A stretch of DNA of 64,000 nt from Isoetes taiwanensis. Its lineage: Eukaryota > Streptophyta > Lycopodiopsida > Isoetales > Isoetaceae. Location: positions 15,862,003 through 15,926,002 of the forward strand of contig JAJEKV010000030.1 in NCBI GenBank assembly GCA_021234155.1, written 5' to 3'. The notes beneath the pieces were generated by a model. That model was not told the DNA's origin, did no database searches, and saw only the letters and a list, made by a program, of their open reading frames with translations. Positions 1 through 64,000 of the stretch are shown in pieces. The position numbers and the translations under genes are program-made. Numbering within the stretch: the first letter of the stretch is position 1; each line of letters begins with the position of its first letter.

Positions 1-265
1 CACTCCACCACCACCACACCACACCACACCCCATCACCACACTCCACCATGTTCCACACCACACTCCACCACCACCACCACCACCAAACCCCACCACCAC
101 ATCCCACCACCACCACACACACCACCACCACCACCACCACCACCTTCACCCCCGCACAATGTCCCACCATCGCTTTGCTACCACCACGTGTTGTGTGGTG
201 TGTAATCGTGGCAAAAGATGTTGTGTGGTGTGTGGTATGTGGTGGTGTGTAGAGACTACCTTGTG
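1..265. repeat. CCACCA/CACACC minisatellite, 5' side of gene A
   Basis: About 160 bases of CCACCA, CACTCCACC and CACAC variants are followed by a TGTGTGGTG-rich stretch to about 265. The same arrangement, reverse-complemented, lies at 46675-47170 in the second copy. There it falls between coding exons, so it is probably intronic in gene A. Open frames here are low-complexity His/Thr/Pro strings and are not genes. Confidence 0.9.
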
Positions 266-351
266 TTGTGTGGTGTGTGATTGTGGTTTTTCATCAGTAC
301 GTGGCTTACTATGTTAGGAGGCGTACATATACGTAGTGTTTTGTTTTGCAG

Positions 352-2272
352 ACTATGGCAGACTTGTGAAGGAATGGTTGGCTGCAACATCAGCTAGGTT
401 TGATAGATGCAAGCAACGATTGCAAGCAAACGAGGATAAGAAAAATGATATCAAAAGAAAGATTGAGTTGATGGAGCATAAAGCATCAGAAATTAGAGCT
501 GATTTGTGATGGCAATCAATCATGACAACAAACCAAAGCAAAGCAGAGGGTGTTCGGGTTGTGTTTAACAAAGGATGAAGAGCTAAATGGTACAGTGTTG
601 TCTGGGTGAATCAATTAAATAAGGAACTAGCAGAAACTGAAATTGAGCTAAAGGCATGTGAAGACTTACTGCTGGAGCTGCAACCTCGAATGCAAAGATT
701 TGAGATTTTTTCTGAGCGTAGTGGTCATGACACTCCTTTAGATCCTGCACTTCCAATGCTTCCTGAGGCAGAAGAAGAGGGTGATGAAGGTTGTCCATTT
801 TGTGGACGTTGTCTGAAATGGGAGGGTAAAATATTGCCAGTTGTGATAGCAGAATGCAGTCACCAGTATCACATTCCATGTCTATCACACCATTTGAGGT
901 AAATATTATCATCTCTAACCCTCGTCTAACGACTCTATTGATTTTGAATTTGTTTTGCAGACACTCTAGAACCTGCTGCAGCCCCAGTTGTGCCCACATT
1001 ATGACTGAGACATGGCTTTTGGCTCTTGGTGTTCGAGTGGTATCACAAGGACCAATAGACACAAGTAAGTGCCTTAACTAATGTTTACTGATGTTGTCAC
1101 AGGTCTACTGACTTAGTGTTTGTAGAATTGCAGAAATTTGAGACCAAGGATATCCAACAGTTATCCACGCCTCGATCAGTTATGAGACTGCAAGATACCT
1201 CCCGGTTGTACCTAGAATTCACCCCATTTGATACTCCTAAATCAATCCCAGCTGCTGACGGCGTGGAGACTCCAAAACGAAATTTGGATAGTGAACTGAA
1301 TGCAGTCGTATCAAGTAAGTACCGATGCCACATACATGATTTATTTTTTTGTATTTTTCTGTGGTCTTCCTCATTTCAATTATGTTGCAGAGATAAATGC
1401 CACTACAACTGGAAGCCATCACGAAGAGATTCCTGGTGCATCTGTTTTAGGGGGAAAAATTAATTCCGTTGAGATTCATTCTGCACGGGATCCTTCACCA
1501 GAAAAAAGTTTTGGTGCTGAACATGAGCCAAATGCGGATGCAGGTGATGAAGTTGACAAAGAAACCCCAGATCCTGGACAAGATGCAGACTGCTCAACGA
1601 GTCCAATACAACCTCAACCAAGAAAAACTAAGAGGTTAACTGAAATTCTCCTTGTTCTGGATTTTAATGGGGTTTTAGGCAAGTTTTATGACTTGAAAGA
1701 GAGGATCCCTGCATCGGCCGAGCCAGAAGTGACCCTCCAGAAATTGAACCATCAAAAGGCAGTAGTTTCCAGGCCTGGATTACAGGAGTTCTTAGAATGG
1801 TGTTTTTCAAAATTTGAGATTGCATTGTGGTCCAGCATGCCCTAAGAGTAATGTTGACTTGTTGATGAGAAAGTTGCTGCAGGAATATAAGGGCAGATTT
1901 CTTTTTATTTGGAATCAGGATGACTGCACCAACACAAAATTAAAAGTGGTTAATAAGCCAATTTTCCTTAAGGATCTGTCCAAAGTGTACCAGAAATTTT
2001 GGAGATACCAGGTGACAAACACATTGTTGATAGATGACAGCAGATATAAGGGTTCTGCCAACCAGCTGAACACAATGATATGTCCAAATAGTTTTGCTCC
2101 CGACAAGTTGGATTCCAATTTCCTTTTGGAGCAACTCAAACCATGGCTGGAGGGACTTCTGGCTGCAGAAAGTGTGCCAGCTTATGTGAAGGAACATCAA
2201 ATGTGGAATATGTGGGATTCTGAAGAGTCGCGCAACTGCATGAAAATGCTCGACAAGTATTTTCATAAATGA
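352..2272 (+). pseudogene. Gene A 5' part: coiled coil, RING-like finger and FCP1/HAD-type domain (broken)
   Basis: Exons with good GT-AG edges run 352-898, 961-1064, 1134-1314 and 1391-2272. The first exon encodes a charged helical segment (DRCKQRLQANEDKKNDIKRK), then an acidic stretch, then a zinc-finger half with CPFC and CSHQYHIPC. The second supplies CCSPSC, together giving an atypical RING-H2 pattern. The last exon starts acidic and ends in an FCP1/NLI-interacting-factor-like HAD domain with LVLDFNGVL, RPGLQEFLEWCFSKFEIALW and LLIDDSRY. The canonical DxDxT is DFNGV here, so the second Asp is Asn. In-frame TGA codons occur near 508 and 575, and a one-base frameshift occurs near 1843 just after WSSMP, so this copy is probably dead. 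Upstream exons lie outside the window; the second copy shows them. Confidence 0.75.
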
Positions 2273-2390
2273 ATCTTGTAAAACTCTTTGAAAGTCAATA
2301 TAAGTAAAAATATTTCTATGATATGTGTTGTACTTTTTCAATTTAAAATATTTGAATGGATTGTGAGCAAATGTTCTCGTGTGTGTTTAG

Positions 2391-3870
2391 AACTAGAGAT
2401 GATAGAGCTTCGGCAGTCCCTGTCTATCTAAAGCCAAATACACATTTGGAAGTGGTGCTGAGTGGAACTGAAACTGTCGTGATTAGCTCCACCGACATCA
2501 AAATTTTGGAAGCTGATACGCAGTGGTTCAATGATCAATTGATCCTCCTCTTCTCAAGGTGATACTTTCATCTGATTTATGATCATCAGGATTGTGCCAT
2601 CATATGCATATGTTTGCAGATACATGGAATACTACTTGATGCTCCAAGGAATGAGCCATCGCTTTCATTTCTTTGACCCTCTTTTTCACTCGACATTGTC
2701 CAAGGATACAAATAGTTACAAAACAATAAGGAAACATGTGAATCTGGAAAGTGCCAGTACATGTTTTTACCTGCTTGTGATGGACATCACTGGACCTGTT
2801 TTCTGATTGTAAGCCACGCGTGTCTCGCACAGAGATATAAACCAGGGATATATCACTTTGATAGCTCGGGCTTGCATGGCAGAAGCAGACATATTGAGAG
2901 GTTAGTGCTTGCTCATTGCATTTTGTTGTTGTGGCACAATGACAACAAACTTTGAATGCAGGTTCCTGGAATTGCTTGGACACAATAATTTCAGCTTTAC
3001 AACCTCAGATGTTGTGAAAATTTCCAGAACGCCTCTTCAAACCGATGGTCATTCATGTGGCCCTGCCGTATGTTCGTTTATGCACAAATTTGTGAGGGGA
3101 TACTTGAAAGGAGTGAATATATTGTTGCCTATCTAGTAAGTCAACTCAAATGCAGCAGACAAACCAAACTCTGTTATTGACAAAGTGTGCATTAGGGATT
3201 TTTTGAGATCATAAAAGGGCCTTCTAAGAACTGCTGACTAAGCTATATGAACTACCAATCAAAAAACAGAACTGGTAATCCAGTCAGCAAAACAGTTATA
3301 ACTAACTCACTGGATCACATTTTCTAGCATAAGTGTTGATAGAAAAGTCCAAATGAGCTCTTGTTTGGTACAATAGATAGATCTCATTGAGATCTTTCCA
3401 ATCTTAGGTGGTTTGCATATCTTTTAGCCCCGTAGGATAGTAAAAAATGGTAAAAACCATATTTTTTGGAGTTTTGACAATCATAAGTGGTTAAAATATG
3501 CGCAAAGCACCTAAGGTTGGAAAGATCTCAATGAGATCTATCTATTGCACTAAACGAGAGCTCATTTGGACTTTTCTATCAACAGTTATGCTAGAAAATG
3601 TGATACAGTAAGTTAGTTAAAACAACTTTGCTGACTGGACCCGTCAGGCTCTGATTTCTGATTGGTAGTTCATTTATCTTCATTTGGCTTAGTTGGCATG
3701 TTTTGAATGCCCTTTTTTAAACTCAAAAAAACCCTAATGGTTAACTGCAGGTTGTGGACATTTCAGACCAGGATCTAGTTGATGTTAGAGTGTTCATGCT
3801 TGAAGTTTTAAGATTAGAAGCAATAAAAGCTGGAACTGAGAGGAACATATATGTATTGGGAAGTATGTAG
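2391..3870 (+). pseudogene. Gene A 3' part: Ulp1/C48-type cysteine protease domain (broken)
   Basis: Exons are approximately 2391-2558, 2620-2900, 2962-3135 and 3751-3870. Protease hallmarks occur in the order His, Asp, Gln, Cys: ACDGHHWTCFLIV, then YHFDSSG, then LQTDGHSCGPAVCSF. This is the catalytic layout of SUMO/ubiquitin-like proteases of peptidase family C48, whose relatives are often carried by plant and animal DNA transposons. A frameshift near 2745 separates the segment before DGHHW from the upstream reading frame. Whether this is a separate gene or the continuation of the FCP1 protein is unclear: the FCP1 frame stops at 2272, and a splice acceptor precedes 2391. A foldback insertion sits in the last intron. 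Confidence 0.75.
3191..3738. mobile_element. Foldback MITE-like insertion in the protease intron
   Basis: The sequence begins ATTAGGGATTTTTTGAG and ends with its near complement CTCAAAAAAACCCTAAT. The arms stay complementary for well over 200 bases; for example, the stretch around 3310-3410 pairs with 3500-3605. The arms contain AGATCTCATTGAGATCT palindromes. No coding capacity is seen. It is a non-autonomous foldback element lying wholly inside the intron 3136-3750. A clear target-site duplication was not found. Confidence 0.75.
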
Positions 3871-4195
3871 GTGCATGAATCACCTCGTACTTTAAATCAC
3901 TGTATATCTTTCTTATGTACATAATTGTTATTGTAACCTCGATTCATTTGAATGAAAATTCATATTCAATTCATCTCACAAACAAAGGAATCAAGTGTTC
4001 AAAAGAATTCAAATCTTCAAAAGAAATCAAGACAAACTCATTTTCACAGCTGAAGCACAAAACTTCACATGAGTTCTGAAAACTACAGAATGGTTTTACA
4101 TTTCATCATCATCAGAAAGAACTTCGGGTAAATTCTGTAAAATGTTCTCCTCATCTAAAGGATCCAGCCTATATACAGTCCTGTTTTGACGTTTA

Positions 4196-5932
4196 GTTGG
4201 TGGCATGTGAAGTCTGATTGCACAGATCTATGTTGTGAATACTATGTCTAAGGCGTCTTTACTGCAAAGATCATAGCTGCCAGTTGATCTTGCGCCCTTC
4301 TTGTAATACATACCTTCTATGACACTATCACCGGCGAGGTACCATGTTCCATTGAGTTGGAAGTCTTTCTCCACTATCCATTTGGTTTTGTGCACATCAG
4401 AATCCAAAATTCAGAACCCTCATCATTCCCTTTCGGAGCAACGACAGCAAAATTATCACCAACTCTAAGTGCCTCTGCTAACATCGTGGGGTTGGAGGAG
4501 AACAAGGACCTGCTAGATTTACGGTCCTCAATGTCAGCATGCACATTGGAGGATGGTACAATAACTTGAAGTTTCCAATCATCAACATAGTGCTTGTTCA
4601 CACAACTGTCCCACATGCCATCCAAGCAGTAGCTGCAGAAGCATGAAAGTTCCCTCGTGTGCAAGCGCAATGGAGATTCGAGGATTGAATGCATGTACAC
4701 AATGGATCTGCCTAGTGTCCAAAATCCTTTACGCACCCATGCTTTCTTTCTATCTATATCCTCCACCTTGACTTCCCAAAAGAACCTTTTTATATTCTTC
4801 CTCTTCTTGGTTTCGGATGTGTTCATCCACTTCGGATGTTCCACAAGTAAACATCTCTTCGCAACTTCTACCACTTCATGAGCATTACCCAATTTTTCTT
4901 TCTTTGTATTTTAATTGCGCTTGTCTTAACCATCTCTTCAACTCAAAGACTTTGCCATCGTGTTCACCTTTCCCGTGGTTAGAACCAAAAAAATTCCACA
5001 CCATATAGACATCAGTGTCGTTTGTGTACCTAGCCACAAAGTAAAATGGTCTAGAAGCCTTGAATTGAAATGCTGCACCATCTGAAAACACATAATGTCT
5101 CTTTGGCACCCTTCCTTTCTGCTCCAGATATTTGTGGTGCTTCATGAAGCAGTGTTGCACGAACAAAGTATCGTGTTCCCTATCATCTGATACATAGTAA
5201 TGTGTTTCCTTGATAATCTCATCTGCCACTGAGTCGTACTGATATGTTATTTGAACCAAAATGGTAATCTGGTTATTGATCCAACACATCGACTGCACCT
5301 CCTCTTGTTCCTTGAATGTATAGTGCTCTGCAAAATCCACTACCGAGAGACATGCATCTGCTGGGAGATTCTCCAGAAGCTCCTTAAATTGTTTTGCCTG
5401 CCATTGGTACCTGAAATTATGCAGTGGAAAGATTTTTAGACACTCTTTCAGTTTATCCAGAAGCTCCTTGGGTTCTGTCTCATTGTACTGATGAGTCAGT
5501 CTCCTACCAAATGTACTCCCATTTCACTTTCCTACTGCCACTTCCTTCCATGGGACAGGTCTGAAACTTCTTGATTCCACACAGCTCACAATTTTCAAGG
5601 ATGCACGCCTTCTTGTGAAACTCATCTAATTCACTCTTTGGACACAATATAGATCTCCACAAGCTTCCTGTACTTGCAATTTTATGCTGATGTGCCCTGC
5701 ATTGACCAAGTTCATGTGATCTACAAACATCGCAGGTGCAAGTGCAATTCTTCGGATGTTTGGTTCTCATCCCATTGAGTCCATCCACTAGCATTTGCAT
5801 CCTCACGTGCTGAATGCAACAGTAACTATTGAAGTCCTTCAATTTCACAACAAACCATGGTTTTAGCTTCTCAAAAGCTCGAAGACGAATCTTAATTTCT
5901 GGATGTTGGTCCAGAAACCTCTTGAACAATAG
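4196..5932 (-). pseudogene. Gene B: RNase H-like transposase candidate with Cys-rich N-terminus (frameshifted)
   Basis: Reading leftwards, an exon starts after a TGCAG acceptor at about 5932. It gives a Cys/His-rich region (CTCTCDVCRSHELGQC, CELCG), then the conserved core: SVVDFAEHYTFKEQEEVQS, YVFSDGAAFQFK and FFGSNHGKGEHDG. The C-terminal part has LHTRELSCFCSYCLDG and a terminal domain ending near 4196. I recall the DFAE / SDGA / HGKG...DG series from a family of uncharacterised transposase-like proteins spread across eukaryotes. The aspartates of the first two motifs could be catalytic; that is inference. Frame changes near 5505, 4893 and 4385 break the gene. No first exon could be placed 5' of the minisatellite. 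Confidence 0.65.
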
Positions 5933-6054
5933 CATCTGCATGAAATGAACACTAAACTGTTAGGATGTGTATACCACACCAAACCATGCACCATACCATC
6001 CCCACACTCATCATATTCACCAGAACGAGCACCTTAGTGCTGTGTACATTACCA

Positions 6055-6615
6055 CACACCACACTACACCCCACCACACTATTCACCACACACCATACAC
6101 CATACACCAAATGGTGGAGTGTGGAGTGGTGGTGGAGTGTGGTGGTGGGGGGTGGTGGAGTGGTGTGTGGTGGTGGTGGTGGATGGTGGTGGTGGAGTGT
6201 GGTGGAGTGGTGTGTGGTGTGGTGGTGGGGCGTGGTGGTGGGGGGTGGTGATGGTGGTGTGTGTAGTGGTGTGTGGTGGTATGATGTGGTGTGGTGGAGT
6301 GTGGTGGTGGGGTGTGGTGGTGTGGTGTGGTGTTGTGGATTGTGGTGTGATGTGGTGTGGTGGAGTGTGGTGGTGGTGGTGGAGGGGTGTGGTGTGGTAC
6401 ATGGTTGAGTGTGGTGGTGGTGAAGTATGGTGGTGGTGGAGTGTGGTGGTGGTGGTGGAGTGTGGTGGAGGGGTGTGGCGTGTGATATGGTGGAGTGTGG
6501 TGGAGGGGTGTGGTGTGGGATACGGTAATATGGTGGTAATGTGGTGGTCGCAAAGATGTGGTGGTAGTCTATGGTGGTGGGATAGATGATGGGGTGTGGT
6601 GGGGTGAGGGGGGAG
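6055..6615. repeat. TGGTGG/GTGTGG minisatellite, 5' side of gene B
   Basis: About 500 bases of GTGGTGG, GTGGAGTGTGG and GGGGTGTGG variants lie on the plus strand. Read on the minus strand this is the same CCACCA composition as 1-170, hence the mirror relation. The block is flanked on the left by CACACCACAC runs. The repeat is imperfect with mixed 3-, 6- and 9-base periods. Long frames through it are low-complexity artefacts. Confidence 0.9.
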
Positions 6616-6960
6616 AATAAATAAAATTGAATCCACACATATCATACATTAACATGCACATACCCACATGACACCATGGACATAACGCACCCCACACCAC
6701 ACCATCACAACACCACACATCACATCACATCACTTTTATCCTATTTCGTCTGACATAAAAAATCTGCCAAGCCTGCTCTCATAAACACTTCTGAAATTCG
6801 TACACTCTGATAATAATTACATTCCTCTTCTAATCATTAGAAAAGGATCTGGGTCCTAAATCCTGTTCCTGCGTCTGATTTTTGGCGTTTCATTCTCAAT
6901 TCGAACAAGTTCATTCTGGCAACATGGTAGGAGGGATGTTCAGAGATCACTACGGCTATT
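6616..6960. other. Non-coding flank
   Basis: This holds remnants of CACACC repeat to about 6735, then ordinary A/T-rich sequence. It may contain the unplaced 5' exon of gene B or the right element boundary. Neither could be identified. Confidence 0.4.
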
Positions 6961-7979
6961 GTAGGAAGGAAGGAAGGAAGGTATTTTTATCGTCCACGGA
7001 GACCAATCGGTCTATGGGACCCAATACAAAAACGCAGCAAGCGGATTACTGCCCGGATTAAAAAACCCCCGCCCCGAAGGGTTTTCGAGGGAAAAACCGT
7101 GGCAGCAATCAGCCTGCTGACAAACTGTCCTAACATATAAAATGCCAGAAACACCCAAATATATACAGTCATGCACCGCACCCGTAGTGCCCAATCAGCG
7201 GGCAGCCAGGCGGGGGCAAAGGTGACCTCGCAGGTCCAGCACCTCCTGAATGTACGACCCCAGGGCACGTACTGACGGTGTGTTCATCAGCAAATGTAAG
7301 GGCAAGTCCGGCCGTACTAAGGGAGCGTATTTGGCCCGGATCTGACTGAACGCTGGGCAACTCTGGAAAGTGTGAGACTCATCCTCAATGGCACCCGTTT
7401 GACAGCACTGACAGAGCCTGTCCTGGCGGGGCTCCCCAATCCACCTGCCCGTCTCGATGCGAAGATGGTGGGCACCTGTGCGAATGGAGGCAATGAGTCT
7501 GCGCTTTTTCAGGGGCAGCTGGGAACGCAGGTAGAGCTGTGGGCCCCGGGCTAACACGGGGTTGATGTGCTCCTTGTAATGGGCCGTTTTGACCTGCTCT
7601 AGAGCGCCGGGGTCCCAGAGCTTGCCAAGGAAGCAAGCGTCTAGGTACTCCCGCAGGCTGTCACGATCGGCCGCTGTGTCCACCTGCACGCATCTGTGCT
7701 CCTGCACGTTCCATCTGGCGAACCACTGATCTCTTTTAGCCCTCCAACAGGCCCTGAGCCGCTGCGGACCCATTGCCACAGTGTAAGCCAGGTGCGGGAG
7801 CCGAGCATCACCCATAGTAACCGCTTTCTGAAAATAGACGATGTGTCTATCAAGGGCTGCCCGCTGAAGCGGCAAGAATCCAGTTTCCTGCAGCAGAATC
7901 TGATAGGGGACTGAGGGTTTCACCCCAAGTGCCCGTGCCAAAAATGCCTTCTGCACCTGCTCCAAGTCATTCCAGGTCG
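6961..7979 (-). mobile_element. 5'-truncated LINE (family A, copy 1), ORF2 C-terminus
   Basis: On the minus strand one frame (7965-7195) encodes the C-terminal third of a LINE ORF2. It includes ALGVKPSVPYQILLQETGF, RIETGRW and a terminal zinc-knuckle-like CQCCQTGAIEDESHTFQSCP. The reverse-transcriptase core is missing. The 3' untranslated end carries the family hairpin (AGACC-GATT-GGTCT on the minus strand) and stops in a (GGAA)n tract at 6961-6980. The 5' end is cut at about 7979, where similarity to the copy at 20340 stops. Other copies lie at 19140, 26682, 33485 and 49531. Confidence 0.9.
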
Positions 7980-8340
7980 GTGAGCGAGGAGGGCATTCGG
8001 CACATGTTAAATAGGGCTCGTGACCAATCTCTGAAGGTGGATATGCCTAAATCCACCTTCTTTGCAGATTTCGAATCCAACCTAAAGGCATACAACAGAC
8101 TGGATGTTGGGCCTTCAATGGCTATGCTTGGAGTCAGATTGACAGGAAGTGAGCTCTTAGACAAGGTCCATGAGCTTATGTTACATGCTGCTGCAAGGGC
8201 AGCTGGTTTATTTGTTCTCTGTCACTTGTCCGCTCTGACCCTGCAACAACGGGAATTACTGGCAGGGTTGCGTTCTTACCACCAAGGGATGCAAGCACTG
8301 GCAAACCTCATCCTGTTAAATTCTGGGATGACTGCATAAA
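7980..8340 (+). pseudogene. Unrecognised coding fragment
   Basis: An open frame continues from the LINE junction to a stop at 8337-8339, about 119 codons. It has a helical, leucine-rich composition (ELMLHAAARAAGLFVLCHLS, LTLQQRELLAGLRSYHQG). The start is lost in the LINE boundary, so this is the 3' part of a gene or older element cut by the insertion. I do not recognise the family. A short acidic Glu-rich stretch follows near 8370-8405 in another frame. Confidence 0.4.
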
Positions 8341-8517
8341 GCTTAGATGCTTTAGTGCATTTCGGGAACCAGCGAAGAAGAAGACCCAGAAGAAGAAGAA
8401 GATTTTTTTGAATTTCATAATTGGCTCTAGAGTAAGTCGCATCGCATGCTTTTCATTTTTTGCTTTCTTTCGAATATTAGAGCTTTCTAACTTTCTGAAT
8501 TTTTCTTACAGATGAGG

Positions 8518-8925
8518 CCTAAAGACCCTGAAGCTCCTGAAGACCCTGAAGACCCTGAGGACCTGAAGACCTGAAGACCCTGAGGACCTGAAGACCTGAA
8601 GACCCTTTTTTGTTTATAGCTTTGCTTTTTTTTTTTTTTTTGATCAAGGAAACATGCCTTTTGTGCATTTGTAAATTTTTGAAAAACAGATGCTATAGGC
8701 CTTAGTGCCTTTCATTGTAATGGCCTTGCCGACCCTTCTGTGAAACATGCCTTAGTGTCTTTGATTGTAATGGCTGTGCCGACCCTTCTGTAATACAGGT
8801 CTTAGTGCCTACTTTAATAGATGATGGCCTTGTGCCTTTCTGTAAATTTATGGTTTTTTACATGTTTTAATCAATTGGTTTTGTTATCTTTTGTAAATTT
8901 TTGAAGAACACATACTATAGGCCTT
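8518..8925. repeat. Two short tandem repeat blocks
   Basis: Block one (8521-8606) repeats GACCCTGAAG / GACCTGAAGACC units. Block two (about 8695-8925) has imperfect units of about 60 bases sharing CCTTAGTGCCTTTNATTGTAATGGC and GCCGACCCTTCTGT. A T-tract lies at 8626-8642. No gene is supported here. Confidence 0.7.
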
Positions 8926-9085
8926 GTGCCTTCAGTTTAATCCAGGCCCTGCTCGATCTGCCAGGGTACCAGCATTTTTCGGTGTTCAATGGTTGTACAA
9001 GGAGACGTGGGCACGATGGGGTTGCCTGCTACTACCGGGTAGCCTTGGCACATTTGGTTTCCCTCCAGAAGAGCACATTGTTATG
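8925..9085 (+). pseudogene. LINE endonuclease-domain relic
   Basis: A short frame reads ...FNGCTRRRGHDGVACYYR..., similar in pattern to the apurinic-type endonuclease of LINE ORF2, where a GGVACYxR-like segment is common. It is isolated, with no reverse transcriptase following, so it is a small relic. Assignment rests on one motif. Confidence 0.4.
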
Positions 9086-9520
9086 TCATAGCTCTGTAAG
9101 AATGCATGATAGCTTCAAAAAGAAATATTGACTAAATGTATGGTTAATCAATGCTAGATAAAAGGCTACCTTATGGCTATGGCATTGGTAAAACCAAGAA
9201 TGTAATTTTGTTAGGGTGCCTTTAATTCTACAATTACTTCGGTTCTTCATTTTGAAAGCCGCAGAAAACTAGAACTTTCTATTTCCTATATCAACAGACA
9301 TCTGATTATTATATGCTCATCGGTCGTAAGTTTCTAGAATCGTAAGTTTCTAGACATTCAAGATTGAAGCTATTATAGAATAGACAGAGTCGATGCTCCT
9401 ACTGAAGAATTGTTAAGTTTCAGTTGACGCCCCCCTTCCATTTCAGTTTCTAGGTTCTTTGCTTCTCTTCTAGATAATCTAATTTCTTTTGGCAGGGTTA
9501 TAGAATCATAGATAAATCTT
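9086..9520. other. A/T-rich spacer
   Basis: No gene, RNA or repeat was recognised. It forms the left flank of the L1 insertion. Confidence 0.5.
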
Positions 9521-9865
9521 ATTTGCACTAGATTCTCTTTTTTTCTTTTTTTTCTTTTCTTTTTTTGAAGGCAAGGTGAAGTTTACTATTCATAGATCAA
9601 AAGTACATCATATAGTATACCATGGGTGACATACTGTAATATAGATAGACAATAAGTTCATTTACATGCCTATAAAATGAGCATGAATATATATCAGGGT
9701 CCCTGAAACTCTTACATTATCAAAATGCATCAAAGTGGAACTAGTAGTTCGAGATTATATGCTTACTGGGCATCAACCAGGTCTTGCATAGTAAGATCTG
9801 TCACTCTTCTTCTGCCAAAAATGTTCAGTAGCAGATCGAGTTGTCAGCTCGATAGTTAGCAAAAT

Positions 9866-10139
9866 CTAGTAGTACAGCACATGAGCTTCCCGTTTCTGTT
9901 CCCATTTATGGTAAAGGTTCATGAAATGCTGCCTTAAATTATTGTGTCTCCAAGCCTCAGGTCTGTTGAGTACCTTTTTGATGGCTGAGGCATGGATCAC
10001 TTCCTGTTTCAGCTGAATGAACATGTCCTCTTGCTCTCTTTTAGACAGTCTGGAAAATTCATCATCCGAGTCATATGCTACTCCCATCTCTCTCTCAGCT
10101 GCTCCAACTCTATTGAGTCTCCTGACTGCACCTATGCAA
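9866..10139 (-). CDS. Small charged frame downstream of L1 ORF2
   Basis: About 90 codons follow a possible splice acceptor (TTGCATAG) at 10140 and end at 9866. The peptide is charged, with DSDDEFSRLSKREQEDMF and a C-terminal HKWEQKREAHVLYY. It sits between ORF2 and the A-rich tail. It could be a third L1 frame, a transduced host exon or chance. No family is recognised. Confidence 0.3.
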
Positions 10140-13100
10140 CACAACATCAGAAAATGTTAGGTTCAAAATAAAGAAATCATGTAGCCCTTGGAATTTGCCA
10201 ATGGCATTCCAGTCTTTATCATAACCTTTCCCTTTTGTTGCTTTGTGTGCTATTGCAGAGTCAATTAAAGAACTTAGAAAGACCTGTTTTAACCAAATCA
10301 GATTTGGAGCTTTGTTTTCAATAGCAACCCTGTTTCTGTGCTTCCATATTGCCCAGCAGCACAAGGATCTCATTGTATTAAGAAGCCTGCTGTCAGAGTT
10401 TAGAAATTCTAACATACAAGAGTCCCCAGTAGCCCCTTTATTGACTTGTGCTGTCCAGCTCCAAAATTCTTGAATTTTGGGACATAAGAAAACATGATTA
10501 GATGTTTCAGCTTCTTCACATCCTAAAGGGCATGTCTCTGAACAAGAGGCATCATATTTTGCTCTCCTATAATTTGTAGAGAGGTTTTGATGTAAAACCA
10601 GCCAAATAAAGGTCTTTATTTTGTTTGCTGTGTAATTTTTCCAGCCCTGAGCACATATAGTAGCTAACTTCTTTTCATCACAGTTCCAAAACTATGTTGC
10701 TTTGGAAGGCTTATGCCTCACTAAATTTTTGTAAATATCCTTCACTGAATAGGTCTCCTTTCCTTTTAGATGCCATTGATTGGAGCTATCACACAATTCT
10801 TCATATTCCTGTACCTTATCCATAATAAGATTGTATATTTTCTTATCCAACAGTGAACCTTTGGTAACCATTGCAATTTCTTCCCATTTCCTCCAAGCTT
10901 TTTCCCCACATCTCAAATCTTCAATTTTCCTAATTTCTGCATTATGCCATTGCATGTACTTTTGTGGATGTTTGAGAGCCAAACATTCATTATCACTGTT
11001 CACGACCTCTGGAATCCAAAAAAAATGGATGTCTTTACTTTTAGCATCTAGAATTGGAGGTCTATAGCATAGTGCTGTAGAATTCCAAGCTTCAAACATT
11101 CTTTTAAGCACAATAAAAGTGTTTGGACATGGATTAAACTGAAAAAAGGCTGAGTCTGGGAGTTCATGTTTCAAACTGTGGCTGCCTACTGGGAATGACT
11201 CTTGTAGCCAAAATCTGATCAGTTTCATTGCAGGGGATGGAGAGGAATTATAAATGGCTCTCCATATCATCTTAGCAGCAAGAGCCTGGGCCTGAGTAAA
11301 TAGATCCTTACAGCCAAGTCCTCCTTCTTTCCTTGGTTTGATGAGGTCTCCCCAAGCAACTTTATGTACCCCTTGCCAAATAAAACGCCTTATAGCTGCC
11401 TCAATTTTACTGTATGATGCTTTATCACCAACTATTACTGATGAGAAATACACATGTATGCTGCTTATGATTGCATTAGCAATCTGCACTCTACCAGCCA
11501 AAGAAAGAGATGAAGAATACATACCTAATTTCTTTTTTATTCTGGTAATAATAGGATCCCAGAGACCTCGAAGTGAAGAATTCAGAGCCAAGGGAATTCC
11601 AAGAATTGATGTACCTTCATTCTTGTTTAGTATCTTGATGCCCTGTAATGTAGTCTCCATTGTGTCCAAAATAATTGCACATTTACTTCTATTTAACATA
11701 ACTCCAGAAATGTGACCAAACCTTTCCATCATAGTCAGGAAATTTGATAGGCTATTATCTTCCTGTTTTAGAAAGACAAAGATATCATCAGCATACTGCA
11801 TGAGGGAGAAAGTACCTTCATTACCTGGCAGCTCCAAACAAGTTATGTCCCCTTTTTCTTGCATATGGATTACCAATTTGGTAACCATTTCTGCCACAAT
11901 TAGAAACAGATATGGAGCTAGGGGGCATCCTTGCCTCACACCTCTTCTGCATGGGAATTGTTCTGTAGGAGTGCCATTAATTATGAGTGCAGATGAAGCC
12001 ATGATGTTAAATCCATACACCTTTTGATAAATCCTCTCTGACAACCCCAAGTGAGCCATTGCCTTCTCAAGGAACTGCCAGCTGATAGTATCATATGCCC
12101 TTTTAAAATCCAACTTGAGAAGCATGCATTCCTGACCAGACAATTTATTCCAATGAAGACCTTCAGTTGCACCAATGTAATTATCCAATATATTCCTCTG
12201 AGGTAAGAAGGCTGACTGAACAGGATTTATTACCTTCATTAGACTTAATTTTAGTCTGTTGGCCAAGATTTTTGCCAGCAGTTTATATGTGGTATTAGTG
12301 AGAGAAATTGGTCTCCAATCTCCAAGATTCACTGGATTTTCCACTTTTGGTATGAGGGTAATATGGCCTGCATTAATGGCTGGATGCAAATATTTGGCTT
12401 TCCACGCCCCTTGAATGAATAAAATGAAGTCCTCTTTTATTAGCTCCCAGAATTCCATATAAAACTCAGGCTGAAGTCCATCTGGACCTGGACTTTTCCT
12501 AGTGCCATGTTTTGCAGAGTTTCCTTAATCTCTTTTTCCTCAGGTACTATGAGCATGTCATCTTTCTCAATTTGTGTTCCTTTGGGAATTTCCTCAAAGA
12601 ATTTATCAATTTCCTGCTCATCAACCTTATAACTGCTGAATAGGTTTTTGTATTCCTTGAGGAAGAAATTCTGAATCTGTATTTGACTATCAAAGACATT
12701 ACCCTCATTCCCTTTGACTTGAATAATACCATTGTTTAGAATTCTGTTTTTTGCTGTCCTAAAGAAAAAAGCTGACCCTGCATCATCCATTTCATTGATA
12801 TATTTACACCTGCATTTTATTGCTAGACTCTTGGCTTCAGCCTCCTCAATTCTTTTAACTTTAGATGTCAACTCACACTCCTCCTGCCAAGTTATATTGT
12901 CTTTATCCTGGAAAAGCTTTTTCCTGATCTCTCTCATTTCTTCATAAACTTCTTGCTTTTCCTTCCTTTTCTTAGTATTCCACTCTCTTCCCCAATCTTT
13001 AATCCAACCCTTGACCTTTTTAATCTTCTGAACAAAGATGTTCATAGATTCAGTTAAGGGAATTTTAGGGAGATGTCTGTAAAATTCAGAGAATGCTTCA

Positions 13101-13878
13101 CAAAAGCTTTTATTATGTAGCAAACCTGTATTAAATTTGAAAGGAATATTGTCCCCTCCCTTTCTTGGTTGTGCCACATACCCTAGAAACTGAGGGAAAT
13201 GATCTGAAATAGAATTCCCAATGTCACAGGACGTGACCAAGTTATCTCAGCTTTCCAGATCTGAATTCCATAGATAAAATCTAACCAATAAGCAGTATGT
13301 CCTCTGGTCTCCTTTCCTTTTATTACACCAGGAGTATTTGTGTGTAGAGGAAGGGGGGAAATATACAAAGTTTGTCATCAAATTGTCCCAAGCCAGTCTT
13401 TCCCCCTTAGACATGTTTAATTGCTTCCCCATTTTCTGGTCCCATGTAGGTGTGTTTTGAAGTCCCCTGCCATCAACCAATTCCTAGTCTGATGACCAAG
13501 GATCCAGCTGTTAATTTGGATCCATTGCTCCTCCCTCTCAGCAGGGTCAGTCGAAGCATACACATTAATTATACCAATGGTGTCCTTCCCTTTTTGTAAG
13601 ACTGCTACAATCCACCTTCCTCCCGGATGACAGTATTTTTCTAAACAAGAGTACCCCTACCAGACCATACAAATTCCACCCTTGGTTCCATCTGCCTTGG
13701 ACCAAACAGAGTCACCATTTGGCATAATCCATTCTCCAAGATTTGCTGATTCAAAAGCTAGTAGTCTATGTTCTTGGAGCAGTATTATGTTAGCTTTCAT
13801 CTCTTTTAAAGCTATTAAGGCTCTCTTTCTCATGAGAGGTCCTTTAATCCCTCTCATGTTCCAGGTGGTGATCTTCAT
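10110..13878 (-). pseudogene. L1 ORF2: endonuclease, reverse transcriptase and zf-RVT region (broken)
   Basis: ORF2 begins at ATG 13878 with MKITTWNMRGIKGPLMRKRA, the N-terminal motif of L1 endonucleases. The endonuclease part is broken between 13657 and 13240. The reverse-transcriptase part is the longest frame (12458-10692), with GDWRPISLTNTTYKLLAKIL, QSAFLPQRNI, GVRQGCPLAPYLF and the catalytic MQYADDI box. A frameshift near 12500 separates GKSPGPDG from its upstream part. A single in-frame TAG at 10690-10692 interrupts it, after which the zf-RVT-like tail continues (CSETCPLGCEEAETSNHVF) to 10110. Apart from these lesions the domain order is complete. Confidence 0.9.
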
Positions 13879-15725
13879 TATGCTGCAGTCTTCTTTACCC
13901 CCTGACTTCTCAGATTTAGAGCAGGGTTGTTTTCAGTAAATTGAACCTTTCTAACCCCTTTCTTTCTTGGTAAAGGGGTGTAGAACTTATCCCCCATCTC
14001 TTCATTTATGATATTTTCTTTCCCTTGAGCTTGGTTGACAGTCTTGTTTAGCGTGGTTGGACTTATTGGCCTGTTGACTTGCCTCAAGGTGTCAACTACC
14101 AGGCATAATCTGTTGTGTTTCCCTGCTTGGTGTTTTGGACCACCCCCTAGCCAGATGGACTTACAGGGTCATTGGTCTTCTTATCTCCCTTCTTTGCATG
14201 ATGTGGAGTGTAGAACTTTTCACAGTTTCCTTCTGTATCACCTGCATTCTTACATTCATTCATATTCTGCCCCAATGGACTTATTGGCCTGTTGAGTATC
14301 TCAACTTCCAGGCTATCAAAGGGCTTACTTCCTTGCTGACAGGCCAGACCCTGGCACTGTGGACTTACAGGGTCACTGGATCTGAATTTGTCATCCTTAG
14401 CTGGAGTATGGAATTGAATCAATGGACTTGTTGGTCTACTGATCAGCTCAGTTACCAGGCCATCTGATTGCAGAGAGTTTGGCTGAGAATTGTAAACCAT
14501 ATCTTGGCCAATTGGACTATAAGATCGTTGGTTAAACTAACCATACCCTGGCCATTTGGACTTATAGGGTCATTGGTTAGACAATTACTTTCTGAACTAA
14601 ATTTTAGTTCCTCAGTTCCCCCTTCAGATTCTCCATCAAAATCTATAGGAGATCTAGTAAAGAATTTATACTGTGCTTGTTCCTCCCTTGGAGATCCAAT
14701 TGTAATAGGGGTTTCAGGAATTATCTCTCTTTCCATATCTTCTTGTCTCTCCATAAGTTGCAGCAAGATGTCATGCATTTCTTCACTACCCTGCTTGGCA
14801 CATTCATTTGGTTCAGGTGATGTAAAATTGATCCTTTTGGCAGAAGAATTGAATTCATCTGTCCTAGAAGGCTCTCCTTTGTAAATCTTTGTTCCCTCTT
14901 TTGAAATATCAGAATCTGAGGAATCCGGATAACTATTTATAGGAGGGATGATTGCCTCACTTATAATTAATTTATTACTCCTCAACATATGGGCTGGAGT
15001 TATGACCATGCTGTCGAGTTGGACCAAGTCTTTCCCTTTCCTATTATCCCTCTGGGCTTCACTGGGGTTGACCAAGACTTTGACTTTCTCAACCATCTTG
15101 TCATGCTGTTGTTTTTTCTTCCACTCTGATTTGAGTTTGACCAACTCTTTCCCTTTTTGCATTTCATTCTGTTTTCTCTCTTTGGCATTCAACTTTCTTG
15201 CTTTCTTATATGCACTACCATTTTTATGCTTTTTTTTGGATTTACTAGGGGTCCATCCTTCATCAGTCTTTGTGAAAATTCCTTTATCTGATTTTCCCAA
15301 ATTGATCCCTTTATCTGATTTTTCCAAATTGAGCACATGACTGGGCCTTTGATTTCTGGTTCTAGCCATCCATTTCCCCTGGCAGACCCTCCACCATGAA
15401 GCCTAAGACCGCAAATTGTGCATGGGGTGGGGAGACCATTCCAAATCAGTTTCAATGTTTTACTCCCACCAAAGTAGTCATTATACTTAATCTCCATAGG
15501 GATATCCTTTAAGATATCCAATTGCACCTAAATTCTGGGTGCTCTTTCCGGGATTGCCTCCCATCCAATGTACTCTCCAACCCTGAAAAGAGACTCTTAA
15601 AAATATCTTCATGCCAGTACATGGGACTCAGACCCTGGACTGAGCATGAGGCCGGGTGTTATAATTGCTGAAGGTCATTTGGGTCGAATTTGGCATTCCA
15701 TTTCGTGGGTACGGAACGATGTAAG
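13878..15725 (-). pseudogene. L1 ORF1, 3' portion: DUF4283 end, zinc knuckle, repeat-rich tail
   Basis: From about 15725 leftwards the frame gives VPTKWNAKFDPND, then LSPMYWHEDIFKSLF, then VQLDILKDIPMEIKYN and CTICGLRLHGGG. This is the end of a DUF4283-like domain and a zinc-knuckle-like motif. A lysine-rich basic region follows (15369-15000), then an acidic linker, then a tail repeating N-x-P-[IV]-S-P about seven times. The frame is broken near 15650 (TAA) and between the blocks around 15390, 14480 and 14100. ORF1 ends in TAA at 13880-13878, overlapping the ORF2 ATG by one base. Confidence 0.8.
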
Positions 15726-15739
15726 GGCGCTAACAGCAG

Positions 15740-16515
15740 CGCCATGTGAACAGTAAGGTAAGGTTGACAGAGCCATCAGTGGGGCCAATGCAGGATCAGA
15801 AGAGTGACAGAAACAGGTATATGGGAACAGATAGTGAAAGAATGGAAAAGGTAGTACAGGTGTAGGTTGAGGCATGTACTCATGGGAATGAGGCAAGTAA
15901 TTTGGGGCAGGGTGGTCAGGGCACGGTTCCCGAGGCACTTTCTGGGAACCCTGTGTGTGGAAAACAGGATAGATAGGAAAAAGGATGGGTGTCCTTTTTG
16001 GCCAGTTAACAACTCCCATGCAGAACTAAATTATCGAAATCTTACAGACATTGACAGAGAAAGAAAGGAATACTGGAAATTCTTTCTTTGTTTGTGGAGA
16101 CTGGTTGATACCAAAAATGGCGGATGGAGCGGGCATTAGGACGAGATCAAGAACCATCCCTCCGGTTCAGATGCAGAGTCAGTTAGTGCAACCCTTGTTG
16201 GACGAGATCAATCAGGAGCAGAGAAGAATATTGCAAAAGCAAGAATGCAGGATCAAGCCTGAGTTTCAAGGTATTCCTTCTCTTAAACACCAATAGTCCT
16301 AAATAGGCTAAAAGAATTCGAAACCAAAGCTGCTATTGGATGTATTAGGCATGAAGGAGTCAAGCTTTCTACTATAAGAGCAGAGCTGGTCAAAATGGGG
16401 AAAACTTTAGATATCAAAAACATGTTTTGGCTCGAGTTCCCTTTCTTTGTTATCGAATGTGGTAATGCACAATCAGTGCAATTCCTCCTTAAACAGGGAA
16501 CCATTTTCCGAGTAA
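15740..16515 (+). pseudogene. Inverted 5' end of the L1: 5' UTR and ORF1 N-terminus
   Basis: This piece reads in the opposite direction to the rest of the element. A candidate start at 16120 gives MADGAGIRTRSRTIPPVQMQ. After a frame change it continues NRLKEFETKAAIGCIRHEGV, then FFVIECGNAQSVQFLLKQGT and runs into the TSD. That is the N-terminal half of a DUF4283-like domain. Its natural continuation (KWNAKFDPND) is found on the minus strand at about 15700. The layout matches a twin-priming 5' inversion as described for mammalian L1. Confidence 0.7.
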
Positions 16516-16516
16516 A

Positions 16517-16760
16517 TTTGCACTAGATTCAATAATTATCTGCATATAAAATGCTTTTGATTTGGCCCAGTATATTTCTATTTTAGCTTTAAGATGCCAC
16601 ATGCTTTTTACTCACTTCCAAAAGCCTGAATCACAGTTAAATCTTATTTGCACTAGATTCAATAATTATCTGCATATAAAATGCTTTTGATTTGGCCCAG
16701 TATATTTATGTTTTATCTTTAAGATCCCGCATGCTTTTTTAGTCACTTTCAAAAGCCTAC
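16517..16760. repeat. 130-bp direct duplication at the L1 target
   Basis: The sequence starting TTTGCACTAGATTCAATAAT is present at 16517 and again at 16647 with few changes. The left flank of the L1 (9511-9535) reads AAATCTTATTTGCACTAGATTC like the start of the second copy, so the duplication predates the L1. Confidence 0.8.
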
Positions 16761-16884
16761 TATGCTCACATGTGTCTAGGCATGATGTACTTAGCATTTG
16801 AGGCCAAAGAATGCCCCAATAGATCCAACAAATTTTCTTGATCAAAAGCAATATTGGTATTGATTAGAAACAAAATTCAAGGGA

Positions 16885-17275
16885 TTCTTACAATGGAGTC
16901 TCGGCATTTAAGTCATATGTATTTTGAAATGCAATGCATAGGCTTCCAGGCAGAGCTACTAAATCCGAGTTCTCTTCACACTCTCCCAAAATGTCTCACA
17001 CCGGAGTCTCGACATTTTCATCTTATGTATTTTGAAATGTGCTTCACAGGCTTCTAGATAGAGCTACCGTATTCTACGTAGAGCTATAAATCCGAGTTCT
17101 TAATAGTCTCCCAAAATGTCTCACAGTGGAACCTTGGCGTTTTTGTCATATCTATTTTAAAATGCGCTTCATAGGCTTCCAGGCAGAGCTATTGAATCCG
17201 GAGCTATTGAATCCAGAGCTATTTAATCCAAAGCTACTGAATCTGTGTCCTTAATACTCTCCTAAAATGGCCATT
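16885..17275. repeat. Tandem repeat, three units of about 120 bp
   Basis: Each unit carries GGAGTCTCGGCATTT / GTATTTTGAAATG / CATAGGCTTCCAGGCAGAGCTA / CTCCCAAAATGTCTCACA variants. Between 17190 and 17245 the segment GAATCCRGAGCTATT is itself repeated about four times. It is non-coding. Confidence 0.7.
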
Positions 17276-17514
17276 GAGTCTTTCCTTTTCAATAATTTAA
17301 TTGAATTTTCCATGCAGACCCTTCACATAGTAGTTGCTTTTTCTTTTGATGGATGTGGAAGTGCTTGAAAACATCTTTTCAATTTGTTGTTGGAAGAGCT
17401 TTTCATATCATCTCTTGATAGATAAATGCAGCGGAATATAACATAGATCTAGCTATCAAGGCTTGTAAAATGCCAAATGTATCCTTCTAAGTGAGGACAA
17501 CAACATCCATTCTA

Positions 17515-17620
17515 GTTTTTGCAATGCATGCCACATAAGAGTATAGTTGCATGGAATGCAATGATTGCAAGTTATGTTAGAGATGGACACCTTCGGGAGC
17601 ATTTTATCTCTGTGAACAAA
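17515..17620 (+). pseudogene. PPR-repeat fragment
   Basis: One frame reads CMPHKSIVAWNAMIASYVRD, followed by GHLREHF. This is a textbook PPR motif of the PLS class seen in plant organelle RNA-editing proteins. Only one repeat is present and the frame soon degenerates, so it is a relic or a short exon of a decayed gene. Confidence 0.65.
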
Positions 17621-18850
17621 TGTCTGAAATCCTTCTCATTTTATTTTATTTTTTTAATCTTTAATCTGAAAGGCTATCCATGTGTTACGTTGTCATTATT
17701 TTTGTCATTAGCAGTTAACTAATTGCTTGCATGACCCTTGTATGTTTGTAGGAAAAAAACGATTCATCAGCTTAATTTCCAGCATTGTTTGAAGTTATGA
17801 TCAAGGTATGGACAGAAAGAGAAGGCGGTCTTTGTTCAGGTTAAAAAGTTGCACTTTGGTATATAGCCACTCTTAGAAGATTTGACAAAAAAATAAGCAA
17901 TTAAAAAGCTAAAAACACAAGGTGCTCGTACAAAATTAAACACGTGAAAAGGCTGAAAGTTGCTGGGATGCTTGAATAGTTGGCTCTATTCACTCTATAC
18001 AATTAGATATGTACAACTATTTATATTTTTGTGCAATGCAAATGCAAAGGGAAAAAACTATGGAACAACTTTTCAATGAAATGTTCAAAGACTTTATCCT
18101 ATCCATTATGGGGACCCAAATTAGGAAAATACTACTTTGACGAACTTGTTTATATAGATACTTCATCATCTGGAGTTGGATATGTGCTCAGGTAGATTCA
18201 GACATTTTGTTTGGTAGACGTTTATCAAACATTTATGTTGAACAAATTTTCTAGTCTTATCTTTTTTTATCTCCACCATATTGTTAAGTGGATGTTCCTC
18301 ATAGTAGATGTTCATTTCATTGTTGGATGGTCTTAATTGCACATAATGAAGCAGCCAACTTACCTGTCAAATGTTATGAACATTAAATGGTACAAACATT
18401 TAAGATTTGGATTTACGTGTAGGAGTGTATGGCTTTGCGTGCATATATTCATCTAAAAATCTTGCTCATCTTTTCATGGCGTAACGCTATTTATATCCTT
18501 AGAGATAAAAGTGGCACAGTATTTGCATGGGCTAATTAATAAGGAAAGAATTAGAAAAAGAGATATAACAACTCACGACTCACATTTGTTCGAATCAAAA
18601 ATATTTCACAACCTACATTTATGCTATACTTCTTGTGCTTAAAGTGTAATAATATACAAATGCCCAAGAAAATACCAGTGCCCATCAAAGTGGTTTCCTG
18701 AGGTTGCAGGTAATATGCTTTTCTTCCTGGTTTAAAGGCCGCTGAATTGTGTAATGATATTTAATGGCTCCAGCTGAAAAAACATCATCATACTGACTAG
18801 AGCTTCTACTGAGGAGGCATAAGGTTAGCTATGTTAATAAATTAATTATA
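17621..18850. other. Intergenic A/T-rich DNA with a possible retroelement RNase H relic
   Basis: Most of this stretch shows nothing. Around 18105-18192 one frame gives YYFDELVYIDTSSSGVGYVL, which resembles the start of the RNase H domain in Ty3-type retroelements. It is too short to classify firmly. Confidence 0.3.
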
Positions 18851-19139
18851 GATGGCGCAGCCCACAGGCTAGGGTTTTGGCGTCGGTTCAGTCTGTGATA
18901 TCTCCCTCCTCGGGTATCCGTTTCCTGCGATTCTTGGTGCGTTGGAAAGCCTGTGCAGTGAGCTTTCCAACGGTGTATGGCATCAGGTGGTTTTCGTGCT
19001 GCTTCAGTCCCGGAATTGGGATCCTCTATTTCGGCCTCCATGGTTGCCTCCGCAGATGACGCTTCCACCAGAACTTTTCGGCGCGGGGGTACTGCGAGGC
19101 CAGACACCTCTCAGGGGAACATCACGGCGGTGCAATGGG

Positions 19140-21326
19140 GAGCGATGCGCAACAGCTTTATGATCCCCCCGGGAACACGGGACAGATGTGCCCCCGCGAA
19201 CATGGCCCAACCGGGTGATCTGTAAGAAGATGTCGAAGAGGGGCTGCAGCGCCTGGCTAATGGGAAGGCAGCAGATTTGGACGGCCTGCAAGCGGAGTTG
19301 CTTAAGTGGGCAGGACAGCCCATGGTGCTCGTCCCTGGCTTTGCACCGTTCCTTGAGTGGTCTTTGCAAAGGGTTTTCCCGGTCATGGACACAAGCGTGG
19401 GTTGTTCTGATCTACAAGGCAGGGGACCCACACTGTCCAGCCAATTACCGAACCATCATGGTCAGCTCAGTGTTTGCCAAGCTGTGCGCGGGCATTCTCG
19501 AATAGCAGGTAACCAGATGGGCAGAGGCAGCGGAAGTCAGGGAACTTACCCAGGCAGGCTTCTGACCCCGACATTCGACCATTGATCACATCTTCACACT
19601 CAGGGCCCTGATCGAGGACAGCAGGAACCGTCGGGAGGACCTGTACTGCTGTGTTGTGGACTTTGCAAAAGCTTTCGACACAGTACCCCGGGAAAAGTTG
19701 TGGGCGAGATTGCACCATCTGGGGCTCCCTATTTATCTACAGAACGCAGTGTACAGACTGTACGAGAGCTGCACAGGCCGCATGCAATCTGAAGGACAGT
19801 CATTTTCCAGTAGCATTGGAGTTAGGCAAGGTTCTCCTCTCTCACCCACACTCTTTGGACTTTACATTGACCAGTTGGAGGTCTGGCTTGCTACCAATGG
19901 GGGGGACGGTATACAGCTCTTGCACCAGGTCATCTGGCAGCTCATCTATGCGGATGATGTGGACCTCTTGGCCCATACACCAGAGGGCATGCAGGCATAC
20001 CTAGATGCCCTAGACACATTCTGCCAGGCGACAGACATGCGTGTCAACCTGGCCAAGACTAAGGTGGTCCTCATATCCTCCTCACGTCATCCAGCACCTC
20101 CGGCGCTCACTTATCAGGGGCAGATGGTAGAGGTTACACCCAGCTACAAGTACCTGGGGGTGGAATTTCCGTCCTCAATGTATTCGCCTTCGGGTGACCG
20201 CAGATTGGAAGGCGCTGTACGTAATGCAAAACAATAGTCACGGGGCCGAGCTGTATGACTGAGGCCACCAGTCACATTTGTTCCGGGCATTGGTGGAGCC
20301 AGTTCTTCTGTATGGGGTCAAGGTGTGGGGCCCAGTGGTGTCTTTGGCGACTTGGAACAACTTAGAACAGGTCCAGAAGGCATTTTTGACGCGGGCACTT
20401 GGGGTCAAGCCCTCAGTTCCATCTCAGATCTTGTTGCAGGAGACAGGATTCATGCCCCTGCAGCATGCGTCCCTCGATAGACACATTGTTTATTTCCAGA
20501 AGGTGGCCAGCATGGGCGACACTCGGCTCCCGCACTTGGCTTACGTTGTGGCGATGAGCCCGCAACGACTCAGGGCTTGTTGGAAGGACAAGAGAGCCCA
20601 GTGGCTAGCGCGCTGGAACGTAGACGCACGTAGGTGCGTCCAGGTGCACACAGATGCCGGCCGAGATAGGCTGAGGGGGTACTTGGACTCTTGTTTCCTG
20701 GGGAAGCTCTGGGACCACCATGCTCTGGAACATGTAAAGGTGGCACACTACAAACAGCACATAAACCCCACCCTGGTTCGAGGCCCACAGCTCTACCTGC
20801 GTTCTCAGTTGCCCATGAAGAAGCGCAGGATCATCGCGTCAATTCGAACAGGGGCCCACCATCTTCGGCTTGAGACGGGTCGGTGGGTTGGAGAGCCGCG
20901 CCAGGACGGCTTTGTCAGTGTTGCTCGCTGGGGGTTGTTGAGGATGAAAGACATGCCTTCCAGAGCTGTCCAGCCTATAGTCAGATTCGGGCTCGCTACA
21001 CTCTCTTGGTGCGACCTGGTCTGCCCCTGCACGAGCTACTCAGTACGCCGTCAGTTCGATTCCTTGGCTCCTACCTCCAGGAGGTGGGTTTTGTTTCTGC
21101 GGACTCACCTCTGCCCCCGGGCACCTACCTGAGGTGCCAGGAATTCATGTCGATATGTATATTTGTACAGCTGCCAGCAGGCTTGTTGCTGCGACAGTTT
21201 TTCCCTCCTAAGAGGGGGTTTTTTAATCCGGGTAGTAACGGGCTTGCTGCACCCGTGTAATTTGGGTCCCATAGGCCGATTGGCCTCCGCGGATGATAAA
21301 AGAACCTTCCTTCCTTCCTTCCTTCC
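19140..21326 (+). mobile_element. LINE family A, copy 2: reverse transcriptase to 3' end
   Basis: The element reads through an RT N-terminus (YKAGDPHCPANYRTIMVSS), VVDFAKAFDTVPREKLWARL, GVRQGSPLSPTLFGLYIDQL, the catalytic IYADDVDLL box, and the C-terminal region ALGVKPSVPSQILLQETGF. The frame changes at least at 19500, 19570, 20237 and 20900, so it is dead. The zinc-knuckle end is in another frame near 20910-20965. The 3' end has AGGCC-GATT-GGCCT and a (CCTT)n tail at 21304-21326. The 5' limit is uncertain; sequence from about 18850 may also belong to it. Confidence 0.9.
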
Positions 21327-21695
21327 TCTTCCTTGAGAAGAACCTTTGCATGTAGGAAGAGTGTTGCATCTAGAAAGGAATCTACAATAGAAATGAGGTT
21401 AGTCAAAAGGTTGGGCATAGATGCATTTAAATCCAAATTATCTATTTCTAATGATGGCCAAAAATGTCTTATATCTTAGTTTCTGTCTTTGAACACTTTA
21501 TTACAGCAGTCCATTTACAACTAAGAGACCTAAAAGATTTTGAACATATCAGAAATAACAGGAACTGTCTGAAATATTGGAAAACAATAGCTGTTATAGA
21601 TGTCTATTGGTGGTAGAGATAATACCTTCAGATTGCTTCCTCTTGTAAGTTGTAGGAGGTTTTGTAGAAACAGTTTCAGTCGTCTCAATGGTGAT
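21327..21695. other. No gene seen
   Basis: A/T-rich sequence with no recognised feature. In its right part the frame of the next entry can be followed past its stop (STKPPTTYKRKQS), suggesting a slightly longer ancestral protein. Confidence 0.4.
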
Positions 21696-22112
21696 CTATG
21701 TATCCTCAGTTGCAATAGAAGTGTTAATAGTATCACTACTCTCACCCTCATGTACATAGTCATCTGGAACATATACCACCTCCCCTTTATTAACTTGAGC
21801 CATATTTTGTAGAAAGTTGAAGTTTCTAATGCAGGAAGGTACAAAGACTAGTCCTGTACGTCCAGGTACAGGACTATTCCTGAGTACCACGGAGCAGGGC
21901 ACAGTCTTTGCAAAAATTCGACGAGAGTCCTTGTTGTGGGGTAGCACCTCCAATACTGCAGCTTCCCATAATTTCATTTGAGCCTCAGCAGTGGCAAATT
22001 CAACTGCACTAGCTCGGCATGCCTTAAACTGATCATCAGTTATTTTTGTAGGCTGCTCAAGTCCATACAATAGCATTTTGACCACTCCAAATTTGACTCT
22101 AGATATGAGCAA
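21696..22112 (-). CDS. Hypothetical protein, 138 codons
   Basis: An uninterrupted frame runs from ATG 22112 to a stop at 21696. It has balanced composition and segments such as DDQFKACRASAVEFATAEAQ and VVYVPDDYVHEGE. Reading past the stop continues with a Thr/Lys-rich tail. There are no transmembrane segments or known motifs. It could be a gag-like or accessory fragment of a retroelement, or a host exon. I do not recognise it. Confidence 0.4.
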   Translation of the reverse strand: MLISRVKFGVVKMLLYGLEQPTKITDDQFKACRASAVEFATAEAQMKLWEAAVLEVLPHNKDSRRIFAKTVPCSVVLRNSPVPGRTGLVFVPSCIRNFNFLQNMAQVNKGEVVYVPDDYVHEGESSDTINTSIATEDT

Positions 22113-22909
22113 AATTTTTGCTCATTTCTTTGCACCTTTTTGACCACTGGCAGATTGCAGAAGAAAGGGCAGAAACAAAGATGCATATAATTATTTTTTC
22201 ACAAACAACAAATCTAACAACTATCTGACAAAATAGTTTACAAACAAAAGAGCTCTTTGGCCCAGAGGAAGCCAAGAATCTGGAGTTAATGTGACCCAAT
22301 TGTACCAAAAATAAAAAAAGCACAACTAATAAAAGAGGTATCACGATGTCTGTCTACATGTCATTAAACATCTTAAGTTTTCGGGAGTTGTTGTCTCCAA
22401 AGGTTACGAAGACATGTTTGAGAAAGCAATTGTAACATTCTGTCATCAACATGTTTATGATCCAATGTTTGAGAATATTGTTCATCTTACAAAAATTTCA
22501 TGGGGTACAATCACAAATGTGGATTTTCTAGGACCATATCCTTAATATCATGATAGTATAGAGCAATTAACATTCATATGGATCCATTGTTAGCTGCTGG
22601 TTCTCTTAACATAGAAAAAGCACAGCCCTTTCTCAGGAAATCGCGTAGGCAATTGCAAAAAGTCTTTTAGATCTCGTTTCACACATGCCATTTGACAAGA
22701 TACAGCCTGTGGAGAATGTGGCAGCGCATCCAGAGCATCGGCAAAGGCGAATTTCCTTATCTGTTCAGAAGAATGTTCTAACAAATAATTTTAGTATCCA
22801 GTGACATTATATTTTTTAGCATGATGTGCCAAACTCTTTTCACTGCCTCTGGAGAAATACACAGATCCAACATGTCAACCTTAATTCATGTAGTTTTAAC
22901 AAGCCCCAG

Positions 22910-23356
22910 CAAGCGAGGTATCGAAGAAGCAGTTCAAGGTTCCCAGAAGCTCCCTTGGGTCTCTGGAAGGTGTTCAAGATGACTCTCAATGTATTGCTAG
23001 CAATTGTTACGAAGTCACAACTACATCAAGTTCATTATATACATCAAGCAATACCACAACTCCTCCAAGTTCAATCAGAGCAAATTTTACTAGCAGTGAT
23101 GAACTAGGAGCGGGCTTAGATTTTCTTTCAATCCCAGATACTCCTGATTTCATGCTCAAATTTAAGCTAGATGAGGAAACAGACTCGGTAAGTGATGTAC
23201 TTGGTTTTGCTCTATTATATATCCAAATACTATTTGCTAATTATCAATATTAAGCAGGTACCATGTTGTGAGTTTGAACAAGACAAGAAAAGAGTCTGCA
23301 GGTCACATGGTAACAGCCCTGGCATGTCCTTTGATAGATGGCTAGTAAAAAGCTGA
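22910..23356 (+). CDS. Two C-terminal exons of an unrecognised plant gene
   Basis: Exon one is about 22910-23187, preceded by a CCCCAG acceptor and followed by GTAAGT. Exon two is 23258-23356, after TTAAGCAG, and ends in TGA. The frame is continuous across the junction. The product is Ser/Thr-rich (TTTSSSLYTSSNTTTPPSSI), then acidic and hydrophobic (LDFLSIPDTPDFMLKFKLDE), and ends SPGMSFDRWLVKS. A possible upstream exon at about 22610-22797 has one in-frame TAG. Clean splice signals suggest a real host gene or recent pseudogene of unknown function. Confidence 0.45.
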
Positions 23357-24214
23357 GTATTACTTGTGTTAGTTATGAGGTCCTTGCAGCAGCTAATCGA
23401 GATGCAGTGGAGATATATAAATAATAAGAAAAAAACCAGAGCATAGTTGTGTCCTTGCTTAAGTCTATAATGCATGTAAGGGCCTATGACCTATAATTGA
23501 AAGGACAGAAACAAAATGACCCATAACATTGAAAGGGCAAAAAATTTTTTGATGGTTTTAAGCAGGGAAAAAGGGAGAGAAAAAGGCAGTGAATACTTGA
23601 TGCAGATTCTTGAGGAAGCCAAGTACATGAAGCTTCACTTCATTTTTATGCCAAGAAATTAGTACGTTACCTCCAAAGTCCATCGTGTGAAGTTTGGGCA
23701 TAACCTTCTCTTCAATTATTTCGTTGATTTATGCCTGCCCTTTCGATGACTTTGCAGAAACAATAAGGGTGATAATTTTTCAAATCCATGGCGTGCAATT
23801 TCTTCATTCTGCATGAACATCAATAAGAAATCTTTGAGAACAGTAATAAACAAACAAACAATAATGTTAAGCAATCTCTAGAGAACAAATAAAAAACTTG
23901 CTGCTAAGAAGGTGTCGTATTGGCCTGTTGACTCAAAATATCTCTTGAGAAATTTCTTCCCAACAGTGGTTTATTGGGATACATTTTTACATATTTTTCA
24001 GTATTGTCGATTTGTTCATAACTAATATGCACTTGCAATGAACAGAAAGAAAATCATATTTGAATGATTCCATCTTAGACGCTGAACCTATATATATAAT
24101 AAAGAATGAAAAGTGAAAGAAATAGAAGTTTGTAGATCCTAGTAAAAATCTTTACAAGCTACTATGCCAACATTGTAAGATTCATAATTGGCAGGCAAGA
24201 TTCTCAAAGAGCAC
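23357..24214. other. No gene seen
   Basis: A/T-rich non-coding DNA; nothing recognised on either strand. Confidence 0.5.
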
Positions 24215-24375
24215 AATGTGAAATTTCCAGGCTGAAATTTCCAGGCAAAATTTCCAGGTGAAATTTCCAAGCTGAATGCGAAATTTCCAGGTATAGAAGT
24301 TATTCCAGACAAAATTTCCAGGTCCAGGCTGAATGTGAAAATTCCAGCTGAATACAAAATTTCTAGAAGCATAGA
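24215..24375. repeat. Short tandem repeat of GAAATTTCCAGGC type
   Basis: About nine imperfect copies of a 14-18 base unit (AAATTTCCAGG, with GCTGAATG spacers). The phrase ATAGAAGTTATTC occurs twice. It is non-coding. Confidence 0.75.
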
Positions 24376-24899
24376 AGTTATTCTTATGACCATAAAAGGC
24401 TTACCTTATCCATTTGGCGACTTCGATGCTCCTCCTCACATCGGCTGACTTTATTAAATTCTAAAACTTTTGAACCCGTGTGCAAGGAATCTCAGGGTTT
24501 TAAGTGAAGAATGTATTGCTTCACCAATTGAATATGGAAATACGTCCATGACAGAAAAACTGGGGTTTGTCAGAGATGAGGAGAATTCAACTGACCATCC
24601 AAATCCCACTAAAGCTCTTATAGATAAAAAGCTGCAATAGTGCATTTTAAGTTTGCAAAACTGCTTAGATAAACATCAAGTTAGCGTTCGTGGTCAACAA
24701 GAACTATTATAGCTTCTATTTGAGGGTTTCAAGAATGAAGATAGCGACTGTCTCGCAAATTTACTTCTAAAGAGAGACTCAACTGCTTTACCTTCAACTT
24801 GGCACAGGTATTTATTTGCTAATACTCCAAGAAGTTCTACACAAGTGAATTTATTTGTTCTAAACATGTTACAATGTAACTCATTCACTTGTATAGGTT

Positions 24900-25709
24900 A
24901 TAGGTCATGTTTAATGACTTGGGAAGCCCATCCCCGCAGAGGAAAAGAATTTATATCTCTGATCAACAACTTGAGTTCAAGCTTCTGTCAAGATCTGTTA
25001 AGAACATTATGGAGAAGTCCAACTTTTCGAGCAAGAATTGCATGGAGGGAGAAAGACATATGGGGACAAGGTACAATTCGAGAATATTGGCATGGAAGCA
25101 AATGGTTAGATCGGAAAGTATTTTTTGATCCAAACTCCTATTGGGAGCTGCCAGTCATTTGTGAGAGTTGCCAGATGGGTGGTGCCTGCAGGTTCCACAA
25201 CCCACTTTGTGTCGTACATGGCGATGGCTTTGGGATATGTTGCTCCCCTAAAGTCTCTGTGCTATGGTGGCAGGTTATCCACAGGTGCCTGCGTGTTAAT
25301 GCCTTCCGACATCGTTATAATCCTCCCGCTCTGCCTTTTAGATGTCGAGGCTCTTGAGCACTGTCTCTTTGATTGTCCAGAGATTCAACCAGCGTGGTCC
25401 TGGCTACAAGGTTTATTTAACAGTACATTGGGCTGCCGATGCGTCCTCTTAGCATCCTATTTCAATGCATGGCCTCCAGCTAAAAAGAGGGCATTCCATC
25501 TTGGTTCCGGTTGGCTCCTATGGTCGATATGGGAGCGTCGTAGACACCACATCTTTCAGGGCATTTATTCTTCTGCACGCAGTGTTATTACGGTGGCCCA
25601 AAAAAAGATATTGACAGCCTATAAGTGTTCCTCCCTTGAATCAGAAATGATGGAAGCATTTGGATTCAGTATCTTTGAATTGATTCTTATCGTTAGTCTT
25701 CTATTCTAA
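24900..25709 (+). pseudogene. L1 ORF2 C-terminal relic (zf-RVT region)
   Basis: Across two frames the sequence encodes VSVLWWQVIHRCLRVNAFRH and then ALEHCLFDCPEIQPAWSWLQ, followed by WLLWSIWERRRHHIF. This is the Trp/Cys/His pattern after the reverse transcriptase in plant L1 elements (zf-RVT). Frame changes near 25130 and 25350 show decay. There is no RT core, and the sequence is not closely alike to the L1 at 9.5-16.5 kb. Confidence 0.7.
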
Positions 25710-26680
25710 AGTAAGTACATTGTGCTTCAGACTCGTGCTCCTGTGGCATTTTTTGTGCTTACACAATTAAATGAGACATGTAAATTTTGCACTTTTTATC
25801 TGATTAATAAACTTTTTGGCTTTCGTTATTCATAAAAAAGAAAAAGAAAAAGAGATGGGCAAGTACAAATGTGCCTTCTAATATATTTAACCGACAGATG
25901 CCATGCATTTAACAGGACATTTTCTTGTGCCAAAAAGTAGCTTACAAAGATAGTGCTTCGAGATATTGTAATTTCTAAATTGACTTTGGAAAGACAACTG
26001 ACTCATTGTCTGCTAGTGACATGTGTGTTAAAGAAACTAGCCCAAATGCATCATTTGGTAATGCTTTCAAAAAGTTGCCCTGGAGAAGTAAAGTTAGTTA
26101 TTTCTGAAGTCTAAGCCTATAATTTAGTTTATTTCAGGATGCAGAAAAAACCACAGGAGCTGAGAGCTTTTTATAATATTTATGTTCAATCCAAAATCGA
26201 ATTTGATTGGCGATGGTTTGACATGTTTTTTTCTTCATGGATGACATAGCCTTTTTTGGTGCAGCATTCTTTCATGCAAGTTACAGATAAATATAAATTC
26301 TCTCATGCATGGTCCAGTGATCTTCTAGGAAGGCTTAAGGATTTCGCATTACAACTCTGTAACAGAGTGCAGGGTTTATCTGTGAAAGTCCAACAATCTA
26401 ATAGTAGATCAAAGCATGGATGTAGGTGTTCCACTTGGACAATTCAAAATGCAAACTCTATGGATACACGAGAGATACATTTGGTCATGGCATCTGCATG
26501 TGAAAGAGGATATTAGAAATGGCTATGGTGAGGGACTACTTAGTCTGGATGTTAATAGCGAAATATCAAAACAGTTCTCGAATCACTTACCTTATGGGTT
26601 TTGAATCCATGCTTTGGAAATGAAATGGGCAGTATAGACTATAAACATATGGCGTTTGAATATCCATGCAATACAGATAT
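25710..26680. other. No gene seen
   Basis: Intergenic DNA with no recognised coding segment. It ends at the boundary of a LINE fragment. Confidence 0.5.
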
Positions 26681-26681
26681 A

Positions 26682-27125
26682 CAAACAGCTTTATGATCCC
26701 CCGGGAACACGGACAGATGTGCCCCCACAACATGGCCCACCGTTGGTGATCACAGAAGAAGATGTCGAAGAGGGGCTGCAGCGCCTGGCTAATGGGAGGC
26801 AGCAGACTTAGACGGCCTGCAAGCGGAGTTGCTCAAGTGGGCAGGACAGCCCATGGTGCCCGTCCTTGCTGCACTGTTCAACAGGGCGCTGCAAGAGGGT
26901 TTTCCCTGGTCATGGACCACAGGCAGGGTTGTTCCGATCTACAAGGCAGGGGACCCACACTGTCCAGCCAATTACCGAACCATCATGGTCAGCTCAGGGT
27001 TTGCCAAGCTGTTGGCGGGCATTCTTGAACAGCAGGTGACCAGCTGGGCAGAGGCAGCGGAAATCAGGGCACTTACCCAGGCAGGCTTCCGACCCTGACA
27101 TTCGACCATTGATCACATCTTCACA
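26682..27125 (+). mobile_element. LINE family A, copy 3: RT N-terminal fragment cut at both ends
   Basis: Starting AGCTTTATGATCCCC as in copy 2 at 19155, it encodes TEEDVEEGLQRLANG, LLKWAGQPMVPVLAALFNRA and YKAGDPHCPANYRTIMVSSG. It stops abruptly after GATCACATCTTCACATT at 27125, where a hAT transposase frame begins on the other strand. It is one base short within a GGGAAGGCAGCAG run compared with copy 2. Lacking its 3' half, it cannot be an ordinary 5'-truncated insertion. Confidence 0.85.
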
Positions 27126-27894
27126 TTAAATCTAACTTGCCATCTTCCTTGAGTCTATCAACTATGGCACTTGTTATAGTTTTTGCATCTGCGGCTGTCA
27201 AGCTCAATGTACCTAAGAATGATTTCTTGGGCTAAAAGTCCTCTAAATACGCAACATAAAGAATTAGTTGCTGTGTCACACTTACATCAGTTGACTCATC
27301 GACCATCACACCAAACCAAGGGCTTTGCCTAATCTTCTCAAATAACTTTTGCTCCAATGTTTCAGAGATGCATTTGACAAAATCACTGCATGCTTTATCA
27401 TCATTATATAATAGTGGAACATCAACCCTAGAAACCCTAAGAAGATGGACTAACAGAGCAAACATTGTGTAAGCCAAGTCCTCCTTGCCTATTAAATATG
27501 CACACCTGAATAAAGTGAGAAGTTCTTTATCCACTGTTTTCACCCTTTTCTCTTCAACTTTATGCAAGGAATTCTTCCCTTCATGGACCAACCAAGCTGC
27601 ATGTTTGTGCTGATCACTTTCAGCATGCTCTCGAAAAGCAGAGGTTCTTAAATTAGTGGATCCATGATCATCTAACCAAGAGTCCCTCCATGTTTTTCTA
27701 GCTAGCATAACTCTTTCATGATCAGCATTCAATTCTGCAGAATGAGCATTGACCTGTTCTGCCATACTAGGCTCGTCACTTACAAGTGGGTTTTGCGTAA
27801 CAACATCCCGTTGGAATGCAGCCATTTCTAACATAGATGTTTGGTTCTTATCCTTTCGAGCTCCAAAGCGTGATGTCTTCTTTCGAGGTGCCAT
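27126..27894 (-). pseudogene. hAT-type transposase, N-terminal part
   Basis: From ATG 27894 the frame encodes a basic start (MAPRKKTSRFGARKDK), the end of a TTF-like zinc-finger region (SAFREHAESDQHKHAAWLV) and the hAT core entry WFGVMVDESTDVSVTQQLI, which carries the first catalytic Asp. An in-frame TAG at 27232-27234 is followed by 36 more sensible codons until the LINE junction at 27125. The rest of the transposase, including the dimerisation region, is missing. Confidence 0.8.
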
Positions 27895-28606
27895 TGAACT
27901 GACCTAAAGAAAGCACCTATCATACTTTTAATAAACACTTGTATAATATGCTCAATACGCCTATATGATGGGGATGGGAATGGCCATGCTTCATGCTTTT
28001 ATGTTAAAGCAAAATTGCACGAGCAAAATAATGTGCAACATATACGAATAGAATATTGTGCAAAGGAGCAAATACTAAGCAGAATAATGTGCATGCATGT
28101 ATGCAATATATATGCAAAATACATGAGCAAATAACTGTGCAAAAGAGCAGCATATTAAACAAATATTGTGCATGAGATAATCCAGGGACTATTTAATAAC
28201 CTGATTTGGAATCTTCAACCAAAGATCCACCAGTTAAAATAGTTAAAATACTGTTGTGACGATCAAATTACTGTCACGATCAGATCCTTGTTCTTTCCGT
28301 TAAGCCCGGGTACAAGAAAAAAAAAAAAAGCAACACCACCACCTTATTAATACGTTCACATTTCACTCCATACTCTCTTTTTTGCTTGCACTGCACTTAT
28401 TCTTTAAATAGCTCTAAAATACATTAGTTTACTAACAAACATGTTTGCCAAGCTATTTTCCATTTTGCTGCAGAATAGATCAGATTTCTTCATTAATTCA
28501 TTACGTGGGGCAAACACTATACTAATTAGTGATCAAGCAAATGTTGCATGTTCAAGAATCTACCATATGCTAATAGCGTGTAACCCCAAAGTTTATATGC
28601 TGTAAA

Positions 28607-28879
28607 TCAGATCACATTTGAATCTAGTCTCACAAAAAGCCATGCATTAGAAGATGAGGGGAAATCCAAAGTCATGTCAGGTTTTATACATGGGCTTGCA
28701 CCACATGAATTGACTGTATCCAGAGTCAGGTGGTAACCCATGTTAAGGAATTTGCTATTCAGTTTTACCTCAGTCACATATGGTGAACATCTATGAAATG
28801 TAGAGTTAGCATCTGAACCAGGAAGGCTCCACAAAAAAATAAGGCCAACTAAGGTACATAACAAAGCCAGCCACCTCAA
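28607..28879 (-). CDS. Hypothetical small secreted protein inside the hAT element
   Basis: A 90-codon frame begins MRWLALLCTLVGLIFLWSLP followed by GSDA, a convincing signal peptide with a likely cleavage site after residue 24. The mature part has four cysteines (HRCSPYV, NSCGASPCIKPD) and no further membrane segment. It lies on the same strand as the hAT transposase and within the element's apparent limits. It may be a captured host exon, a real small gene or chance. Confidence 0.35.
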   Translation of the reverse strand: MRWLALLCTLVGLIFLWSLPGSDANSTFHRCSPYVTEVKLNSKFLNMGYHLTLDTVNSCGASPCIKPDMTLDFPSSSNAWLFVRLDSNVI

Positions 28880-30167
28880 CTACAGCAATAGAATAACTAA
28901 CTAAATAAATTTTGTATTTATAAATGGAGGTACGATCTCACTAGATATACAGCTGCAAATCTCACCAGATATTAGCAGTTTAGATACCCGTAGAATGTGG
29001 AAAACAAAACTTTATCCCTTCATACAGCTGCAAGTCGCGAGTCCAAATGAGGGGTGCAACAGAATGACAGGAATTGCTACCACAAATCTAAAACTGAAAT
29101 GCTAGAACAGTAGGCATAAGAAAGAAAAGGCATGTAAACTGAATACAAAAGACAAAATACTAAATATAACGGAATCTTTGCCATCACCTTATTGCATTCT
29201 CGAAATAACTTCTAAAAACAGGTGGAGCAAGCCATGTTGCATGGGCAGCCATCGTCCAGCGCCTAGTTCTTGCTTATAGAACAAAGTATGAAATGAAAGA
29301 CAACAAATACGAAATGAAATGGGAGGATACCATGAGTCAGTTGCTTTGCTGGAATGCATTAGGCATCAGACCATCATTTAATAAGAGCAGCGCCCTCCAA
29401 TAGCATGAAAAAATTGTGTTAGAGGATGCTACTCTCACTAAATGATAGTCTAATGCTTTGTGGACCATTCAAATCATTCTGCCCAATGCCATTCTTCTAT
29501 CCTTCGTCCTTCTGCTCTCTGCTGCACCTACAAGCCGCCATGTATAATGGATGGAGAAGGAATCGTGACGATGGGTGGGCATATATGTGGCTGATTCCAT
29601 CACATTCACAAGAGAAAACAGAGAGGAAGAATGATATGAGAACTTGATCTGATCTTCGCTTGCAGGCTCGCAGGTCGCAACAGAGCAACATCGGCCTCCT
29701 CCTTGTTGCGCCGTCTTCTATAATAGTGAACCCTAAACTAAAAAAATAACCTAAGAAAACCCTAAGAAAAAAGTGACGTTGAAAATTGGGGTTTCGTGGA
29801 AATTCCAGAAAAAATAAATAGGTAAAGTTAAATTTCCGCCTATTTTTCCTAAAACTTAGCACTTTTCTTCGGGAGTGGATCCGATTACTGTTTTTTTAGC
29901 AAGACTTTTTTAAAATTTACACGGTAGCTTGCTATAATTCCAGGGAATTTCCCAAACCAAGATTGAAAACTTTGAGAAATACTTAATTTTCTAGAGTAAT
30001 ATATATAGGTTCATTATTTAAAACTACGTATTTTACGTATTTAATAAGTATTTTATAATTTCAAGAAACGTATTTAAAGTACCTTTTAAATGAGAGGTAT
30101 GCATACGATATTAATACGTTAAGTACGTATAATACCCGTACCGTACTAAACGTATCTGACAACACTG

Positions 30168-30584
30168 TCTTCAAGATGGAATGGCCTTCGCTACGAACGT
30201 TTCTGCAAAAAACGGTGGCCTACAAAAGCATTTGCAAGGAAGAAAAAACTAGGGCAGAGCAGTCATCAATTGCTCTACCAGCGAAGAGATGAATGGAGGA
30301 TGCGTTGCTACTGCCTCAGCCATTGCCGCTTTGGGGCTTTATTTTTTTTATAGCTCGAGAAAGCTTTGCAAGTACTCGGTCTTTTTTTATTTATATTACG
30401 GGCCCTTATCCGCACATTACACCTAGAATTATAAATTCTGTGGAGTTGTTGCTAGGCGTAGAATTCTAACTGGAAATTGTGTGGTATTATGACCATTTCC
30501 TAGGTGTTTAATTCCATAAACACAATTGCTAATTCTATATGGACCCTAATCCCCACCATGCCAGAGTTAATGCCTAAATATCCA
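30168..30584. other. No gene seen
   Basis: Right flank of the hAT end; mixed A/T-rich sequence without recognised features. Confidence 0.5.
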
Positions 30585-30720
30585 CATTAACCTTAGGAAT
30601 TGAGTTCTTATCCACATTAACCTTACGAATTGAATACTCCACAAAATCGAATATTAGCCATGTTAACCTTGGTAATTGAATTATTATCCACATTGACCTT
30701 AGGATTTAAACTCCTTACAA
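30585..30720. repeat. Tandem ATCCACATTAACCTTAGGAATTG-type repeat
   Basis: Four imperfect copies of a 30-40 base unit containing CCACATTAACCTTAGGAATT. It is non-coding. Confidence 0.65.
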
Positions 30721-30989
30721 ATGAATTATTAGCTAGGGCCTCCTTGACTACAAGACATTTTAGTTTTGAGCTGATACAAGTTTGAACATGAGCTGTAATA
30801 CTCAATTTATGTACATTACTATTTCCTCATGGATTAAATGGCGAGACTGATATCCATCAATATGTGCGAATACAGAATTAGCATTTTCCTTTTGTTCATT
30901 TGCATTAGTAGACGTCCTATAAATATAAGCTTCTGTTCATATAAAAGAGACATGGTACCTCAAGTGTTTTGGTTTTTTATTGCAGATGG

Positions 30990-31135
30990 AAGAATAGAAT
31001 AGAATAGAATAGAATAGAATAGAATAGAATAGAATAGAATAGAATAGAATAGTTTTTTAACGTCCACGGAGACCAATAGGTCATGGGACCCATACAATGG
31101 GCTAGTACAATCATTACTACTAGGAAGAAATATCC
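30990..31135 (-). mobile_element. LINE family A 3' end with (AGAAT)n tail
   Basis: Only about 85 bases of LINE 3' end remain (31051-31135), including GACC-AATA-GGTC. They are preceded on the plus strand by about eleven AGAAT repeats (30993-31050). This is a severely 5'-truncated insertion. Confidence 0.85.
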
Positions 31136-31654
31136 AAGGCATTGTAAGCCTCAATTCGTTCCAACTATTTGCATCACCTAATAATTTTACCAGTTAAAGT
31201 CTAGCTACAAAAGTCTATTCACATGGAGCTGAAAATAAAAGTTTATCAAAGATTTGGATTTGCAATGTAAGTGAGAAGTATAAATGGACTTTTATGGTGC
31301 ATCTCACCATGACCTGACCAGTGGATTTGCAAAAAAAAGTGCAATGTTCCATGCTGCAAACTCTGGCTAGGAGTGAGTTTGACTCAGATGCAATCCAACT
31401 TTACGTACAATCTTTATTCCAACTTATGGCAAAATTTCATAACAAATTTTACATGCAATTTGCATTCTCAATTAATGGCAAATTTTCATATCCAATAATG
31501 CATTGTCAACTGGCCTTATAGCAAGGGCATAAAAGCCCAACACAATCATTGTGTATTTAGAAGATACAAATATTTAAATTGCTATTCTTCCCACTGCCAA
31601 ATATATACAATCCCCTTTCTATTGCATTCCTTATAGTAGTTTTGTATTGGTCCA
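31136..31654. other. No gene seen
   Basis: Left flank of the large tandem array; no recognised feature. Confidence 0.5.
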
Positions 31655-32181
31655 AATTAACCAATGTGCTTGCTCTCTCTTTCTATTCTTTGAGCTTTGT
31701 CAATGCTATGCAATGAATGTATTACATCTCCAACATCCATGTTTGACAATAGGACATCCTTTCTCCTTAGATGCCAAAAACCAAATCATAGACCATCTTA
31801 CTCATCAACTAATACCCTAAAGGTCTACTGTGTACCCCACCCTACTCATTCTATTATTCTATTCTATTATTCTATGTGCTCATGACTAATGTGTGACTTC
31901 TCTAAAACCTACTACATCTATTGCCCCATTATATCTATGAACATTATTTGACACTTAATTACATCTTCAAAATTCACCTACAAAATCCTACCCATTTTGC
32001 ACGTCTATGACTAATGCTGGGCATCACCGGGCACATGTTTCTATGTTTTTTATTTTTCCTACCCATTTCATGCCCTCATGGCTAATGAATGCCTAAACCT
32101 CGAACCTTCACACTTGGCACTCCAGTACATCTACAAAAATGATTATATTTATACATTCTTATTCCACTTGCAAATTACTTT

Positions 32182-32241
32182 AGTCACCCATTCCACACGT
32201 CCACGACTAATGCCCGGCATCGCCGGGCACACGTTTCTAGT
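32182..32241 (+). mobile_element. Helitron-like 3' terminus (array unit 1)
   Basis: GCCCGGCATCGCCGGGC forms a 7-bp GC stem (32212-32228). After eight bases comes CTAG followed by T (32237-32241). This is the classic Helitron 3' end: hairpin, short spacer, CTRR, then host T. A degenerate sister with CTGGGCATCACCGGGCAC lies 200 bases upstream (about 32013). The same end recurs in the other units. Confidence 0.7.
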
Positions 32242-33484
32242 ACATTACTGAAATAACTTTTCAAATTACTAGATTCTTGAATTATGAGGACAATGACTTG
32301 AATACAAAACACATCGCAAAAAGAAATAATAACATACGTTAACCTACATTTGATCAACTTGGTATGAATTTTTATCTTCTACCTTTGCATATTCGCATGT
32401 TCCTAAGCTTGCATAAATGTAAAACTTGAAGCTGCATAAATACCAAATTTACCCATGTGATATAATTAATGAGGAGCATTTAGGAGCATTCCAAGCCATG
32501 GCAAGCTCAGTTATTCTGATTATTCATTTCTAAATGCATCCATAAAGTTACATCTATAGGTCTCTGAATTATGTCATTTGCATGTGTTTAGACTCCACGC
32601 ACTGGTATAGGCTTAGGCCCCAAAAAAACCATAAATATATTCACGGACGATCAAACCTTTTGAACCCTCGCACATAGCACATCCGTCCTAGATTAAAAGC
32701 CTAACAATACTTGTAGAAATCTCCTAGTTCCTCGACCCTAATTAAGCCTAAAGCTTTCTCATGGATTTCTTTCAACAAAGTTGGAAAGGAATACATAATA
32801 CATATTGCCACGATCTAAGAAAAGGGACAAATAACTCAAAGCATACTCAATAAATAGCTTCCAGTTGACCCTACAGAAGGTTATATTTTTTATTTACTTC
32901 TCCTCAACAAAAATATCTGAAAGAAAAACATAAAACTGTGATAGCAGGAAAGCAATTCTAGAGAGTGAGTAGTTACAGTATTTGCCATGCAGGCCGTTGG
33001 GCCCTCAATCTTGTCATCCTAAATGTAGATTTGGCCAAAAACAAAGTAATCCAGTCGCATGAGAAAAAACAAACTGCAGTCACAAAGTCATTGCACCTGG
33101 AGAGATTTAAGCAAAAGCGGATAGGGTTCACATCCATGCCAAAGAAGGGGGTGTAGATAGATAGGACATAGAGAGGAATGTTCATCGTGGCATCCATACC
33201 ATACTTGCCTGAAGGATTTTCTAGTCCTTACCTTTTCCCAAAATTATACACGAACGACTCATTTTTGCAGTTTTTTTTTTTTTGTTTTGGCAAATCAAAA
33301 AAAATTTCGGATGCTAAAAAACCCCATAACCTTAGACAAAATACCCGAAAAAAAAACTCCAAAAAGTTTTTCCACTTGCCTTAAAAACCAAATGTTTATA
33401 TTCACCTCCGTAAGCATATATGTAGTTTCAAGTGCTAATCCCTTGTGCTTGATCTTTATCATTGTATTTGAAACTGTAAGTAAG

Positions 33485-34886
33485 GAAGGAAGGAAGGAAG
33501 GAAGGTACTTTTATCGTCCACGGAGACCAATCGGTCTATGGGACCCAATACAAAACGCAAGAAGCGGATTCATTGCCGGGTTAAAAACCCCGCCCGAAGG
33601 GTTTTCGAGGAAAAAACGTGGCAAACAATCAGCCCTGTGACAAAAGCATCCTAACATATAAAATGCGAAACACCCAAATATATCTGAGTCATGCACCACA
33701 CGTGTAGTGCCTAATTAGCGGCGGCGGTGAGGGGGCAAAGGTGACCTCGCGCAGGTCCGATTACCTCGAAGATATGCGACCCCGGGCACGTCTTGGCGGT
33801 GTGTTCATCGATAAATGCAAAGGGCAAGTCCGGCCCGTACTAAGGGGAGCGTGCCCGGCCCGGATCGGTGAGCAGCGGCCCGGGCAACTCTGGAAAGTGT
33901 GAGACTCATCCTCAATGGCACCCGTTTGGACCGGCAGGCGATGAGTCTGTCCCGGCGGGGCTCCCCAATCCACCGCCCGTCTCGATCGCGAAGATGGTGG
34001 GCACTCGGGCGAATGGAGGCAATGAGTCTGCGCTTGGGGTATTTGGGAGGAACGAGGTAGAGCCGTGGGCCCCGGGCTAACACTGGGGTTGATGTGCTCC
34101 TTGTAATGGGCCATTTTGACTGTTCTAGGCGCAGGGGTCCCCGAGCTTGCCAAAGGAAACAAGCGTCTAGGTACTCCAGCAGGCTATCACGACGGCGGCG
34201 TGCTCACCAGACGCATCGTGCTCATCGCCGCGTTCCATCCGGCGAACCAGATCTCTCTTACCCCTCCAACAGGGCCCTAAGCTGGCTAGCGGACAAATGG
34301 CCCCCGGTGTAAGCGAGTGCGGGGCCGAGCATCACCCATAGTAACCACTTTACGAAAATAGGCGATGTGTCTATCAAGGGCTGCCGGCGGCAAGAATCAG
34401 TTTCTGCAGCGAGAATCGATGGGATTTGAAGGTTTCACCCAAGTGCGGTGCCAAAAATGCCTTCGCACTGCTCCAAGTCATTCCAGTCGCCAAAGAGGCA
34501 GTAGGGCCCCAAACCGACCCGTCTGAAGGGCCGGGCTCGACCCGGTGCGAGAAGCGGATGTGGACCGATGGCCCCAATCATAGAGCTCTGCACGGTTTGT
34601 TGTTACGCATGGCATAAAAGCGCTTTCGGCCTGGCTTTGTCACCCATAGCGGATAGACGCCTCGGCCAGAGTGAGGAGGGGAACTCCACCCCTAGGTACT
34701 TGTAGGTGGGTGTGGCGTCCACAGTCAATCCCCGATATGTGAGTGCGCGGGAGGCATGGGGTGGCGTGAAGAGGATATGAGAACCACCCTGGTCTTGGCC
34801 AGATTGACGCGCATGTCTGTAGCCTGACAAAATGTGTCTAGGGCATCCAGGTGAGACTGCATAGCTTCTGGGGTGTGGGCCAGCAG
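33485..34886 (-). mobile_element. LINE family A, copy 4, inserted in array unit 1
   Basis: The 3' end at 33485-33560 has a (GGAA)n tail and the AGACC/GGTCT hairpin. The body matches copy 1 over the ORF2 C-terminus and extends further 5' into the YADD-proximal region (about 34650-34880). It is 5'-truncated. It differs from copy 1 by many small indels concentrated at CAG/CTG sites, so no long frame survives. The uninterrupted array reads GTAAGTAAGGAGGTCATTGA here; in the occupied site about seven bases (AGGTCAT) are missing and no TSD is visible. Confidence 0.9.
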
Positions 34887-35951
34887 GCTTGATGACAATA
34901 CCAACTTTCCCTAAACTAAAGGAACACTACTCAGATTGAATAAAAAAGGGACCAAAAACATTCCAAGATGCAAATCAGGGCAAAAATTAGAGGCGCATCA
35001 TATATCACTCACTTTTCAAATTACTGGATTCTTGAATTCCGAAGGTAATGACTTAAAATAGTAGAAAAAAATTGCAAAAAGAAATAATAACATACAGTAA
35101 CCTACATTTGATCAACTTGGTATGAATTTTATCTTCTGCCTTTGCATATCTACATGTTCCTAAGCTTGCATGAATGTAAAACTTGAAACTGCATGAATAC
35201 CAAATTTACCCATGTAATATAATTAATGAGGAGCATTCGATGCTCAGTTATTCTGATTATTCATTTCTAAATGCATCCATAAAGTTACGTCTATAGGTCT
35301 CTGAATTATGTCATTTGCCTGTGTATAGACCACGCACTGGCATAGGCTCAGGCCCCAAAAAAGCCATAAACATATTCACTGGATGATCCAACCTTTTGAA
35401 CCTCTGCACGCAGCACATCCATCCTAGGACCAATGTGCTTGCTCTCTCTTTCTATTCTTTGAGCTTTGTCAATGCTATGCAATGAATGTATTACATCTCC
35501 AACATCCATGTTTGACAATAGGACATCCCTTTCTCCTTAGATGCCAAAAACCAAATCATAGACCATCTTACTCATCAACTAATACCCTAAAGGTCTACTG
35601 TGTACCCCACCCTACTCATTCTATTATTCTATTCTATTATTCTATGTGCTCATGACTAATGTGTGACTTCTCTAAAACCTACTACATCTATTGCCCCATT
35701 ATATCTATGAACATTATTTGACACTTAATTACATCTTCAAAATTCACCTACAAAATCCTACCCATTTTGCACGTCTATGACTAATGCTGGGCATCACCAG
35801 GCACATGTTTCTATGTTTTTTATTTTTCCTACCCATTTCATGCCCTCATGGCTAATGAATGCCTAAACCTCGAACCTTCACACTTGGCACTCCGGTACAT
35901 CTACAAAATGATTATATTTATACATTCTTATTCCACTTGCAAATTACTTTA

Positions 35952-36010
35952 GTCACCCATTCCACACGTCCACGACTAATGCCCGGCATCGCCGGGCACA
36001 CGTTTCTAGT
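35952..36010 (+). mobile_element. Helitron-like 3' terminus (array unit 2)
   Basis: Same hairpin GCCCGGCATCGCCGGGC at 35981-35997 and CTAG at 36006-36009, followed by T. Confidence 0.7.
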
Positions 36011-38319
36011 ACATTACTGAAATAGCTTTTCAAATTACTAGATTCTTGAATTATGAGGACAATGACTTGAATACAAAACACATCGCAAAAAGAAATAATA
36101 ACATACGTTAACCTACATTTGATCAACTTGGTATGAATTTTTATCTTCTACCTTTGCATATTCGCATGTTCCTAAGCTTGCATAAATGTAAAACTTGAAG
36201 CTGCATAAATACCAAATTTACCCATGTGATATAATTAATGAGGAGCATTTAGGAGCATTCCAAACCATGGCAAGCTCAGTTATTCTGATTATTCATTTCT
36301 AAATGCATCCATAAAGTTACATCTATAGGTCTCTGAATTATGTCATTTGCATGTGTTTAGACTCCACGCACTGGTATAGGCTTAGGCCCCAAAAAAACCA
36401 TAAATATATTCACTAGACGATCAAACCTTTTGAACCTCTGCACATAGCACATCCGTCCTAGATTAAAAGCCTAACAATACTTGTAGAAATCTCCTAGTTC
36501 CTCAGCCTAATTAAGCCTAAAGCTTTCTCATGGATTTCTTTCAACAAAGTTGGAAAGGAATACATAATACATATTGCCACGATCTAAGAAAAGGGACAAA
36601 TAACTCAAAGCATACTCAATAAATAGCTTCCAGTTGACCCTACAGAAGGTTATATTTTTTATTTACTTCTCCTCAACAAAAATATCTGAAAGAAAAACAT
36701 AAAACTGTGATAGCAGGAAAGCAATTCTAGTAGAGTGAGTAGTTACAGTATTTGCCATGCAGGCCGTTGGGCCCTCAATCTTGTCATCCTAAATGTAGAT
36801 TTGGCCAAAAACAAAGTAATCCAGTCGCATGAGAAAAAACAAACTGCAGTCACAAAGCTATGCACCCAAAGATTTCGGCAAACAGATAGGGTTCACATCC
36901 ATGCCAAAGAAGGGGGTGTAGATAGATAGGACATAAAGAGGAATGTTCATCGTGGCATCCACACCATACTTGCCTGAAGGATTTTCTAGTCCTTACCTTT
37001 TCCCAAAATTATACACGAACGACTCATTTTTGCAGTTTTTTTTTTGTTTTGGCAAATCAAAAAAAATTTCGGATGCTAAAAAACCCCATAACCTTAGACA
37101 AAATACCCAGAAAAAAACTCCAAAAAGTTTTCCACTTGCCTTAAAAACCAAATGTTTATATTCACCTCCGTAAGCATATATGTAGTTTCAAGTGCTAATC
37201 CCTTGTGCTTGATCTTTATCATTGTATTTGAAACTGTAAGTAAGGAGGTCATTGATGACAATACCAACTTTCCCTAAACTAAAGGAACACTACTCAGATT
37301 GAATAAAAAAGGGACCAAAAACATTCCAAGATGCAAATCAGGGCAAAAATTAGAGGCGCATCATATATCACTCACTTTTCAAATTACTGGATTCTTGAAT
37401 TCCGAAGGTAATGACTTAAAATAGTAGAAAAAAAAATTGCAAAAAGAAATAATAACATACATTAACCTACATTTGATCAACTTGGTATGAATTTTATCTT
37501 CTGCCTTTGCATATCTACATGTTCCTAAGCTTGCATGAATGTAAAACTTGAAACTGCATGAATACCAAATTTACCCATGTAATATAATTAATGAGGAGCA
37601 TTCGATGCTTAGTTATTCTGATTATTCATTTCTAAATGCATCCATAAAGTTACGTCTATAGGTCTCTGAATTATGTCATTTGCCTGTGTATAGACCACGC
37701 ACTGCCATAGGCTCAGGCCCCAAAAAAGCCATAAACATATTCACTGGATGATCCAACCTTTTGAACCTCTGCACGCAGCACATCCATCCTAGGACCAATG
37801 TGCTTGCTCTCTCTTTCTATTCTTTGAGCTTTGTCAATGCTATGCAATGAATGTATTACATCTCCAACATCCATGTTTGACAATAGGACATCCCTTTCTC
37901 CTTAGATGCCAAAAACCAAATCATAGACCATCTTACTCATCAACTAATACCCTAAAGGTCTACTGTGTACCCCACCCTACTCATTCTATTATTCTATTCT
38001 ATTATTCTATGTGCTCATGACTAATGTGTGACTTCTCTAAAACCTACTACATCTATTGCCCCATTATATCTATGAACATTATTTGACACTTAATTACATC
38101 TTCAAAATTCACCTACAAAATCCTACCCATTTTGCCGTCTATGACTAATCTTTGGGCATCACCAGGGCACATGTTTCTATGTTTTTATTTTTCCTACCCA
38201 TTTCATGCCCTCATGGCTAATGAATGCCTAAACCTCGAACCTTCACACTTGGCACTCCGGTACATCTACAAAAATGATTATATTTATACATTCTTATTCC
38301 ACTTGCAAATTACTTTAGT

Positions 38320-38376
38320 CACCCATTCCACACGTCCCACGACTAATGCGAGCATCGCCGAAAACACACGTTCTAG
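38320..38376 (+). mobile_element. Decayed Helitron-like 3' terminus (array unit 3)
   Basis: The hairpin reads GCGAGCATCGCCGAAAAC, so the stem is lost, although CTAGT is kept. The changes are indel-rich and may partly be sequence error. Confidence 0.5.
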
Positions 38377-40680
38377 TACATTCTTGAAATAGCTTTTCAA
38401 ATTACTAGATTCTTGAATGAGGACAATGACTTGAATACAAAACACATCGCAAAAAGAAATAATAACATACGTTAACCTACATTTGATCAACTTGGTATGA
38501 ATTTTTATCTTCTACCTTTGCATATTCGCATGTTCCTAAGCTTGCATAAATGTAAAACTTGAAACTGCATAAATACCAAATTTACCCATGTAATATAATT
38601 AATGAGGAGCATTTAGGAGCATTCCAAGCCATGTCAAGCTCAGTTATTCTGATTATTCATTTCTAAATGCATCCATAAAGTTACATCTATAGGTCTCTGA
38701 ATTATGTCATTTGCCTGTGTTTAGACTCCACGCACTGGTATAGGCTTAGGCCCCAAAAAAACCATAAATATATTCACTGGACGATCAAACCTTTTGAACC
38801 TCTGCACATAGCACATCCATCCTCTAGATTAAAGCCTAACAATACTTGTAGAAATCTCCTAGTTCCTCAGCCTAATTAAGCCTAAAGCTTTCTCATGGAT
38901 TTCTTTCAACAAAGTTGGAAAGGAATACATAATACATATTGCCACGATCTAAGAAAAGGGACAAATAACTCAAAGCATACTCAATAAATAGCTTCCAGTT
39001 GACCCTCTGAGAAGGTTATATTTTTATTTACTTCTCCTCAACAAAAATATCTGAAAGAAAAACATAAAACTGTGATAGCAGGAAAGCAATTCTAGTAGAG
39101 TGAGTAGTTACAGTATTTGCCATGCAGGCCGTTGGGCCCTCAATCTTGTCATCCTAAATGTAGATTTGGCCAAAAACAAAGTAATCCAGTCGCATGAGAA
39201 AAAACAAACTGCAGTCACAAAGCTATGCACCCAGAGATTTCGGCAAACAGATAGGGTTCACATCCATGCCAAAGAAGGGGGTGTAGATAGATAGGACATA
39301 AAGAGGAATGTTCATCGTGGCATCCACACCATACTTGCCTGAAGGATTTTCTAGTCCTTACCTTTTCCCAAAATTATACACGAACGACTCATTTTTGCAG
39401 TTTTTTTTTTGTTTTGGCAAATCAAAAAAAATTTCGGATGCTAAAAAACCCCATAACCTTAGACAAAATACCCAGAAAAAAACTCCAAAAAGTTTTCCAC
39501 TTGCCTTAAAAACCAAATGTTTATATTCACCTCCGTAAGCATATATGTAGTTTCAAGTGCTAATCCCTTGTGCTTGATCTTTATCATTGTATTTGAAACT
39601 GTAAGTAAGGAGGTCATTGATGACAATACCAACTTTCCCTAAACTAAAGGAACACTACTCAGATTGAATAAAAAAGGGACCAAAAACATTCCAAGATGCA
39701 AATCAGGGCAAAAATTAGAGGCGCATCATATATCACTCACTTTTCAAATTACTGGATTCTTGAATTCCGAAGGTAATGACTTAAAATAGTAGAAAAAAAA
39801 TTGCAAAAAGAAATAATAACATACATTAACCTACATTTGATCAACTTGGTATGAATTTTATCTTCTGCCTTTGCATATCTACATGTTCCTAAGCTTGCAT
39901 GAATGTAAAACTTGAAACTGCATGAATACCAAATTTACCCATGTAATATAATTAATGAGGAGCATTCGATGCTCAGTTATTCTAATTATTCATTTCTAAA
40001 TGCATCCATAAAGTTACGTCTATAGGTCTCTGAATTATGTCATTTGCCTGTGTATAGACCACGCACTGGCATAGGCTCAGGCCCCAAAAAAGCCATAAAC
40101 ATATTCACTGGATGATCCAACCTTTTGAACCTCTGCACGCAGCACATCCATCCTAGGACCAATGTGCTTGCTCTCTCTTTCTATTCTTTGAGCTTTGTCA
40201 ATGCTATGCAATGAATGTATTACATCTCCAACATCCATGTTTGACAATAGGACATCCCTTTCTCCTTAGATGCCAAAAACCAAATCATAGACCATCTTAC
40301 TCATCAACTAATACCCTAAAGGTCTACTGTGTACCCCACCCTACTCATTCTATTATTCTATTCTATTATTCTATGTGCTCATGACTAATGTGTGACTTCT
40401 CTAAAACCTACTACATCTATTGCTTCATTATATCTATGAACATTATTTGACACTTAATTACATCTTCAAAATTCACCTACAAAATCCTACCCATTTTGCA
40501 TGTCTATGACTAATGCTGGGCATCACCGGGCACATGTTTCTATGTTTTTTATTTTTCCTACCCATTTCATGCCCTCATGGCTAATGAATGCCTAAACCTC
40601 GAACCTTCACACTTGGCACTCCAGTACATCTACAAAAATGATTATATTTATACATTCTTATTCCACTTGCAAATTACTTT

Positions 40681-40740
40681 AGTCACCCATTCCACACGTC
40701 CACGACTAATGCCCGGCATCGCCGAGCACACGTTTCTAGT
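40681..40740 (+). mobile_element. Helitron-like 3' terminus (array unit 4)
   Basis: GCCCGGCATCGCCGAGC with one stem mismatch, then CTAG at 40736-40739 and T. Confidence 0.65.
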
Positions 40741-43025
40741 ACATTACTGAAATAGCTTTTCAAATTACTAGATTCTTGAATGAGGACAATGACTTGAATA
40801 CAAAACACATCGCAAAAAGAAATAATAACATACGTTAACCTACATTTGATCAACTTGGTATGAATTTTTATCTTCTACCTTTGCATATTCGCATGTTCCT
40901 AAGCTTGCATAAATGTAAAACTTGAAACTGCATAAATACCAAATTTACCCATGTAATATAATTAATGAGGAGCATTTAGGAGCATTCCAAGCCTCTGATT
41001 ATTCATTTCTAAATACATCCATAAAGTTACATCTATAGGTCTCTGAATTATGTCGTTTGCCTGTGTTTAGACTCCACGCACTGGTATAGGCTTAGGCCCC
41101 AAAAAAACCATAAATATATTCACTGGACGATCAAACCTTTTGAACCTCTGCACATAGCACATCCATCCTAGATTAAAGCCTAACAATACTTGTAGAAATC
41201 TCCTAGTTCCTCAGCCTAATTAAGCCTAAAGCTTTCTCATGGATTTCTTTCAACAAAGTTGGAAAGGAATACATAATACATATTGCCATGATCTAAGAAA
41301 AGGGACAAATAACTCAAAGCATACTCAATAAATAGCTTCCAGTTGACCCTACAGAAGGTTATATTTTTTATTTACTTCTCCTCAACAAAAATATCTGAAA
41401 GAAAAACATAAAACTGTGATAGCAGGAAAGCAATTCTAGTAGAGTGAGTAGTTACAGTATTTGCCATGCAGGCCGTTGGGCCCTCAATCTTGTCATCCTA
41501 AATGTAGATTTGGCCAAAAACAAAGTAATCCAGTCGCATGAGAAAAAACAAACTGCAGTCACAAAGCTGTGCACCCAGAGATTTCGGCAAACAGATAGGG
41601 TTCACATCAATGCCAAAGAAGGGGGTGTAGATAGATAGGACATAGAGAGGAATGTTCATCGTGGCATCCACACCATACTTGCCTGAAGGATTTTCTAGTC
41701 CTTACCTTTTCCCAAAATTATACACGAACGACTCATTTTTGCAGTTTGTTTTTTGCTTTGGCAAATCAAAAAAATTTTCGGATGCTAAAAAACCCCATAA
41801 CCTTAGACAAAATACCCAGAAAAAAACTCCAAAAAGTTTTCCACTTGCCTTAAAAAACCAAATGTTTATATTCACCTCCGTAAGCATATATGTAGTTTCA
41901 AGTGCTAATCCCTTATCATTGTATTTGAAACTGTAAGTAAGGAGGTCATTGATGACAATACCAACTTTCCCTAAACTAAAGGAACACTACTCAGATTGAA
42001 TAAAAAAGGGACCAAAAACATTCCAAGATGCAAATCAGGGCAAAAATTAGAGGCCCATCATATATCACTCACTTTTCAAATAACTGGATTCTTGAATTCC
42101 GAAGGTAATGACTTAAAATAGTAGAAAAAAAATTGCAAAAAGAAATAATAACATACATTAACCTACATTTGATCAACTTGGTATGAATTTTATCTTCTGC
42201 CTTTGCATATCTACATGTTCCTAAGCTTGCATGAATGTAAAACTTGAAACTGCATGAATACCAAATTTACCCATGTAATATAATTAATGAGGAGCATTCG
42301 ATGCTCAGTTATTCTGATTATTCATTTCTAAATGCATCCATAAAGTTACGTCTATAGGTCTCTGAATTATGTCATTTGCCTGTGTATAGACCACGCACTG
42401 CCATAGGCTCAGGCCCCAAAAAAGCCATAAACATATTCACTGGATGATCCAACCTTTTGAACCTCTGCACGCAGCACATCCATCCTAGGACCAATGTGCT
42501 TGCTCTCTCTTTCTATTCTTTGAGCTTTGTCAATGCTATGCAATGAATGTATTACATCTCCAACATCCATGTTTGACAATAGGACATCCCTTTCTCCTTA
42601 GATGCCAAAAACCAAATCATAGACCATATTACTCATCAACTAATACCCTAAAGGTCTACTGTGTACCCCACCCTACTCATTCTATTATTCTATTCTATGC
42701 TATGTGCTCATGACTAATGTGTGACTTCTCATTCTCATTCTCATTCTAAAACCTACTACATCTATTGCCCCATTATATCTATGAACATTATTTGACACTT
42801 AATTACATCTTCAAAATTCACCTACAAAATCCTACCCATTTTGCACGTCTATGACTAATGCTGGGCATCACCGGGCACATGTTTCTATGTTTTTTATTTT
42901 TCCTACCCATTTCATGCCCTCATGGCTAATGAATGCCTAAACCTCGAACCTTCACACTTGGCACTCCAGTACATCTACAAAAATGATTATATTTATACAT
43001 TCTTATTCCACTTGCAAATTACTTT

Positions 43026-43085
43026 AGTCACCCATTCCACACGTCCACGACTAATGCCCGGCATCGCCGAGCACACGTTTCTAGT
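43026..43085 (+). mobile_element. Helitron-like 3' terminus (array unit 5, partial unit)
   Basis: Same one-mismatch hairpin as unit 4, with CTAG at 43081-43084 followed by T. The unit breaks off about 130 bases later. Confidence 0.65.
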
Positions 43086-43212
43086 ACATTACTGAAATAG
43101 CTTTTCAAATTACTAGATTCTTGAATTATGAGGACAATGACTTGAATACAAAACACATCGCAAAAAGAAATAATAACATACGTTAACCTACATTTGATCA
43201 ACTTGGTATGAA

Positions 43213-43640
43213 TCCTAGATTAAACAATAGCCTAACAATACTTGTAGAAATCTCCAAGTTCCTCAGCATGATTAAGCCTAAAGTTCTCTCATGGATTTCT
43301 TTCAACAAAGTTGGAAAGGAATATATAATACATTTTGCCGAGCAGAAAATCAATCATGATATAGTGAGTGGTTATAGTATTTGACATGCAGGCCGCTAGG
43401 CTCTCAATCTCATCATCCTAGATTTGGCCAAAAACAAAGTAATCCAGTTACATAAGAAAAGTTGCGCAACCAAAGATTTCAGCAAACAGATAGTGTTTAC
43501 ATCCATGCCAAAGAAGGGAGTGTAGATAGATAGAACATAGATAAGATAAGATAAGAATTTTTATGTTCATCGTGGCATCCATGCCATGTTTGCCCAAAGG
43601 ATTTTCTAGCCTTACCCCTTTCCAAAATTAGACATGAACT
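43213..43640. repeat. Diverged relative of the array unit
   Basis: This matches the block beginning CCTAGATTAAAAGCCTAACA and the GGCCGTTGGGCCCTCAATCT region of the unit, but with many changes and deletions. A 24-base AATAAGATAAGATAAG-like insertion near 43540 resembles the extreme 3' tail of a LINE on the minus strand. Confidence 0.7.
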
Positions 43641-44465
43641 GTTATGATCTCTTCTAAATCATCTATGAAAACCAAAGAAACTAAAGAAATAACAATTGGT
43701 ATCAGAGCCACAGTTCAATTCCTCGTAGCAATATTGGTGTGTTCCACATGCTTGAGGGCAAGCATCCCGAGAAGGAGAGGAATTGATATGGTTTGTGGGG
43801 TATGGGATAAAGCCTAAAAGGGTGGGGCCCATTGGATAACAATTTCCTTGAAGGATCCACCCTTTCAGTGTGTTGGTTCTAGAGGTGCTAGTGCATAACA
43901 TTTGGTATCAGAGCCATGTTTCTTTCATTAGAGGTTGTGGGCAATGGTTCTAATTCTTAGCCTTAGATCAGAGGAATATAATCGCCGAATTTTCACAACT
44001 AAGTCGAGTAGGAAAGCCATCCAGTATGTCTAATCCTTGATATTGTCAAAGAGCAAGTTAACAAATAAATCTTTATTTAAAAGCAAAAAAAAAGTGTTGA
44101 TGTCTATATATGCTAGAATCTGCATATAACATTCGGTATCAGAATCAATTCCTCGTGGCAACATTGACGTGTTCCACGTGCTTGAGGGCAAGCATCCCGA
44201 GAAGGGGAGCAATTGATATGGTTTATGGGGTATGGGATAAAGCCTGGAAGGTTGGGGCCCATTGGATAACGATTTCCTTGAAGGATCCGCCCTTTTGGTT
44301 ATCACTAGAGGTGGTAGTGCATAACACAAACGGCTCAGTTTTGCAGTTTTTTTTTTCTTTTTCTTTTTCTTTTTTGGCAAATCGGAAGAATTTTTGAATA
44401 CTAAAAGCCCCATAACCTTAGACAAAATAGCCTGAGAAGAAAATCCAAAAAGTTTCCCACTTACC
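43641..44465. repeat. LTR-like relics with repeated tRNA-Met primer-site motifs
   Basis: GGTATCAGAGCC, the usual plant primer-binding site complementary to initiator tRNA-Met, occurs at about 43696 and 43908 and in weaker form at 44136. Each follows TAACA, a typical LTR end. Between them a segment of about 210 bases repeats (GAGGGCAAGCATCCCGAGAA, GGATAACAATTTCCTTGAAG). No gag or pol is seen. This looks like a tandem solo-LTR/TRIM-type relic. Part of it is duplicated at 48955-49530. Confidence 0.5.
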
Positions 44466-45041
44466 TTACAGACGCAGAAGATGATGCCCATTCTGACATG
44501 GATGCGGCTTTGCATTTTTTCACTGATGTCATGCATGTGAAGGTTGGTGGAGTTGTCTCCGCTACTAGGGTGGGAGCGGCAAGACCTGATCATCCTCGCC
44601 ATCTTTTGGTTCGATTTCAAGACAATCTTAGCCGTTTACATGTTCTTCAACATGGAAACCATCTCAGAGAGACTAGTTTCTCAGTACAGGAGGACCTCTC
44701 CCCTCTTCAATTGTGTAACCGTAAGGAGGAGCTTTGCAAGGTGAGGGCAGCCCGCTTGCAAAAGAAATGGGTAGTGTACAGAGGAGGCGCATCAATTATT
44801 CTAGATCAATGGCCTTCCAATCCTTGGACTGACTATGTCTAGATAATTTTAGAAGCATAAAATTACCACTAGCATTAGCAATATCTTCTTCTTGGTAGTC
44901 TTTTAATATTTGATTATTGTGTTTGGTGATGGGGTCTAGTCCCTAGGTTTTAGATGGGTTGTTGCCCTTGCATGTGCCATCCCATAACCCGTTGTGTTCC
45001 CGTGGACGTAAAAATTCATCTTAGCTTATCTTAGCTTATCT
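44466..45041 (+). mobile_element. ORF1-only LINE relative ('half-LINE')
   Basis: An open frame to 44842 encodes an ORF1-like RNA-binding segment (VRFQDNLSRLHVLQHGNHLR, SVQEDLSPLQLCNRKEELCK). About 200 bases of 3' UTR follow, ending TCCCATAACCCG...CGTGGACGTAAAAATTC and an (ATCTTAGCTT)n tail. It thus has a LINE 3' end but no ORF2. It may be an internally deleted or non-autonomous element comparable in logic to mammalian HAL1. Confidence 0.6.
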
Positions 45042-45199
45042 TAAAAAACCAAATTTAAACAATAAATTACAAGAAAGTAAAGCGATGCTACTAGCATCGC
45101 ACTCGGTGTGGTGTTCCTTAAATTGCACAAATTCAGAACTTAGAATACGAAGAGATGCTTATGTCAAATATGTTGCATGTACATTATTATCTTGATAAA

Positions 45200-45300
45200 G
45201 AAGGATAACTGAATTGAATTTCTTTTATTGTCCACGAAGACCAATCAGTATGGGACCCAATACAAGGGTCTCAAAAGGCTCAAAATAATCCTTTCATAAT
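45200..45300 (-). mobile_element. LINE family A 3' end fragment in D1
   Basis: TTTTATTGTCCACGAAGACC and TATGGGACCCAATACAA mark the family 3' end, preceded by a GAATTGAATT tail. The same insertion is present in D2 at 50755, so it predates the duplication. Confidence 0.75.
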
Positions 45301-45811
45301 CAAGAATGAGTTGGAGCACGTCAATTGAACCTTAAAAATTTTACTTATTAAAAAAGAACTTCTATGGATGAGAACGGAAACACGATTGTTAACCAAACCA
45401 AGTAAGAACTCGTGCAACTATTTTTAGGACGAACCGAATGGGTTTGTCTTGCACTGCACAGAGCTGGAAATAACTTGGAACTGCCAAGAATAAGAGATTA
45501 GATGCCTAGCTATGATCCGACATATCATTTTGCCGATTCGGCCTCTTTATAAGGTATTTTTCGCTATTTAATCTTAAAATTATTTTGTCATTCTTCCTGA
45601 CAACATTGCTATTCTTATCTTTACATATTCTAGTGCAGATGAATACACATGCAGAGACAATGAATGAATCTAAGAATGATTTGGTGCATGTTGTGGAAGC
45701 AGAGGTTGGTCTAAACTTTGCCGATTAAGAAACTCAAAGGAAGGTGCCCAATTGCCAAATTGCGCTAGACTGCAAGTAAAGGCAGACTCCCAACTGCCAG
45801 ATTTGGTTCAC

Positions 45812-47856
45812 AAACACTAAGTCAGTAGACCTGTGACAGCATCAGTAAATATTAGTTAAGGCACTTACTTGTGTCTATTGGTTCTTGTGGTACCACTCGA
45901 ACACCAAAAGCCAAAAGCCATGTCTCAGTCATAATGTGGGCACAACTGGGGCTACAGCAGGTTCTAGAGTGTCTGCAAAACAAATTCAAAATCAATAGAG
46001 TCTTTAGACGAGGGTTAGAGATGATAATATTTACCTCAAATGGTGTGATAGACATGGAATGTGATATTGGTGACCGCATTCTCGCTATCTGGCGGCAACA
46101 TTTTACCCTCCCATTTCGACATAACGTCCACAAAATGGACAACCTTCATCACCCTCTTCTTACGCCTCGGGAAGCATTGGAAGTGCGGGATCTAAAGGAG
46201 TGTCATGACCACTACGCTCGAGAAAAATCTCAAATCTTTGCATTCGAGGTTGCGGCTCCAGTGATAAGTCTTCACATGCCTTTAGCTCAATTTTAGGTTT
46301 TTTGCGAGTTCCTTATTTAATTGATTCAGCCCCAGTGCAACACTGTATACCATTTAGCTCTTCATCCTTTAGTTAAACACAACCCGAACACCCTCTGCTT
46401 TGCTTTCGGTTCTTTGTCATGATTGATTGCCATCTGTGCAAATCAGCTCTAATTTCTAATGCTTTATGCTCCATCAACTCAATCTTTCTTTTGATATCAT
46501 TTTTCCTATCCTCTTTTGCTTGCAATCGTTGCTTACATCTATCAAACCTAGCTGATGTTGCAGCCAACCATTCCTTCACAAGTATGCCATAGTCTGCAAA
46601 ACAAAACACTACGTATATATCAGCCTCCTAACATAGTAAGCCATGTACTGATGAAAAACCACAATCACACACCACACAACACAAGGTAGTCTCTACACAC
46701 CACCACATACCACACACCACACAACATACGCTGCACAGTACACACCACACAACACGCTGTGGTGGTAGCAAGCAGTGGTGGGACATTGTGCAGGGTGGTG
46801 AAGTGTGGTGGTGGTGGCGGTGGTGTGTGTGGTGGTGGTGGGGTGTGGTGGTGGTGGTGGTGGTGGAGTGTGGTGGTGGTGGACTGTGGTGTGGGACATG
46901 GTGGAGTGTGGTGATGGGGTGTGGTGGTGGGGTGTGGTGTGGTGGTGGTGGAGTGTGGGGTGTGGTGTGGTGGTGGTGGCGTGTGGTGGTGGTGGTAGAT
47001 TGTGGTGTGGGACATGGTGGAGTCGGTGGTGTGGGTGTGGTGGTGGTGGAGTGTGGTGGTGGTGGTGGAGTGTGGTCGAGGGGTGTGGTGTGGGACATGG
47101 TGGAGTGTGGCGGTGGGAGATGGTAGAGTGTAGTGGTGGGAGATGGTGGGGTGTGGTGTGGGACATGGTGGATGCCAACAACTCACCACTCACCAGACCA
47201 CACATACCTCATCTATCATTCTGGCATCCATTGCACGAAATGCCCCACAGATGGCATCATAGAGACACAACATGACAATACTGCCAACATGATGCAAAAT
47301 GGTAGTAGACATACCTGATTCTTGAAGTGGATTTGATGTTACCTTTTCTGTGTTGATTGAAACAATCTAGGTCAAGCTTGAGATTTTTTTCTGTTGTAAC
47401 ACAACTAATAATTGAACATACCTGCAATGGCATGTTTTGGTCTCAGAACATTGCTCTGCTTTTCTGTTTTGATTGTGAGAGTCCTTGTTTTCATCGGGAG
47501 TTTTATAATAATCCGAGAAGCTCTTCCAATTAACAGCCTCCCCCTTTATATGCAGATAATAAGCCACTGCCCAGGTTCCAGGAGCCATTCCACCCCATGT
47601 ATGTGGCTTCCCTGTAATTCTTTTGTACATTTGCATGAACTCTTTGTATTGTTCATTGCTCAGATTCTTCAATCTGTACAAGAAAACATATGCCTTAATT
47701 TTTCAGTTTGAACAAAACATTTAGGGGAAAATACCTGTAGCCAGATTTATTTGGAACTCTGTCACCCCAAAGCTTCTTTAGATCTTCGTGGGGCACAATC
47801 TCTTGTTTGAGGAGAAATTTCATCGTGTAACCAGTGGCGTTCAATTCTGACTCCAT
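45812..47856 (-). pseudogene. Composite element copy 2: gene A, 5' half only, inverted
   Basis: Exons from the start: 47856-47735 (ATG, ending VPNKSGY), 47673-47422 (LKNLSNEQYKEFMQMYKRIT, HTWGGMAPGTWAV), 47347-47315, 47280-47208 (CLYDAICGAFRAMDARMIDE). Then comes the minisatellite, the coiled-coil exon (to 46593) and the RING-like exons (about 46290-45869). The first four junctions keep frame; the link across the minisatellite does not, so an exon may be missing. The copy stops at about 45812, inside the intron before the third exon of copy 1. The FCP1, protease and gene B parts are absent. Where copy 1 has TGA in the coiled coil, this copy has CACAGA (His-Arg), so the break in copy 1 is a private lesion. 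Confidence 0.7.
46675..47170. repeat. TGGTGG minisatellite of composite element copy 2
   Basis: GTGGTGG/GGAGTGTGGTGG repeats occupy 46790-47165, with CACACCACAC runs at 46675-46755. It corresponds in inverted orientation to 1-265. Here it clearly lies between the exon ending at 47208 and the coiled-coil exon beginning at 46593, that is, within an intron. Confidence 0.9.
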
Positions 47857-47966
47857 TAGGGTTCAATCGGCAAGAAGCGGCAAAAAAACAAAAGAAGAGG
47901 TGATTATTTCTTAATTCAAAAAGGTGGACAATGACGTGGCATAAAATTCAAAATAACCGATGCTCA

Positions 47967-48296
47967 TTAATTCGCACTCCCGCAATCTCCGCTGCGGTAT
48001 GCACCACCCGATTCTACCACAAAGGTGGTGCCAAAATGTGGCGTCAAAATGCGCGTTTTTGATACACCACAGCGTGCTTTTACCCTTTTGGAAAAATCTT
48101 GAAGGTCTTCTCTAGGCTCTTCTACCGGAATTAGCCAAGCACCTATACCATAACTCGCGAAGAGCTCTGGCAAAGGTAGGGAAATCAATTCCCGGCGTTT
48201 GGAAGGGGCAGGGGCAGGGGAAGCAGAGCGGGAGCGGCAGCGCTTCGGCATTCTGTTGGGTGGGAGAATTGGACGATGCTTCTCCCTCACGACCAT
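47967..48296 (-). CDS. Hypothetical frame upstream of gene A copy 2
   Basis: 109 codons in the same direction as gene A, ending 108 bases before its ATG. A basic Ser/Arg/Pro start (MPKRCRSRSASPAPAPSKRR) is followed by LPLPELFASYGIGAWLIPVE. It might be an additional 5' exon, an upstream gene of the element or a host gene fragment. No family is recognised. Confidence 0.35.
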   Translation of the reverse strand: MVVREKHRPILPPNRMPKRCRSRSASPAPAPSKRRELISLPLPELFASYGIGAWLIPVEEPREDLQDFSKRVKARCGVSKTRILTPHFGTTFVVESGGAYRSGDCGSAN

Positions 48297-48489
48297 ATAA
48301 AGGCTGGCGTAAAATAAATTTCGTAGGCTACGATTTTAGGATTTTCGTACTATTAGTATCTTAATCGTAATGATTTAATAGGATATGAAGTGAAATGTAA
48401 TTACCTTGAAATGACCATAATTTTATTTTCTAAAACATTTAAAAAAAAAATGTCTATCCTGAAATGGCCATTCGTTTTTGGACATCAAT

Positions 48490-48954
48490 CATCTTATGTT
48501 GGCTTGGCACTTGTTTAGTAATTGTAATTGTAATTAGTTAGTGTAAATTGCTTGTTGACTTCAAAATTGTTGACTTACGCTTCACCAAACATGTTGGTCA
48601 ATGAAAGTCAAACATTTGCTTGGGGGTGATTCACACTTGTTGACTTGAAAATTGTTGACTTACACAATATGCCTTAACATAATGCATAGAATAGCATAGG
48701 TCAAAATTGTTGACTTATGCATTCTTTTAATATATTGATGACACAGTTCTTCAAAAAAAAAAGAAAATTGTTGACTTATGCTTTACTAAACATGTTATAC
48801 ACAATATGCCTTAACATAATCCATTCAATAGCATAGGTCAAAGTTGTTGACTTACGCTTTACCAAATGCTTGGGGGTGGTTCACACTTGTTGACTTGAAA
48901 ATTGTTGACTTACGCTTTTCCAAAACATGTTGGTCAATGACAGTCAAACTTTTG
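48490..48954. repeat. Degenerate repeats rich in TTGTTGACTTACGC
   Basis: TTGTTGACTT or a close variant occurs about nine times, together with AACATGTTGGTCAATGA and CAATATGCCTTAACATAAT, each seen twice. This indicates old tandem duplications of 130-190 bases. No gene is seen. Confidence 0.65.
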
Positions 48955-49530
48955 CCCATTGGATAACGATTTCCTTGAAGGATCTCCCCTTTCAGCGTGT
49001 TGGTTCTAGAGGTGCTAGTGCATAACATTTGGTATCAGAGCCATGTTTCTTTCATTAGAGCTTGTGGGCAATGCTTCTAGTTCTTAGTCTTAGATCAGAG
49101 GAATATAATCGCCAAATTTTCACAACTAAGTCGAGTAGGAAAGCCATCCAGTATGTCTAATCCTTGATATTGTCAAAGAGCAAGTTAACAAATAAACCTT
49201 AACCTTTATTTAAAAGCAAAAAAAAAAAAAACGATGTTGATATCTATATATGCTAGAATCTGCATATAACATTTGGTATCAGAACTAATTCCTCGTGGCA
49301 ACATTGATGTGTTCCATATGCTTGAGGGCAAGCATCCCGAGAAGGGGAGCAATTGATATGGTTTGTGGGGTATGGGATAAATCCTGGAAGGTTGGGGCCC
49401 ATTGGATAACGATTTCCTTGAAGGATCCGCCCTTTTAGTGTGTTGGTTATCATTAGAGGTGCTAGTGCATAACACGAACCGCTCAATTTTGCTTTTTTTT
49501 TTTTTTTTTTTTTTTTTTTTTGGCAAATCG

Positions 49531-50588
49531 GATGGAGAGCACTCTCATGCAATGCGAAACAATTGTTTTCGTATGAGAAATTCATGATTGGCCCACGGAA
49601 AGCCCACTTGTTTGGGCTTTGGTAGAGCCTGTTTTCTTGTATGGTTACAAGTGTGGGGGCGCCATTAGTGCTAGTGCTTGGGAGAGCTTGGAGCGGGTGC
49701 AAAAGTCCTTTCTCACTTACAGCCTCGGAGTTAAAACAACGGTGCCCTATGCTATTCTTTTACAAGAGACAGGTTTTTGGCCTCTTCAACATTCTGCCAT
49801 GAAGCGTCATCTCCACTATATCTGCAAGGTGCACCACATGGATGATGATAGGTATCCTGTTCTTGCACTTGCCATGGATGAATCTCCTCAGCGTTTGAAA
49901 CGACGTTGGAAAGAGCATTGCACTACATGGTTTGCCTGTTGGGCTGTGCAACCAGAGCACTGCCTGATGCTTGCCAGTTCTGATCCTGAGCTTTTGCAAC
50001 AATATCTCAATGGTCGTTCTTCTCAAAAGATATGGGACGCAGTTACCTTGACCCAAGTGAAAACTGGTCATTATCATGCACACATAAATCCCACCTTGGC
50101 ACCAGGGCCCCAAGCTTATTTGCTTGCTTCATTGTCCAGGAACAAGCTTGTAGCTATTGCATCAATTCGCACGGGGTCCAACAGGCTACGGATTGAGACA
50201 GGTAGATGGGAGCGGCCGCAATTGCCGCGAGAAGCGAGACTATGTACCTGTTGCCAGTTACAGGTTATTGAAGATGAAAGCCATACTCTTCTGAGTTGCC
50301 CTGCTTTTGAGATAGTCCGGAATCATTTTTCGACCTTAGCATTCCATTCCACGCTTCCACAACTTCTCAGCGCACCATCTGTACATGACTTGGCATTATA
50401 CATACTTGAGGTTCTAGATGAACGTCTTCAATTACTGAGCCCTCAGTAGTCATTATCTCTGACTGTCTAGTATCATCATTACTGTAAAGGGTTTTCCCTT
50501 GAAAACCTTTCGAGGCAGGGGTTTTTTAATCCTAGTAGTAATGATTGTACTAGCCCATTGTATGGGTCCCATGACCTATTGGTCCTTA
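49531..50588 (+). mobile_element. LINE family A relative, copy 5, with intact ORF2 C-terminus
   Basis: One uninterrupted frame (49619-50449, 276 codons) encodes VEPVFLYGYKCGGAISASAW, LGVKTTVPYAILLQETGF, RIETGRWERPQ and the zinc-knuckle-like CTCCQLQVIEDESHTLLSCP. This is the ORF2 part after the reverse transcriptase. It is clearly diverged from copies 1, 2 and 4 but collinear. The 3' end keeps GGGTCCCATGACCTATTGGTCC. It is 5'-truncated at about 49531 against the T tract. The open frame suggests this is the youngest LINE in the window. Confidence 0.88.
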
Positions 50589-50752
50589 AAAACCAAATTT
50601 AAAGAATAAATTACAAGAAAATAAAGCAGTGCCACTATCATCGCACTCCGTGTGGTGTTCCTTAAATTGCACAAATTCAGAACTTAGAATACGAAGAGAT
50701 GCTTATGTCAAATATGTTGCATGTACATTATTATCTTAATAAAGAAGGATAA

Positions 50753-50860
50753 TTGAATTGAATTTCTTTTATAGTCCACGAAGACCAACCAGTATGGGAC
50801 CCAATACAATACCCAATACAATACAAGGTCTCAAAAGGCTCACAATAATCCTTTCATAAT
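50753..50860 (-). mobile_element. LINE family A 3' end fragment in D2
   Basis: Same insertion as at 45200 (TTTTATAGTCCACGAAGACC, TATGGGACCCAATAC). The ACCCAATACAAT stretch has expanded to three copies. Confidence 0.75.
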
Positions 50861-51392
50861 CAAGAATGAGTTGGAGTACTTGTTAAAAAAGAAATCCTAT
50901 GAATGAGAATGGAAACACGATTGTTAACCAAACCAAGTAAGAACTCGTGCAACTATTTTTAGAACGAACCGAATGGGTTTGTCTTGCACTGCACAGAGCT
51001 GGAAATAACTTGGAACTGCTTGGAATAAGAGATTAGGGATTAGCCCTGAAACGCATGCCCAGCTATGATCCGGCACATCATTTTGCCGATTCGGCCTCTT
51101 TATAAGGTATTTTTCGCCATTTAATCTTAAAATTATTTTGTCATTCTTCCTGACAACATTGCTATTCTTATCTTTACATATTCTAATGCAGATGAATACA
51201 CATGCAGAGACAATGAATGAATCTAAGAATGATTTGGTGCATGTTGTGGAAGCAGAGGTTGGTCTAAACTTTGCCGATTAAGAAACTCAAAGGAAGGCGC
51301 CCAATTGCCAAATTGCGCTAGACTGCAAGTAAAGACTTACTACCAAATTTGCTTTGCATGGTTTTGCTACCTAAGTTGCGGGACAACTGGAA

Positions 51393-51684
51393 TTTTAAGA
51401 TTTGGTCCAGCTACCACCAAATCTTAAAACCGTGACGTGGAAAGTCCAGGCTAGCATAAAATGCCACGTCACATTTTTATGCTAGCCTGGACTTTCCACG
51501 TCACAGTTTTGTGGAGGCATATATATCTTTATGAAAAAGAAAAAAAAAGATATGCCACGTGACTGCCAAATCAGCAGCCAAAGAAAAGGCTGGCCACAAT
51601 TTCGTCATGCAATGAATCATTGCATGACGAAATTGTGGCCCTCCGTTCGATAAATTTACCACTAGACCTCCTCCCATATAAAAA
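51393..51684 (+). promoter_or_regulatory. Hairpin-rich promoter region of the SAMHD1-like gene
   Basis: Three inverted repeats occur in 250 bases: 14-bp arms at 51393-51406/51416-51429, 30-bp perfect arms at 51432-51461/51475-51504, and 23-bp perfect arms with a 3-base loop at 51592-51640. The sequence contains several ACGT-core motifs (TGACGTGG, GCCACGTCAC, CACGTG), the bZIP/bHLH binding type in plants. A TATA box (TATAAAAA) lies at 51677-51684, about 195 bases before the ATG at 51879. A role in driving the downstream gene is inferred from position. Confidence 0.5.
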
Positions 51685-51878
51685 CAAGTTCAATTTTCTT
51701 ATTCTGCTATCTACCAACGCCTTTTCGAGTTCACGTCTTCGTCATTCCTAATCTGTTCCGTCTTGGTGATCAAAGTTAGTATAGTTCTGTTTAAATTTCT
51801 CTTCTCGATATATTCATGACGAGAAGATGCATGTTTAATATTTTCATGTTCTAAGGATTTAATATTGGCTGCAGGGGG

Positions 51879-53243
51879 ATGGGTTCCAGCGAAAATAAGT
51901 TTGGTAAGAGGGAAGAAATGAAGGAGTTTCATGACAATATTCATGTTAATATTCTCGTTGATCCAGTAAGTTCTATGTTGTCGAACCGAATATAGAAGTA
52001 ATGTAGAAGATCGCAGGTCGCTATATGCATGTTTTTAATTGTATATGAGAATGAAAAAGAAAGCCACAATGATGTCTCCCATGCAATGCAGGAAATAATA
52101 GTAGTGGGCATATTATGTGTGGCTCTATACAAATAGAAACAGAAACTTCAAAACAGAAATAAATTTGAGTTGTATTGTGAGATCTATATCATGCTGGCTG
52201 ATAATATATAGGTTTCATTTGGTGCAGTTATCACTGAAGTTCATGGATACTGAAGAATTCCAGAGGTTAGTTCACCTTCTGTTCTTATTTTCAAAAAGGA
52301 TTGTTTCAGAATGATGCTGATGATATCTGGTATTTATGATTCAGATTAGGAGATATCAAGCAACAAAGTAAGCAAATTTAATCTTTCAACTTCTATAGAA
52401 GTACACTACTAGCAAACATTTTGTGCAGATCTATGTGATAATGTTGCAACTCATACACGATATGAACACTCTCTTCGTTGCTACCATAGTGCCTTGTTAA
52501 TATTAAATGTAAGTAAGCACTTTCCTTATCACTTCAAGATTAAATGGTATTTCAAGATTAAATGGTATGAATGAATGAACTATTGTATTGGCTAGGATAT
52601 GGATGGAGATTCTATTGACCCCTCCCATGTCAGATGTGTGAGGCTTGCAGGTATGTTTGGGTTCATCCTACTTTTGATTTAATCTTGTTATGTGATAATG
52701 ACCCAAAATGCTTAATACTTAAGGGTTGTTGCATGATTGTGGTCATACCATTCATCATTCGCTTGGTAACGAGTTCCTGCCTAGAGCTGCTCCAGGGTCT
52801 GTATTTCAAAAACTTGTCTATTATCGCTTTTGCTTAAGATTAGTATTATTGTTATTTTGAAGGCGTGGATTATTGTCTTGGGTTAAGCTTAATTTGTCAA
52901 GATCTGTCGCATCTGAAAGATCAGGTCCAAAATATTACTGGGTAGATCATGCAGGTCACATGAGGAGAGATCTATAAGAATGGTGCAACGCATTGTCGAT
53001 GAACCTAAAAACATTGATATTGAAGAAAATGACCTGCGAAGAGTCAAGGTACATGATGGCTGTCCAGTTTCTCTAGTTTAAAATTCTTTACTTATGCTGT
53101 CTGATGCATTGTAGGATTTGATTCTTGGAAGCTGCAAAACTCCCAATCTAGAGCAATATGGGGAAAATTCTATGATGCATCAGAAGTCGAAACCCGCAAC
53201 ATGTGTTTCAACTGGACTATTCCTATACAGAACTAGGCTTTGA
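51879..53243 (+). CDS. VEN4: SAMHD1/VEN4-like HD-domain dNTP hydrolase, 3'-truncated
   Basis: Eight exons join in frame: 51879-51965, 52228-52265, 52345-52367, 52429-52508, 52596-52650, 52724-52796, 52955-53048 and 53115-53243 (192 codons). The series matches SAMHD1 homologues, which cleave dNTPs: EFHDNIHVNILVDP, LKFMDTEEFQR, ATHTRYEHSL, VRLAGLLHDCGH (the HD metal site), EFLPRAAPG, MVQRIVDE and DLILGSCKTPNLEQYGE. It then runs into a stop. The expected continuation with NGIDVDKxDY, which supplies the last metal ligand, and the whole C-terminal half are absent. Small deletions are visible (the YPG before ATHTR, the RW before SHEE). It is probably a decayed or shortened paralogue that may still be transcribed. 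The donor of exon six is my least certain choice. Confidence 0.75.
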
Positions 53244-54476
53244 CTTTAATGCAGATTGATTTAGTATATGGAATAAAGTGCAGTTTCTAAGCTTGGTTTA
53301 AAGTTGTCAAATAAGAAGGCATATTTTGCATCCAAAGCTATGGTGTTCCATCAAATTTAATTATCTTGCTCAGCCACTAATTGTAGATGTGAGGACACTA
53401 TGATGATAAGTTTTTGGTTTTATGGCTTGATACGATGGCTTTGCAAATTGTTTTTGTCTACGGGCCTCTCCAATATCAAGTTGCACCTTATCAACAAGCA
53501 TTATTATGATTGTCTGCCAAAAGTGTCCTCAATTCATAGTGCATGTCTAAGATGTAGGTTTTGCCCCAGCCTGGTCTCAAAACTCCAAACTCCATAGTGC
53601 AGACTCAGGAAGAAGTGCTGCGACTCCATCTGAAATCTTTTTTACTCTATTTTTTATAGCTTGGAAAGGAAATGTCTAATCAGCACTTTGGGCTGAGAAG
53701 GCATTCCTATCTTGATGCTGGCAAGTTTGACGGCTGTAAGGGTCGTGAAGACATGTACAAAGAAAATGGAAATGCTGTATTCCCAAGGCATGCATAATGA
53801 ACTTCTAATAGAACGTGATGTGATTAAATAGTGAAAACATCATGTGGTAAGAATCCCAGAGATCATGTGGTAAGAAATCCTAGATGGCTGCAACATGGAC
53901 ACTAAAATTGCAAGTGTCAACCCATGTTTGTAAAAACCAATCAATCCAGTTCCATTGCAAAATGATCGTCGTTGCTAATTGGATGTTCCTAGGGACATGC
54001 AAGGACATGCATCATCATTGACAGAATTTTATCCATGGAATCTTATTGTGTTTCTAGGGCTATCAATGAATCTGGATTGTCATTGCTTTTTTGTGAGCAA
54101 TCAAGTTTGCAAAGGGCCTGTCGATTTTCAGGCCAAATTTCCTTGCATTTCTCTCTTTTTATTTGCGCCTGTTTAGCTTATGCATTTTTAAAACTAGAAT
54201 ACAAGGGCCATATGCAGGAACAGTTCGTTCTGTAATTTCAATTTGGAAGTCACAGAAAAGTTTAACAGAATGCATAATTGGTGCCTCGATGCGCAACAAT
54301 GGGCAATGACACACTTCAAAGTGTTTTAGACTTCAAAGTTGAAGACTGGAGAGAGTTCAATTGTCTGTTTGCAAACCCCTTAGGTCTTGATGCATGGAGT
54401 TCTTTCTATTGGTAGTGTTCCTGGGCCCAACAAATGCACCTAAAGCATGATAGGATAAAACACATGGACACGAAAA
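53244..54476. other. Intergenic; possible further SAMHD1-like remnants
   Basis: One open stretch after a TTTATAG acceptor at about 53660 reads LGKEMSNQHFGLRRHSYLDA, but no link to known SAMHD1 sequence was found. The rest shows nothing. It separates the two tail-to-tail host genes. Confidence 0.4.
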
Positions 54477-55739
54477 TCAGCTAAGCTTAGGTGTGGCCCC
54501 ATAGCATTTGTCATTGAAGAATCTGGTAACAGCAGCAGCCTTGTCAATGGAAAGGTCAGTTATCTCCATAATCAATTCTTGAGAAGCTCTACTGATATTG
54601 GTGATGGAACCAAAAGCTTGCTCAAGCTGCCAGGTTTTTTAGTAGATCAACACACAATTCTAAAATTTGAGTGAGAAAATCAATACGGTTTACAGACAGA
54701 CCTACCGAAAAGGCATCATGATGATCCAGTAGAGGGATAGCAGCAATGCTATTGAGGCGGGCTTCTTCTGACTGCACAAATTCCTTCCTCTAATGGCAAC
54801 ATTTATTCCTCAGAGATTGAAGCTACCAAGCAGTGACTAGAATGAAAACAACAGAAAGTTAGATGTGTTCACCTCTAAATCAAGCAAAGCAATTGTCCCT
54901 TGGCGTTTACACTCTGCATTATAGGGTTATGTCAGAAATTGCCTGCTTAAAATTAAAATTTGCTTTTCGAAACAAATTTAAATGGATCAACTTGCTTGCT
55001 TCAAGTATTAGATTCTTACCAGCATGAACATGTGCCATTCGTATCATCTTTTCCATTGCAGCAGTTGCATCCAATACTAAAATATATGCTGGTGCGCCAA
55101 TATTCATTGGACTTGGACGGCTAAAGAAACTCCACTTTAGGGCTTCCAGCACATCTTATGACTTGCATGTATGACATTACCTGAAGTAGAATTCGATGAA
55201 GGCTCTGTTTGCTTCCTCCGATGGCAATGCTATTATAACATGTAGAATTCTAAAAGTAGCCCTAACCTTCTCAATTCTGAAAGAAATCGATATTGCAATC
55301 ACTGGACTTACAGTAATTTCTACAACAATGCAGAGATCAGTTCATATCACATTCTTTACTATACATTTCTTCTGTACTATGAAATTACAATTCAATAAGC
55401 AACGCATCAGCAACTACAAATTCCAGCCATACCTTTCCCACATATTTGGGGATAACTCTTTCTGTGGATCTAAGATCAATATAAATGCCACAGAAACTCC
55501 GCCATTGTTGAATATGAAGTCCTTACACAGCAGGAAAGAAAGAGAAAAAAAAGCAAACAGTTCAATGCATAAGTATTTCTAAGCTTATGTCGTTATCCGC
55601 AACAACTACTGACCGGAGAAATGTTGGAAAACCTGACACGATAATTCTCATCCTGAAGAAGGTTCGAAAATGCGTTAGTGAAAGTGTGGAACTGAGCTTC
55701 TCGCCATCGTTCGCTTGCGATACAGATGCCGCCGGACAT
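54477..55739 (-). CDS. PTD: PTD (PARTING DANCERS) meiotic crossover protein
   Basis: Seven exons, each with GT-AG borders and matching phases: 55739-55614, 55521-55433, 55276-55181, 55120-55020, 54913-54873, 54771-54706 and 54626-54477, giving 222 codons plus stop. Landmarks in order are MSGGICIASERWREAQF, FIFNNGGVSVAFIL, RILHVIIALPSEEANRAF, then MIRMAHVHAG, LNSIAAIPLLDHHDAF and LEQAFGSITNISRASQELIM with DLSIDKAAAVTRFF. The order fits Arabidopsis PTD, an ERCC1-like partner of SHOC1 (an XPF-like protein) that promotes class I crossovers. PTD has an ERCC4-like fold without nuclease residues and a C-terminal helix-hairpin-helix region. Length is slightly short of the roughly 240 residues I recall for Arabidopsis. 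No frame breaks are seen, so it is probably functional. Confidence 0.87.
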
Positions 55740-55839
55740 GGTGGCCATACCAAATCCCGGTATCAACCAGAAGCGTTTTTGAGCTTTCCGGTAGCCGGAA
55801 ATTGGGGTGACAATTTCCCCTCAAGCGAACATGTATTAA

Positions 55840-58189
55840 CCTAATCAAGTCGTGTGATTATTTTTTCGGGACCCTTGGATCGTGGCACAATTCGTAGGAT
55901 ATTTCCCCTCCACAGATCCTGTTCGTCCATCTGAGGTCTTTTTGGGGTCAACCTGGCCCTTGTTGACCCGCTTTTAAAGGGGCGCTCCATGACCAAAGAC
56001 CACAGAATAACTCAAAAGCGGCACATGAATACAGTGGCCTGGCATAACTCAAACACAACAGCAGCATTCAAAGATGAGACGAGCCCCAGTTCCAATCCGA
56101 TGCTCAAACCTCACCTGCAAAGAATCCTCGAGTGCTTGGCCTCAACCCAACGATGCCAGAAACCAGAACCTGCAGTTCCATCTATCTCTGGAACTATGTA
56201 TTTATCTTGCCCCTTCCTTCCAGTGTAATAGCCCGGGCTCTAATAGCAGTGTAATTTATCGTGCCAGCGCTTTAATAGCTTCCTACAATCTCCCATGCAA
56301 ATCCCCTGCCTTTTCCCCTCTGTTGCAAAACAGCTTCGCCCTTCTCTGACTTTTGCACTGCCGATTCCATTTCTGCACAAAAGGCTTGACGTATCTGCCC
56401 AATTTTGCCCTTCTTTGTTTTCTAAGCCTGGCCACGGCAAAAAGGACAAAAACCAGAGATACAAAGCTTTGTGCAAGTGCACCATGCACCCATCCATCCA
56501 CCCTAAATGCTTCTATTTCGAATCCACGATGCCACCGTCAGCAATATACGTATTCTCATACGAATACAACAAAAAACCATTAATAATCATATGTTATAAA
56601 AATATGGTTTGTGATTGGGCAAACATTTTGAGTGCCAGAAAGATTCGATTCCCTTTATACCTTAGTTTCCTAGAGTATAAAATTCAAAAATCAATGGACA
56701 ATATTCATTTGGGCTTAGATTCCCGAGTACAAAATTCAAAAATCGATGGGCTAGCATTGGCAAGATACTTCAGCCAAGATCTACTCCTTTTTGAGCTCCC
56801 CGTTACTCCATCTGACTCTTCTTCCTCTTTCGTGGCGAGGGAAAAAATAACAAGGAAAAGACAGTTAAGAAAATTTCTTACCAATTGCCACATTTTTGTT
56901 CTTACGGGCTTCAACACGCATTCCGGAGCCCTTTGTTGCTATATATTGCATCAAGGCTCTCTTTTACATCCAAAGCTCTCCCACAGGGACTTCAGAGGTT
57001 CATTCCAGCCTCACCACGGGTATTAGATAGCAGGTAACATCTCGTCATGTTTCAAGTCATTTTGTGGAACTTCGAATGTGCAGATTTGCAGAACCTCATT
57101 TTTCAAGCATTCCGGCCCAGACTAGAATTGAGTTTGGAAGTAACTAACTTTGTATATTAAGTTGTAGAGACCATGATATTGTTGTTGACGAAGTTATTTT
57201 TAAGCTTTGATGAGGATTCATGTGGGTTATGGGCCTATTGGTTGGTAAGTTCCATAAGAAAATTTTGTGATTAAAATTCCAAGCCTACTTTGGGTATTTT
57301 AATAGTTGCATATAACCTTTAACAGAGGAATTGAAAAAGTGGGGGTTAGGGTCGAGGATTACCAGAAAAAGTGGGAGTTAGGCTTTAAAAACAAGAAAAA
57401 ATTAAGATTAAACTATGGCGTTTAATAATCTATGAAAAGCAACGGTTTGAAGGTAGCGACATACGGGGATAGAAGTCAGCAGCGACCAGCAATGGCTTGG
57501 CTGAAATTCTGACGACAGAAACAATCAGACTCTGCATTGTACCAGCTTGCGATTAGACATCAGATTTTCGAACCTGCCTCATGATCTAGGAAACAGATTT
57601 CGGCCAAGACGCTTCCCATGTCATCCTCCAAATCCGACCAAGAGGATATATCTCATGCTTAATATAACTATTGTTCCAAAGGATATAGCTGCCATAAGGA
57701 TCCCACTTGATTGTGTTATATGGGTCAGTTTCAAATTCATTGCATTTTGCATCTAACATGGTTGTTTTTGCAGGCATGACTAGCCAACGGACAACTGACC
57801 ACAACACACGAGATATAACTCTGTAAATGAAAGAGCACTAAGAAACTGAATACATCCAAATATTACTAAGAATTGTCTTCCATTAGGAACATAGAGCATT
57901 ATAAATAGGCCCACATTTGCCTATTGAATATTAAAAGAATAAGAATTACACTTCACTTGAAAGATTTGTGTAATGTTGGTTTTGAAGACGACAAAAGAAG
58001 AAGGGGGGAGGGGGGAGTGTTTCGTCAGATGACTTAAAAGAAATATGTTTTTGACAAGCTCCTCAATTCACTCAAGGCAATATTTACCCTAAGTTATATC
58101 TTAAGGTTAGCGAGTGAATTTCCATAAGGTCAATATCTCAATATTGCCTCAATGTAAACATACTTCTATGACTATAGTGTAAAAAAATT
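55840..58189. other. Intergenic region with a possible LTR relic
   Basis: No convincing gene was found. A 243-codon frame at 56295-57026 lacks family features or splice context. Near 57910 there is a TATAAATA box, and at 57992-58018 a purine run (AAGAAGAAGGGGGGAGGGGGG) followed by AGTGTT, resembling an LTR retrotransposon polypurine tract. Without matching LTRs this stays tentative. Confidence 0.35.
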
Positions 58190-58265
58190 AAATTGAATTG
58201 AATGTGTTTTTATCACCCATGAAGATCAATAGGCCTGTGGGAGCAGCATAAATATAGGTCATATA
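58190..58265 (-). mobile_element. Old LINE family A 3' end fragment
   Basis: GAATTGAATG tail, then TTTTTATCACCCATGAAGATC and AATAGGCCTGTGGGA, a diverged version of the shared 3' end. The hairpin is partly lost. Confidence 0.6.
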
Positions 58266-58743
58266 AGGTTTTTCTCATAAAAAGGGCAAAGATCACATTA
58301 GAGGAGGTGGCCCTTAAAAAATGGGCCTTTTAATTTGGTGAAGGGTCAGGTTTGGTTTTAGGTTCGGATTAGGTATGGGTTAATAAGTTTGGTAATTTAT
58401 TATATGGAGCAATAGAAACTTGTGTGAACCAGGCCACTTCATTGCCGCGTGAACCAGGCCCTTCCATCCAGCGGTCGATCCATGGCTTTTCCCTCCCGCC
58501 GGAAGTTGTCGATTCATTGCCGATTTACATGGAGCGGTCGATTCATTGCCGGAAGTTGTTGTTAATAGCTGATCTTTAGAGAATTGAATCCCGTATGCAA
58601 TTGCAGTTCCATAGAATTCAATCTAGATAGCCTGAGGTCTTTGAATTAGTATCACCAGATTTTATAGTCTAAGAATGTTCAGGAATTTTATAGCAAGCAT
58701 CTTCAGGAATTTTATAAGAATTTTATAGCAAGCATCTTCGGGA
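58266..58743 (+). promoter_or_regulatory. Upstream region of the next gene with short duplications
   Basis: GTGAACCAGGCC occurs twice near 58425-58465. AGCGGTCGATYCAT and TTCATTGCCG recur near 58470-58555. Just before the ATG, AATTTTATAGCAAGCATCTTC is duplicated (58680-58740). No TATA box was placed with confidence. Confidence 0.35.
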
Positions 58744-59904
58744 ATGGCACTAGTACAAGGAATTGGTGAAATTGACTCTGTTAGGACGAGAATAGGGATA
58801 ATTTCAACAGGTGACTGGGTTACAATGCAGCCCCCAAATGCAGTACAGATTATTCACTTGCATTGGAAAGGTAGAGTAACGGCATTTAGAGTAAATCAAT
58901 CTGGAAAGATAGAAGCATTAGTGCAACATGTCTATGAAAGTAAAGATATGGCAACAAAGGTTCAGCATGGTAGATTTCCAAACTCTATTTTTCCTTCAGA
59001 TGCTTTTGAATGGGAAAGCATTGATTGCTTCACATCTAAATTTACAGCCTACCACATTAGCTATAGAGGGATGTTTGCAAGTAGCACATCAATAGCTCTC
59101 AGGCAGCAAATGATCTTCTTTTATAGTCATGAGTATCTCGTGCCAAAACACTCAGAGCAATATGGTGTAGTACGGCCGTTAGAACAACCACTTGCAACAG
59201 AGCTTAGAAATAATTTGCAGCAAGTTATGTTCTTCAAAGCCAAGATCATGCAAGACATTCATGCAAGCTTGAAGAAGAGTAGAGGGACTGCAGTTAGACT
59301 TGGATGGTTTTGATTCCCGACATGTTTGAAGCTTTATTTGGAAGTTCGTGTCACAGAAAAACAAAGAAGACAGCCATATGCACAAAGCTGGACTTATTGC
59401 ATGGTTGGAAGATAAGAAAGTACGTACTTGAATTTGAGGAGATTGAATATAGAGTTCAGGAAGATAAGCTTTTTTATAGGTACGTTTTACTTGGTCTATT
59501 AATCGTGTGTATTGTAAAAGCATTTGATTTAGACTATTTCTAAATTGACCATATCCATACTTCCATCTTTTCACAGGTATTACTTTTCAAGACAAAAACT
59601 CTCTTTGAAATTTGAATTTAGGAGGTTTCGCCGAGCAGCTAGTACTAATTATCAGTGGCATCCTCTTGAGCAAGATGAGGATGAACATGCGAATGTCACA
59701 TCTTTGACAGTGTGCAAGAATGGAAGTCCATATCGGCACTTTGAGCTTCCAACAGATGCGGTTCTTCGAGATGTTAGATCTTTGCTTCTAGAGTATGAAC
59801 CTTCATTGGTACTTTTCTTTTGTCTCAATGGCCGAGTCATTCGGGGCCGTAGGGAATTGACAGTAAAATGTCATGAGTTGAATAACATAGACATTGTCAC
59901 CTAG
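58744..59904 (+). pseudogene. Unknown two-exon gene with possible ubiquitin-like C-terminus (frameshifted)
   Basis: ATG 58744 opens a 189-codon frame (MALVQGIGEIDSVRTRIGII; HEYLVPKHSEQYGVVRPLEQ) ending at 59313. It overlaps a second frame from about 59304 (FEALFGSSCHRKTKKT) that reaches a donor at 59479 and splices cleanly to 59577. The protein then ends TSLTVCKNGSPYRHFELP, LFFCLNGRVIRGRRELTV, NNIDIVT at 59904. The change of frame near 59300 is either a lesion or a sequence error. The last 65 residues follow the beta-grasp order of ubiquitin-like domains; this is a pattern impression only. The rest is unrecognised. It converges with the transposase-like gene at 62.4-64 kb. Confidence 0.5.
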
Positions 59905-62418
59905 ATGCCTCTTTATGGGGTTATGTTGTATTTGGAGGGCTTATAGCTCACGTTTTTAAATGGTATAAGGAAAGAAATTTTATGAGCCTTAGATTTTATC
60001 TCAGTGCAGGCTGTATTTTAGTGTTTTTGATGGAACAAGTTTGGGCCTGAGCGTTTCAGCCTTAGGATGATACAATGACGTTGCTGGATAAAGTTGAAAA
60101 TGAGGTATGTCCTTGCAATCTCTGATCTCCTTGTGCACATGTAAGTTACAGTGTGAAAATAGAATTTAACAGGACATAATGAATTCGAAATTCAGTTTGC
60201 TATGTTTACATAACTGTGGCAACATTAAAAAAAAAATGAAATGCTCGCTGTCTTTTGAGGTTGAAATCTTATGCAGTGAAGGGAACTTGTGTATTAGTTC
60301 CTTAGAAGATTAGTCACAAAGGATGTTCTAGGTCTGACAAACATTAGAAGATTAGAACAAAGGATGTTCTAGGTCACAAAGGATGTTCTAGGATGCTTGA
60401 TACACAAAAATTGGAGCCTTTGATAATGGTCATGGTAAGAAATATCATGCTAATGCCAAGGAACTCCCAACGCTGCCTCAGTAGCTCCTGCATGGAAAAT
60501 GGGAGATCATCTGATTCTACACATAGTTGCTATCTGATGCAGGTAAAATGGCCACTCTTTTTGCAGCATAATAAAGCTTCTTACTTACAGGAAAGTATCA
60601 TTGGAACAATCCAGAGATGTCGTAGCTTCTTCACAAGGCTGTTCGGGAAAGGAATGAAAGTGCTTATGCAGTTTATCAGCACCACCTTTCCAGCAGGCCA
60701 ATAAATGTAAGGACAGGAACCCTATCCCCTTGTCAAAGGTTGAGTCAGCATCCAAGATTGCAGAAAGATTGCAAAAGGTAATAATATTTATCAAGACAAA
60801 AACATAAATACTATGTCACGAGGCATATGCTACAAACAGAAATCAGATGGGTGTGCTACAAATTGCTGCTTTACTTTAGAAGACATAAATATTAGAATGA
60901 GCTTAAGTAATCTTAATCTGGGATTTACAGAGCTGTATCTAGCAAAATGTGGAAAATTTGCACTACATATTCCAGCATACTTGTCGTGGGTAAAATCAAC
61001 TGCAGCCTATGCAATATTGCAGCAAAAGGTAACATTCAAGGATGTTTTGTTAGCTTACAAATGTGTTATTTGTACAATTGCTTTGGTAATGTTGATGAAA
61101 TCTTTGTTTTACAATCATAGAGCTATCAGTGTTAGAAGAGCATGCTCTCAAGAAGATATTTCTATCTGTTCATAAACCCATGGGAAGTTGGAGATGCAAG
61201 CCAAGAAGGGATGTGTATATAATTATGCAGAGTAGCACTTACACAAAAAACTAGCAGTAATTTCTCTAGCTTTGATCATTGGAATTGTTGTTTAACATGC
61301 TGTTCATTTATTCATTCATAAAATGAAACAGCTCAGCATTTACATGCCAAGATTGCTATGTAACAGCTCAGCATTTACATGCCAGTATTGCCTTTCTCTT
61401 CCTTTATGTAAGCAAAAAGCATGAGGCCACTATTTCATGACAAACAAATGGCTCACCACTAACGCAGTTTGCTAGTCTCTTTCGTCATGAAACAACTGGT
61501 TTGGTTGTTGCTCGATACTAGATCCTTTACATTTATTGTGACTTTCCCACAAGGAACTCTTGAGTTATCACGAGTACAAACAAAGCACTCTAAAGACAAT
61601 GACCATCTAGATTGTACAAAGAATCTAAGGGAACTCTCGAGTTATCTCGAGTGCAAAGCACTTTAAGACAATGACTACCATGACAAACAAACGTTTTCAT
61701 TCATTCATGACATAAACCCTTTCCATTTATTTTGAGTTCCCCACCAAGGAACTCTTGCGTTATCATGAGTACAAACCACTCCAAGACAATGACCGTCTAG
61801 ATACGACAAAGAATCAAGGAGCCCTTGACTTATCATGAGTGCAAAGCACTTCAAGACAACGACTAGAGAGGCTTAAAGCAACTAAGACAAATAATTAACT
61901 GCATCTGTCGGCTACATCTGTTGCTATACAGCTTCAGTAACTGGCTAATTGTGCAACCTATGAAAATTATCACAAATTGAGGATAGGAACTTGTGTTACT
62001 TATACACAAGAACATGGCCACTAGAAGAATCGACCAACTTGCTAACAACTGCTTAAAGATATTATGATGTCTCTTGCACCACTAGGAATAAACCAATTTG
62101 CCAACATCTACCCAAAGATATTCGATGATCGCCTGTCTAATAAATGGTGAGATAAGTGCAATCTATCTCAGCATGAAAAGCACTAACATAGTACTCTCCT
62201 ACAAATAATTTGATGGTCCAACCTCTCAGAGTATTGGTCCACTCATACTTATATCACTAAGATTTAATCACGTTGTACATTGGAAACGTCATTAATCACG
62301 TTTAAATCTTATCGATATTAATTATTTGATTGATATGCAAATAGTCTGTTTGATGTTTTTTGTTTCATAATCCTTTTCAAAGAGCACTGATTTCCTGCTC
62401 GATCCTATAAGTTCTTCA
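59905..62418. other. Region between the convergent genes, with tandem repeats
   Basis: No gene is supported. CACAAAGGATGTTCTAGG is repeated three times at 60317-60392. CAGCTCAGCATTTACATGCCA occurs twice (about 61330 and 61364). An array of about four 80-base units with GGAACTCTTGAGTTATCACG and CAAGACAATGACC lies at 61545-61866. Confidence 0.6.
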
Positions 62419-64000
62419 CTACATTCCTTGCACGTGATCAGTTGCATTAACTACTCGAGCATTAACTACTCGAGCTGCTCGGGATATACGAGAATCACGA
62501 ATACGCTTGCTCATTTTACTTAGCATTCGTCTATAACACCCTTCAAAGGCCTGAACTAATGGACTCCATTTCTTAGTACAACCCCCGTGTTGAGTGCTGC
62601 GCTGATAAATTGTTTTGAATAATTTGTGTGATTTCTCCATCCCTTCTGCACTGAACTTTGATAAGCTGCCATATTCTTGTATAAACCAGGACAAGTGAGC
62701 AGATAATATGTGTTGTAAGGTAAACAAAAATGGTTACAATATGTTTAAAATGTATAATGTCTTTCTTACATAGCATAGTACCATGTAGTGAGTAGCTGAT
62801 GATGTTGGATGAGCTTTGTTAAAAGCATGTATAAAATTGTTGACAGCATTTTGAAATTCCAAGGCTCTATCTCAAGACAAGTTCTCATCCATCATCATCT
62901 CATATACTTTTTCAAAGCTTGTCCAAACATTTTTCTTCTGCACAGCTGCCATACCTCCTCTTGTAAGGTCACGCTCAGCATCCACTAGTTGTTGACCAAA
63001 AGACCATTGACACGAGTTCTTAATCTCCCTGTATACATGTTATAGATTTTATGTTAGGCTCAATTATCCCTTAGCCCTTAACCCCCTAAAGTTTAATATC
63101 CGGGTTACCTATGGCCTTTTGAGCGTCTTCACTCAAGAAATGCCGTGCTTTTGCTCCTCCAAGACTCACAGATTTTGGAACATCTGTCTTATCAGAGGAC
63201 CGCTTCTCATCCTTCGTTATCTTCGCTTCACCTAAAGAATAAATGGTACACTAAAGAATAAGAAGATTCATAGTTTAAAATGGCACACTAAAGAATAAGA
63301 AGATTCTGTTTACCATTATGTAATCCTGCAGCAGAAAGAACTTGTTCTATATTACGCAAGCTTGTGTCACGAGCAGCTTGGGGTCTTTTATTCCAGCAGA
63401 ACAACACGGAAAGGTTAATCAGCTTGTCAACAATACGAATGAATGCATGAAGCATGCAAGGATGGAACCGGCTCAAAGAAATATTGATTATGGCATTTTG
63501 TGATGTACGAGTTGGTGCTTGTTCTGTTTGTCGTACGGAAAACCAACCAGAATCCTTCGTCGAGACCATACAAAAAGGGCAAGGAGCTCTTGCATTGGCA
63601 CCTTCAGCAAAACCATAAAACACCTACAAAATGCATTTCATAATGAGCAAATTATTTACTTGGCATTTAAAATATGTTTGTACTTTTGCTGTTTTAAGAT
63701 CAGAAGAAAAATGCCAATCAATCTTGAATGTTCCAACACCATCAACTATTAGTGGCTCTACTCGAATTTGTTCATTGATGACAGATGGAATTTTTGTTTG
63801 TTCGAGCACCCAGCGCAAATTGAAATAATTTTCAGCTGGAATTTCAAAAGCTGTTAGCCACCTGTAAAAAAAAAATCCATTTCTTAATCAAGGAGCGCAT
63901 GCAGAGGCAGATACTAATGAGGTACTTGATGCACTAAAATTTACTAAGTCACCAAAGGTCAAATTCACTAAAATTTGACTCATCAAAGGTCAAATTCAGA
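62419..64000 (-). pseudogene. Transposase-like gene, 3' part (continues beyond window)
   Basis: Exons read leftwards from 63861. The first gives VEPLIVDGVGTFKIDWHFSS and DLKTAK. The next gives AEGANARAPCPFCM and LHAFIRIVDKLINLSVLFCW. Further exons at about 63235-63125 and 63030-62770 (QWSFGQQLVDAERDLTRGGM) follow. The last runs 62720-62419 with WFIQEYGSLSKFSAEGMEKS and HKLFKTIYQRST. The DLK, CPFC and FSxEGMExxxK series resembles uncharacterised transposase-like families of protists, animals and plants. One in-frame TGA occurs near 62872, where CGA (Arg) would fit, so this copy may be inactive. The N-terminus lies outside the window. Confidence 0.55.

Follow-up and report, generated by a model that had tools for sequence, protein, structure and literature searches.

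DNA transposons often acquire pieces of host genes, and long-kept partner genes are few among them. Within described superfamilies, the excerpts of PMC10741241 portray Sola elements as making 4-bp target duplications, ending in inverted repeats of 11-1124 bp, being expected to encode a DDD-type transposase, measuring mostly 2-9 kb with some above 15 kb, and occurring in moss while seemingly uncommon in flowering plants. Amoeba Sola2 elements have ends of 12-21 bp and AT-rich 4-bp duplications, and Fanzor1 is the companion described with them (excerpts of PMC3627910); Sola has also been recorded in a fern (excerpts of PMC6890710). The Sola features used here were taken from excerpts of PMC10741241, PMC3627910 and PMC4455052, and those of PMC5199201, PMC10294476 and PMC6890710 held no additional Sola-defining feature. 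Ginger1 elements have TGTNR ends, CCGG-like targets and a transposase with an Ulp1 or OTU domain at its C end, and several DNA transposons carry Ulp1 domains, among them Mutator-like elements of Arabidopsis, maize, rice and melon (excerpts of PMC2836005). Mutator-like target duplications are 7-12 bp long (excerpts of PMC10741241).

Within a 64,000-nucleotide stretch of the Isoetes taiwanensis genome, hereafter the window, positions 1-8359 belong to a broken transposon copy, of which they comprise the interior and the right portion, aligned to positions 1070-7560 of the K1028 element. We consider it likely that this copy belongs to a Sola-like family of autonomous-type, cut-and-paste DNA transposons, in which gene A encodes the transposase and the convergent gene B is an old partner maintained by selection. 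The element shares with Sola its 4-bp duplications, inverted ends (22 bp) and plant host, and a putative DDD/E core would fit as well; it differs in carrying a further gene that combines RING-like, FCP1-type and C48 parts, where the companion described for Sola is Fanzor1 (excerpts of PMC3627910). It is best described as Sola-like, a likeness drawn from descriptions of ends, duplications and size and not from the transposase sequence. Among the best-ranked matches of our literature search we found no element combining FCP1, a RING finger, Ulp1 and a transposase, although a description outside those matches is possible.

The left end of the window copy lies at C1035:15860705, 1,298 bp to the left of window base 1, where AAAA abuts GGGTAAAAGCACGCTGTGG. 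Recognizable element sequence in the window reaches 8359, and no right end was found within the window. Two minisatellites detected by TRF, a CAC-rich array between the left end and gene B (5-144) and a GTG-rich array that mirrors it upstream of gene A (6121-6515), had been taken in the preliminary description as the boundaries of the unit; both arrays are present, but they are internal. Intact copies extend about 2.4 kb past the right minisatellite, and the left region of K1028 matches the right minisatellite arrays as inverted repeats at up to 82% over 239 bp. Two later insertions interrupt the window copy. One (3190-3737), with inverted ends TTAGGGATTTTTTGAG and CTCAAAAAAACCCTAA, precedes the last exon of gene B and is missing from all 11 other main-family copies aligned; the other (6966-7978) appears as an alignment gap (6965/7979) against K1028 and has relatives elsewhere in the window at 33487-34486 (83%) and 20348-21323 (72%). 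An Rfam search of the window gave no match.

Five copies followed end to end were 9-11 kb long and terminated in 22-bp inverted repeats starting with GGGT, which were perfect in K1028 and differed by one end-to-end mismatch each in K1048 and K1030. Allowing at most one mismatch, the 22-bp end matched the genome 611 times (308 and 303 matches), compared with 0 and 0 for a reversed-pattern control; the family numbers hundreds of copies in this plant genome. Among the matches listed, we took the 20 opposite-facing pairs of exact 22-bp ends no more than 23 kb apart. An exact 4-bp target duplication flanked 19 of them, with 4 bp as the longest exact match in all 19; because two of these pairs have common flanks, they represent 18 independent sites. 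The remaining pair, C208, was without a 4-bp match and may be mispaired. Target sequences varied: AGCT, TCTT and CTTA in three main-family copies, TTTT and CTCT in two clade-2 copies, and TTAA in 2 of the 19 pairs. The left junction was common to 8 of 11 main-family copies, altered in L014 and absent from L011 and L012. In clade 3, paired ends were not found, and a single end-like sequence was present in L016. GGG-type inverted ends with exact 4-bp duplications flank both genes in two clades, so that the search for common ends enclosing both genes, proposed as a check when the locus was first described, gave a positive answer. Such clear ends and target duplications are usable for annotating copies in this genome.

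These features also distinguish the family from other described groups. Like Ginger1, the element combines 4-bp duplications with an Ulp1 domain, but its GGGT termini and varied targets rule out membership, and its C48 domain lies in a separate gene. Plant Mutator-like DNA transposons likewise carry a C48 protease, and we know of none with a RING-FCP1 part; membership is ruled out by the longest exact target match of 4 bp in all 19 pairs, and the early analogy to MULEs therefore fails (4-bp duplications here versus 7-12 bp there). piggyBac and Kolobok elements are specific for TTAA targets, and the occurrence of TTAA in just 2 of 19 duplications excludes them as well.

Gene A, the putative transposase, lies on the minus strand at 4096-5959 (from ORFs and alignments, with the C end placed from the sequence); its frame in the window is broken near 5504-5523 and 4885-4910 and has a stop near 4228. 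The product comprises a Cys-rich N-terminal part, a core with VVDFAEH, SDGA and HGKGEHDG, and a Cys-rich C-terminal part, and the DFAE, SDGA and HGKG motifs noted previously were indeed found in this minus-strand product (window 4888-5523). Searches with gene A gave nothing above cut-off in Pfam, no match in NCBIfam, and no convincing relative in the PDB, where the best profile match scored 0.033; scans for relatives recovered 0 among 80 pattern matches in viral contigs and 0 among 414 in prokaryotes. A structure model built from a 15-sequence core alignment was weak (mean pLDDT 51.5, pTM 0.44); a model from a five-sequence alignment (pLDDT 33.8) was discarded. The retained model has the strand-helix order b1b2b3-a-b4-a-b5-a, with conserved acids in VVD of strand 1, in SDG after strand 4, and as E/D in the HGKGEHDGKAAELKRW helix. 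Among the structure matches listed for it, Argonaute PIWI domains reached Z 8.7 and retroviral integrases Z 8.2, within a range of Z 7-9 that also contained unrelated ribosomal proteins and kinases and was topped by a designed protein (9.1); by the tool's own warning, Z below 8 may reflect a mere common arrangement. Foldseek matched the model to RSV integrase (9.5e-4) and RNase HI (1.1e-3), its best match being TnsB (2e-4), but at an rmsd of 32.6. With low confidence, the model suggests an RNase H-like core with acids positioned as in DDE/D transposases, and from it we infer that gene A is the transposase and that its product performs catalysis.

Gene B is encoded on the plus strand, convergent with gene A, and both are multi-exon genes, as originally proposed. 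A coiled coil and the first half of a RING-like finger occupy 353-902 (tblastn, ORFs and sub-cut-off Pfam RING-type models), and the window copy has an interrupted frame near 509-579; the second half of the finger (CC..C) follows at 961-1064 (tblastn, with AG/GT borders read from the sequence). Together (579-902 and 961-1064) they form the Cys/His pattern CPFC..CSHQYHIPC..CC, to which Pfam RING-type models scored as low as 1e-4, all sub-cut-off. A linker (1125-1635; tblastn), with exons at about 1125-1313 and from 1391, the latter border taken from the sequence, leads to an FCP1/NIF-type HAD domain (1636-2256; Pfam NIF and tblastn) with motif I DFNGVL (D-x-N) and a frame broken near 1840. From GT/AG borders and reading frame we infer a splice from 2256 to 2391, where the Ulp1/C48 cysteine protease region begins (2391-3135, three exons; Pfam C48, phmmer and tblastn), and tblastn places the last exon (VVDISDQDLVDV...) at 3751-3855. 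The joined gene B protein matched Pfam C48 at 4.8e-11, and phmmer matched the C48 region to SENP5 at 9.3e-7. Peptidase C48 catalysis depends on H, D, Q and C residues, all of which are present in the window translation, in HHW, FDSSG and Q..SCGP. The coiled-coil, RING-like, FCP1-type and C48 regions first ascribed to this gene were all recovered, the FCP1-type and C48 regions by Pfam and the RING-like one as a Cys/His pattern.

The FCP1-type domain matched Pfam NIF at 2.7e-5 on one window exon and above cut-off in three clades, at 5.7e-17 in L004, 8.5e-9 in L017, 5.6e-10 in L029 and 1.1e-11 in L076; its one PDB match was UBLCP1 (0.0018). The domain is akin to FCP1/SCP/NIF phosphatases and UBLCP1 in these matches but differs from them in its catalytic motif, which in FCP1/NIF phosphatases is DxD. 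DxD was absent from all 10 loci at which motif I could be read, and D-x-N, E-x-D, E-x-E or Y-x-N stood in its place: DFN in the window, L004, L017 and L018; ELD in L025 and L029; ELE in L027; and FYYN or FYSN in L015, L075 and L076. To judge by these replacements, the domain is therefore probably a pseudophosphatase. The main family and L018 have the C48 domain, and clade 3 has traces of it. A two-sequence profile and ORF reading, by which distant forms could be missed, did not find it in either L017 or any of L025-L030; it is accordingly not essential to the whole family. The composite of a transposase with a RING/FCP1/Ulp1 gene is upheld, but its C48 component is not universal across clades.

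Linkage of the two genes was counted on the best 150 gene A matches, using the best 150 matches per query. For 76 of them a gene B exon matched on the other strand no more than 8 kb away, and all 127 opposite-strand A/B exon pairs among the matches listed were convergent; same-strand neighbors numbered 1 for FCP1, 1 for C48 and 0 for RING. With positions moved by 100 kb, 0 of 150 had an opposite-strand neighbor and 1 of 150 had one on either strand; the linkage is far above chance. The remaining 74 of these 150 matches had no gene B match at that distance, and contributors may include decay, insertions and divergence as well as the restriction to the best 150. With main-family B queries, none of 15 gene A copies below 66% identity had B nearby among the matches listed, yet gene B homology appeared on direct reading at 9 of 10 divergent loci (L015-L018 and L025-L030), at L015 after extension only; at L016 it was not found in 9.6 kb. 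The majority of copies in the 66-77% gene A class were without a listed B within 16 kb. The clade-2 sample drew on two lists, comprising 121 of the best 150 rows (27 main-family rows and 2 second pieces omitted) and 56 of the best 150 rows (at least 68% identity, one L018-group row at 68% omitted). Among these matches, B and A lay within 10 kb of each other in 23 of 56 cases, all convergent, and in 0 in a shifted control. For 27 of the last 31 FCP1 rows, no A was listed at a distance of up to 16 kb; two such loci were fetched, of which L076 contained an A fragment (64% over 113 aa) and L075 a match to A that is divergent and broken (33% over 445 aa, 1e-50). Independent occurrence of the genes at unlinked loci, named in the preliminary description as the observation that would count against a single unit, is not the picture that the lists give (76 of the best 150 are linked), although the other 74 have no gene B match at up to 8 kb and the divergent locus L016 showed none on direct reading.

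The A and B pair recurs in the same place and the same convergent orientation in clades whose gene A products are 51-66% identical, and across eight loci the gene A and FCP1 distances are correlated (Mantel r 0.85, reached by 15 of 40,320 permutations). Between clade-2 subfamilies, dN/dS was 0.07-0.22 for gene A (8 pairs, a ninth being saturated), 0.13-0.25 for FCP1 (3 pairs of partial sequences) and 0.25-0.26 for the coiled coil-RING part (2 pairs), and gene B shows signs of purifying selection. All three observations (constant position, correlated distances, and FCP1 and RING ratios of 0.13-0.26) argue against gene B being a passenger, made of RING-FCP1 and Ulp1 fragments that an ordinary transposon took up from its host and that are useless to it. 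Ratios in close pairs are higher (L017/L028: A 0.73, FCP1 0.57; L025/L029: A 0.28, RING 0.72), and the values of 0.57-0.73, the patchiness of C48 among clades and the presence of Ulp1 domains in several DNA transposons (excerpts of PMC2836005) all fit a passenger, which we nonetheless regard as quite improbable.

That A and B are host genes duplicated together as a segment, with no mobile element involved, draws on the fact that element and flank have been duplicated jointly (at 45.8-48.1 kb, and at C919:7894433 and 7925148, two copies with nearly identical flanks); the exact 4-bp duplications at 19 of 20 end pairs with 18 different flanks, together with 611 matches to one end sequence, reduce this to a negligible probability, and the target duplications refute it for the family. 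An element outside Sola, from an undescribed superfamily that also makes 4-bp duplications, would account for a gene A without Pfam matches above cut-off, NCBIfam matches or a convincing PDB relative. We judge this rather unlikely, as the duplications, inverted ends, putative DDD/E core, size and presence in plants including moss fit Sola (excerpts of PMC10741241).

For the Sola-like family that we favor, the gene A product, with its Cys-rich, presumably DNA-binding parts, would bind the ends, excise the element and reinsert it with a 4-bp stagger. Most probably, the gene B product would modify or recruit host proteins of the ubiquitin/SUMO pathways, by which the element would evade silencing or excision would be repaired, and the pseudo-FCP1 domain would let it dock on phosphoproteins, for instance the RNA polymerase II tail. 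The more specific proposal that gene B is a dedicated ubiquitin/SUMO switch, whose FCP1 domain is a reader that docks on RNA polymerase II or chromatin factors in phosphorylated form, strikes us as unlikely. If it were true, the RING (with the SUMO protease where present) would alter the marks that the host sets on copies of the element itself, a former CTD-type phosphatase would have lost its catalytic motif differently in different clades, and A and B would constitute a transposon lineage of two components that is absent from the literature searched. A recurrent second gene with signs of purifying selection and a phosphatase-like domain devoid of its catalytic motif provides a natural test case for transposon action on host ubiquitin and SUMO systems.

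A second piece of the element at 45811-48085, on the minus strand, had been read as a partial copy that demonstrates a repeat family. The repeat family stands, but element alignment identifies this piece as a duplicate, in inverted orientation, of the window copy's left part and not as an independent insertion. It terminates with the inverted repeat at 48064-48085, carries the window copy's junction in reverse complement and continues into the same flank, with 98.3% identity to the window copy over 1,803 bp across the junction. At least 1.2 kb of flank was duplicated along with the left end of the element, and part of this flank (48.1-49.3 kb) is repetitive in its own right.

The preliminary description had reported one product with DFAE, SDGA and HGKG motifs (gene A) and another joining a coiled coil, a RING-like finger, an FCP1-type domain and a C48 protease region (gene B), and we found both in the window (C1035:15862003-15926002), gene A on the minus and gene B on the plus strand, with all of these parts present. 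Profile searches recognized the FCP1 domain in the related copy L004 (Pfam NIF, 5.7e-17) and the C48 region when exons of the window copy and L004 were joined (Pfam, 4.8e-11); for gene A they returned no Pfam family above the cut-off and no NCBIfam family. The gene A core and three gene B exons each matched at least 150 places in the 1.66-Gb genome. The host is a green plant, to judge by 66 genome matches to the light-harvesting family PF00504 and by an LHCII protein (L024) whose best matches are LHCII chains of land-plant type, the first full-length one being 8htu_U from a moss complex. A gene B exon match on the other strand, no more than 8 kb away, accompanied 76 of the best 150 gene A places; by gene A identity these were 59 of 89 places at ≥85%, 11 of 19 at 77-85%, 6 of 27 at 66-77% and none of the 15 below 66%. 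Every one of the 127 opposite-strand A-B pairs at these places was convergent; same-strand neighbours of the 150 amounted to one FCP1, one C48 and no RING match. With gene A positions displaced by 100 kb as a control, none of the 150 had an opposite-strand match and one had a match on either strand. For clade 2 of the element, 23 of 56 gene A matches had an FCP1 match up to 10 kb away on the other strand, all 23 convergent, with no same-strand FCP1 and none in the shifted control.

Eight of 11 copies of the main family (to which the window copy belongs) that we fetched and aligned had a common sharp left junction, and the right end was obtained from extended copies. The terminal inverted repeats are 22 bp long (GGGTAAAAGCACGCTGTGGTGT); the two ends agree perfectly in copy K1028 and differ by a single mismatch in each of K1048 and K1030. 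These three full-length copies measure 9,049, 9,503 and 9,537 bp and have target duplications AGCT, TCTT and CTTA. Allowing at most one mismatch, the 22-bp end occurs at 308 forward and 303 reverse sites genome-wide (control, 0). We cut out the junctions of all 20 opposite-facing end pairs no more than 23 kb apart among the matches listed; 19 had an exact 4-bp duplication, and the match was exactly 4 bases long in all 19, two of which have near-identical flanks and were counted as one site. Two clade-2 copies of 9,771 and 11,151 bp enclose A and B parts as well; their ends are GGGTCAAAGCA.../...TGCTTTAACCC and their target duplications TTTT and CTCT.

The left end of the window copy lies at C1035:15860705, so the window begins 1,298 bp inside the element. 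Alignment traced element sequence to window position 8359, and a search of the window for the right end found none. Alignments also delimited insertions at 3190-3737 and 6966-7978; the former is MITE-like, with inverted ends, and precedes the last gene B exon. The stretch at 45811-48085, previously read as a partial copy attesting a repeat family, is a reversed repeat of the left part of the window copy (98.3% identity over a 1,803-bp stretch crossing the junction, and continuing into the same flank for 1.2 kb or more); it is a duplicate rather than a separate insertion. Elsewhere, two copies about 30 kb apart (C919:7894433 and C919:7925148; L057-L060), both with a TACT duplication, have near-identical flanks and represent a segmental duplication that took in element and flank alike.

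Divergent gene A loci (L015-L018 and L025-L030) are 51-66% identical to L004, and nine of the ten have sequence homologous to gene B alongside, its orientation unchanged, at L015 visible only once the locus was extended (L077); no gene B was found in the 9.6 kb examined at L016. C48 is present in the main family and L018, gives weak matches in clade 3 (L015, L075 and L076), and was not found in L017 or L025-L030. Between B and A, clade 3 has an extra minus-strand ORF (MANFTSWMLQNDG...; L076:6813-7709, and in oriented coordinates L075 5877-6563 and L015+L077 10153-10611; Pfam DUF1411 at 0.0028, below cut-off), possibly a third gene or a nested element. A different stretch between B and A (oriented coordinates L017 3699-3971, L028 2181-2426 and L030 3682-3921) is, by eye, far more alike among these copies than their FCP1 domains, and is therefore probably a younger nested element.

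Where dS could be measured between clade-2 subfamilies, dN/dS was 0.07-0.22 for gene A (8 pairs; one further saturated), 0.13-0.25 for FCP1 (3 pairs, partial sequences) and 0.25-0.26 for the coiled coil-RING part (2 pairs). The close pairs L017/L028 (gene A 0.73, FCP1 0.57) and L025/L029 (gene A 0.28, RING 0.72) gave values resting in most cases on few changes; drift is expected of element copies once inserted. Gene A and FCP1 distances across eight loci, some with partial FCP1, were correlated (Mantel r 0.85; 15 of 40,320 permutations gave a value at least as high). FCP1 motif I reads DFN in the window copy, L004, L017 and L018, ELD in L025 and L029, ELE in L027, and FYYN or FYSN in L015, L075 and L076. 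None of these 10 loci has DxD, which makes phosphatase activity unlikely; a binding role would fit the domain instead. The coiled coil of L029:7028-7624 (-) weakly matched Pfam BRE1 E3 ubiquitin ligase, below cut-off (2.4e-5); this may point to where the coiled coil-RING part came from, although coiled coils match easily.

A gene A core model built from 15 sequences (pLDDT 51.5, pTM 0.44) has the strand-helix order b1b2b3-a-b4-a-b5-a; D60 lies within the first strand, D145 follows the fourth, and the next helix holds D186 and E191. Structure matches included Argonaute PIWI domains and retroviral integrases at middling Z scores of 7-9, the top match being a designed protein; the best Foldseek match was TnsB, at an rmsd of 32.6, and others were to RNase HI and RSV integrase. 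On the ends, duplications, conserved acids and model jointly, we take gene A to encode a putative RNase H-like transposase. Among known systems, MULEs are excluded by their target duplications, 7-12 bp (PMC10741241) versus 4 bp here, and Ginger1 by its TGTNR ends and CCGG targets (PMC2836005). The A+B element resembles Sola (PMC10741241; PMC3627910) in its 4-base duplications, in having short inverted ends, and in size and host range, and on these described features we file it as Sola-like. Ulp1 inside transposons is already known (PMC2836005); the papers listed by our searches, which covered FCP1 itself only narrowly, included no transposon with a RING and FCP1 partner.

The gene A product would bind the ends, cut, and join with a 4-bp stagger. 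Judging from its parts, the gene B product would probably act on host ubiquitin/SUMO pathways, such that silencing is relieved or repair steered. The internal minisatellites, which we guess may be binding arrays or promoters, are mirrored in the main family. In clade-2 elements, tandem arrays also precede both genes (1579-1934 and 8214-8495 in the c33 element; 1576-1980 and 9609-9860 in c96), similar in position but different in sequence, with units unrelated to CAC/GTG.
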